Assembly (NCBI GenBank): GCA_903919205.1
Contig: CAIXHE010000056.1
Location: 1 to 37,206 of the forward strand
Direction of reading: 5' to 3'
Length of the DNA stretch: 37,206 nt
From: an uncultured Opitutaceae bacterium
GTDB taxonomy: Bacteria > Verrucomicrobiota > Verrucomicrobiia > Opitutales > Opitutaceae
Shown here: positions 1 to 37,206 of the stretch, in pieces
Numbering within the stretch: the stretch's first letter is position 1
Layout of the letters: every line of letters starts with the position of its first letter
Position numbers and translations under genes: made by a program
Notes under the pieces: generated by a model
The model's input: only the letters and a program-made list of their open reading frames with translations
Told to the model about the DNA's origin: nothing
Databases searched by the model: none

Positions 1-417
1 GCCGAGGTCGCCCACCCCGGCCTTCTGCGTCACGTCCTCGAACTTCCAGCCCCCAAGGTTGCGAAATAGCCGGCAGCTTCGGGTCTTGCTGACCACAAAG
101 AGGTCCGGCCTGCCATCCCCGTCGTAGTCGCCGATCGCCACACCCGTGCCGATGGCACCATTCTCGCTCTGGCTGTAGAGGGAGCTCCACATCCTCGGGT
201 CGTCGTAGGGATTCTCCGTGACGACACCGGTCTCCTGCGGCGAGAGCAGCTTGAAGAGCGTGGCGCCCCTGCGCCCGGCGCGGGGCGCCAGCGCTCGCTC
301 GCGAATCGAGCCCGACGGGTCGCCTCCGCCCGACGCTAGGCCGGCGAGGCTCAGCGGGTGGCCCACCAGCACGGCGCCCCCGGCAGCCAGCGTCTTTAGG
401 AACGCCTTGCGGTTCAT
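1..417 (-). CDS. Secreted FG-GAP/VCBS repeat protein, 5' part only
   Basis: The reading frame is open from the ATG at 417 to the window edge (139 codons seen), so only the N-terminus is present. It begins with a basic stretch (MNRKAFLK) and a hydrophobic alanine/glycine/leucine segment, a signal peptide with a weak Tat-like look but no RR pair. Residues about 100-115 contain the calcium-binding FG-GAP signature GDYDGDGRPDLFV, followed by LFRNLGGWKFEDVT, typical of CRTAC1/ASPIC-type beta-propeller proteins. These are usually exported and bind calcium in the propeller blades; the partner is unknown. It is divergent from the membrane protein gene at 649. A second FG-GAP protein lies at 16327-17631. 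Family assignment is firm; function is not known. Confidence 0.85.
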   Translation of the reverse strand, partial: MNRKAFLKTLAAGGAVLVGHPLSLAGLASGGGDPSGSIRERALAPRAGRRGATLFKLLSPQETGVVTENPYDDPRMWSSLYSQSENGAIGTGVAIGDYDGDGRPDLFVVSKTRSCRLFRNLGGWKFEDVTQKAGVGDLG

Positions 418-648
418 CGGAGCGCGCCGGCCGGGGTCGATAGACGGCTCCGACCGCCTGGGCTCTGGAGGGTGCGAGTCGGGGCGTGGCGCAGGTCGAT
501 CATCTCTCGGCACCCAGAAAAGCGGACATTCGGGGAAGGAACAAGCCCTCTCGCAAAGGGGGCGGCGCGCCCGCTCATTCGGATGGAGTTTCCCGACCCG
601 CGCCCTTTAATGACCCCACCCTATCGTGCAGACCCCGCCCGTGCACCC

Positions 649-3075
649 ATGAGTCTACCGCTTCGGCCCAGATCCCGAGCCTGGATCGTGGCGCCCGCCT
701 TCGCTCTTGCCTTCCTTCTCTGGACGGACGGCACGCGGCTGCGGCATGTCGAGCGGGCTTCCGACATCCAGGGCGCCGGGGCCCAGGCGGACCTCCGCTC
801 GCCCACGGGCTACGCCGGGGGAAAGCGCTGGCTCATCGTCCCCGAGCACGACAACGGCACCTATCAGTGGATCGAGGAGACGCAGGAAATGCTTGCCCGC
901 GGCGACTTTCGGGTGCGCAGCGCCTCCTATGAAAACGCTCCGTTTGGGCGCGACGTTCACGCCGCCTCGCCCTACCGCTGGTGGCTGGTCGCGGTCGGCT
1001 GGGCCGGGCACGCCGTCACGGGACGGTCGCTGGGGCTTTGGATGGAGAGGGCCGTCCTCTACGCAGATCCGCTCGTCCATGCGCTGCTCGTGTTGTCGGT
1101 GGCGGCCCTGGCGGCGGCCCGCTTCGGACCCCTCTGCGCCGCGCTCCTGTCGCTCGGGCTCGTGGGATTCTTCCCGCTCTGCGCAGCCTTCCTGCCGGGA
1201 ATCGCGAGCGACTTCGGACTGGGGCAGGCACTAGCGCTCGCGAGCATCCTCCCTGTCCTGGCCGGCACGCTGGCGCCAAGGGAGCGGCCCGGGTGGCACA
1301 TCCTTGGCGGCGTGGCCGCCGGATGCGGACTCTGGGTGAGCGCCATGACCCAGGTCCCGGTGACGGCCGGCGTCGCCCTGGGTGCGATCCTCTCGACCGG
1401 GTTCCTTCGCGCCCGTGCTGAAGCCCCTTCAGGCCCCCCGGTGATGCCTCCCTGGAGAGCCTGGGCCCTCGCGGGTGCGCTCACGTCCCTCCTCGGATAC
1501 CTGGTGGAATACTTCCCCGGTCGCATGGGCTTCGAGCTTCGCGTCAACTATCCCCTCTACGGGCTAGCCTGGATCGGTCTCGGCGAACTTCTGGTGATCC
1601 TCGAAGCGTGGGTGCGGGGAGAGGCCCCGCTCAGGAAAACCCGGGGCCGGGTCATCGGCGTGCTCTCGGTGGCGGCCCTGGGCGCGCTACCTTGGGCGCT
1701 CCTTCGCGGCGGCGGCCACTCCCCATTGATCGACGACCTCCACGGCTTCCGGCTTTGCAACCTGCCGGACGCCCCCGCGGCCCAAAGCCTGCGCGCCTGG
1801 CTGGGAAGCGGCGACGCCCGCGGCACCCTTTCGGCCACACTTCTGCCTCTCGTGCTGCTGGCTCCCGCGGCCTGGCAGATGTTTCGGTCGGGCGCGGACG
1901 CGGGCCGCAGGGCCGCCATTGCCCTAGCTTTCGGCCCCGTCGCCGTCACCCTGGCGCTCGCCCTCGGACACCTGCGCGGCTGGAGCACGCTCGACGTCGC
2001 CCTGCTCGGCATCGTCGCGGCCTCCACCGCCCGCGGGCCGGCGCTCCCGCGCGGCCTTGCCTGGATCTGGGCCGGACTCGTCGCGGGGGCGGTCGCCTGC
2101 GGCCTTGCGCAGCTCGCGCCTTCGATTCATGGCGGTGAGGAGTCGCCGCTTCGCTACACTCGGGCCGAGGTCGAGGGCCTCTATGAGCGCGACCTTGCGC
2201 ACTGGATCGCGGACCGCGCCGGGCCCCGGGGCGCGACCGTCCTCGTTCCACCCTTCCGGACCTCGAGCTTCTGCTTCTACGGAGGCCTGCGCGGAATCGG
2301 CACCCAGAATTGGGAGAACGCCGCGGGCCTCGCGGCCACATTCAGGATCATGACGTCCACGCAGCCGGACGAGTGCCTCTCGCAGATCGGTGAACGCGGG
2401 GTCGACTTCATCGTGCTGCCCTCGTGGGACACCGACTTTGATGACTTCGCGCGGATGCGCCTCAAGGTTCCCGAGGCGTCGTTCGCCTTCGCGCTAAAGG
2501 GCACGCTGGGGGGCGTCTTCAACTGGCTGCGGCCGCTTCCCTACAAGGTCCCTCCGTTGGCGGGGATTACGGGGGAGTCCGTATTGATATTCCGCGTCAC
2601 CGACGAGGCGGATCCCGCGACCCTTCAGGGGCGCCTTGTGGAGTACCTGATCGAGATGCACGAGACCGGTGCGGCGGCCCTGGCCGGGCAGGCCCTCCTG
2701 CGTTACCCCTCGGACGTGGGCTGTATGGTGGCGCAGGCCCAGCTCGCGGCGGCGCAGGGGGACCGTGCCGGCTTCGCAAAGGCCCTTCGGGCGATCGTAC
2801 CCAACCTCTCAAACGGTGCCGACAGAAACCTGGCCTGGGACCGCCGGGTGAGTCTGTCCGTCGTGATGGCCATCGGGGGTCGCGCCGACCTCTCCCGAGC
2901 CCAGCTCGCGCGGTGCCTGGCCGATGCCGATCCCGAGAAGATCCGGGCGCTGACCACCGAATCCCTCTACCACCTCCTCGTCCTCGCGAAGCGGTTTCAC
3001 CTGGAGGTGCCGGGCCCCGGCGTGCAAGAGCTCGCGATCGGGCTGCTTCCGTCGGATCTGCGCACACGCCTCTGA
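649..3075 (+). CDS. Large polytopic membrane protein, GT-C/STT3-like
   Basis: About 808 residues. A transmembrane helix (about 11-26) is followed by a loop with a conserved-looking block at 67-112: HDNG-TYQWIEETQEML, then YENAPFGRDVHAASPYRWWL. In arrangement this resembles the first external loop of STT3/AglB oligosaccharyltransferases and other GT-C enzymes, where an acidic residue follows the first helix and a 'P-G-R-x-x-H-x-x-P' block precedes the second. About ten more hydrophobic segments follow, then a soluble C-terminal domain of roughly 270 residues. GT-C enzymes use lipid-linked sugars at the outer face of the inner membrane; the substrate here is unknown. Starts at 610 or 583 are also possible; 649 was chosen because it leaves a short basic N-terminus before the first helix. 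No clear ribosome binding site is seen. Confidence 0.7.
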   Translation: MSLPLRPRSRAWIVAPAFALAFLLWTDGTRLRHVERASDIQGAGAQADLRSPTGYAGGKRWLIVPEHDNGTYQWIEETQEMLARGDFRVRSASYENAPFGRDVHAASPYRWWLVAVGWAGHAVTGRSLGLWMERAVLYADPLVHALLVLSVAALAAARFGPLCAALLSLGLVGFFPLCAAFLPGIASDFGLGQALALASILPVLAGTLAPRERPGWHILGGVAAGCGLWVSAMTQVPVTAGVALGAILSTGFLRARAEAPSGPPVMPPWRAWALAGALTSLLGYLVEYFPGRMGFELRVNYPLYGLAWIGLGELLVILEAWVRGEAPLRKTRGRVIGVLSVAALGALPWALLRGGGHSPLIDDLHGFRLCNLPDAPAAQSLRAWLGSGDARGTLSATLLPLVLLAPAAWQMFRSGADAGRRAAIALAFGPVAVTLALALGHLRGWSTLDVALLGIVAASTARGPALPRGLAWIWAGLVAGAVACGLAQLAPSIHGGEESPLRYTRAEVEGLYERDLAHWIADRAGPRGATVLVPPFRTSSFCFYGGLRGIGTQNWENAAGLAATFRIMTSTQPDECLSQIGERGVDFIVLPSWDTDFDDFARMRLKVPEASFAFALKGTLGGVFNWLRPLPYKVPPLAGITGESVLIFRVTDEADPATLQGRLVEYLIEMHETGAAALAGQALLRYPSDVGCMVAQAQLAAAQGDRAGFAKALRAIVPNLSNGADRNLAWDRRVSLSVVMAIGGRADLSRAQLARCLADADPEKIRALTTESLYHLLVLAKRFHLEVPGPGVQELAIGLLPSDLRTRL

Positions 3076-3179
3076 GGGCTCGGCCGGCCGAGCGAGCCGG
3101 CTGCGAAGGGCTGCGCAGGCGCGGGTGGGCAGCCGCTGTAACCCGCGTGGGCAGGGGGGCGTCACGGACCCTGAGACCC

Positions 3180-3575
3180 ATGAATATCAAAACCATCGCC
3201 CTTCTAGGGCTCACGCTTGCGGCCCTTCCCGCGCATTCCCAGACGACACCGACCGCGACGCCCCCCCAACTCTCCCAATGGGCCCAGCGTCTGCCGGTGC
3301 TCAAGAACGCCGCCGTCCTCGGACTGACGCCGCAGCAGATCAGCTCGATAAACGCACTCCTCCAGGATGCCTGGAACACCGAGCAGACGATCAAGTCGAA
3401 CGCGAGCCTCACCCCCGCAGAGCTGCACGAGCAGACGGCTGCGAACCGGAAGGCTGCACGCAGGGAGATCCGAAACATCCTGACGCCCGCGCAACGCCAG
3501 CAGCTGCGGGCCCTGCTTCACGGTGGAGCGCAGCCGCCCTCTACCGCGGTCCCGACGCCGACGCCCACGCCCTGA
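3180..3575 (+). CDS. Small exported LTxxQ/Spy-like protein
   Basis: 131 residues with a clear signal peptide (MNIKTIALLGLTLAALPAHS, cleavage near residue 20). The mature part is helical and charged, with LGLTPQQI near residue 46 and LTPAQRQQL near residue 105, two copies of the LTxxQ-type motif found in the Spy/CpxP/CnrX-like periplasmic proteins. Those proteins bind unfolded proteins or sense envelope stress. The C-terminus is proline/threonine-rich (PTPTPTP). It lies 104 bp after the membrane protein gene in the same direction, so cotranscription is possible but not shown. The start was taken at the ATG that opens the signal peptide; longer frames upstream have no coding character. Confidence 0.65.
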   Translation: MNIKTIALLGLTLAALPAHSQTTPTATPPQLSQWAQRLPVLKNAAVLGLTPQQISSINALLQDAWNTEQTIKSNASLTPAELHEQTAANRKAARREIRNILTPAQRQQLRALLHGGAQPPSTAVPTPTPTP

Positions 3576-3603
3576 GGGCGCGGTTTCAAAGGAAGCTGAG
3601 CCG

Positions 3604-3675
3604 GGCGAGGTCGCGGCGCCGCGGATCGTCACCGATCAATTTCTCGCCGCCCACCTTCGCGACCTGCTAGAATAA
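3604..3675 (+). pseudogene. C-terminal remnant of a RelE-type toxin
   Basis: The frame ending in the TAA at 3673-3675 encodes AAPRIVTDQFLAAHLRDLLE. This matches the C-terminus of the intact RelE-like toxin at 5087-5368 (AAPRSVVYEFLAAHLHDLLD) almost residue for residue, and both are followed immediately by AAAATGGCGG. No start codon or upstream toxin sequence is present, since the preceding bases run straight into the end of the LTxxQ-like gene. It is therefore a 3' stub of a second RelE module, cut off where the islet joins the flanking chromosome. Confidence 0.8.
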
Positions 3676-3789
3676 AATGGCGGAGAGAGGGGGAATCGAA
3701 TGCTGCAACGCGCTCTTCTCCCGGGATAGATGCCATGAGAACTCGCATTCTTGCTAGGGGCTAGCACGAGGGGAAAACGCTGAATTTTT
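3613..3789 (+). repeat. Direct repeat copy A (RelE tail, tRNA fragment, spacer)
   Basis: This stretch aligns by eye over its full length with 5306-5484. Shared blocks are the RelE tail, AAAATGGCGGAGAG plus a G-run, GAATGCT, TCTCCCGGG, TTGCTAGGG-CTAGC and GCTGAA. The block GCTAG-GGG-CTAGC is itself a short inverted repeat. The copies differ at many positions, so the duplication is not recent. Confidence 0.8.
3678..3701 (-). repeat. tRNA-Ser 3'-end fragment, direct repeat 1
   Basis: Read on the minus strand it gives a T-loop (TTCGATT), a C-run for the 3' strand of the T-stem, then TCTCTCC-G-CCA, which is the acceptor 3' strand, discriminator and CCA of a tRNA-Ser. The rest of the tRNA is missing. 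A T-loop-to-CCA segment is the usual identity core left by tyrosine recombinases that use tRNA 3' ends. Related copies start at 4509 and 5371, all preceded by AAAA on the plus strand. Confidence 0.8.
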
Positions 3790-3831
3790 GAGTGAGGAAC
3801 AGCTCGCGGTTGAGGATTTTGCTCTGGGCCG

Positions 3832-3863
3832 TTGACAAGGTCTATTTGTGGTCCGATTTTCGG
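3832..3863 (+). promoter_or_regulatory. Possible promoter/operator of the hicB-hicA operon
   Basis: TTGACA at 3832-3837 is a perfect -35 match. GATTTT at 3855-3860 is a weak -10 at 17 bp spacing. The palindrome CCGA-TTT-TCGG (3853-3863) ends 3 bp before the chosen start codon and could be the site for autorepression by the antitoxin. The -10 lies so close to the start that the transcript would be nearly leaderless. Confidence 0.4.
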
Positions 3864-3866
3864 TCC

Positions 3867-4271
3867 ATGAATTACTTCACGGTTTCCACTGCAAAACCGA
3901 AGTTGGGGCGGCTTCTCGACAGTGTCCTTAAGGATGGAGTTCCTGTGGTACTCCGGCGGGGTGACCGCTTCCTGCAGATAAGCGAGTACATCCTGCCACA
4001 CCCCAAGCCAAAGGGATCACGTGAACCTTTCACCGCTGAGGAAGAGCCATCAGACTATGGTCGCTCCAATGGTCTCCATTTTAGGGTCAATCTTTTTGAA
4101 TCGCACGAGGGCTGGTCCGTGAGCTGCCCGGACCTCCCAGGGTGCCACTCACAGGGAAGGAATCGCAAGGAAGCTCTGACAAAAATCAAAGAGGCAATTC
4201 GTCTCTGGCTAGAGGTCGAGACCGAGGACACAGGGTTGAAGCGCGTTGAGCAAGCCGATGTGCTTGTTTAG
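3867..4271 (+). CDS. hicB: HicB antitoxin with N-terminal Phd/YefM-like domain
   Basis: 134 residues. Residues 1-45 look like a Phd/YefM DNA-binding domain: STAKPKLGRLLDSVL, then GVPVVLRRGDRFLQISEYI, the 'AKxxLSxLLdxV...pvvitrrGkpvavi' pattern. Residues 70-118 are a HicB partial RNase H-like fold: FRVNLFESHEGWSVSCPDLP, then GCHSQGRNRKEALTKIKEAI. Most HicB proteins carry a ribbon-helix-helix or HTH domain at the C-terminus; here the DNA-binding part appears to be a different fold at the N-terminus. It lies 3 bp upstream of hicA, with the antitoxin-first order. It should neutralise the HicA mRNA interferase and repress its own operon. The start at 3867 opens the Phd-like domain; the in-frame ATG at 3792 would add 25 residues with no domain character. 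Confidence 0.8.
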   Translation: MNYFTVSTAKPKLGRLLDSVLKDGVPVVLRRGDRFLQISEYILPHPKPKGSREPFTAEEEPSDYGRSNGLHFRVNLFESHEGWSVSCPDLPGCHSQGRNRKEALTKIKEAIRLWLEVETEDTGLKRVEQADVLV

Positions 4272-4274
4272 CCG

Positions 4275-4487
4275 ATGCCCAGAATTCCAGGAGTCGGCCA
4301 GAGCGACGCCGTGAGGGTGTTTCAAAAGCTTGGCTATAGAATTGCTCGCCAGAGCGGACACGTGATCATGAGCAACGGGAAGATCCGCCTCTCGATCCCC
4401 AGACATTCGCCGATCAACGCGATTACGATGGGGGCCATCGCACGCGATGCCGGCCTCACCCCGGAGCAATTCCTTAAATTACTCTAG
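4275..4487 (+). CDS. hicA: HicA family mRNA interferase toxin
   Basis: 70 residues, the normal HicA length. The double-stranded RNA-binding-like fold is visible: an N-terminal helix (VRVFQKLGYRI), then RQSGHVIMSNG with the catalytic His29 in the G-H motif, then the strand LSIPRH, and a C-terminal helix ending in AGLTPEQFLKLL. HicA toxins cleave mRNA in the cytoplasm independently of ribosomes. It follows the fusion antitoxin by 3 bp, so translation is likely coupled. All expected residues are present and the toxin looks intact. Confidence 0.9.
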   Translation: MPRIPGVGQSDAVRVFQKLGYRIARQSGHVIMSNGKIRLSIPRHSPINAITMGAIARDAGLTPEQFLKLL

Positions 4488-4508
4488 ACGTCCTTCCTAG
4501 ACCCAAAA

Positions 4509-4571
4509 TGGCGGAGAGAGGGGGATTCGAACCCACGGTACGGTTTTACCCGTACAACGGTTCAGCAAATC
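4509..4571 (-). pseudogene. 3' half of a tRNA-Ser gene
   Basis: On the minus strand this contains the 3' strand of an anticodon stem (ACCGT), a complete variable arm with a 6-bp stem (GTACGG / CCGTAC around GTAAAA), the T-arm with loop TTCGAAT, and an acceptor 3' strand TCTCTCC-G-CCA. The long variable arm identifies class II, and the whole fits tRNA-Ser. The 5' half is missing locally. Its acceptor and anticodon-stem strands are complementary to the 5' half found at 8836-8870, and do not match the intact tRNA-Ser(GCT) at 8714-8803. The plus-strand frame through here (starting MAERGGFEP) is an artefact of translating a tRNA. Confidence 0.85.
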
Positions 4572-4848
4572 ATTTTGTTGTATCTTGGCGTGTGGTTACA
4601 GAGTCACCGATATCTCGTTTTTCCGCTCCGAAAAACAGAAGGGTGTACCCAGAAAAAAAATCACTCGAACCGGCTGATACCGGAGTCGATCCGCACTATT
4701 CCCTGCTAACAACCGAGAACAGGCGCCGCGTAGGTGACGATTTTAGGATTTTTTTTCTCTATCGTCGCCAACATCAGTCGGGCAAAGGCTCGCTAAACCG
4801 GGATCACCAGCGCTTGACGCGTGCCACTACTAAATATATCTTTTTTTC
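4572..4848. other. Non-coding stretch between hicA unit and phd
   Basis: No supported gene. A small hairpin, GTTTTTC (4617-4623) and GAAAAAC (4630-4636), lies in it. The last 40 bp are A+T-rich and probably contain the promoter of the Phd/RelE pair. The remainder shows no recognisable signal. Confidence 0.4.
4814..4840 (+). promoter_or_regulatory. Possible promoter of the phd-relE pair
   Basis: TTGACG (4814-4819) is a 5/6 match to the -35 box. TATATC (4835-4840) is a partial -10 at 15 bp, shorter than ideal. It ends 9 bp before the antitoxin start, so the transcript would have almost no leader. Confidence 0.35.
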
Positions 4849-5097
4849 ATGAAGGATACATACAGCATTAAGGACCTCCAAAGGGAGACGGCATCGGCGA
4901 TCGACGCAGCGGAAAGCGGAGTGCTTGTGACTGTGACCCGACACGACCGTCCCGTTGCTCATGTCATATCCGCAGCGCGTCTGGGCGGAATTCTAGAAAC
5001 GATGGAGTTGCTCGCAGATGCCGACTTTAACCGTCAGTTGAAACTTCTCAGATCCGGCAAGCTGAAGTTCCACCCTGCCGCATCCCTTGCCGACTAA
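4849..5097 (+). CDS. Phd/YefM family antitoxin
   Basis: 82 residues, a normal length. The N-terminal half matches the Phd/YefM dimerisation and DNA-binding domain: YSIKDLQRETASAIDAAESG, then VLVTVTRHDRPVAHVISAARL. The C-terminal part (LLADADFNRQLKLLRSGKLKF) is the helical toxin-binding tail. It overlaps the RelE-like toxin by 11 bp (antitoxin stop 5095-5097, toxin start 5087), the arrangement expected for translational coupling. It should bind and block the toxin and repress the operon. Confidence 0.88.
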   Translation: MKDTYSIKDLQRETASAIDAAESGVLVTVTRHDRPVAHVISAARLGGILETMELLADADFNRQLKLLRSGKLKFHPAASLAD

Positions 5098-5368
5098 AGT
5101 AACAGTCTCGGAGCAGGTGCGAGAGTACCAGAGGGCTCTTGCACCCGAGCCCCGGCGCCGGGTGAAGGCTGCCATCCTTGGTTTAGTAGACGGGAGCGGT
5201 GATATCAAAACCTTGCATGGCAATCTTGAAGGCCTGTCGCGTTTACGCGTAGGCCAACATCGAATGGTCTTTCGCCATCATGAGGGCCGCATCGAAGTTT
5301 TTTTTGCGGCGCCGCGTAGCGTCGTCTACGAGTTTCTCGCTGCCCACCTTCACGACCTGCTGGATTAA
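5087..5368 (+). CDS. RelE/ParE superfamily toxin
   Basis: 93 residues with the RelE fold signature: an N-terminal helical region (VREYQRALAPEPRRRVKAAI), the central LEGLSRLRVGQHRMVFRHHEGRIEVFFAAPRS pattern of strands with basic residues, and a C-terminal helix. The start is a TTG at 5087 inside the antitoxin gene; no better in-frame ATG exists near it. RelE-type members cleave mRNA on the ribosome, while ParE members poison gyrase; the conserved R-x-G-x-x-R core fits RelE better. The stop codon sits 2 bp from a tRNA-Ser 3' fragment. A truncated second copy of this gene's tail is at 3604-3675. Confidence 0.85.
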   Translation: MPTKVTVSEQVREYQRALAPEPRRRVKAAILGLVDGSGDIKTLHGNLEGLSRLRVGQHRMVFRHHEGRIEVFFAAPRSVVYEFLAAHLHDLLD

Positions 5369-5484
5369 AATGGCGGAGAGGGGGGGGGATTTGAATGCTC
5401 CCACCGACGAATCTCCCGGGCTAAAGGCGACGACAACGGGCGATTTTGCTAGGGCCTAGCGCTAGGCGAAATGCTGAAATTCCT
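5306..5484 (+). repeat. Direct repeat copy B (RelE tail, tRNA fragment, spacer)
   Basis: This is the counterpart of 3613-3789 and includes the last 21 codons of the intact RelE-like gene, the tRNA-Ser fragment and about 90 bp of spacer. The spacer contains GCTAGG-G-CCTAGC, an inverted repeat with 6-bp arms (near 5448-5460). Because it runs from coding into tRNA-derived and then non-coding sequence, the unit looks like a duplicated recombination boundary, not a gene duplication. Confidence 0.8.
5371..5396 (-). repeat. tRNA-Ser 3'-end fragment, direct repeat 3
   Basis: The minus strand reads T-loop (TTCAAAT), a run of nine C, then TCTCC-G-CCA. It is the same T-loop-to-CCA segment as at 3678 and 4509, with an expanded C-run. 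It directly follows the RelE-like toxin and marks the right end of the Phd/RelE unit. Confidence 0.75.
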
Positions 5485-5520
5485 CGCTTACCTTTCGAAA
5501 AGATCATGTTCCCTGCCGCT

Positions 5521-5541
5521 TATGCACGCTAAGCGTGCATA
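5521..5541. promoter_or_regulatory. Perfect palindrome, likely operator of higBA
   Basis: Arms TATGCACGCT and AGCGTGCATA flank a single A, a perfect 10-bp inverted repeat. It lies 8 bp upstream of the -35 box of the next operon, in the position expected for a dimeric HTH repressor such as HigA. There is no T-run, so it is not a good intrinsic terminator. Confidence 0.6.
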
Positions 5542-5548
5542 GTCTCGC

Positions 5549-5578
5549 TTGACATTATTAACGCTTCCCATGCATACT
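5549..5578 (+). promoter_or_regulatory. Promoter of higB-higA
   Basis: TTGACA (5549-5554) is a perfect -35 box. CATACT (5573-5578) matches 4 of 6 bases of the -10 box at 18 bp spacing. The start codon is 14 bp further on. Confidence 0.6.
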
Positions 5579-5592
5579 GTCTACATTGACTC

Positions 5593-5874
5593 ATGATTCA
5601 ATCATTTGCCGACAAGCCTACCCAAGCCCTCTGGCTAGGTCGTCGGCCACCCGAACTGCCACCCTCAATCCATAAAGTAGCCCTCAGAAAACTGACCCAA
5701 CTAGAAGCTGTCTCAAACCTCGACGAACTTCGAGTTCCCCCTGGCAACCGCCTCGAAGCGTTGAAGCGCGACCGTTTCGGCCAACATAGCATCCGAGTAA
5801 ACGATCAATACCGTGTCTGTTTCCGTTGGGACGGGAACAACGCCCACGACGTAGAAATCACCCATTACCATTAG
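5593..5874 (+). CDS. higB: HigB-type toxin (RelE superfamily)
   Basis: 93 residues, the standard HigB length. It begins MIQSFADK, like the HigB 'MIkSF.dk.t..lf.g' family start. It contains KVALRKLTQLEAVSNLDELR, the PPGNRLEALKRDRFGQHSIRVNDQYRVCFRW core, and ends DVEITHYH, the hallmark C-terminus of this family. HigB is a ribosome-dependent mRNA interferase. The toxin comes first and the antitoxin 4 bp later, the inverted order typical of higBA. All family blocks are present, so it looks functional. Confidence 0.93.
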   Translation: MIQSFADKPTQALWLGRRPPELPPSIHKVALRKLTQLEAVSNLDELRVPPGNRLEALKRDRFGQHSIRVNDQYRVCFRWDGNNAHDVEITHYH

Positions 5875-5878
5875 TCCG

Positions 5879-6175
5879 ATGAAAAACCATATCAATGTAC
5901 ATCCCGGCGAACTCCTCCGTGAGGAATTTCTGGTTCCTATGGGAATTACCGCCTACCGGCTCGCAAAGGACGCAAAGCTTCCGCACCAACGTGTAGGCGA
6001 GATCCTCAAAGAACGACGGGGAGTAACCGCGGAGACTGATCTCCACCTTTGTGCTTATTTTGGCCTAACCCCGGGCTACTGGTTGCGAGTGCAGCTCGCC
6101 TACGACCTTCGCGAAGCCTTAAACAAAGTCGGCAGCAAAATCAAAGCGGCTGTCCATCCTCTTAAGGCTGCTTGA
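5879..6175 (+). CDS. higA: HigA-type HTH antitoxin
   Basis: 98 residues. An XRE-type helix-turn-helix is clear: HPGELLREEFLVPMGITAYRLAKDAKLPHQRVGEILKERR (about residues 8-47), then ETDLHLCAYFGLTPGYWLRVQ, which is the HigA/VapI family pattern. It neutralises HigB and represses the operon, probably through the palindrome at 5521-5541. It sits 4 bp after higB, so the pair is one transcription unit. Confidence 0.93.
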   Translation: MKNHINVHPGELLREEFLVPMGITAYRLAKDAKLPHQRVGEILKERRGVTAETDLHLCAYFGLTPGYWLRVQLAYDLREALNKVGSKIKAAVHPLKAA

Positions 6176-6507
6176 AGCCGGCATAAGAGAGAGACTAGGG
6201 CTTCCATATGCGGTAGCTCCAAATTCTTAGCCGCGCAGTCGGAGGCGCAGTCGTCAAAACGGGCGGCGCCGAGGGACGGGAGTCGGGGGCCGAACGGAAC
6301 GGGGCGGCGCTGGGTGCTCTTCTTCTTGCAGTAGGGGCGCGGGAGCCCGGAGAACGCGCCAAGGGCGAGCTCGCGGATATCGATCAGGGAGGAGATGTCG
6401 GTGTTCATTTTATTAGGGTGGCCTAGTTCAATTTTAGGCGCTCCCGCGCAAACTCCCGCCACGTTGCACCTGCCTTCCCGCCGCTCCTCTCCTTCGCCGA
6501 AACCCTG

Positions 6508-6541
6508 CGAATGCCGGGTTACGACAATTCTCCGGCATTCG
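6508..6541. repeat. Inverted repeat with 10-bp arms
   Basis: CGAATGCCGG (6508-6517) and CCGGCATTCG (6532-6541) are perfect complements around a 14-nt loop. It is followed by a smaller hairpin (GCCTC/GAGGC near 6550) and then a C-run/G-run hairpin. A cluster like this resembles REP-type elements. No T-run is present to make it a terminator. Confidence 0.55.
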
Positions 6542-6568
6542 ATGTCGCGCCTCGGCGGAGGCCACGCT

Positions 6569-6591
6569 CTACCCCCCCCGGGGGGGGGTAG
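6569..6591. repeat. C-run/G-run hairpin
   Basis: CTA plus eight C (6569-6579) is followed directly by nine G plus TAG (6580-6591). This gives an 11-bp, nearly loopless inverted repeat. Such a structure is a strong replication and polymerase obstacle, and the run lengths may vary between cells. Confidence 0.65.
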
Positions 6592-6709
6592 CCCGTTGGT
6601 TCGCCCTTTGGCCAACTCCCTGGCAGGCGGAAGGTAGCTGAATTCTGTTCTTTTAATTTAACAAAAACATGGTAGTTTTTATTAAATAAATTTTGTCCCA
6701 CAAAGACGC

Positions 6710-7309
6710 ATGAGTGTTGAACAACAGATAATTAGCAGGATCTATGGCAATGGGAGGGGTAAGGCCTTCACCCCAGTCGATTTCGCGGACCTCGGCGACC
6801 GCAATTCCGTGGGGGTCGCCTTGTTCAGCCTAGCCAAGGAAGGGCGCATCCGGCGCCTGTCCCGGGGGCTCTACGACTATCCGGTGAAGCATCCCGAGCT
6901 TGGGCTGCTGAATCCCTCCCCGGAGCGGGTCGCCGAGGCCCTGGCCCGCGGGGCCGGCCTCCGGCTCCAGCCGGCCGGCGCCTTCGCGGCCAACCAGCTG
7001 GGCCTCTCGGAGCAGGTGCCTGCCCGGATCGTGTTCCTGACGGACGGGGCCGGGCGCAAGGTGTCCATAAAGCGCCTCGTGATCGAGCTGCGAAAGGCGG
7101 CCCCGCGGCAGCTCGCCCTGGCCGGCTCCATGAGCGGCACCGTCATCCAGGCGCTGCGGTACCTGGGTCGTGACCACATCACGCCCGCCCGCGTGGCGAC
7201 CCTCCGCAAGGTGCTGAAGCCGGAGGACCGCCGGCGGCTCCCGAAGGACGCACGCTTCGCCCCGGTCTGGATGCGCCCCTACCTGTTGGCCATCGCGGAG
7301 GGGGCCTGA
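6710..7309 (+). CDS. AbiEi-like antitoxin (DUF6088-type)
   Basis: 199 residues. The N-terminal winged-helix is visible (ISRIYGNGRGKAFTPVDFAD, then VGVALFSLAKEGRIRRLSRG, LYDYP), the form of AbiEi-type type IV antitoxins of the DUF6088 group. The middle contains PSPERVAEALARGAGLRLQP and AANQLGLSEQVPARIVFLTD, also typical. It lies 1 bp upstream of the nucleotidyltransferase toxin gene, the standard AbiE order. AbiEi represses its operon and counteracts AbiEii. Composition is GC-rich, unlike the A+T-richer toxin-antitoxin units to its left, which points to a separate arrival. Confidence 0.85.
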   Translation: MSVEQQIISRIYGNGRGKAFTPVDFADLGDRNSVGVALFSLAKEGRIRRLSRGLYDYPVKHPELGLLNPSPERVAEALARGAGLRLQPAGAFAANQLGLSEQVPARIVFLTDGAGRKVSIKRLVIELRKAAPRQLALAGSMSGTVIQALRYLGRDHITPARVATLRKVLKPEDRRRLPKDARFAPVWMRPYLLAIAEGA

Positions 7310-7310
7310 T

Positions 7311-8327
7311 ATGCGTGACTTCGCGCGCCGCACGACCGCGGACCGGGCCGCCTACTTTGGCGAGGCCGCGGCCAACCGGGGCGTGCCGGTCTGGATGCTC
7401 GAAAAGGATTTCTGGGTCTGCTGGCTCCTGCAGCAGGTCTTCGGGCTCCAGCATCTGAAGGACCACCTAGTGTTCAAGGGAGGCACCTCCCTCTCGAAGG
7501 TGTTCGGGGTCATCAAGCGGTTCTCTGAGGACATAGACCTGTCGGTCAGCCCAACCCTTCTCGGCTTTACCGAGGAGGGCCTGGACCAGGCCACAGGGCG
7601 ACCTTTTAAGGAGCTGTGCAGGAAGCTCGAGGCGGCATGCATCGAGGAGATCCAGGGGCGAACGCGGACACTTCTTGCTGAGGCCATCACCCGTGAGCTT
7701 GGCCCGGAGGGAGATGCGGGCTGGTCCCTAACATTTGAGATCGACCCACAGACCGAGTCGCCAGTGCTTCAGTTTCAGTTCCCGGTCAGCACCATCTTCG
7801 GGGGCTAGGTGCCGCCCCGGGTGAAATTGGAGTTCGGCTCGCTGACCGACCAACGCCCCGTGGGGGCGCATTCGGTGACCCCGATGATTGGGGAGGCTTA
7901 CCCTGCGGTGTTCTCGGTCTCGGTGGCCGCAGTCGTGGCCCTCGAGGTCGAGCGCACCTTCTGGGAGAAAGCGACTATCCTCCATGCGCAGTGCCACCGG
8001 GATCCGGCAAAGGTCATCCCGGACCGCTACGCACGCCATTACTCTGACCTTGCAGCGCTGGCGCGCCATGATCTGGGAGCCCAATGCCTGGCCCGGACGG
8101 ACCTGCTGGCCACGGTGGCTCACTACAAGAGCGTCTACTTCGCGTCCGGCTGGGCCAACTATCAGACTGCCAGGCCCGGCACCCTGCGGCTCGTGCCTCC
8201 GGAGTTCCGGTTGGCCCCACTGGCCGAGGACTACCGGCTCATGAGGGACATGTTTCTTGAGGAGCCACCCGCCTTTGACGTGGTCATGGCAACGCTCCAG
8301 GAACTGCAGGACCGCATCAACGGGTGA
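7311..8327 (+). pseudogene. AbiEii-type nucleotidyltransferase toxin, amber-interrupted
   Basis: The frame runs 338 codons but is cut by a TAG at 7806-7808 (codon 166). Before it are the nucleotidyltransferase motifs: EKDFWV, then FKGGTSLSK (GGTS at 57-60) and SEDIDLSV (Asp74 and Asp76). After it the same frame continues with family-like sequence: RVKLEFGSLTDQRP, LEVERTFWEKATILH, RYARHYSDLAAL. The family usually has an aromatic residue (Y) at the interrupted position, so a single TAY-to-TAG change explains it. The next codon is GTG and could allow reinitiation. AbiEii proteins transfer nucleotides to tRNA acceptor ends or related targets and block phage growth by halting the cell. As read, the toxin is truncated and probably inactive. 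Confidence 0.85.
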
Positions 8328-8713
8328 CGGACAGGCCTCGTAGGACCTAGCCGCCACGGGCCGACTCATTCAGATAAGATCTCGCGAGTGAGCTTCGGTT
8401 GAAGTGGAGCCATGTCTCCGTATGTTTGAAATCCTCTTTCCCCTTCCGTTCCTGTTCCTCGGCCTGCTGATGACCTTCAAGCGCGAAAGGTTTGCTGGAT
8501 GGTTCTGCAAAATCGGGAGGGGCACATGGCGTAGGGGTATGCGGGCATATTACATTCTAGCGTGATCTAGATTTTCGCGTGCATTGCCTAAATGACTGCC
8601 CAAACGCTGCTCGTTTTTTTCAGGAAGAAACGTACAACTTTATGGAGAAATGGGGTGAAAGATATCCATAATCAGTCACTTAGAATACACCTCGTGAATG
8701 CTCGATTTTTTAG
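8328..8713. other. Spacer between AbiEii and tRNA-Ser
   Basis: Apart from a possible 47-codon ORF (8422-8565) nothing is recognised. Composition from about 8570 to 8710 is A+T-rich. TTTTTTAG lies immediately downstream of the tRNA 3' end in the tRNA direction (read as its complement), so no minus-strand U-tract terminator is evident. Confidence 0.4.
8422..8565 (+). CDS. Small single-helix membrane protein, unknown
   Basis: 47 residues. A hydrophobic segment (ILFPLPFLFLGLLMTF) is followed by a strongly basic tail (KRERFAGWFCKIGRGTWRRG) and YYILA. The pattern of one membrane helix then positive charge is like many small bacterial membrane proteins and some type I toxins. No homologue is recognised and no strong ribosome binding site is seen, so it may be chance. 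Confidence 0.35.
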   Translation: MFEILFPLPFLFLGLLMTFKRERFAGWFCKIGRGTWRRGMRAYYILA

Positions 8714-8803
8714 TGGCGGAGGGAGGGGGATTCGAACCCCCGTAACCATTTCTGGTTAACAGGTTTAGCAAACCTGCGCCTTAAGCCACTCGGCCATCCC
8801 TCC
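8714..8803 (-). tRNA. tRNA-Ser(GCT)
   Basis: A 90-nt class II tRNA with encoded CCA. The acceptor stem GGAGGGA pairs with the 3' strand TCCCTCC. The anticodon stem CAGGT/ACCTG encloses TTGCTAA, so the anticodon is GCT (reads AGC/AGU). A long variable arm (TTAACCAGAAATGGTTA) and a T-arm with TTCGAAT between GGGGG and CCCCC are present. All stems are intact. Its 3' end faces the accessory islet. Confidence 0.96.
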
Positions 8804-8835
8804 GTGATCTACTGCGCCTTTGTAGCGGTGTTTGG

Positions 8836-8870
8836 GAAACCGTCCCTTTCGGCCACTCAGGCACCTCTCC
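8836..8870 (-). pseudogene. 5' half of a second tRNA-Ser gene
   Basis: On the minus strand it reads acceptor 5' strand GGAGAGG, then TG, a D-arm (CCTGAGTGGCCGAAAGG) typical of tRNA-Ser, and the anticodon stem 5' strand ACGGT followed by TT. Sequence then diverges inside the anticodon loop, and no variable arm or T-arm follows before tRNA-Ser(GCT) begins 32 bp away. The missing 3' half, with complementary ACCGT and TCTCTCC strands, is at 4509-4571. Confidence 0.8.
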
Positions 8871-8961
8871 GTTCTTGGAGAGTGGAGCCAACGCGCCCGC
8901 ACCCCTCAGGGCAAGGACGTATTTGTGGGCCCGCCCCCCTTCCTCGGGCAGGGCACCGTCC

Positions 8962-11376
8962 TCAGGACTTCGGAGGTAAGAGTCGGTCGATCGCCTGCGT
9001 AAGGGCCTGCGCCGTGGAGTCTTCACCCTCGACGAGGGCAAGGACCCGCGCCTCGCCCAAGTGGATCAATGCCTCCTGCCTCTGGCCCTTCTCAAGCAGG
9101 TGCTCGGCGATCCGATGCTCGACCGCGGATGTCACCTCGCCACTGTGCTCGGCAGCGAGAAGCCATCGCGTCGACCCGTCCGGGTCACCCCGCCGATCGA
9201 GGATCACCGCGGCCCGCAGGTCGTTCACGTGGTTGCGCGGCTGGTGCGGCGCCGCCTCCACGCTCGCGTTCTCAGCGTCCTTGGTTTTGCCCTGAATGTT
9301 GAGCACCCCGAACAACGCCTCCAGGGCCGGCTCGCTCGACGGATCTGCCTGGAGGAGGGCGCGGTAGTCCCGCTCGGCCGCCGGGTAGTCTCCCGAGAGC
9401 TTGGCCAGGCGCCCACGGATGAGGAGGAGGCTGGTCTCGGTCGGATGCCCCCGGATCTCCGCGTCGAGGAAGCGCATGCCCTCGCCGAAGCGCTGGGTAC
9501 GGGCGAAGAAGTCCGCGAACGCGGGCATCATGGTCAGGCGATCCCTTGGGCTGCATGAAGCCACCGTGGCCCTGAGGAGCTTCTCGGCCTCGTCAAAGCG
9601 GTGGAGGCGGGAGAGCTTGATCGCCTCGTCGGTCTTGAGCGTGAAGCTCTCGGGCTGGAGCCCCTCGGCGCGCCGGGCGTCGGCAAGCGCAGCCTCGAGG
9701 TCCCCGAGCTGGTCGTCAATGTCCTCGAGGATCTTGGGAAGGTCAGGGTTAGACGGGTCGGCGGCCTGCGAAGCCCGTACGGTGTCCCTGGCCCGGTAGA
9801 GCGTGCGCGTGTCCAGGCTCTGGGCCTCCGCGGCCGAGGTCTCCCGGGCCAGGCGCGCCTCGTCCGCGCAGTAGGTCAGCTGGTTCGTGAAGGGAGGGTT
9901 CTGCACGATGGACGCGATCTTCTGCAGGACGTTGAGCCGCTCGTGGGCCGTGTAGCCGACCGCGTTAGCGCAGGACTGAGGGTCGAGCCAGGGGCCCCCA
10001 CCCTTTGCCGCGCCCTTCAGCTGCGACTCGGCCTCCTGCGCCATCCACAGCGCGAGCTCGTAGTTGCCCTGCCAGTCGAAGTGCACGTGCTCGAGGAAGA
10101 GCCGGCGTCCCGACGGCTCGGCCTCCGAGCGTGGATCGCTGCCCATGCGCAGCGCCGCGTCTAGAAGCGTCACGCCCGGGTGGTCCCGCGCCACTGAGCG
10201 GACGACCTCGTTAATCCTTGGATCCGGGCGGAACCTGAGCGCGTCCCAGTGTTCGGCGTCTAGGAGCCGCGCGCGCGCAGCCTCGAGATGGCCCTCGGCC
10301 AGCTCGACCTGCCCTAGGAGGTAGGACGCATCGGCAAACTGCGGATCGATGCGCAGCGCTTCCCCCAGATCCTCCCGGGCTTGGGCGAGCCTCCCCGCAA
10401 GCCATGCCACCCGGGCGTTCATGAAATCCCCGTCCGCGGACGACCGTTGTTCGGCACTTAGCCCCAGACGGTGGAGCGAGAGAAGCGGGGCGCAGTCCTT
10501 CAGGTTGCACGCCGCTGTGCAGAGGAGCGTCCGGGCCCCCGAGCGGCTGGCGACCGCCACGATGTCGCGCAGGTTCGCCTCGAAGTTCCGGTACGTCGCC
10601 TCGAGCCTCGCGTCGTCCCCGCGAACGGCGTTGTCCGCGAACATCGACATCCCGCCCCATTCCGCCGGGCGCCCGCTTGAGCGGGCGAGGTGACCCGCTA
10701 TGGAGCCGAGGAGCTGGCCGGTGCGCGTCGACTTCACATACACGCTTAGCCGGATGACCCAGAGCGGGGGCATCTGGGAGAGGTAGGCGCAGCCCGGACC
10801 GTAGGGCCCGACCACCTCGTTGTTGCCCATGTAGATGACAAAAAGGTCGGGCGAGATCCCCGCCATCTCGCGGGCCACCTGGTAGACCACATGGGAATTG
10901 ATGGCCACGATGCCCGTGTTGATCACCTCCACCTCGCGACCCGGGAAGCGGGAGCGCAGCTGCGCCCGCAGCTGCGCCGCGAACCCGAAAGCGGGCACGG
11001 GCACGCCCTGGGCAGCGGACTCTCCAAGGACCACCACCCTCAGGGCCCCCGGCGGCTTGGCCTTTGCGACCCGGAAGTTGATCGGCCGCAGGTCGAAGGT
11101 GCTCGGCATGAACCAGCTGACAAAGTCGGGGTTCGAGCGGAGGTAGCCGGGCTGCGCGTCGGCGATGAGGAAACTGACCCGCCTGCCGTATCCGGCGAGC
11201 CTGAGCCCCGCCTCGAGGGCAGCGAGCGCCACCACCGGTGCCAGGACCAGGGCCAGGGCGCGGTAGATCCAGACCCTGGGCAATTGCCCGGGCTTCGGGC
11301 CGGGGCGATGGGGCGGCGGGGGGGCTTCGCTCACGACGGAGGGAGCATCCTGCAGCTCTCCCCGCTCGGCTGTCAA
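8962..11376 (-). CDS. Membrane-anchored SGNH hydrolase with TPR repeats
   Basis: 804 residues. After a proline-rich N-terminus, one transmembrane helix (about 38-58) anchors the protein. An SGNH/GDSL-type domain follows: LRVVVLGESAAQG with Ser120 in block I, VINTGIVAINS, DLFVIYMGNNEVVGPYG in block III, and LEHVHFDWQGN with a candidate catalytic His432. TPR-like helices at about 318-375 lie between these blocks, so they appear inserted in the hydrolase fold. A second, longer TPR array fills about 490-800. SGNH enzymes cleave or transfer acyl esters, often on polysaccharides; the extracytoplasmic location fits that, but the substrate is unknown. It ends 158 bp from the tRNA region and starts 20 bp after the ABC permease gene, so it is probably the last gene of that operon. 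Confidence 0.82.
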   Translation of the reverse strand: MTAERGELQDAPSVVSEAPPPPHRPGPKPGQLPRVWIYRALALVLAPVVALAALEAGLRLAGYGRRVSFLIADAQPGYLRSNPDFVSWFMPSTFDLRPINFRVAKAKPPGALRVVVLGESAAQGVPVPAFGFAAQLRAQLRSRFPGREVEVINTGIVAINSHVVYQVAREMAGISPDLFVIYMGNNEVVGPYGPGCAYLSQMPPLWVIRLSVYVKSTRTGQLLGSIAGHLARSSGRPAEWGGMSMFADNAVRGDDARLEATYRNFEANLRDIVAVASRSGARTLLCTAACNLKDCAPLLSLHRLGLSAEQRSSADGDFMNARVAWLAGRLAQAREDLGEALRIDPQFADASYLLGQVELAEGHLEAARARLLDAEHWDALRFRPDPRINEVVRSVARDHPGVTLLDAALRMGSDPRSEAEPSGRRLFLEHVHFDWQGNYELALWMAQEAESQLKGAAKGGGPWLDPQSCANAVGYTAHERLNVLQKIASIVQNPPFTNQLTYCADEARLARETSAAEAQSLDTRTLYRARDTVRASQAADPSNPDLPKILEDIDDQLGDLEAALADARRAEGLQPESFTLKTDEAIKLSRLHRFDEAEKLLRATVASCSPRDRLTMMPAFADFFARTQRFGEGMRFLDAEIRGHPTETSLLLIRGRLAKLSGDYPAAERDYRALLQADPSSEPALEALFGVLNIQGKTKDAENASVEAAPHQPRNHVNDLRAAVILDRRGDPDGSTRWLLAAEHSGEVTSAVEHRIAEHLLEKGQRQEALIHLGEARVLALVEGEDSTAQALTQAIDRLLPPKS

Positions 11377-11396
11377 CCAGCGGGCCCTGCAGGCCG

Positions 11397-12728
11397 TCAG
11401 TCCCTCAGGCGCCCGTCGAGACGGCCCAGCAGCTTCGCCGCATACAGGGCCACCCTCTGGCGCACGATCGACTCGCTGTAGGTCCTAGGAAAGCCGAGCT
11501 CGGGCACCGAGGTGAGCGCGGATCCCGAGGCCGGGTAGAGCGCGATCCACGCGAGGATGCGCCGCAATCGGTAGGCTTCGTATCGGGACCGAAGCAGGTC
11601 GAACACCCGCCGAGCGATCTGCCCCTCCTCCAGGTCACGGCTCACGTCGGCGAGAGCCGCGACGCAGAGAAGATTGCGCACGGCCTGCCCTGAGTCCGCC
11701 GCGTGGCCCGGCGCCCACGCTTCCAGGCGCCGGGTCAGGGGATCCGCGACGCCCACTCCCCTCGGCAACGGCCGGGACAGGCGGCTAACGAACTCGTCGT
11801 CACCGGGAACATGGGACACGTCCACGGAAGCCATCTCGGCGTCCGTGAGCGCCTCGTAGCCGATATCCGGGGGCAGCTCGGGCCGCAGGTGGCCCGTCCA
11901 TGCCGCGGCCGCGCCGACAGCCACCCACGCACCCAACGGAGCCAGGGCCCAGGGCACGCCCCCGCGGCCCAGGCGGCCGCCCACCTCCCAACGGAAGAGC
12001 CGCGCGCCCGCCACGCCTGCGCTCAGGCCCATCGCAAGCAAGGCCGCCACCCCAAAGCCCCCGCCCCCCGGAGCCGCACCCCCGCAGTACACGCGCTCCA
12101 GGAGTTCGACGGCGTAGCGGCCGGGCATGAAGCCGGCCACCGCCTGGGCCCAGGCGGGAAGGGCCGCGAGCGGCAGCCCCACACCGCCGATCATGATCAT
12201 GGGCAGGAACAGGCACTGGCCGATCGCCTGGACGGCGGGGACGTCGTCGGCGGCGGCCGCGATCAGCAGGCCGAAGCCGAGGAAGGACCCGGTCACGAGA
12301 ACGACCGCGCCGGCCGCGAGGGCCGGATGCCCGGGCAGCGGCGTGTGGTACAGGACGCGGGCCGCGACCACCTGCAGGGCCACCGAGGTGGCGACCAGCA
12401 CCACGCGGGCGAGCAGCACGTCAGCGACGAGGAGCGCCGTCGGCACGGGGAGAAGGCGGTAGCGCCTCCAGATGCCCCGCTCGCGCTCCGCCACGAGCGC
12501 CGTCGGCAGGCCGAAGCACGCCCCTCCCAGGATCGTGATCGTGATCAGCTGCCCCATCTGTCCGAGCAGCGCGGGTTCCTCGGCGCGGAAGACGCTCCCG
12601 AAGGCGACGAGGAACAGCAGAGGGACCAGGTAGCCGTACACGATCGCCTGGCGGCTCCGGAAGTTAAGCTCCAGGACGAGGAACATGTGGCCCAGCAGGC
12701 CCCGGGCGCTTCGAAGGGCCTCGCTCAT
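11397..12728 (-). CDS. ABC-2 type permease with C-terminal extra domain
   Basis: 443 residues. The first about 245 form an ABC-2 permease with six predicted helices, including the conserved AERERGIWRRYRLLPVP loop and the late block LPAWAQAVAGFMPGRYAVELL. Family members usually end near residue 250. Here a seventh helix (about 259-277) and a soluble domain of about 165 residues follow, which by topology would lie outside the cytoplasm. The start ATG overlaps the ATPase stop by 4 bp (ATGA), so the two are translationally coupled. The pair exports an unknown substrate. The C-terminal domain is not recognised. Confidence 0.85.
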   Translation of the reverse strand: MSEALRSARGLLGHMFLVLELNFRSRQAIVYGYLVPLLFLVAFGSVFRAEEPALLGQMGQLITITILGGACFGLPTALVAERERGIWRRYRLLPVPTALLVADVLLARVVLVATSVALQVVAARVLYHTPLPGHPALAAGAVVLVTGSFLGFGLLIAAAADDVPAVQAIGQCLFLPMIMIGGVGLPLAALPAWAQAVAGFMPGRYAVELLERVYCGGAAPGGGGFGVAALLAMGLSAGVAGARLFRWEVGGRLGRGGVPWALAPLGAWVAVGAAAAWTGHLRPELPPDIGYEALTDAEMASVDVSHVPGDDEFVSRLSRPLPRGVGVADPLTRRLEAWAPGHAADSGQAVRNLLCVAALADVSRDLEEGQIARRVFDLLRSRYEAYRLRRILAWIALYPASGSALTSVPELGFPRTYSESIVRQRVALYAAKLLGRLDGRLRD

Positions 12729-13669
12729 GATTCGCCGGAGCCGGTTGCCCGCGCGTCGCCCGTGATTGCGAGAAACACGTCCTCCAGCGAGGCGCCTACC
12801 ACCCGCAGCTCCACCAGGCGGTTGCCGTTCGTCGACACGGCCTCCACGAGCGCCGCCAGGGTCGGGTTCACGTCGTCGGTGGATAGCCTCCAGCCGTCCT
12901 CCCACGCCGTGCAGCCAGTCACGCCAGGCAGGGCGCGCAGCATCGCCGCATCCGTCGGCACCTCGGTGCGCACCTCGATCGCCCGGGGGCCCGCGGCGCG
13001 GTCGGCGAGGCTCCTCGGGCTTGCCACCTCCAGGATGCGGCCCCGGTCAAGGATCGCCACGCGGTCGCACAGGGTGGCGGCCTCCGCGAGGTCGTGGGTG
13101 CTCAGCAGGACGGAGCCGCCGCGCCCGCGCATCCAGGACATGAGCGCGTGCAGCTCCCGCCTCGCCAAGGGGTCGAGGCCGGTCGTCGGCTCGTCGAGCA
13201 CGACCACGGCCGGCCGGTTGACGAAGGCGAGGGCGAGAAACAGGCGCTGCCGCTGCCCGGCGGAGAGCGTGGAGAATGGGGCATGGGCCTTGGCCTCGAG
13301 CCCGAACTGACCGAGCAGCTCGGCCGAATCGGCCGGGTGCTCGTAGAAAGAGCCGAAGAGCCTGATCGCGCGGGCGGGAGTCACGCTGTCCTGGAGGCTC
13401 GCGGGCTGCACCAGGGCGCCCGTCAGCTGCCGCGCGCGCAGGGGATCCGCCCGAGCGTCGACCCCGGCGATCGCCACCTGGCCGCGGTCGGGCCGGCGCA
13501 GCCCGAGGATGCACTCGAGCGCGGTGGTCTTTCCGGCGCCGTTCGGGCCGAGCAGCCCGAAGATCTCACCCGGGCCGACGTCGAAGCCGATGCCCCCCAG
13601 CGCCTCGACGCGGCCATAGCTCTTCGCCAGGTCTCGGACGCGGAGTCGGGGGGTCGCGGGGTCGGGCAT
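12725..13669 (-). CDS. ABC transporter ATP-binding protein
   Basis: 314 residues. Walker A GPNGAGKTT at 41-49, signature LSAGQRQRL, Walker B AVVVLDEP, D-loop GLDPLARREL and switch STHD are all present. The C-terminal about 90 residues form the accessory region seen in CcmA/drug-export type ATPases. It powers the ABC-2 permease encoded by the next, overlapping gene. The start at 13669 was chosen because it gives the usual short lead before LRVRDLAKSYG; the frame is open further upstream. The order is ATPase, permease, SGNH-TPR protein on one strand. Confidence 0.93.
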   Translation of the reverse strand: MPDPATPRLRVRDLAKSYGRVEALGGIGFDVGPGEIFGLLGPNGAGKTTALECILGLRRPDRGQVAIAGVDARADPLRARQLTGALVQPASLQDSVTPARAIRLFGSFYEHPADSAELLGQFGLEAKAHAPFSTLSAGQRQRLFLALAFVNRPAVVVLDEPTTGLDPLARRELHALMSWMRGRGGSVLLSTHDLAEAATLCDRVAILDRGRILEVASPRSLADRAAGPRAIEVRTEVPTDAAMLRALPGVTGCTAWEDGWRLSTDDVNPTLAALVEAVSTNGNRLVELRVVGASLEDVFLAITGDARATGSGES

Positions 13670-13813
13670 GGGGGCGTTGGGGGTCGCGGGACGCTGAAGC
13701 CTCCCCGCCCGCACGTGGCAAGTCAACGCGGGGCCGGGTAGGGGGTCCGTTTGAACCAGGCGCCGCTACGTTCGGCCGGAACAAGCTATGCAGGCGGGAG
13801 ATCCGGCGACACG

Positions 13814-14365
13814 CTAACGAGCGGTCGAGCAGCCCCCGGCGTCGAGCGCGGCTCGGAAGTCCAGCTTGGCCGGCCGGTAGCGCACGCCGCATAGCGACAC
13901 GGCGCGCACCACCTCAGGCCGTCGCAGGGATGATGCTGCGGACAGCACGTGCGGCAGCAAGCCGCGCGGAACGTCGGTTGCGACGGTGCAATGCGGATGC
14001 CATCGCCCCCGCTGGTAATGCGGAGAGTTCGCAGCGTCCAGCCGCTCAAGCAGCCCGCTCACGTCGTCATGCACCTGCAGAAGGGGCGGCGTCGGGACAA
14101 CGCCGATGAACACAACCCCCTCGTCGCCGGGAAAGTGCCCCACGCAATCAAGGTGCAGATCAAAAACTTCCCGCGAGCGAGCAAGGGACTGAACAGCCTG
14201 TTTGAGCCCGACTGGGCACTCCGCCAGCACGGCCAAACTTACATGCGGCGCAATGCCAAGTTCCGTGCGGCGCGGCACGCCGGCCACCTGTTGCAAGGCC
14301 GACCAAACGGATGTCAGCTCGCCGCGAGAGCGGTCATCGAAATGGAGTTCGACAGAGAAAGGCAT
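13814..14365 (-). CDS. LigT-like 2H phosphoesterase (2'-5' RNA ligase family)
   Basis: 183 residues, typical for the family. Both catalytic HxS/T motifs are present: PHVSLAV (His41, Ser43) and HPHCTVA (His125, Thr127), about 85 residues apart as expected. Members hydrolyse 2',3'-cyclic phosphates or 2'-5' links in RNA or nucleotides; the substrate here is unknown. The start at 14365 (MPFSVELHFDD) places the first strand at the N-terminus; the longer upstream frame has no coding character. It lies 144 bp upstream of the ABC ATPase gene in the same direction and is divergent from the TPR gene at 14570. Confidence 0.85.
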   Translation of the reverse strand: MPFSVELHFDDRSRGELTSVWSALQQVAGVPRRTELGIAPHVSLAVLAECPVGLKQAVQSLARSREVFDLHLDCVGHFPGDEGVVFIGVVPTPPLLQVHDDVSGLLERLDAANSPHYQRGRWHPHCTVATDVPRGLLPHVLSAASSLRRPEVVRAVSLCGVRYRPAKLDFRAALDAGGCSTAR

Positions 14366-14569
14366 GGAGCGCTCGTCGCCGATACCCTCCACGCTGACGG
14401 GCAAGCGACCCGACTTCAACGTTCGTATGCCCGGGAGCGGCAATGGCCGCCACCGCACGCTGATCGAGATGACGAACGAGCGGCCGGGGAGCGACGATCG
14501 AACGGCCCCACTGCCCGGGGCGGGGCACACTTGCGCCCGTGCCGCCACCCTGCTCTTATCGGAGGCCCA

Positions 14570-16330
14570 ATGACCCCGCGCCGGACCCTTATCCTGACAG
14601 GCGTGTGCACCGCGGCGCTGGCCTGCTCGGCGTGGATCCTCTGGGAACAGAAGCAGCCGCAACTGCCCGCCTATGCCCGGGCTCCGGGCCTGCCGGCGGC
14701 GTTCGACGTGGCCCTGAAGGCGGCGAGGGAACGGGCAAAGGGCGGCATGCCCGAGGACATCCGAGAGCTGGCGCAGCTCTACCAGGCGAACCGCCTCTAT
14801 TCCGAGGCCAAGGCATGCTACCGGGTGCTCGCGGGCCGCGGCGGCGGCCTGACGGCGCGCGACCGCTACTTCCTTGCAGCGATGGCGCTCGACGAGAGCG
14901 AGCTCGAGGACGCGAAGGTGGACCTCGAGGCCGTGCTCGCGTCAGAACCCCGCTACGTGCCCGCCCTGAATGCGCTCGCCGACGCAGCCTTCAAGACGGG
15001 ACACGCCGACCTTGCGGCCCTTCGGTTCGCCGAGGTCCTCGCCATCGAGCCCGATAACCCTCCGGCCGCCCTCGGGATGGCCCGCATCGAGCTGCAGCGC
15101 AGGGAGGACGCCAAGGCCGTGGCCCGGCTCCAGGCCCTCCTCGTCCGCCACCCGGAGAGCGCGTCCGGGGCCGCCGTGCTCTCGCAGGTCCTGGAGCGTC
15201 AGGGCGAGGCGGAGCGGGCCGCGGCGCTGCGGCAGTGGAGCCAGCAGGCGCACGACCCGGTGCCGCCGGACCCGTGGCTGCGACCGCTGCTCCTCGACTG
15301 CTATGACGCCCAGCGCCTCGGCATCGCCTTCGAGCAGTACCGGCTCGCCGCGCAGATGGATGAGGCCCTCCCCCTCCTCGACCGACTGGAACAGCTCGAC
15401 CCGTCGAGCTGGATCCCCCCGATGCTGCGCGGCTGGTCGCTCCGGAAGGCCGGCAAGTTCAACGAGGCGGTGCAGGAGTACCAGGTTTCCTTGGACAAGG
15501 GCGGCGACCCTGAGAAGATAGGCCCCCTGATGGGCGCGGCGATGATTGCAGGGGGCCGCCTCCGCGAGGCCGCGGCGCTCCTCGCGCGCCTGCATGCGCG
15601 CCTGCCCCGCTCGGAGCCGATCCTGCGATCCTACTGCGAGGTCGCCGTGCGCGAGGGAGACCGCGTCCTGGCCCGCTCGCTGCTCGGCGAGCTGCTGGGC
15701 CAGGACCCCTACCTCTACATGCCCAACATGAGCATGGTGCAGATCCTCTGGTCCGAGGGCCACCACGAACAGGCTGTCCCCTACCTGCAGCGCGTCGCCA
15801 AGGTCTTCCCCGCCGACGTCGACGCACGGGGCCTTCTCGCCCAATATTTCCTGGAGCAATCGGACCCCGTGTCGGCGATCGGCCCGCTCGAGCAGGCGCG
15901 GGCCGTGCTGAAGGGCACCGCCGACAAGCGCCGCGAGCGCATCTCGGAGATGCTGCGCACGGCCTACCTGGTGGCCGGCAGCCTCGAGGCCTCGCGGGGA
16001 CGGTTCTCCCAGGCTGTCGATTTCGCCGAGAAGGCGATCGCGGTGGATCCGTCCGAGACGCGGGCCTACGCGCTCGCGGTGAACGCGCTGAAGCGCACCG
16101 GCGACTTCCGAAGGGCCGCCGACATCATGGAGCGGATGGTGGCCCTCTCGCCGGGAGTGCCCGAGGCTCGGATGAGCCTCGGCGACCTCGCCTACCAGGG
16201 CGGCGACCACGAGCGCGCCAGCCGGGAATGGAAGCGGGCGCTCGAGTTGGCGCCGGCCGGTGCCTCGCAACTGCGCTCGGCGCTCGGCCTCAGGCTGTCG
16301 GGCAGGATGGACGAGGCCCTCCTCAAATGA
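14570..16330 (+). CDS. Membrane-anchored TPR protein
   Basis: 586 residues with a signal anchor (about 5-25). TPR-like helix pairs run almost throughout, for example LYQANRLYSEAKACYRVLA, ALADAAFKTGHADLAALRFA, GWSLRKAGKFNEAVQEYQ, and near the end LGDLAYQGGDHERASREW. A good ribosome binding site (GGAGG at 14561-14565) sits 4 bp before the ATG and fixes the start. The stop overlaps the start of the FG-GAP gene (ATGA at 16327-16330), so the two are translationally coupled and probably work together outside the cytoplasm. The TPR array suggests a scaffold; no enzyme motif is seen. Confidence 0.88.
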   Translation: MTPRRTLILTGVCTAALACSAWILWEQKQPQLPAYARAPGLPAAFDVALKAARERAKGGMPEDIRELAQLYQANRLYSEAKACYRVLAGRGGGLTARDRYFLAAMALDESELEDAKVDLEAVLASEPRYVPALNALADAAFKTGHADLAALRFAEVLAIEPDNPPAALGMARIELQRREDAKAVARLQALLVRHPESASGAAVLSQVLERQGEAERAAALRQWSQQAHDPVPPDPWLRPLLLDCYDAQRLGIAFEQYRLAAQMDEALPLLDRLEQLDPSSWIPPMLRGWSLRKAGKFNEAVQEYQVSLDKGGDPEKIGPLMGAAMIAGGRLREAAALLARLHARLPRSEPILRSYCEVAVREGDRVLARSLLGELLGQDPYLYMPNMSMVQILWSEGHHEQAVPYLQRVAKVFPADVDARGLLAQYFLEQSDPVSAIGPLEQARAVLKGTADKRRERISEMLRTAYLVAGSLEASRGRFSQAVDFAEKAIAVDPSETRAYALAVNALKRTGDFRRAADIMERMVALSPGVPEARMSLGDLAYQGGDHERASREWKRALELAPAGASQLRSALGLRLSGRMDEALLK

Positions 16331-17631
16331 GCGGCATCCGCCCCACCCCGCTTCGCATTGCTGCCGCGGCCGCGGTTGTCCTCGTGACCCTGGCGCTCTT
16401 CCTGCAACCATGGAGCCGCCCGCGGGCCGCCCCCCCGGGGCACGGCGCCGCCCGCAAGCGCCTCGCTCGCCCCCTGGGCTACGACTCCTTCACCCATCGG
16501 GCCATCGGCCGGCCCGCGCAGGGCGACCCATGGATCACCGACCTCCTGATCGTGGACCTCGACGGGGACGGCCTGAAGGACATCCTGGTCGCCGACGGCC
16601 GCCTGAACAAGGTGACCTGGATCCGCCAGGTGAGTCTCGGGGTCTTCGAGGAGCAGGACATCGGCCAGACGATCGCCGGTCCCGCCCACCTCGAGGTCGC
16701 CGACCTCTACGGGACCGGGCACCTGGACGTGCTGGTGGCCTCGATGGGCGTCATTCCACCCAGCAACGAGAAGATCGGCTCGGTGGTGGTGCTCGAGAAC
16801 GACGGGACGAACCACTTCACGAACCGGGTGATCGCGGACAACATGGCCCGGGTGACCTACGTGGCCGCGGCCCCCCTCACGCAGTCCGGGAGGCTGGACC
16901 TCGTGGTGGGGGCTTTCGGCTACCTGGAGGGCGAGGTCCGATGGATGGAGAACCTCGGCCATGGAAATTTCAAGAGCCACCCGCTGCTAGACCTGCCGGG
17001 CACGATCCACGCCCCCGTGGCGGACCTGCTCGGGGACGGCAACCTGGACATCGTCGCCCTGGTCACCCACAACGTCGAGGAGATCCACGCCTTCTGGGGA
17101 GACGGGCGCGGCAACTTCCGCGACCAGGTCCTGTACGGCTCCACCAACAAGGACTTCGGGCTGAGCGGCCTCACGATCGCCGACGTGAACCAGGACGGCA
17201 GGCCCGACATCGTGTACACAAACGGGGACGGCTTCGACTACGCGACGCCCGGCTCGCGCCCCTGGCATGGCGTGCAGTGGCTCGAGAACAAGGGCGGCGG
17301 AGCCTTCGCCTACCACCGACTGGGCGACTTCCCCGGCGCCTACAGCCCCGTGGTGGTCGACCTGAACGGGGACGGCTACCCGGACATTGTCGCCTGCTGC
17401 GGCTTCAACGACTGGACCAACCACGACGCGGTCTCCCTCATCTGCTTCGAGAACGACGGCAAGGGGCATTTCACCCCACGGCCGCTGGCGCACGACCCCA
17501 CCCACTTGATTGTCGTCAAGGCGGCCGACCTCTTCAATGACGGCCGGATCGAGCTGGTGACGGGGGCCTTCGTCTTCTATCCGCCCGACGACCGGGCCTC
17601 TCGGGTCACGCTCTGGGAGCCGGCCCCGTAG
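16327..17631 (+). CDS. Exported FG-GAP/VCBS repeat beta-propeller protein
   Basis: 434 residues with an N-terminal hydrophobic segment (about 9-26). At least five FG-GAP/VCBS blades carry the calcium-binding DxDxDGxxD pattern or variants: VDLDGDGLKDILVA, VADLLGDGNLDIVA, IADVNQDGRPDIVY, VDLNGDGYPDIVA, and ADLFNDGRIELVTG. The repeats and length fit a seven-bladed propeller. It is coupled to the preceding TPR gene. Its relation to the FG-GAP gene at the left edge is one of family only; that protein starts with a different signal region. Confidence 0.9.
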   Translation: MSGIRPTPLRIAAAAAVVLVTLALFLQPWSRPRAAPPGHGAARKRLARPLGYDSFTHRAIGRPAQGDPWITDLLIVDLDGDGLKDILVADGRLNKVTWIRQVSLGVFEEQDIGQTIAGPAHLEVADLYGTGHLDVLVASMGVIPPSNEKIGSVVVLENDGTNHFTNRVIADNMARVTYVAAAPLTQSGRLDLVVGAFGYLEGEVRWMENLGHGNFKSHPLLDLPGTIHAPVADLLGDGNLDIVALVTHNVEEIHAFWGDGRGNFRDQVLYGSTNKDFGLSGLTIADVNQDGRPDIVYTNGDGFDYATPGSRPWHGVQWLENKGGGAFAYHRLGDFPGAYSPVVVDLNGDGYPDIVACCGFNDWTNHDAVSLICFENDGKGHFTPRPLAHDPTHLIVVKAADLFNDGRIELVTGAFVFYPPDDRASRVTLWEPAP

Positions 17632-17682
17632 GGCCGAACAGACCCTTTTGGGGCGTTTTGCGGAATTGCAACCCTCCGACGG

Positions 17683-19572
17683 ATGGCTAGGGTGCACGCC
17701 GGCATGAGCAGCTCCCCTCCAGAAGGACGCCTCACAGGCTGGCTGCGGGCGGAAAGGGAATGGAGGGGTGAACACGCGCAGGTGCCGGTTGCGACGTGCT
17801 ATCGAATCCTGGGCCTCGCCCTTTGGATCGTCGGCCTCATGGGCGGGGTTTCGTTCTTCGCGGTCGTGGCGCGCGTTCCGCATGCCCTGCACTATCCCAT
17901 CCTATGGGTCTACCTGTCGGTGCACGTCGCGATCCTGGCCGCGGCGATCCTGCGCGGCTGGCCATTCGACGTTCGGTTCGCTATCCTGGCCACCGGCCTC
18001 CTCACGGTGAACATGCTTGTCGCCGCCACCGTGGGCATCGTGCCGAACTGGGCGGTCCAGATCATGATCCTAGTGGCGACGGGCAGCCTGTTTTACGGCC
18101 CGCGCTGCGGCTGGTGGCTAGGCGCGGCGATCATCGTCTCCTACGCGGCCATCGCCTGGGGCTGGGTAAGCGGTCACCTGCCGGTGTATGTTACGCGGCA
18201 GGAGGGGGCCTCCATCCTGAACCTCGAATCCCCGCAGGTCTGGATCAGGATCCTCGTGATCGCCGCGGCGCTGCTCTCGATCGTGCTGGTTTCCATGAGC
18301 TACGTCCTCGGCGACCTAAACGAGGCCCTGCGCGACGCCAAGCGCTCGCTCGGCCAGCTAGCGGTGGAGCAGGAGCACCGCGCGCGCGCGGAGGAGGCGC
18401 GGCTGACGGCCGAGCGGTCCGCGCGCGAGGCTCAGAAGTTCGACGCGCTCGGGCGGCTGGCGAGCGGGGTCGCCCACGACTTTAACAACGCCCTCTGCGT
18501 CATGAAGTGCTGGAGCAGCGTGCTGATCGAGACGTCGAGCGACCCGGAGGTGCGCGAGGCGATGCACGAGATCAAGCGCTCCACCGAGAACGCGGAGCAG
18601 CTCACGCAGCACCTCCTCGCCTTCAGCCGGAGCGATTCCGGGCGCCGCGAGGTGGCCGACCTCGGAGAGGTCGTGCGGCAGGAGTGCAGGACGCTCAGCC
18701 GGCTGCTGCCCAAGAGCATCGTGGTGGAGCCCACCGTGGACGGCATCGTGCACGTGCCCCTCGGCAAGGGCCAGCTCCAGGAGATCCTGCTAAACCTCGC
18801 CATCAACGCGCGAGACGCGATGCCCGGCGGGGGACGGCTCACGATCCAGGCCGGGCGCTCCGACCTCGATGTGGCGACGAAGACTCTCAGGGCGGGGCGC
18901 TATGCGAGCCTCGTCGTCTCGGATACCGGCGCCGGGATGGACGAGGCGGTGATGTCCCGAATCTTCGAGCCCTTCTTCACGACAAAGCCCCATGGCAAGG
19001 GCACCGGGCTCGGGCTCGCGATGGTGTTCGGCCTTGTCTCGGGCGCGGGCGGGTCGATCGCCGTGGCGAGCCGTCCCGGCGAGGGCTCGACCTTCACGAT
19101 CCTGCTGCCCGAGGCCTCGGGTGCGGAGGCCGGCGTCGAGCAGCGCGCCGAGTCGATCGTCGTTCCCATGCGTTGCCGCGTACTCGTGGTCGACGCGAAG
19201 CAGGAGATCGGTGCGTTGGTCGAGCGCATCCTTACCCGCGACGGGTTCCCCACCGTATGGGTGCGCGACGGGCGCACGGCCCTGGAAGCCATCGCGGCCG
19301 CCGACTCGCGATTCGGCCTCGTGATCATCCAAGGTGCGCTGCCGGAGGTGTCCACCCTGGAGGTGATCCGGGCGGCGGAGCAAGCGAGCGGCTCCTGCCG
19401 CTTCGTCGTCATCTCCGCCCCTGTCATGGACCCCGCGATCACGGCGGGCGTGAGCCTCGGGCGTCTGCATCTTCTCATGAAGCCGTTCGAAGCCGACCGC
19501 CTTCGCGCCGTCGTGAGCGCGGCATTGACCGCGGATCCCTCGGGCCGCGCCGCCCGGGAATCGGCGGGCTAG
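17683..19572 (+). CDS. Membrane histidine kinase with degenerate receiver
   Basis: 629 residues. Five to six transmembrane helices fill about 40-210. A short coiled coil leads to the HisKA domain with the phosphoacceptor His265 (GRLASGVAHDFNNAL), followed by the ATPase domain: N-box NLAINARDAM, G1 DTGAGM (414-419), FEPFFTTK, and G2 GTGLGL (440-445). A C-terminal receiver-like domain (about 498-615) lacks key residues: the acidic pair reads DA (504-505), and the phosphoacceptor position is Gln550 (LVIIQGALP), while Lys600 is kept. The kinase part looks active; the receiver cannot be phosphorylated in the usual way. No response regulator is adjacent. A start at 17704 is also possible. Confidence 0.9.
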   Translation: MARVHAGMSSSPPEGRLTGWLRAEREWRGEHAQVPVATCYRILGLALWIVGLMGGVSFFAVVARVPHALHYPILWVYLSVHVAILAAAILRGWPFDVRFAILATGLLTVNMLVAATVGIVPNWAVQIMILVATGSLFYGPRCGWWLGAAIIVSYAAIAWGWVSGHLPVYVTRQEGASILNLESPQVWIRILVIAAALLSIVLVSMSYVLGDLNEALRDAKRSLGQLAVEQEHRARAEEARLTAERSAREAQKFDALGRLASGVAHDFNNALCVMKCWSSVLIETSSDPEVREAMHEIKRSTENAEQLTQHLLAFSRSDSGRREVADLGEVVRQECRTLSRLLPKSIVVEPTVDGIVHVPLGKGQLQEILLNLAINARDAMPGGGRLTIQAGRSDLDVATKTLRAGRYASLVVSDTGAGMDEAVMSRIFEPFFTTKPHGKGTGLGLAMVFGLVSGAGGSIAVASRPGEGSTFTILLPEASGAEAGVEQRAESIVVPMRCRVLVVDAKQEIGALVERILTRDGFPTVWVRDGRTALEAIAAADSRFGLVIIQGALPEVSTLEVIRAAEQASGSCRFVVISAPVMDPAITAGVSLGRLHLLMKPFEADRLRAVVSAALTADPSGRAARESAG

Positions 19573-19645
19573 GACCGGCCCTGGGCCCGAGGCCAAGTCC
19601 CTTCCCCTTAATGGATTGCAGGGTCCCGATCCCGGCGATGGGCGG

Positions 19646-19681
19646 CCGGGACCTTCGCGTCCCGGGGTGTTTTCATTTGTC
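19646..19681 (+). terminator. Probable terminator after the histidine kinase gene
   Basis: CCGGGAC (19646-19652) and GTCCCGG (19659-19665) form a 7-bp stem around CTTCGC. GGTGTTTTCATTTGT follows, a modest T-rich tail. A second inverted pair, GGTCCC/GGGACC, overlaps it to the left. Confidence 0.5.
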
Positions 19682-19751
19682 TTTGGAAGGCGGCGCCACA
19701 CAGTGGGCCCCGTCAAGACCCCACCCCTAACCCCGGTCATCACTTTACCCC

Positions 19752-20831
19752 GTGACTGACAAAGGAGATACCTCCGGAATATTCGCCGCGCGCAAGCTCA
19801 GCACCCACAACCGTGCCGAGATGCGGGAGATTTTTGACCGTACGATCAAGCTCGCCGAGCGAGACAAACTGCGCGTGCGCGTGCCGCACGAGGTGAAGCA
19901 GGTCCAGAATTTCCGCGGGATGCACTACCACTACCGCCCGGAGCTCTTCCTGCAGTTGCAGGGCAGCACCGACTTCCGGTTTCCGCGCGAGTCCTTCAGC
20001 CTGAATCCCGACGAACTCTGCGTCATCCCCGCAGGGGTTCCCCACGGGGAGATCGTCCATGCGGAGGCCGCCCTACCCTTCAGGAACCTGGTGGCGGGCT
20101 TCTACAATAACACGCTCAGCCTCCACTTCGCCTACGAGGCACGGCCGAACCACCCGGACATCGAGGTGATCGAGTTCTTCGATGCGCCGAACCTCGACGT
20201 GTTCCTCACGCTGGCGAGCAGCCTCGCGCAGACCTACCATTCGCAGGGACCCGCCCGCGAGTCGGTGGTGAAGGGGCTCCTGATCGCCCTGATAGGTCTG
20301 TTCCGAAACATCGTCGAGACGGGCACGGGACAGCTCAACAGCGACATCGGGAAGGTCTTCCGGGCGAAGTGCCTCGTGCGCGAGCAGTTCGCGAATCCCG
20401 AGCTAAGCGTGCAGAGCATCGCGGAGCACCTTGGCTGCTCCGCCGACTATCTCTCCCACCTGTTCATCGTGGAGACCAAGGAGCGCCTCACGCACTACAT
20501 CCAGCGCATCCGCATAGAGGGCGCGATTCTCGCGCTGGAAACCACGTCGCTCAACATCTCCGAGATCGCCTACGCAGGCGGCTTCGCCGACCCCGCGTAT
20601 TTCGCGAGGATCTTCAAGCAGCACAAGGGGCTGACCCCGCAGGAGTACCGCGCCCAGCTCGACGCCCACCGCGCCGCGGCGGAGTCCCAGCCGAAGACGG
20701 TCTTCTACGACCGGCTGGACTTCACCCACGGCCAGCCCAAGGCGGCGGCGGTGCAGGACGCTCCCGCCGGTCCCCCGAACGACGCCGTGGCCCTAAGCCG
20801 CGCCGGGGTTATCGCGGGGAACAAACGCTAG
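19752..20831 (+). CDS. AraC family transcriptional regulator
   Basis: 359 residues. The N-terminal half is a cupin-type sensor (MHYHYRPELFLQLQGSTDF, then LNPDELCVIPAGVPHGE). The C-terminal part at about 215-300 holds the two AraC helix-turn-helix motifs (LSVQSIAEHLGCSADYLSHL, and LNISEIAYAGGFADPAYFAR, ending FKQHKGLTPQEYR). About 55 residues of low-complexity tail follow. The start is GTG at 19752. It is next to, and convergent with, the malQ/MFS unit; its 3' end overlaps the MFS gene by 39 bp. By position it is the likely sugar-responsive regulator of the glucan locus, but no binding site was identified. Confidence 0.9.
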   Translation: MTDKGDTSGIFAARKLSTHNRAEMREIFDRTIKLAERDKLRVRVPHEVKQVQNFRGMHYHYRPELFLQLQGSTDFRFPRESFSLNPDELCVIPAGVPHGEIVHAEAALPFRNLVAGFYNNTLSLHFAYEARPNHPDIEVIEFFDAPNLDVFLTLASSLAQTYHSQGPARESVVKGLLIALIGLFRNIVETGTGQLNSDIGKVFRAKCLVREQFANPELSVQSIAEHLGCSADYLSHLFIVETKERLTHYIQRIRIEGAILALETTSLNISEIAYAGGFADPAYFARIFKQHKGLTPQEYRAQLDAHRAAAESQPKTVFYDRLDFTHGQPKAAAVQDAPAGPPNDAVALSRAGVIAGNKR

Positions 20832-22094
20832 CGCGGCGGCAGCGACGAGGAGCGACGCACCCCCGGTGACGACCGCCGGCATGGCGTGTCCGGCGAAGAG
20901 GTGCTTGACCACCGGACCGAGGACGGCCGCGGCGACGATCTGCGGGAGCACGATGAAGAAATTAAAGACTCCCATGTAGAAACCCATCTTCTCCGGGGGG
21001 ATCGCGTCGGCCAGCATCGCGTAGGGCATCGAGAGGATGGTAGCCCAGCCGATGCCCACGCCGACCATCGAGACAAGGAGCAGTTCCTGGCGGTGCCATA
21101 GGCTGGTCGATACGAGGCCCAGGCCGGCGCACACGAGCCCGGTGCGGTAGAGCGTGCGGGTGCCGATCCCCTTGCGCGCGAGCGCCACAAGGCCGAAGGA
21201 GACCAGGAAAGCGACGAAGCTGTAGGCCGAGAGGCATACGCCGCTCCATTCCACGCCCTTCTGGTAGGCCTCGCTCCCGGGGGCTCCGTGAAAGATCTCC
21301 GTGCCCACAGCCGGGGCGAAGTAAAGCCACATGCAGAAGAGCCCGAGCCAGGTGAAGAACTGGACGACCGCCAGGCGCCGCATCATGAGCGGCATCTCGA
21401 AGAGGCCGTGAAAGATCTGGTAGGCCGCCGAGCGACCCGCGTCCGGAGCCAGAGGCAGGGTCCCGTCCGGGGGGATCTCCGCCGTCGTCACCACGGTGTA
21501 GAGCACGCTGCCGATGAACACGACCGCCCCCAGGTAAAAGGCCACGTGCACCGCGTGGGGGATCTGGCCGTGCGGGGTCGGGCCTCCGCCGTAGCCGAGG
21601 TGCGTGACGATCCATGGCAGAGACCCCGAGAGGACAGCCCCCAGCCCGATCAGCAGGCTCTGCATCGAGAAGCCGAGCTGGCGCTGCGAGGGAGGCAGCA
21701 GGTCCCCCACGAAGGCGCGGAAAGGCTCCATGCTGATGTTGACCGAGGCGTCGAGCACCCAGAGCAGGCCGGCGGCCATCCACACGGTCGAGGAGTTGGG
21801 CATCGCGACCAGAGCGGCGCTCGCCAGGAGGGCACCGGCGAGGAAATAGGGCCGCCTGCGGCCGAGGCGCGTCCAGGTGCGGTCGCTGTAGTGGCCGATG
21901 ATGGGCTGCACGATCAGGCCGGTGACCGGCGCGGCGAGCCAGAGGATCGCCAGGTCGCTTTCGCTCGCCCCCAGGTACTGGTAGATCGAGCTCATGTTCG
22001 CCATCTGCAGCCCCCAGCCGAACTGGATGCCGAAGAACCCGAAGCTCATGTTCCATATAGCCGCGAGCGACAGGGGTATCCGCTGGGAATTCAT
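20793..22094 (-). CDS. MFS sugar transporter, SLC45/GPH-like
   Basis: 433 residues with twelve predicted helices. It begins with IWNMSFGFFGIQFGWGLQMA and has WLAAPVTGLIVQPIIGHYSD followed by RTWTRLGRRRPY, the RxGRRRP loop of SLC45-type sucrose/maltose transporters. Mid-protein PPSQRQLGFSMQSLLIGLG and late MPYAMLADAIPPEKMGFYMG are also typical. Its start overlaps the malQ stop by one base (TGATG), so it is cotranslated with the glucanotransferase. It most likely moves maltose or maltooligosaccharides across the inner membrane with protons. The 3' end overlaps the convergent AraC gene. Confidence 0.88.
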   Translation of the reverse strand: MNSQRIPLSLAAIWNMSFGFFGIQFGWGLQMANMSSIYQYLGASESDLAILWLAAPVTGLIVQPIIGHYSDRTWTRLGRRRPYFLAGALLASAALVAMPNSSTVWMAAGLLWVLDASVNISMEPFRAFVGDLLPPSQRQLGFSMQSLLIGLGAVLSGSLPWIVTHLGYGGGPTPHGQIPHAVHVAFYLGAVVFIGSVLYTVVTTAEIPPDGTLPLAPDAGRSAAYQIFHGLFEMPLMMRRLAVVQFFTWLGLFCMWLYFAPAVGTEIFHGAPGSEAYQKGVEWSGVCLSAYSFVAFLVSFGLVALARKGIGTRTLYRTGLVCAGLGLVSTSLWHRQELLLVSMVGVGIGWATILSMPYAMLADAIPPEKMGFYMGVFNFFIVLPQIVAAAVLGPVVKHLFAGHAMPAVVTGGASLLVAAAALAFVPRDNPGAA

Positions 22095-23686
22095 CAATGC
22101 GCGTGAGGGGTCGCGTGGGGGGTCGCCTGAGCCTCGCTGTAGTCGCGCAGTATCTTTTCGCCGGTGCGATCGTAAAGTTTGATCCAGCCCCTGAGCGCCT
22201 CGACCTTGCTGCCGCCGAGCTGGGCAAGCTGCTCCTCGGTGAAGCGCCACTGCCAGTTGCCCTCGGCGGTGCCCGGCTGGTTGAGGGCGCTGCTACCGGG
22301 AAGGTCCAGCAGGTCCTGGATGGGCACGACCGCCAGGCGCGAGACCGTGGAGAGCGCCGCCCGGATCATCGGCCACGCGGAGTCGGAATCGCCGAGCTGG
22401 AAGTAGGTGCGCACCTGCTGCTCCGTCTCTCCGGAGAGGTGCTCGAGCCAGCCCCGCGTGGTCGTGTTGTCGTGGGTGCCCGTGTAGACCACGCTGTCGG
22501 GGGTGAAGAAGTGCGGCAGGTTCACGTTGCCGGCGTCGTGGCCGTACGCGAACTGGAGCACCTTCATGCCCGGCAGGCCCGCGGCCCTTCGCAGGGCGAC
22601 CACCTTCGGGCCGATGTAGCCCAGGTCCTCGGCGATGATGCGCGCCTGGGGGAAGGCCGCGTGCGCCGCCTCGAAGAAGTGGAGCCCCGGACCCTCGCGC
22701 CACTTCCCGTTACACGCGTCGGAGGCGCCAGCGGGGATCTCCCAGTACGTGTCGAAGCCCCGGAAGTGGTCGAGGCGGATGATGTCGTAGAGCGAGAACG
22801 CCGCCCGCAGGCGGTCGATCCACCAGGCATAGCCGGTGCGCGCCAGGTAGTCCCAGTCGTAGAGGGGATTGCCCCAGAGCTGGCCCTTGGCCGAGAAGTA
22901 GTCCGGCGGCACGCCCGCAACAGCCAGGGGATTTCCCCGGGGGTCGAGGCGGAAGACCGCACGGTTCTCCCAGGTGTCAGCGCTGTCCAGGGCGACGAAG
23001 ATCGGCACGTCGCCGATGATGCCGACGCCGCGCGAGGCCGCGTAGCGCCTCAGGCGCTGCCACTGCCCGAAGAACACGTACTGGTAGAAGGCGTGGCGTT
23101 CGGCCTCGATGCGGATGGAGGGTGGAAGGATCGCCTCCAGGCCCTTGCTCCACGTCCTGTACTCGTCGGGCCAGAGCGTCCACGGTATGCCCCCGAAATG
23201 CGATTTCACGGCCATGAAGACCGAGAAGGCATCAAGCCAGTCGGACTGTTCCTCGCGGAAGTCCGCCAGCGAGCCCAGGCCGTCTATGCCGTCGGACCCC
23301 TTGGCGGAGAGGCGGTCGTGGGCCTTCGCCAGCACGTCCCAAAACGTCTCGTAAAGGAGCCCGTAGTCCACGTGGTCGGTGGGGAGCGCCCGGAGGGGCG
23401 CGAGGTCGGAGTCATCGAGCAGGCCCGCATCGGACAGCTCGTCGAGGTCTATGAAATAGGGGTTGCCGGCGCGGCCCGAGAACGTCTGGTACGGCGAGTT
23501 GCCGAAACCGGTGGGGCCGACGGGGCAGATCTGCCAGTAGCGAACGCCTGCCTCCCCGAGCATGTCGAGGAGCTTGCGCGACCCGCTGCCGAGGTTGCCG
23601 ATGCCGTATCGGCCGGGGAGCGAGGAGATATGCGCAAGGACCCCCGCGCTGCGGGAGTTCAGCCATGTCTTGGGCGTTTTATCCAT
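22094..23686 (-). CDS. malQ: 4-alpha-glucanotransferase (GH77)
   Basis: 530 residues, the length of the short bacterial amylomaltase form. N-terminal SAGVLAHISSLPGRYGIGNLG and WQICPVGPTGFGNSPYQ are hallmark sequences. Catalytic residues are visible: nucleophile Asp306 (IIRLDHFRGF), acid/base Glu353 (IIAEDLG), and Asp406 (YTGTHDNTTTRGW). It disproportionates maltooligosaccharides in the cytoplasm, transferring glucan chains and releasing glucose. The start MDKTPKTWLN at 23686 gives the family's usual N-terminus; a longer frame exists. It is the first gene of the unit leading to the MFS transporter, and lies downstream of the TonB receptor beyond a terminator. Confidence 0.96.
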   Translation of the reverse strand: MDKTPKTWLNSRSAGVLAHISSLPGRYGIGNLGSGSRKLLDMLGEAGVRYWQICPVGPTGFGNSPYQTFSGRAGNPYFIDLDELSDAGLLDDSDLAPLRALPTDHVDYGLLYETFWDVLAKAHDRLSAKGSDGIDGLGSLADFREEQSDWLDAFSVFMAVKSHFGGIPWTLWPDEYRTWSKGLEAILPPSIRIEAERHAFYQYVFFGQWQRLRRYAASRGVGIIGDVPIFVALDSADTWENRAVFRLDPRGNPLAVAGVPPDYFSAKGQLWGNPLYDWDYLARTGYAWWIDRLRAAFSLYDIIRLDHFRGFDTYWEIPAGASDACNGKWREGPGLHFFEAAHAAFPQARIIAEDLGYIGPKVVALRRAAGLPGMKVLQFAYGHDAGNVNLPHFFTPDSVVYTGTHDNTTTRGWLEHLSGETEQQVRTYFQLGDSDSAWPMIRAALSTVSRLAVVPIQDLLDLPGSSALNQPGTAEGNWQWRFTEEQLAQLGGSKVEALRGWIKLYDRTGEKILRDYSEAQATPHATPHAH

Positions 23687-23777
23687 CGGTGGGTCTTTGG
23701 GCAATCTTAGCGGTCCGCATACAGCCTGATGGGAACCGGGCGGCAAGGATTATCAGCGGGGTCTGGGGAGACCCTGA

Positions 23778-23800
23778 GGCCCGACCCGAGCGGTCGGGCC
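23778..23800. repeat. Inverted repeat upstream of malQ
   Basis: GGCCCGACC and GGTCGGGCC are perfect 9-bp arms around CGAGC. It lies between the receptor terminator and the malQ start, about 90 bp upstream of malQ. It could be part of the terminator region or an operator. Confidence 0.5.
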
Positions 23801-23806
23801 CTGGGG

Positions 23807-23841
23807 AAAAAACGGCCACCAGAGTAAATCCGGTGGCCGTT
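23807..23841 (-). terminator. Intrinsic terminator of the TonB receptor gene
   Basis: On the minus strand AACGGCCACC pairs with GGTGGCCGTT in a perfect 10-bp stem (positions 23832-23841 and 23811-23820) with an 11-nt loop, and is followed by six T (23812-23807). It lies 40 bp past the receptor stop codon. It should separate the receptor transcript from malQ. Confidence 0.88.
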
Positions 23842-23880
23842 GGATGTTTGCTACCTTCCAGACACAGGTGTCCGGAAATC

Positions 23881-26718
23881 TCAGAACTTGTAGGTCACGC
23901 CGGTGCGGTAGGAGGCGCCGTACTTCTGCCAGTTCTCCAGCTGCCTCGGGTCACCGTTGTTGTAGGTGATGAGTGCCGCATTGGTCAGGTTGCGGGCCTC
24001 GAGGTAGATGCCGAGGCCCTTCAGCGGACCCGACCGGAAGTCGTAGCTGATCTGGCCGTCGATTGTGTGGAACGGAATCTCCTCCGAGAAGCCATCGCCC
24101 GGGGTACCGAAGGACGCGGGAGAGGGCGCGCCGAACTGCACGATGTATTCGCGCGTCTCCGACTGGTAATGGAGGCTTCCCCGGACAGATAGGCCCTTCA
24201 GGATGCCCTGGCCCTCGTAGTACAGGGTGAAGTTGGCCGACTTCTTAGACAGGTCGGGCAGCGGGGCGCTGGGGTTGTTGGGGCCCCAGGGCTGTATGTT
24301 GCTGTCGACGATGAGGCCGTTGGCCACGAGGCCGAAGCCCTTGAGGCCGCCGCCCGTCAGGACCTCGCTGTCGATCTGGATCGTGCCCTCTACGCCGCTC
24401 ACGTTGCCGCCCTGGCCATTCTGAGGCTGGGAGGAGTAGCCCTCATTGATAACAGGGGCCGTGGCGGACGTGTAGGGATAGCCCGCGAAGTTGGTCAGCG
24501 TGTTCTCCTGGTAGATGTAGGATAGCAGCTTCTTCTCAAACACGGCCACGGACACGTAGCCGTTGTTGTGGGCGAAGTAGTGCTCGATGCTCAAGTCCAC
24601 GGAGTCGGCGAGCCACGGGTGCAGGTCGGGGTTACCCGCGCTGCCGCCCCAGGGGCTGATCGTGGTCGAGGTCGCGTACGTCGCGTTGTAGCTGAAGTCG
24701 CGCGACGCCCTCATGTCGTACATGCGCGGCCTCTGCTCCTCGCGGCCGACGAAGAGGCGGATGTAGTCCTGGCTCGTCGGCTTGAAGACCAGCGTGAGCG
24801 TGGGCAGGATGTCCGCGTAAGAGGCGCTGGCCGAGACCGGGAACACATAGTCGCCCGAGCCGCCGGACGAGATGCCGGTCGAGCTCTGGCTCGTCAGGTC
24901 GGCCACGACGCCGATGTTGCCCGTGAAGGGGATGCCGCCGAGGTCACCCTTCAAGTCGAACTTCACGAAGGGGCGCACGATGGACTCCGTCACGTTGTAG
25001 TCGTCGCCGACGAAGGTGCCCGGGTTCGGGTTCTGGATGAACTTGAGGGCGCCGCTGCTCACGAGCCCCTGGGCGGACCAGTCGATCGGATCGAGGTTGC
25101 CGATCCAGTTCAGATTGGTCGTGCCCACGAGCTTCGGCAGAGGATCCTGGGCCTGGCCGTCGGCGTTCACCAGGTAGCCCGTGGGCGCCTGGGCGTCGTA
25201 CTTCGAGCGGCTCGTCACGCCCACGCCGGCTACGACGTCCTTGAGGACGGGCAGGCCGAGGTCATGCGACGTTTGGATCTTAGCGGACCTGACGACGTCC
25301 TTCTCGGCGAAGTACTTGAGGTACCCCTCCTGGCCCGTGGTGGGGTAGGTTCCCGTGCCCCAGCCCTGCGGGTCGGTGATCGTGAAGAGCGAGGCATTGG
25401 AGTAGTCGGTGCTGGAGACGACCTGCGGCGGGTTGGGGCCGGCCATCTGCGTCACCACGAAGGTGTCGGGAACCGGGGCATTCTGGTTGAAGCCGAGGCC
25501 CGCGTAGGTCTCCAGCACCTCCTCGTTGCGCTTAGCCTCCGAGTACCCGGCGAGGATCTTGACCGGCCACTCGGTCTTCTCGCCGAGATCCAGGTTGAGG
25601 ACGTAGGACTGCAGGTTGGTCACGTTGTCGACCACCTGGTTGTCCACCACCGGCTGGATGTTCTTGAACGTGTAGTTCGTGATGAGCCCGTTGGTGACCG
25701 TGTAGCCCGGCTGCAGCTGGGCGCTGCTCCAATACATCGGGACCTGGAGGCCGTTCAGGAGCTCGTCGTCGTTGAAGTGCGAATAGAAGACGTCGATCTT
25801 GCTGTGGATGAAGTCGTTCGGCTTGCTCTCGAGCACGGCGACCACGGAGTCGCGCTTCAGGAGCTCGCTCTGGTCGTAGAACTTCGCGCCGCCGAGGACG
25901 AGGTTACCGTCCGAGGCGTTCGGGTATCCCCAGGCCTGGAACTGCTCGCCCTCGTAGGGGTTCTCCGTGTGGGCGTATCCCACATAGATGCCCTCGGTGC
26001 CATTCGCGAACTGGTCGATGTAGGAGGCGCTGTAGCTCTCGCCGGCCTTCTTCACGCCCGCCGTCAGCTGGGGGTACTGCGTCCAGTTGTAGAACGCGCT
26101 CAGGGCGACGATGCGGTGCCCGGCGGCGAGGGGGGAGGTGGTCTCAAGGTCCACGGTGCCCGCTAGGCCGCCCACGATGTCGGCCTCGCCGGTCTTGTAG
26201 ACGGTCACGCCGCCCACGAGCTCGGAGGGATACTGGTCGTATTGGACGGCGCGGTTGTCGTCGGTGGTGGCCTGCTCGACCCCGTCGAACGTGCCCACGC
26301 TGAAGTCAGGCGAGAAGCCCCGGATCGTGATCTCCTGGTCGCGGCCGTTCACGCGCTGGCTGGTGACACCGGTCAGGCGCGTCAGGGCGTCGGCGATGCT
26401 GACGTCGGGAAGCTTGCCGATGTCCTCGGCAGCGATCACCTCGACGATATTCGGAGCGTTCTGCTTCTCATCCGCAGCCATCGCCAAGCTGCCTGCGAAC
26501 GAGCCTTCGACGGTGAACGGGTTCAAAACCACGACATCTTCGGGGCCCTTTACCTGAGCGGACGTCGGGGCTGCGGGCTGGGCGCTCGTCTGCTCCGCCG
26601 GGGCGGAGGTGGACGTCTGCGCCTGCGCCGACAATGTGGTGGCCGTGGTGATCAGGCCGACCGCAACGAGTCTGAGGAGACCCGCGCGCGGGATGGTGTT
26701 CGAACTTTTCGGATGCAT
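23881..26718 (-). CDS. TonB-dependent outer membrane receptor
   Basis: 945 residues. A signal peptide (about 1-33, ending AQAQ) is followed by a TonB-box-like region (EDVVVLNPFTVEGSF). The plug domain has NIVEVIAAEDIGKLPDVSIADALTRLTGVTSQR, DQEITIRGFSPDF and GGLAGTVDLETTSPL. A beta-barrel fills the rest and ends in YKF, an outer-membrane C-terminal aromatic. The plug resembles the TIGR01782-type receptors common in Caulobacter and Xanthomonas, several of which take up maltooligosaccharides. The start MHPKSSN at 26718 gives a proper signal peptide; an upstream start at 26781 would not. Its neighbours (amylase, malQ, sugar MFS) suggest an alpha-glucan ligand. Confidence 0.94.
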   Translation of the reverse strand: MHPKSSNTIPRAGLLRLVAVGLITTATTLSAQAQTSTSAPAEQTSAQPAAPTSAQVKGPEDVVVLNPFTVEGSFAGSLAMAADEKQNAPNIVEVIAAEDIGKLPDVSIADALTRLTGVTSQRVNGRDQEITIRGFSPDFSVGTFDGVEQATTDDNRAVQYDQYPSELVGGVTVYKTGEADIVGGLAGTVDLETTSPLAAGHRIVALSAFYNWTQYPQLTAGVKKAGESYSASYIDQFANGTEGIYVGYAHTENPYEGEQFQAWGYPNASDGNLVLGGAKFYDQSELLKRDSVVAVLESKPNDFIHSKIDVFYSHFNDDELLNGLQVPMYWSSAQLQPGYTVTNGLITNYTFKNIQPVVDNQVVDNVTNLQSYVLNLDLGEKTEWPVKILAGYSEAKRNEEVLETYAGLGFNQNAPVPDTFVVTQMAGPNPPQVVSSTDYSNASLFTITDPQGWGTGTYPTTGQEGYLKYFAEKDVVRSAKIQTSHDLGLPVLKDVVAGVGVTSRSKYDAQAPTGYLVNADGQAQDPLPKLVGTTNLNWIGNLDPIDWSAQGLVSSGALKFIQNPNPGTFVGDDYNVTESIVRPFVKFDLKGDLGGIPFTGNIGVVADLTSQSSTGISSGGSGDYVFPVSASASYADILPTLTLVFKPTSQDYIRLFVGREEQRPRMYDMRASRDFSYNATYATSTTISPWGGSAGNPDLHPWLADSVDLSIEHYFAHNNGYVSVAVFEKKLLSYIYQENTLTNFAGYPYTSATAPVINEGYSSQPQNGQGGNVSGVEGTIQIDSEVLTGGGLKGFGLVANGLIVDSNIQPWGPNNPSAPLPDLSKKSANFTLYYEGQGILKGLSVRGSLHYQSETREYIVQFGAPSPASFGTPGDGFSEEIPFHTIDGQISYDFRSGPLKGLGIYLEARNLTNAALITYNNGDPRQLENWQKYGASYRTGVTYKF

Positions 26719-27276
26719 GTGGGGTGAGGGGCCGAAACGGACGGACGAGGCGCTGTGAGCGCCGAGGCCGCCATAGGGCAAGTGGAGGGGGCTAGGGATT
26801 TTGTCTGAAAGCCATCTTGGGAATGGCGGGTTCTTACCCCCTCAAAATCCCTGAGCGGGACCGCTTTCGCTACCCGAAACCCCTTAAGAAAACCGAGATG
26901 ACCCAGAAAAAACCGCGATAAGGCCCCCTTTTGGGCCCGATCAATCCAGTTGCTCCGGCGTGGAGGCCGCTCCAGGGAGGCGTCGCCCGCCCCGGCCGAA
27001 CCCGTCTCCAGTTTCCGGATGCACCCAGGCGCGGCACGCGGGGCTCTAGAGGGAAACCGCCTTGGCCCCGATCAGCCGGACGGACCGCAGCGATGGACGC
27101 GGGGTGACCCCACGTTGGGCCGGGGCCCCCCGCCCGGAGCGGGGAGCGGTCTACCGGGGGGCTGTCCGCAGAGCCCCCTCTGACCTCGGTTTTGTCCGGG
27201 TCGACTATGAATACTGCTGGGCTGGGTTTTTGACTCCCCGGGCACCGGCCCGCACCCTTGTCCCCACGGTCAACCC
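26719..27276. promoter_or_regulatory. Divergent intergenic region, receptor and amylase
   Basis: About 560 bp with no gene. An inverted pair GGGATTTTG (26795-26803) and CAAAATCCC (26843-26851) brackets 39 bp close to the receptor start. GGGGGCT (27157-27163) and AGCCCCC (27172-27178) form a hairpin nearer the amylase. The A+T-richer part at 26880-26915 could hold a promoter. No consensus operator is recognised. Confidence 0.45.
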
Positions 27277-29790
27277 ATGAACAGCCTCTCTAAAGACATT
27301 CTACGCCCCCGCCTCGCCTGTTTCGCGATCCCCTGGGTGCTCTTGTTGACAGCCCTGCTCGTTCATCCCGCCACGGCCCGTGCGCAGGATCCCCTGGTCA
27401 GCGTCCCGCGCTACACCCACCCCGGCGCCGGACAGGTGTTCTATTTTGTCCTCACCGACCGCTTCTGGAACGGCTCCGAGGCCAACGACAGCGGGGGCAT
27501 CGCGGGAGGCCCCGACGCGAGCGGCTTCGACCCCACCCGCATCTCGCACTTCCACGGGGGCGACCTCCTGGGCCTCACCTCGAAGCTCGACTACGTCAAG
27601 GGCCTGGGGGCCACGGCGATCTGGATCACGCCCCCCTTCGCGAACATGCCGATGAGCCACGGCTCTGCCGGCTACCACGGCTATTGGATCGAGGACTTCA
27701 CGCGGATAGACCCCCACCTGGGTAGCGAGGCGGACTTCAGGTCCTTCGTGGACCGGGCGCACGCACTCGGGATCAAGGTGTACCTGGACATCGTGGTGAA
27801 CCACACGGCCGACGTGATCCGCTTCAAGGGCGGCTCGACCGCCTACGTCCCCATGTCCGTGGCGCCGTACCGCGACGCGGCCGGCCACCCTTTCGACCCG
27901 CGGGCGCTCGCCTTCAACGGCGTGGACCCCGAGCCGGCGTTCCCCGCCCTCTCCGCGGACACCAGCTTCCCCCACACGCCCGAGGTGGCGCCCGCCAACG
28001 CGCACGCCAAGGCCCCGGAGTGGCTAAACGACGTGACCCTCTATCACAACCGCGGCGAGAGCTCGTTTCGAGGGGAGAGCTCGACCTTCGGGGACTTCGC
28101 GGGCCTCGACGACGTCTTCACCGAGCATCCCCGGGTCGTCAGGGGGTTCATCGACGTCTACGCGAGCTGGATCGAGAAGTACGGGATCGATGGATACAGG
28201 ATCGACACTGTGAAGCACGTGAACATCGAGTTCTGGCAGGCGTTCGCTCCGGCCATCAGGGCGCGCGCGCGGGCCGCGGGCCGGCCCGATTTCTTCCTCT
28301 TCGGCGAGGTCTCAAACGGCAACCAGGACGTGCCGCTCATGAGCGAGTTCTCCACGCGGGGAACGCTCGACGCGGTGCTCGACTTCGGCCTCTACAACGA
28401 CGCGCGCGACTACGTATCCCGGGGGCACGGCGCCTCGCGCATCGAGGAGATGTTCGGGGAGGACGACCTGTACACGCACCACGACGGCGACGTCCATAAC
28501 GCGACGACGTTCGTCAGCAACCACGACGACGGCCGCTTCGGGTACTTCCTGGAGCAGGACAACCCCGGCGCGGGCCCGCAGCTGCTCGAGCGGCTGGACC
28601 TCCTCGGCCAGGCGCTGCTGCTGACGGCCCGGGGCCAGCCGGTCGTGTACTACGGCGATGAGCAGGGCATGGCGGGGCTCGGCGACGACATGGGGGCGAG
28701 AGAGGACATGTTCGCCTCAAGGTCCCCCCGGTTCATGGACCTGCCCCTGATCGGCACCACGCGCACCGGCCGCGACGACAAGTTCGACCCCGCGCATCCC
28801 CTCTACCGCGCCATCCGGGCGCTCTCGCTCATGCGCGAGGCGCACCCTGGGCTAAGCCGCGGCGCGATGGTCGTGCGCAGCGGCGCGGGCCCGAGCGTCC
28901 TCGCGTTCTCGCGCATAGAGCGCTCCGAGAAGCTCGAGTACGTGGTCGCCCTCAACAACGACAGGACCGAGACCGTGGATGCCTCCCTCCCCACCTTCCA
29001 GCCGGCCGGCGCCCGCCTGAGGCTGCTCTTTGACTCGGAACATCCCGAGGGCGCTCCCGCCCAGGATCTGGCGGCCGGCCACTCGGGCCGTGTGCGCCTC
29101 TCCCTCGCCCCTCTCCAGTGCCAGGTCTGGCAGGCCGAGGCCCCGCTCGGCAAGCCCCCCTCGCCCCCCACGGTGGCGCTCACCGAGCCCGCGGCGGGCG
29201 CGACGCTCGCCTTCTGGGAGCGCGAGCAGGACGAGCAGCGTCTTGCCTCGCGGCAGGAGCTGCGGGCGGAGGTGTCAGGGGGCGACGGCTTCGCCGAGGT
29301 GACCTTCGCCATGGCACGCGCCTCGCGGCCCGGGCAGTTCGAGCTCGTGGGCACCTCGGACCACGCTCCCTACCGGGTGTTCTGGCGTCCGCCGGCGGAC
29401 CTGGCCGACGGGGACACCCTGACCTTCATCGCCACCGTCGACGACCTGCGGGGCGCGCGCTCCTCGAGCTCAGTGGCGGGCATCCACGTCGCGCCGAGCG
29501 GCATCACCTTCGGCATTCGGGGCGCGCGCGTGCCCGCGTTCACGCGCCTTCCCGTGGCCCCTGCGAAGGCCAGGGCGGGCGACGCCCTGACGCTGACGGC
29601 GCAGGCCTCCGGCACCGAGCCCCTCGATTACCACTGGCTGCGCGACGGTGAGGCGATCCCGGGCGCGGACGGCCCCGTCCTCAGCCTGAGGGCGGTCACG
29701 CCGGCCGACTCGGGAAGCTACACGGCGGTCGTGCACAACCGCGAGGGTACCGCCATCAGCCGGGACACCGTGCTCCGCGTGGCGCCCTGA
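27277..29790 (+). CDS. Secreted GH13 alpha-amylase with C-terminal Ig-like domain
   Basis: 837 residues with a signal peptide (cleavage near ATARA-Q, residue 36). The GH13 barrel covers about 50-560. Conserved regions are DIVVNHT (171-177), GYRIDTVKH with nucleophile Asp310, FLFGEVSN with acid/base Glu344, and FVSNHDDGR with Asp417. A beta-sandwich typical of the family's C-domain follows. Then come a region resembling bacterial Ig/fibronectin folds (about 630-740) and an I-set-like Ig domain (about 750-837, with LDYHWLRDGEAI and ADSGSYTAVVHN). It should cut starch-like polymers outside the cell or in the periplasm. The gene is divergent from the TonB receptor. The following gene is convergent, 6 bp away. 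Confidence 0.95.
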   Translation: MNSLSKDILRPRLACFAIPWVLLLTALLVHPATARAQDPLVSVPRYTHPGAGQVFYFVLTDRFWNGSEANDSGGIAGGPDASGFDPTRISHFHGGDLLGLTSKLDYVKGLGATAIWITPPFANMPMSHGSAGYHGYWIEDFTRIDPHLGSEADFRSFVDRAHALGIKVYLDIVVNHTADVIRFKGGSTAYVPMSVAPYRDAAGHPFDPRALAFNGVDPEPAFPALSADTSFPHTPEVAPANAHAKAPEWLNDVTLYHNRGESSFRGESSTFGDFAGLDDVFTEHPRVVRGFIDVYASWIEKYGIDGYRIDTVKHVNIEFWQAFAPAIRARARAAGRPDFFLFGEVSNGNQDVPLMSEFSTRGTLDAVLDFGLYNDARDYVSRGHGASRIEEMFGEDDLYTHHDGDVHNATTFVSNHDDGRFGYFLEQDNPGAGPQLLERLDLLGQALLLTARGQPVVYYGDEQGMAGLGDDMGAREDMFASRSPRFMDLPLIGTTRTGRDDKFDPAHPLYRAIRALSLMREAHPGLSRGAMVVRSGAGPSVLAFSRIERSEKLEYVVALNNDRTETVDASLPTFQPAGARLRLLFDSEHPEGAPAQDLAAGHSGRVRLSLAPLQCQVWQAEAPLGKPPSPPTVALTEPAAGATLAFWEREQDEQRLASRQELRAEVSGGDGFAEVTFAMARASRPGQFELVGTSDHAPYRVFWRPPADLADGDTLTFIATVDDLRGARSSSSVAGIHVAPSGITFGIRGARVPAFTRLPVAPAKARAGDALTLTAQASGTEPLDYHWLRDGEAIPGADGPVLSLRAVTPADSGSYTAVVHNREGTAISRDTVLRVAP

Positions 29791-29796
29791 GGGGCG

Positions 29797-30459
29797 TCAG
29801 GCCTCGTCGTCCGCCTGCTTCTCGGTGTCCTCGCGGCAGTCGCTGATGACGCGCAGCCAGATCTCGCGGATGTCGAAGAGGCGCACGCGCAGGTCCTCGC
29901 GGGCGTCGCGCACGGCGGCGACGCCGTCGGCCGTGTCGGAGCCAATCTGCGCGAAGCACTCGTTCAGGGCCGCCAGGGCCCGCTTGAAGAGGCAGATCGC
30001 CATCGTGTAGTCCCCGAAGTCCAGGGCGTGGATGGCCATCACCGACTGTTCCTCGCAGCGGTGGAGCGCGGAGAGAAAGTTCAGCGCGAGGGGCTGGGGC
30101 ACGCTCGCGGGGTTCGCGGCGATCAGTTCCCAGGACTTGCGCAGGCTCAGGAAGAGCGCCTTGGTCGCAATGTAGACCGGGTTCTTCTGAAGCGTGTAGA
30201 TCTCGTCCGAGAAGAGCACCTTGTCCGGCTGCTCGCGCTCCTCCACCTCCTCGGCGTCGGCCCGGTCCCAGCCCATGCGGTCGGCCACCTCGTCGATCCG
30301 GTCGGGGCTCGCCTTCAGCGACTCGTAGAAGCCGAGGTAGCGGTGGATGGCGCTCTCCTGCTCACGCAGGTAGAGCTCCCAATCGAATTCATTCCAGGCA
30401 AGATCCCCGTTCTCTTCCCACTCGTTTTCCGAGAGGTTATCAGAATCGAAATCGCTCAT
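29797..30459 (-). CDS. Acidic protein of unknown function
   Basis: 220 residues with no recognised family. The N-terminus is very acidic (MSDFDSDNLSENEWEENGDL), the middle is helical (NPVYIATKALFLSLRKSWEL, ALHRCEEQSVMAIHALDFG), and the C-terminus is acidic again. No signal peptide or membrane helix is present, so it is cytoplasmic. Codon use and third-position GC fit a real gene, and it has a divergent promoter region shared with acyP. It ends 6 bp from the convergent amylase gene. Confidence 0.75.
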   Translation of the reverse strand: MSDFDSDNLSENEWEENGDLAWNEFDWELYLREQESAIHRYLGFYESLKASPDRIDEVADRMGWDRADAEEVEEREQPDKVLFSDEIYTLQKNPVYIATKALFLSLRKSWELIAANPASVPQPLALNFLSALHRCEEQSVMAIHALDFGDYTMAICLFKRALAALNECFAQIGSDTADGVAAVRDAREDLRVRLFDIREIWLRVISDCREDTEKQADDEA

Positions 30460-30590
30460 CTGTTACGCAAAGGCTTCCCCAGAAAACCTCGCTAAGCAAA
30501 TAAATTCCGGGCCCCGCGCGCGTCATCCGGGCGGGCCCCGTCGGTTTGGGAGTTGAAGGGCCCGAGAAGCCCCCTCTAGCCTCGCTTACC

Positions 30591-30866
30591 ATGCCCGAGG
30601 TCCATCACGAGACGGTCTATTTCACGGGACGCGTACAGGGTGTCGGCTTCCGGTACGCCGCGCACGAGGTGGCGCGCGAGTTCGAGGTCGCCGGCTTCGT
30701 GTGCAACCTGCCCGACGGGAGGGTCCACCTCGAGGCCGAGGGTACTCCCGAGGAGGTGGAGGCCTTCGTCGCGGCCGTCGGCGAGCGCATGCACGGCTTC
30801 GTCCGGAAGGTCGACCGCGTTCCCAGCCGAAGGAGCCCCCAGTTCAGCGGGTTCATGATCCGTTGA
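30591..30866 (+). CDS. acyP: Acylphosphatase
   Basis: 91 residues, the family's standard size. The phosphate-binding loop GRVQGVGFRYAA (about 13-24, Arg21) and GFVCNLPDGRVHLEAEG with Asn39 are both present, matching the two catalytic residues. It hydrolyses acyl phosphates such as carbamoyl or acetyl phosphate. The stop overlaps the TTG start of menA (TTGA at 30863-30866). Confidence 0.95.
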   Translation: MPEVHHETVYFTGRVQGVGFRYAAHEVAREFEVAGFVCNLPDGRVHLEAEGTPEEVEAFVAAVGERMHGFVRKVDRVPSRRSPQFSGFMIR

Positions 30867-31780
30867 CCTCCGAGGCCAACATCCCCCCGTCGCGGTGGTC
30901 CGTTTGGCTATCGGCCTGCCGGCCCCGCACGCTGCCCACGTCGGTGGCGCCGGTGCTGGTGGGAACGGCCGTGGCGGCGCGCAGCCACCACTTCGTCGCC
31001 GCAGCAGCGGCGCTCTGCCTCGGGTTCGCGCTCCTCGTGCAGATCGGCACGAACCTGGCCAACGACTACTTTGACTTCCTGAAGGGGGCCGACACGCCGG
31101 GCCGGGTGGGCCCGCGCCGCGCCGTCGCATCGGGCCTCGTGCATCCGGAGGTCATGCGCCGCGCGATGCTGGGCGTCTTCGCGGCGGCGTTCACGCTCGG
31201 GCTCGGCCTGCTGCCGTGGGGGGGGCCGTGGATGCTAGCCGTCGGGGTGGCGAGCATCATCTGTGGCATCGCCTACACCGGCGGCCCCTACCCCCTCGCC
31301 TACCACGGGCTCGGGGACGTCTTCGTGTTCCTTTTCTTCGGCCTGGTGGCGGTCGGCACCACGGCCTTCGTTCAGATGGGCCACCTATCGGCCCTCGCTG
31401 TCGTGGCGGGCGTCCCGATGGGCCTTCTTTCATCCAACATATTACTGGTTAACAACTACCGGGACTATGAAACGGACCTGGCGGCCCGCAAGCGCACTCT
31501 GGTGGTGCGTCTTGGCCGGGGCTTTGCCCTCGGGCAGTTCGCGACGTGCCACGCCCTGGCCCTTGCGGTGCCCGCGGCCCTGGCTGCCGCGGGCCTCGGG
31601 CTGCCATGCCTGCTGCCGCTCCTGCTCGCGCCGCTCTCGGTCGCCCATGTGCGCCGGCTCGCCCGGGAGCGGGCCCCCGCAGAGCAGATACGCCTCCTCG
31701 GCGACACGGCCAAGTTCATCGCGCTCTACGCGATCCTTTTCGGCGCCGGCATCCTCGCCCAGCCCCCGAGCGTAGAATAG
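30863..31780 (+). CDS. menA: 1,4-dihydroxy-2-naphthoate polyprenyltransferase
   Basis: 305 residues, eight to nine helices, UbiA superfamily. The two aspartate-rich motifs are present: NLANDYFDFLKGAD (Asp68, Asp71) and NNYRDYETD. The start ACRPRTLPTSVAPVLVGTA is typical of MenA. It attaches the isoprenoid tail to dihydroxynaphthoate to make demethylmenaquinone in the membrane. No ATG is available before the first helix; the TTG at 30863, overlapping the acyP stop, is the best start. Confidence 0.92.
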   Translation: MTSEANIPPSRWSVWLSACRPRTLPTSVAPVLVGTAVAARSHHFVAAAAALCLGFALLVQIGTNLANDYFDFLKGADTPGRVGPRRAVASGLVHPEVMRRAMLGVFAAAFTLGLGLLPWGGPWMLAVGVASIICGIAYTGGPYPLAYHGLGDVFVFLFFGLVAVGTTAFVQMGHLSALAVVAGVPMGLLSSNILLVNNYRDYETDLAARKRTLVVRLGRGFALGQFATCHALALAVPAALAAAGLGLPCLLPLLLAPLSVAHVRRLARERAPAEQIRLLGDTAKFIALYAILFGAGILAQPPSVE

Positions 31781-31830
31781 GCTGACGGTTGCGCGTTCGC
31801 ATGCGGCAGCGTCCCGTCCCCATCCCACCC

Positions 31831-32382
31831 ATGCCCTCCCCCCTGAAAGCGGCCCTGCTCGTCCTTGCCGGCCTGTGCCTGGGCGTGTCGCGCGCCGGCG
31901 CGCTCTACGACCCGAAGCCCATGCCGGCCCTGGCGGCCTGCGAAGGGGCCTGGGTCGGCACGCTCGAGTACAAGGACTACAGCCAGCCGGACCGCAGGGT
32001 CACCCTGCCCACCCGGCTTTCCGCCACGCTGGCGGCCTCCAACGCGCTGGCTCTCCATTACGTCTTCGACGACGGCCCGGGCAAGGTCGTGCACTCGTAC
32101 GAGCGCCTCGAGATCAATCTCGATGCCCGCTCGGTGACGTGGTCGGGCACAACGCCGTCCGACACCCAGGTCTGCACGCTCGAGTCGTCGGAGGAGACCG
32201 GCGGGGGCCTCGTCGTGGTCGCGTTGTGGAGGAACCCGGCGAAGCCGGGGTCGTTCGAACGCTACCGGATCGCCCTCGGGGAGGACGCGATCGAGATCTC
32301 GAAGGAGGATGGCGGCGACCCCGCCGCCCTCTCGTTCCGGGACCGGTACGTCTTCCGAAGGCCCCAGGCACCCCGCGGATAG
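31831..32382 (+). CDS. Small exported protein of unknown function
   Basis: 183 residues with a signal peptide (MPSPLKAALLVLAGLCLGVS, cleavage near RAGA-L). The mature part looks like an all-beta lipocalin-like fold (CEGAWVGTLEYKDYS, HSYERLEINLDARSVTWSG, RYRIALGEDAIEISKEDGG), but no family is firmly recognised. It follows menA by 50 bp in the same direction. The ATG at 31831 opens the signal peptide; a start at 31801 or 31789 would add a basic stretch. Confidence 0.75.
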   Translation: MPSPLKAALLVLAGLCLGVSRAGALYDPKPMPALAACEGAWVGTLEYKDYSQPDRRVTLPTRLSATLAASNALALHYVFDDGPGKVVHSYERLEINLDARSVTWSGTTPSDTQVCTLESSEETGGGLVVVALWRNPAKPGSFERYRIALGEDAIEISKEDGGDPAALSFRDRYVFRRPQAPRG

Positions 32383-32390
32383 CCGCGGGG
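32371..32390. terminator. Hairpin between convergent genes
   Basis: CCCCGCGG and CCGCGGGG form a perfect 8-bp stem around ATAG, overlapping the stop codon of the exported protein gene and ending 5 bp before the trxA stop. It has no T-run on either side. It could act as a bidirectional, factor-assisted terminator. Confidence 0.5.
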
Positions 32391-32395
32391 CGGCC

Positions 32396-32722
32396 TCAGA
32401 CCTGCGCCGCCAGCTTGGTCTTCAGGGCCGCCTTCGGCAGGAGCCCCACGATCTGCTCGATCACGCGGCCACCCTTGAAGAGCAGCATGGTTGGGATCGC
32501 GCGGATGCCGTACTCGGCGGCGATCGACTCGTTCTCGTCGATGTTCACCTTGGCGATCGAGATCTTGCCCTCGAACTCGGTGGCCAGCTCGTCGAGGACC
32601 GGCGCGATCGCCTTGCAGGGCCCGCACCAGGGCGCCCAGAAGTCGACCAGCAGCGGCGTGGTCGAGGTCGATACCGCGGTCTTGAACGTGTCGGTGGTCA
32701 GGTGGGTGATCTTTTCGGACAT
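32396..32722 (-). CDS. trxA: Thioredoxin
   Basis: 108 residues, normal length. Active site WCGPC (Cys33, Cys36) in LLVDFWAPWCGPCKAIAPVL, the cis-proline in RAIPTMLLFKGG (Pro77), and the KVNIDEN strand are all present. It is a cytoplasmic disulfide reductase. It lies downstream of scpA and the small unknown gene on the same strand, 47 bp after the latter. Confidence 0.97.
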   Translation of the reverse strand: MSEKITHLTTDTFKTAVSTSTTPLLVDFWAPWCGPCKAIAPVLDELATEFEGKISIAKVNIDENESIAAEYGIRAIPTMLLFKGGRVIEQIVGLLPKAALKTKLAAQV

Positions 32723-32769
32723 GTGATTGGAGATAATAGACGCTCCTCGCCGGGAAAAGCAAATAGCCC

Positions 32770-33018
32770 TCAGCGGGGAGCGGCCTTCTTGATGATGTCG
32801 GCCAGCTCGACCGGGCGCACCTCGTGAAGGTGCTTTCCGCGGCTCTTGAGCTCCTCGAAGGTTTTCACGACCGTCTCGGTCATGCGCTCGTGGGTCTCCG
32901 CGGACCCTCCGACGATCGCGAACTGCTCGCCGGTCGTCACCCTCTTGTGGCCGTCGTCATTGTCGAGGCCGAGGCCCAGGAGGGCAGCCTGTCCCGGTTT
33001 CGGTCGTTTCTTGCTCAC
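32770..33018 (-). CDS. Small protein of unknown function coupled to scpA
   Basis: 82 residues starting with GTG. It begins with a basic stretch (MSKKRPKPGQAALLG) and has a helical C-terminal half (THERMTETVVKTFEELKSRG, VRPVELADIIKKAAPR). No family is recognised. The GTG overlaps the scpA stop (GTGA at 33015-33018), strong evidence for a translated gene in the same operon. trxA follows. A role linked to chromosome condensation is only suggested by position. Confidence 0.75.
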   Translation of the reverse strand: MSKKRPKPGQAALLGLGLDNDDGHKRVTTGEQFAIVGGSAETHERMTETVVKTFEELKSRGKHLHEVRPVELADIIKKAAPR

Positions 33019-33797
33019 GCGTCAAAGCTGCTCACCGCGGTCGCAGATTCAAGTGGGTTTTCTTCGCCGGCCTCGCAGACGATGTCCGTGAAGGCCTCGT
33101 TCTGCCTCAGGTGGATCTTGCCGAGGCGGGTGAGCTCGAGGACCGCGAGGAACGTGGCCACCAGCCTGCGCAGGGTGACGCCGGTCGTGAAGAGCCCCGA
33201 GAACACGAACGACCGCTCGGTGCGCATGCGTCCGAGGAGCCACTCCATCTGGTCGGCCACCGTCACGACCTCGTCGTGGATCTCGCCGACCACGAGCTTC
33301 TCCGCGAGCCTGCGAAGCACCCCGTTGAAGGTGTTCCAGAGCTCGATCCGGTTCACGCCCTTCAGCGGCCGCTCGGCGGCGTCCATGCCCCGGGCGCTCA
33401 CGTGCCGCTCCATCAGGTCCCGCTGCAGCTGGGCCATCTCGGAGAGCTTGGAGGAGGCGTCCTTGAACTTCTTGTATTGGAGGAGCTGGTGGACGAGCTC
33501 CCACCGCGGGTCCATGTCGTCCTGGCCGTCGGCGTCGGGATCGACGGCGTGCTGCCCCTTCGGAAGGAGCATGCGGCTCTTGATCTCCATCAGCGAGGCC
33601 GCCATGACGAAGAATTCCCCGGCCACCTCGAGATCGAGCTGCTGCATCGAGCGAAGGACGAGGATGTACTGCTTGGTCACCGACTCGATCGGGATGTCGT
33701 AGATGTCTATCTCGTTCTTCCGGATAAGGAAGAGCAGCAGGTCGAGCGGGCCCTCGAAAACCTGGAGCTTGATGCGTGGATCGGCGTCTGGAAGCAC
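33015..33797 (-). CDS. scpA: Segregation and condensation protein A
   Basis: 260 residues, typical length. The N-terminal block KLQVFEGPLDLLLFLIRKNEIDIYDIPI is the ScpA signature, followed by LEVAGEFFVMAASLMEIKSRMLLP. The C-terminal winged helix shows LVATFLAVLELTRLGKI and LRQNEAFTDIV. ScpA is the kleisin that bridges the SMC dimer. The start is GTG at 33797, which gives the standard short lead to the signature. scpB is not in the window. It overlaps the small gene downstream by 4 bp and is divergent from ppdK. Confidence 0.95.
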   Translation of the reverse strand: MLPDADPRIKLQVFEGPLDLLLFLIRKNEIDIYDIPIESVTKQYILVLRSMQQLDLEVAGEFFVMAASLMEIKSRMLLPKGQHAVDPDADGQDDMDPRWELVHQLLQYKKFKDASSKLSEMAQLQRDLMERHVSARGMDAAERPLKGVNRIELWNTFNGVLRRLAEKLVVGEIHDEVVTVADQMEWLLGRMRTERSFVFSGLFTTGVTLRRLVATFLAVLELTRLGKIHLRQNEAFTDIVCEAGEENPLESATAVSSFDA

Positions 33798-33941
33798 GTC
33801 GCAGTGTGGGAAGCCGCGCGGCCCCTAGGCGACCTTTTTTTCCGGCGGCGCTTGGACGATTGACAGGCCGCGAGATGAGGCGTTCAGATAACCGTTCCGC
33901 GCAGGCCGCGGTTGTCACTCAAACCCATCCATTCCCACGCC

Positions 33942-36734
33942 ATGGCCAAGAAATCAAAGCTCAAGAAGGTCGCCGCTAAGGCAGCGGCCCCCGCCAAGAA
34001 AACCGCCTCCACGAAGGCCCCAAAATACGTCTACGCCTGGGGCGCAGGAAAGGCGGACGGCAACGGCGGGATGAAGAACCTGCTGGGCGGCAAGGGAGCC
34101 AACCTCGCCGAGATGACCCGCATCGGGCTGCCGGTGCCCCCGGGATTCACGATCACGACGGAGGTCTGCACCTATTATTACGCCAACAAGCGCACCTACC
34201 CGGCCTCCCTGAACGCCCAGATCCAGTCGGGCATCAAGAACATGGAGAGGGTGATGGGCTACAAGTTCGGCGACGCCGCGGGCTTCCCGCTGCTGGTCGC
34301 CGTGCGCTCGGGCGCGCGCGACTCGATGCCGGGCATGATGGACACGATCCTCAACCTCGGCCTGAACGACCAGACGGTCCTCTCGCTCGCCAAGGCCACG
34401 CAGAACGAGCGCTTCGCCTGGGACTGCTACCGGCGCTTCATCCAGATGTACGGGGACGTCGTCCTCGGCGTGCAGAAGAAGGAGGGCGAGGACCACGAGC
34501 CGTTCGAGACCGTGATCGAGGGTTTCAAGCACGAGAAGTACCACACCAACATCGAGGACTCGAAGCTGAGCGCCGAAGACCAGAGGGAGCTCGTCTCGCG
34601 CTTCAAGCAGCTGGTGAAGGACCGCACGGGCCGCGTGTTCCCGAACGACCCCTGGGAGCAGCTCCTCGGCGCCGCGGGCGCCGTGTTCGGCTCCTGGATG
34701 AACGACCGCGCGATCGTCTACCGCCGCAAGTACAACATCCCCACCGAATGGGGCACCGCGGTGAACGTGCAGGCCATGGTCTACGGCAACACCGGCGAGA
34801 CCTCGGGCTCCGGAGTCGCATTCACCCGCAACCCCGCCAACGGCACGAACGAGTTCTACGGGGAGTTCCTGATCAACGCCCAGGGCGAGGACGTGGTGGC
34901 CGGCGTGCGCACGCCCGAGCCCGTGCTCAAGCTGAAGGACCAGATGCCCAAGTCCTACGCGGAGCTGCTGCGCGTGCGCTCGATCCTCGAGAAGCACTTC
35001 AAGGACGTCCAGGACATCGAGTTCACGATCCAGGAGGGCAAGCTGTTCATGCTGCAGACGCGCAACGGCAAGCGCACGTCGATGGCCGCGCTCAAGTTCT
35101 CGATCGATATGGTCCGCGAGAAGCTGATCGACTGGAAGACGGCGATCCTGCGCAACCCTGCCGACCAGCTGGAGCAGCTCTTGGCCCCGGTCTTCGACCT
35201 CGCAGAGGTCAAGAAGGCCAAGGTGATCGCCACCGGCCTGCCAGCGGGCCCCGGTGCCGCCACCGGCAAGATCTACTTCAACGCAGACCGCGCCGTCGCC
35301 TCCGCCGAAAAGGGCGAGAAGGTGCTGCTCGTGCGCGTCGAGACCTCGCCCGAGGACCTGCGCGGCATGATCGCGGCCGAGGGCATCCTCACCGCCCGCG
35401 GCGGCGTCTCCTCCCACGCGGCCCTGGTCGCCCGCCAGATGGGCAAGGTCTGCGTGTGCGGCGCGGCCGCGCTCCAGGTCGACTACGACAAGAAGACGGT
35501 CACCGTATCGGGGCAGACGTTCAGCGAGGGGGACTTCCTCTCGATCGACGGCACCCTCGGCGTCGTGTACGCCGGCCAGATCAAGACGGCCCCCTCCGAG
35601 ATCGTCGCGGGGCTCATCCACGGCGACAAGGAGGCACAGGCCACCGAGAAGTTCCGCAACTACAGCCAGCTGATGAAGTGGTGCTCGCAGGCCACGAAGC
35701 TCACCGTGCGCACGAACGCCGACACCCCCGAGCAGGCCCAGAACGCCATCGCGTTCGGAGCGGTCGGCATCGGCCTCACCCGCACCGAGCACATGTTCTT
35801 CGAGGGCAACCGCATCGACGCCATGCGCGAGATGATCCTCGCCAACAGCCTTGAGGAGCGCGAGACCGCCCTGGCCAAGCTGCTGCCCTACCAGCGCGAG
35901 GACTTCCTCGGAATCTTCAAGGCGCTGAAGGGCTTCCCGGCGACCATCCGCTTCCTCGACCCGCCGCTGCACGAGTTCCTCCCGAACTCGAAGGAGTCGC
36001 AGATGGACCTCGCCCGGAAGCTCAACATCCCGGTCGAGAAGATCATCCAGCGCGTGAACGAGCTGCACGAGTTCAACCCGATGCTCGGCTTCCGCGGCTG
36101 CCGCCTCGGGATCAAGTACCCGGAGATCACCGCCATGCAGGCCCGCGCCGTCTTCGAGGCCGCGGCCGAGGCGAACAAGGCCGGCTTCAAGGCCAAGCCC
36201 GAGATCATGATCCCGCTGGTCGGCTTCAAGAAGGAGCTGGACCTGCAGGTCGCGGTCGTCCACCAGGTCGCCAAGGCCGTGCAGGCCGAGCGCAAGACCA
36301 AGATCGCCTACACGGTAGGCACCATGATCGAGATCCCGCGCGGCGCCCTGACGGCCGACGAGATCGCGCACACCGCCGAGTTCTTCAGCTTCGGAACGAA
36401 CGACCTGACGCAGACGTGCCTCGGCATGTCGCGCGACGACTCCGGCTCGTTCCTCGGCGCCTACCAGGACGCCGAGATCATCAAGAAGAACCCCTTCGCC
36501 TCGATCGACCAGACCGGCGTGGGCCAGCTGATGAAGATCGCGATCGAGAAGGGCTCGCAGACGCGCCCGGGCATCAAGCTCGGCATCTGCGGGGAGCACG
36601 GCGGCGACCCGGACTCGGTCAAGTTCTGCCACAAGCTCGGCCTCACCTACGTCTCGTGCAGCCCGTACCGCGTCCCCGTGGCGCGCCTCGCGGCGGCGCA
36701 GGCGGCGGTGTCCGAGCTGCTCGCCAAGAAATAG
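33942..36734 (+). CDS. ppdK: Pyruvate, phosphate dikinase with lysine-rich N-terminal tail
   Basis: 930 residues. The core begins with [20 protein letters not shown], then [10 protein letters not shown], matching the usual N-terminus. ATP-grasp sequences ([20 protein letters not shown]) follow. The swivelling His domain has [12 protein letters not shown] with catalytic His492, and the PEP/pyruvate domain has [19 protein letters not shown] and [10 protein letters not shown] with Cys883. It interconverts pyruvate, ATP and phosphate with PEP, AMP and pyrophosphate. About 26 residues before the core are lysine/alanine-rich ([20 protein letters not shown]). No other start codon lies between 33942 and the core, so the tail appears real. 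An MFS gene starts 16 bp downstream. Confidence 0.96.
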
Positions 36735-36750
36735 TCACCCGCCGGGCCGA

Positions 36751-37206
36751 GTGACCGCGCGATCCGAGCGCCTCGGCGGCATCTCCCCCTCCCAATGGAA
36801 GTCGGGGAGTGCCGCCTGGCTCGGCTGGCTCTTTGACGGCCTCGAGCTGCACCTCTACACGCTGGTTGCGGCGCCGCTCGTCATCCACCTGCTGGGCGCC
36901 TCGGGCGGAGCCGACCCCGCGGTCAAGCAGAAGACCGCCCTCATCCAGGCGGCCTTCCTCGTCGGCTGGGCTCTCGGAGGCGCCTTTTTCGGGCGCCTGG
37001 GCGACCGCATCGGCCGCAACCGGGCGCTGTCGCTGACGATCCTCACTTACGCCCTCTGCACGGGGCTCTGCGCGGCGGCGCAGACCTGGTGGCAGCTCAT
37101 GCTCTTCCGGTTCCTGGCGGCGCTCGGGATCGGCGGGGAGTGGGCCGTGGGCGCCTCGCTGCTCGTGGAGACGTGGCCGGCCTCGTGGAGACCCTGGCTC
37201 TCCGCC
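36751..37206 (+). CDS. MFS transporter, 5' part only
   Basis: The frame from GTG at 36751 is open to the window edge (152 codons). It shows WLGWLFDGLELHLYTLVAAP in the first helix, the MFS motif GRLGDRIGRNRAL between helices 2 and 3, and FRFLAALGIGGEWAVGASLL in helix 4, the pattern of the sugar/aromatic-acid:H+ symporter (SHS/AAHS) type. The substrate cannot be told from this part. It begins 16 bp after ppdK and may be cotranscribed with it. Confidence 0.88.
   Translation, partial: MTARSERLGGISPSQWKSGSAAWLGWLFDGLELHLYTLVAAPLVIHLLGASGGADPAVKQKTALIQAAFLVGWALGGAFFGRLGDRIGRNRALSLTILTYALCTGLCAAAQTWWQLMLFRFLAALGIGGEWAVGASLLVETWPASWRPWLSA

Follow-up and report, generated by a model that had tools for sequence, protein, structure and literature searches.

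A split tRNA-Ser(GCT) gene and toxin-antitoxin cassettes ending in tRNA-Ser fragments in an Opitutaceae genome

Results

The window, meaning the whole stretch of DNA analysed, comprises 37,206 nt of contig CAIXHE010000056.1 from an uncultured Opitutaceae bacterium (assembly GCA_903919205.1). Its minus strand carries a 5' piece of the native tRNA-Ser(GCT) gene at 8830-8870 (tRNA positions 1-41) and an orphan 3' half at 4505-4571, the right end of a Phd/RelE-like cassette. Comparison with the tRNA-Ser(GCT) genes of the genus in the fetched set recovered both pieces, at 8870-8830 (E = 3.5e-10) and at 4569-4505, from tRNA position 32 to 4 bases past the CCA (E = 1.7e-20), confirming where a sequence-only reading had placed them. 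Both came from a single tRNA-Ser gene, as that reading held, since they are respectively 39/41 and 59/61 identical to the same intact gene of four sister species (G004, G006, G008 and G010); the 5' piece matches the neighbouring intact tRNA-Ser(GCT) of the window at 29/41 positions. Nor did a better partner for either half emerge, no further native-type copy being listed in G000, the window's own assembly, which is only 87.7% complete. ARAGORN and Rfam found only the intact gene in the window, and called neither half. The earlier view that the split copy is broken was correct. Judged by these similarities, the split of one tRNA-Ser(GCT) gene is real, and the broken gene is one reading AGY codons, rather than the UCN isoacceptor that had been expected.

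The two pieces share tRNA positions 32-41, in the anticodon loop, as would result from duplication of a recombination core, and both mismatches of the 5' piece lie in the anticodon, converting GCT to CCC. Site-specific insertion most likely interrupted the gene at this loop. An Rfam gathering scan of the window gave only a tRNA, and a group I intron in the anticodon loop was therefore rejected. Trans-spliced split tRNAs occur in some archaea, and both halves have kept their pairing strands; however, these pieces overlap, the 5' piece has a CCC anticodon, their extensions showed no pairing beyond that of shuffles (109/500 were as good), and an intact tRNA-Ser(GCT) is present, leaving a functional, trans-spliced tRNA with next to no probability.

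The intact tRNA-Ser(GCT) (8714-8803, minus strand) begins 26 nt after the 5' piece, and matches the native gene at 68/92 positions. Its best match is in G011 (86%), followed by Opitutaceae of other genera (78-82%). It had been anticipated that relatives would carry an uninterrupted tRNA-Ser beside the present tRNA-Ser(GCT), but none did: their uninterrupted gene is tRNA-Ser(GCT) itself. The window's intact copy therefore appears to be a stand-in from another lineage, which apparently replaced the native gene. A phage source was rejected, as the 12 matching phage records all fall at 60-80%, with G011 nearer; the eight listed of these 12 stand at 75.5-78.5%, aligning over the tRNA alone. The foreign tRNA would use the native promoter, and the junction at 8803-8830 may be an assembly misjoin.

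The 4.3 kb between the halves contains the Phd/RelE-like and HigBA cassettes and an AbiE-type pair, with HicBA just outside, all on the plus strand. The AbiE-type pair (6710-8327) consists of AbiEi (DUF6088; 6710-7309) and AbiEii (7311-8327), the latter with an in-frame stop at 7806-7808. The HigBA cassette (5593-6175) encodes HigB (5593-5874) and HigA (5879-6175). The Phd/YefM antitoxin (4849-5097) scored above the NCBIfam cut-off and below that of Pfam; its partner (5087-5368), which had no match in Pfam, NCBIfam or PDB, is called RelE-like from its position and from what we take to be a RelE motif. The HicBA cassette (3792-4487) is formed by HicB (3792-4271) and HicA (4275-4487).

Each of these toxin-antitoxin (TA) cassettes terminates in a tRNA-Ser 3' piece. 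Besides the orphan half, two further 3' fragments, which the sequence-only reading had not noted, were found on the minus strand: one running from T-loop to CCA at 5395-5365, joined to a conserved end of about 80 nt, termed type B (together 5365-5477), and another at 3700-3673, with a second type B end (together 3673-3782). A tRNA 3'-end pattern with at most three mismatches occurred three times in the window, once in the intact gene, versus never in 100 shuffles. An 81 nt stretch at 3613-3693 is 84% like 5306-5386, which spans a tRNA fragment and the end of the RelE-like gene, and is likely what remains of one more cassette. At ~6180 the expected native 3' part is missing or decayed, so that the right boundary of the last event is not clean.

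The type B end stands before the T-loop piece, and is common to unrelated TA families. There were 11 full-length matches, nine of which went into building the search model, in six of the 13 genus genomes, G000 included; among 250 genomes searched, it was in none from another genus. Nine of the 11 ends adjoin a TA pair, and all nine pairs are antisense to the tRNA, as are 16 of the 17 TA loci counted over all islets examined; one ParE locus (L039) runs in the tRNA direction. The two ends without a bordering TA pair are G008:C162:16127, with an acyltransferase beside it (2.8 kb), and that of G005, alongside ordinary-looking genes. Directly at both ends of six of the 11 type B elements is tRNA sequence, which on the far side is decayed or was not found for the window's HigBA, G010:C158, G002 and G003:C12, and is 8 kb off in G005. 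Nine CCA-to-CCA intervals span 757-952 bp. HigBA and Phd/RelE-like pairs were each found with different end types.

None of the 16 pairs predicted in the shared end had changed on both sides, and the covariation term was unfavourable; with no covariation, an attC-like hairpin site was rejected. Among viral contigs, the Phd antitoxin had no relative and the native tRNA core no match, while the type B motif matched once, with no tRNA end near. Of 20 plasmid records with a match, the eight listed share only part of HigBA or the tRNA end.

A divergent tyrosine recombinase family is encoded directly 3' of tRNA-Ser, tRNA-Glu or tRNA-Asp in 17 of the 30 loci examined, and larger integrase elements use the same tRNAs. 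The recombinase-bearing elements found have end sequences that differ from type B. No member of this family was found inside the type B intervals or in the window at 4500-8870, positive controls being detected, and in G000 it was seen only as a contig-edge fragment beside tRNA-Glu. A Pfam scan of the type B intervals and of 4500-8870, covering part of the ORFs, returned TA or other genes. As the TA cassettes carry no recombinase, the enzyme would have to act in trans; it would probably be a tyrosine recombinase.

Positions 4504-5386 of the window, encompassing the Phd/RelE-like cassette, are 94.6% identical in DNA to G006 over 886 bp, an alignment bounded by tRNA pieces at both ends and extending no further out. 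G006 carries the same cassette, the same orphan 3' half and similar upstream sequence behind an intact tRNA; hence it was the Phd/RelE-like cassette that orphaned the 3' half, rather than one splitting insertion. The entry of a single element into the anticodon loop would account for the ten-position overlap there, and for both halves being of one gene type, yet it is at odds with this arrangement in G006, and with one more tRNA fragment lying between the halves and another outside, making it improbable. The sequence-only reading had proposed such an event: its site, the anticodon loop, finds support in the overlap, but one insertion alone did not separate the halves.

The other cassettes recur similarly. 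HigBA is 84.2% identical to G010 across an 812-bp alignment that starts directly behind the intact tRNA and stops at the tRNA fragment, and HicBA 76.2% identical to G002 over 815 bp, this likeness ending ~30 nt before the window's tRNA piece. The divergence of cassettes and of PPDK is mismatched in both directions: PPDK is less alike than the cassette in G006 (85.9%) and G010 (80.9%), and more alike in G002 (86.3%). An empty-site comparison with a TPR gene and an 867-aa gene as flanks yielded no clean empty site, both belonging to multi-copy families, and PPDK synteny took its place. In G000, G002, G005 and G006, PPDK shares a contig with the tRNA and keeps its orientation relative to it, as does a contig-edge piece of the gene in G008, demonstrating that the tRNA-Ser locus is orthologous among relatives. 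A regenerated target tRNA and a displaced fragment form the ends in G006, G008 and G010; the window has lost its regenerated native gene.

Contig C30 of G003 starts inside a repeated tRNA end, at position 2, so such repeats do disturb assembly. That the locus is a chimera of metagenome assembly at such an end is nevertheless quite unlikely, given the same cassettes and orphan pieces in separately assembled genomes, and the preserved PPDK synteny.

Alternatively, the islets could be inert remnants of larger integrative elements, akin to decayed CIME-like islands without present mobility, in which TA pairs persist owing to the toxicity of losing them. The use of the same tRNAs by larger integrase elements is consistent with this, as are the decayed pieces (3613-3693, the AbiEii stop and the HigBA of G005). 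However, the nine CCA-to-CCA intervals of 757-952 bp, a dedicated end common to unrelated TA families, and a cassette with 94.6% identity where PPDK has 85.9% argue against it, leaving it doubtful, if far from negligible.

Discussion

The fragments, their boundaries, the shared cassettes, the conserved ends and the orthologous locus are best read as TA cassettes stacked on tRNA-Ser, resembling in part an integron whose platform is a tRNA gene. We estimate a probability of about 0.78 that the native tRNA-Ser(GCT) was the docking site of these cassettes, through successive, site-specific insertions catalysed in trans, followed by replacement of the tRNA. Firstly, a sub-kilobase cassette with one TA pair would target the native tRNA-Ser(GCT) of this Opitutaceae lineage, its circle recombining with the gene in the T-loop or anticodon loop. 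Secondly, the cassette would provide the missing part of the tRNA, thereby keeping the gene whole, while the displaced native 3' part would remain at the far end. Thirdly, newcomers would insert adjacent to the tRNA, such that the array would preserve its history: HicBA first, the Phd/RelE-like cassette second, with the 3' half (4505-4571) orphaned at this step, and HigBA third. Finally, a later event would have cut the tRNA at the anticodon loop, with the other-lineage tRNA-Ser(GCT) and AbiE region landing behind the 5' piece, which then decayed. Movement itself is inferred, and the circles, their recombination, this order of events and the trans-acting enzyme are proposals.

The movement of single chromosomal TA pairs is seldom visible. 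In this case the unit is sharply bounded, its site is shared and the order of insertion can be read. An essential tRNA gene also appears to have been lost here at a platform, and then replaced.

Integron arrays consist of small, same-direction, TA-rich cassettes with one complex site each, the newest next to the platform. The cassettes of this locus are likewise small, TA-bearing and similarly directed, with one site each and, as proposed, the newest beside the platform; unlike in integrons, the shared end has no covarying hairpin, the platform is a tRNA gene, and the TA genes read towards it. A tentative extension, which is possible rather than probable, treats the system as an integron analogue built on a tRNA: in one Opitutaceae genus, minimal TA cassettes with modular ends and cargo, each with one asymmetric site (an 80-nt arm and a T-loop-to-CCA core), would be captured at tRNA-Ser, stacked in order of time and passed from species to species, the recombinase for this being encoded elsewhere. 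Were this true, traffic at the site could destroy the platform tRNA, leading to its replacement from another lineage.

Among the titles and abstract openings listed from the open-licence literature for the terms searched, none described an array of TA cassettes on a tRNA gene, but related systems exist. Islander defines an island by a regenerated target tRNA and a displaced fragment, and requires an integrase in every tandem member (PMC4383910). G006, G008 and G010 have such ends, and no member of the local recombinase family was found in the type B intervals. Island finders with this demand would miss such arrays. CIMEs lack integration and transfer genes, retain attL and attR, and undergo site-specific accretion, being described as decayed ICEs or IMEs (PMC5704250). 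The cassettes resemble them in that no recombinase of the local family was found in them and, as proposed, in stacking by accretion, but most consist of a single TA pair and have a dedicated end in common. The dif modules of Acinetobacter plasmids are small, often carry TA pairs such as higBA, and are moved by XerCD (PMC13141974); these too are without an enzyme of their own, but they use Xer sites on plasmids, rather than tRNA-gene fragments on a chromosome. Dehalococcoides ssrA is followed by tandem islands bounded by 20-bp repeats of the 3' end of this tRNA-like gene, inserted in the T-loop with a 15-bp motif immediately preceding the repeat; 15 lack an integration module and 16 have one, including a serine recombinase, and their cargo is rdhA (PMC3146451). 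The tandem arrangement, bounding 3'-end pieces, T-loop site, preceding motif and members without an integration module are all shared with the present locus, which differs in its mostly sub-kilobase TA cassettes on tRNA-Ser, its use of both T-loop and anticodon-loop sites, and the apparent replacement of its platform by a tRNA of another lineage.

A native tRNA-Ser gene in two pieces

The 5' piece at 8870-8830 (tRNA positions 1-41) and the 3' half at 4569-4505 are both contained in one intact tRNA-Ser(GCT) of the congeneric genomes G001, G002, G004, G005, G006, G008 and G010, in which no second intact copy of this native type was seen. Identity to the native tRNA of G004, G006, G008 and G010 is 39/41 for the 5' piece, with mismatches that alter the anticodon from GCT to CCC, and 59/61 for the 3' piece, with mismatches at tRNA positions 38 and 66. 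The two halves are pieces of a single native gene, and the sequence-only reading was correct that a tRNA-Ser is split here. The pieces overlap at tRNA positions 32-41, and part of the anticodon loop is therefore present twice, a pattern that site-specific recombination would leave.

The intact tRNA-Ser(GCT) between the halves (8714-8803) is of another lineage, scoring 68/92 against the native gene and 77/90 against that of G011. It was matched in 24 of 200 family genomes, its own included (E <= 1e-14), the nearest being G011 at 86%, followed by matches of 78-82% in other genera. As a mere 26 nt part it from the 5' piece, it is probably driven by the native promoter. The window makes up the entire contig C56 of assembly G000 (3.26 Mb, 174 contigs, 87.7% complete). 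G000 has 35 tRNA matches, and Ser(GCT) occurs once among the eight of at least 80 nt, beside Ser(GGA), Ser(TGA), four Leu and one Tyr; 8714-8803 is therefore the sole tRNA-Ser(GCT) seen. Contig C47 carries a 74-nt tRNA-Ser(GGA) 3' part without its 5' part (L049 331-404), 100% identical to the copy on contig C2. The native 5'-part pattern had 117 matching stretches in named genomes; the 80 listed were mostly from Bacteroidota, with eight from named Opitutaceae.

A stack of toxin-antitoxin cassettes

Moving away from the tRNA, there follow an AbiE pair, HigBA, a tRNA fragment (5395-5365), a Phd antitoxin and its RelE-like partner, then the 3' half, HicBA, a further tRNA fragment (3700-3673) and a scrap resembling the end of the RelE-like gene. 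G+C is 49-56% in windows across 3750-6149, against 67-71% in the flanks and 56-72% in the AbiE stretch, and the composition of the toxin-antitoxin (TA) cassettes is consistent with foreign DNA. The AbiEii frame is broken by an in-frame stop at 7806-7808.

Comparison with G006 shows that a single insertion parting the halves, as first proposed, is too simple. Positions 4504-5386 are 94.6% identical over 886 bp to G006 (L017 6521-5636), tRNA pieces terminating the alignment at each side, and in G006 the tRNA in front of this same 3' half and Phd/RelE-like cassette is intact. Hence the orphan 3' half is part of the Phd/RelE-like insertion, regardless of what later severed the 5' piece.

Other cassettes are also shared. 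HigBA matches G010 at 84% over 812 bp, lying there directly behind an intact tRNA, and HicBA matches G002 at 76% over 815 bp. One edge of the HicBA similarity falls at a tRNA fragment, and the opposite edge stops about 30 nt before reaching the tRNA piece of the window. The PPDK gene in the flank (33912-36734) has DNA identities of 85.9% to G006, 80.9% to G010 and 86.3% to G002; the Phd/RelE-like genes of G003 reach 78.6%, versus 86.0% for PPDK. On these identities, cassette divergence is out of step with species divergence. The tRNA-Ser(GCT) locus itself is orthologous: in G000, G002, G005, G006 and G008 (where PPDK is a piece at the contig edge) it shares a contig with PPDK, and the orientation of the two relative to each other never differs. 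Of the remaining eight genus genomes, some have the two on separate contigs and the others yielded no placement of an intact gene.

A shared end and a shared orientation

Nine cassette ends, aligned over the roughly 80 nt before the T-loop, have one common motif despite differing TA families. A sequence model of this type B end, built from those nine, gave 11 full-length matches in 6 of the 13 genus genomes, that of the window included: the nine themselves, G003:C12:835 and G008:C162:16127. The model's remaining matches are tRNA 3' ends, apart from one weak match in G002. Among 250 family genomes (E <= 1e-8) it matched the same six genus genomes only, and a 23-base pattern allowing up to three mismatches was found in 3 of 150 genomes, all within the genus.

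The cassette side carries a TA pair at 9 of the 11 ends (HigBA two, HicBA two, RelB with a YafQ-like partner four, Phd/RelE-like one); G008:C162:16127 adjoins an acyltransferase gene, and the G005 end an 8-kb gene stretch including CheB, GH15 and SDR. Six of the 11 have tRNA sequence directly at both ends (HicBA of the window, two in G003:C30, two in G008, one in G010:C133). CCA-to-CCA intervals span 757-952 bp (n = 9, type B and other ends), and the second G008 type B element measures 2.8 kb (L250 1384-3997), its acyltransferase-SGNH gene representing larger, non-TA cargo. Other end types are an anticodon-loop end (the window's 3' half and G006), a different T-loop end (HigBA and Phd/PIN cassettes of G005) and the ends of recombinase-bearing elements, and neither HigBA nor the Phd/RelE-like pair is confined to a single end type.

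Orientation is likewise shared. A count over tRNA-Ser islets gave 17 TA loci, 16 of them antisense to the tRNA: three in the window, one in G002, three in G003, two in G005, one in G006, two each in G008 and G010, and one VapBC at tRNA-Ser(GGA) in each of G000 and G006. This count takes in one G005 locus by DNA similarity to HigBA, and one G008 locus by its BrnT gene, no partner having been recognised. The lone exception is a ParE gene (L039 7270-7569) inside a recombinase-bearing element. Two antisense pairs stand outside the count: that of AbiE, whose right border is unclear, and a Phd/RelE-like pair in G009 (L023 6462-6973). The G009 pair lies on the upstream side of an intact tRNA-Ser(GCT), at a distance of 0.8 kb, and a flanking tRNA piece was sought for it and not found.

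A candidate recombinase

G002 and G005 each carry, immediately 3' of tRNA-Ser, a tyrosine recombinase of divergent sequence, about 400 aa long. Pfam matches it below cut-off or not at all, and for G002 the assignment comes from 61% identity to the G005 protein. Relatives, fragments among them, occur in 68 of 120 family genomes (E <= 1e-10), and a tRNA stands directly 5' of the gene in 17 of 30 loci examined (Ser 11, Glu 5, Asp 1), the rest being 12 without a tRNA call and one untrusted Arg call spanning contig ends. Across 16 aligned members, in what we take to be the catalytic boxes, two arginines, a lysine and a tyrosine are invariant and the usual histidines are replaced. Neither the type B intervals nor window positions 4500-8870 yielded a relative, both control genes being detected. 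The recombinase is a candidate only, because its elements bear ends other than those of the TA cassettes. A family fragment at the edge of contig C40 in G000 (L214 1-500) adjoins tRNA-Glu.

Orphan 5' pieces

Orphan 5' pieces also lie upstream of intact tRNA-Ser(GCT) in G002 and G005, and upstream of intact tRNA-Ser(GGA) in G000 and G006, with VapBC between piece and gene (L032 2444-3734 on G000:C2; L053 3366-4590 on G006:C26). In L032 and L053 the promoter region with the 5' part is apparently duplicated. Islander (PMC4383910) counts 159 islands with 5' fragments versus 3,760 with 3' fragments, so the 5' side is the rarer. The intact tRNA-Ser(GCT) of G002 (L019, tRNA 10201-10292) is bracketed by an inverted repeat, about 20 bp in length, that was spotted by eye.

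Proposed history of the locus

HicBA would have been the first insertion. The Phd/RelE-like cassette would then have entered through the anticodon loop, which put the displaced 3' half ahead of HicBA, and HigBA would have come third, through the T-loop. Lastly, the foreign tRNA-Ser and AbiE region would have come to separate HigBA from the native 5' piece. At the HigBA edge (6176) no recognisable native 3' part is left, it being either lost or decayed, so this last step may have been insertion, replacement, or insertion plus deletion.

The larger find of the locus is a set of TA cassettes on tRNA-Ser. These cassettes, without a recognised recombinase, use tRNA-Ser as a platform, and their shared end is so far known from one genus. 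Each component is known in kind, from tRNA islands, CIMEs, ssrA islands and dif modules; what is new is their combination here.
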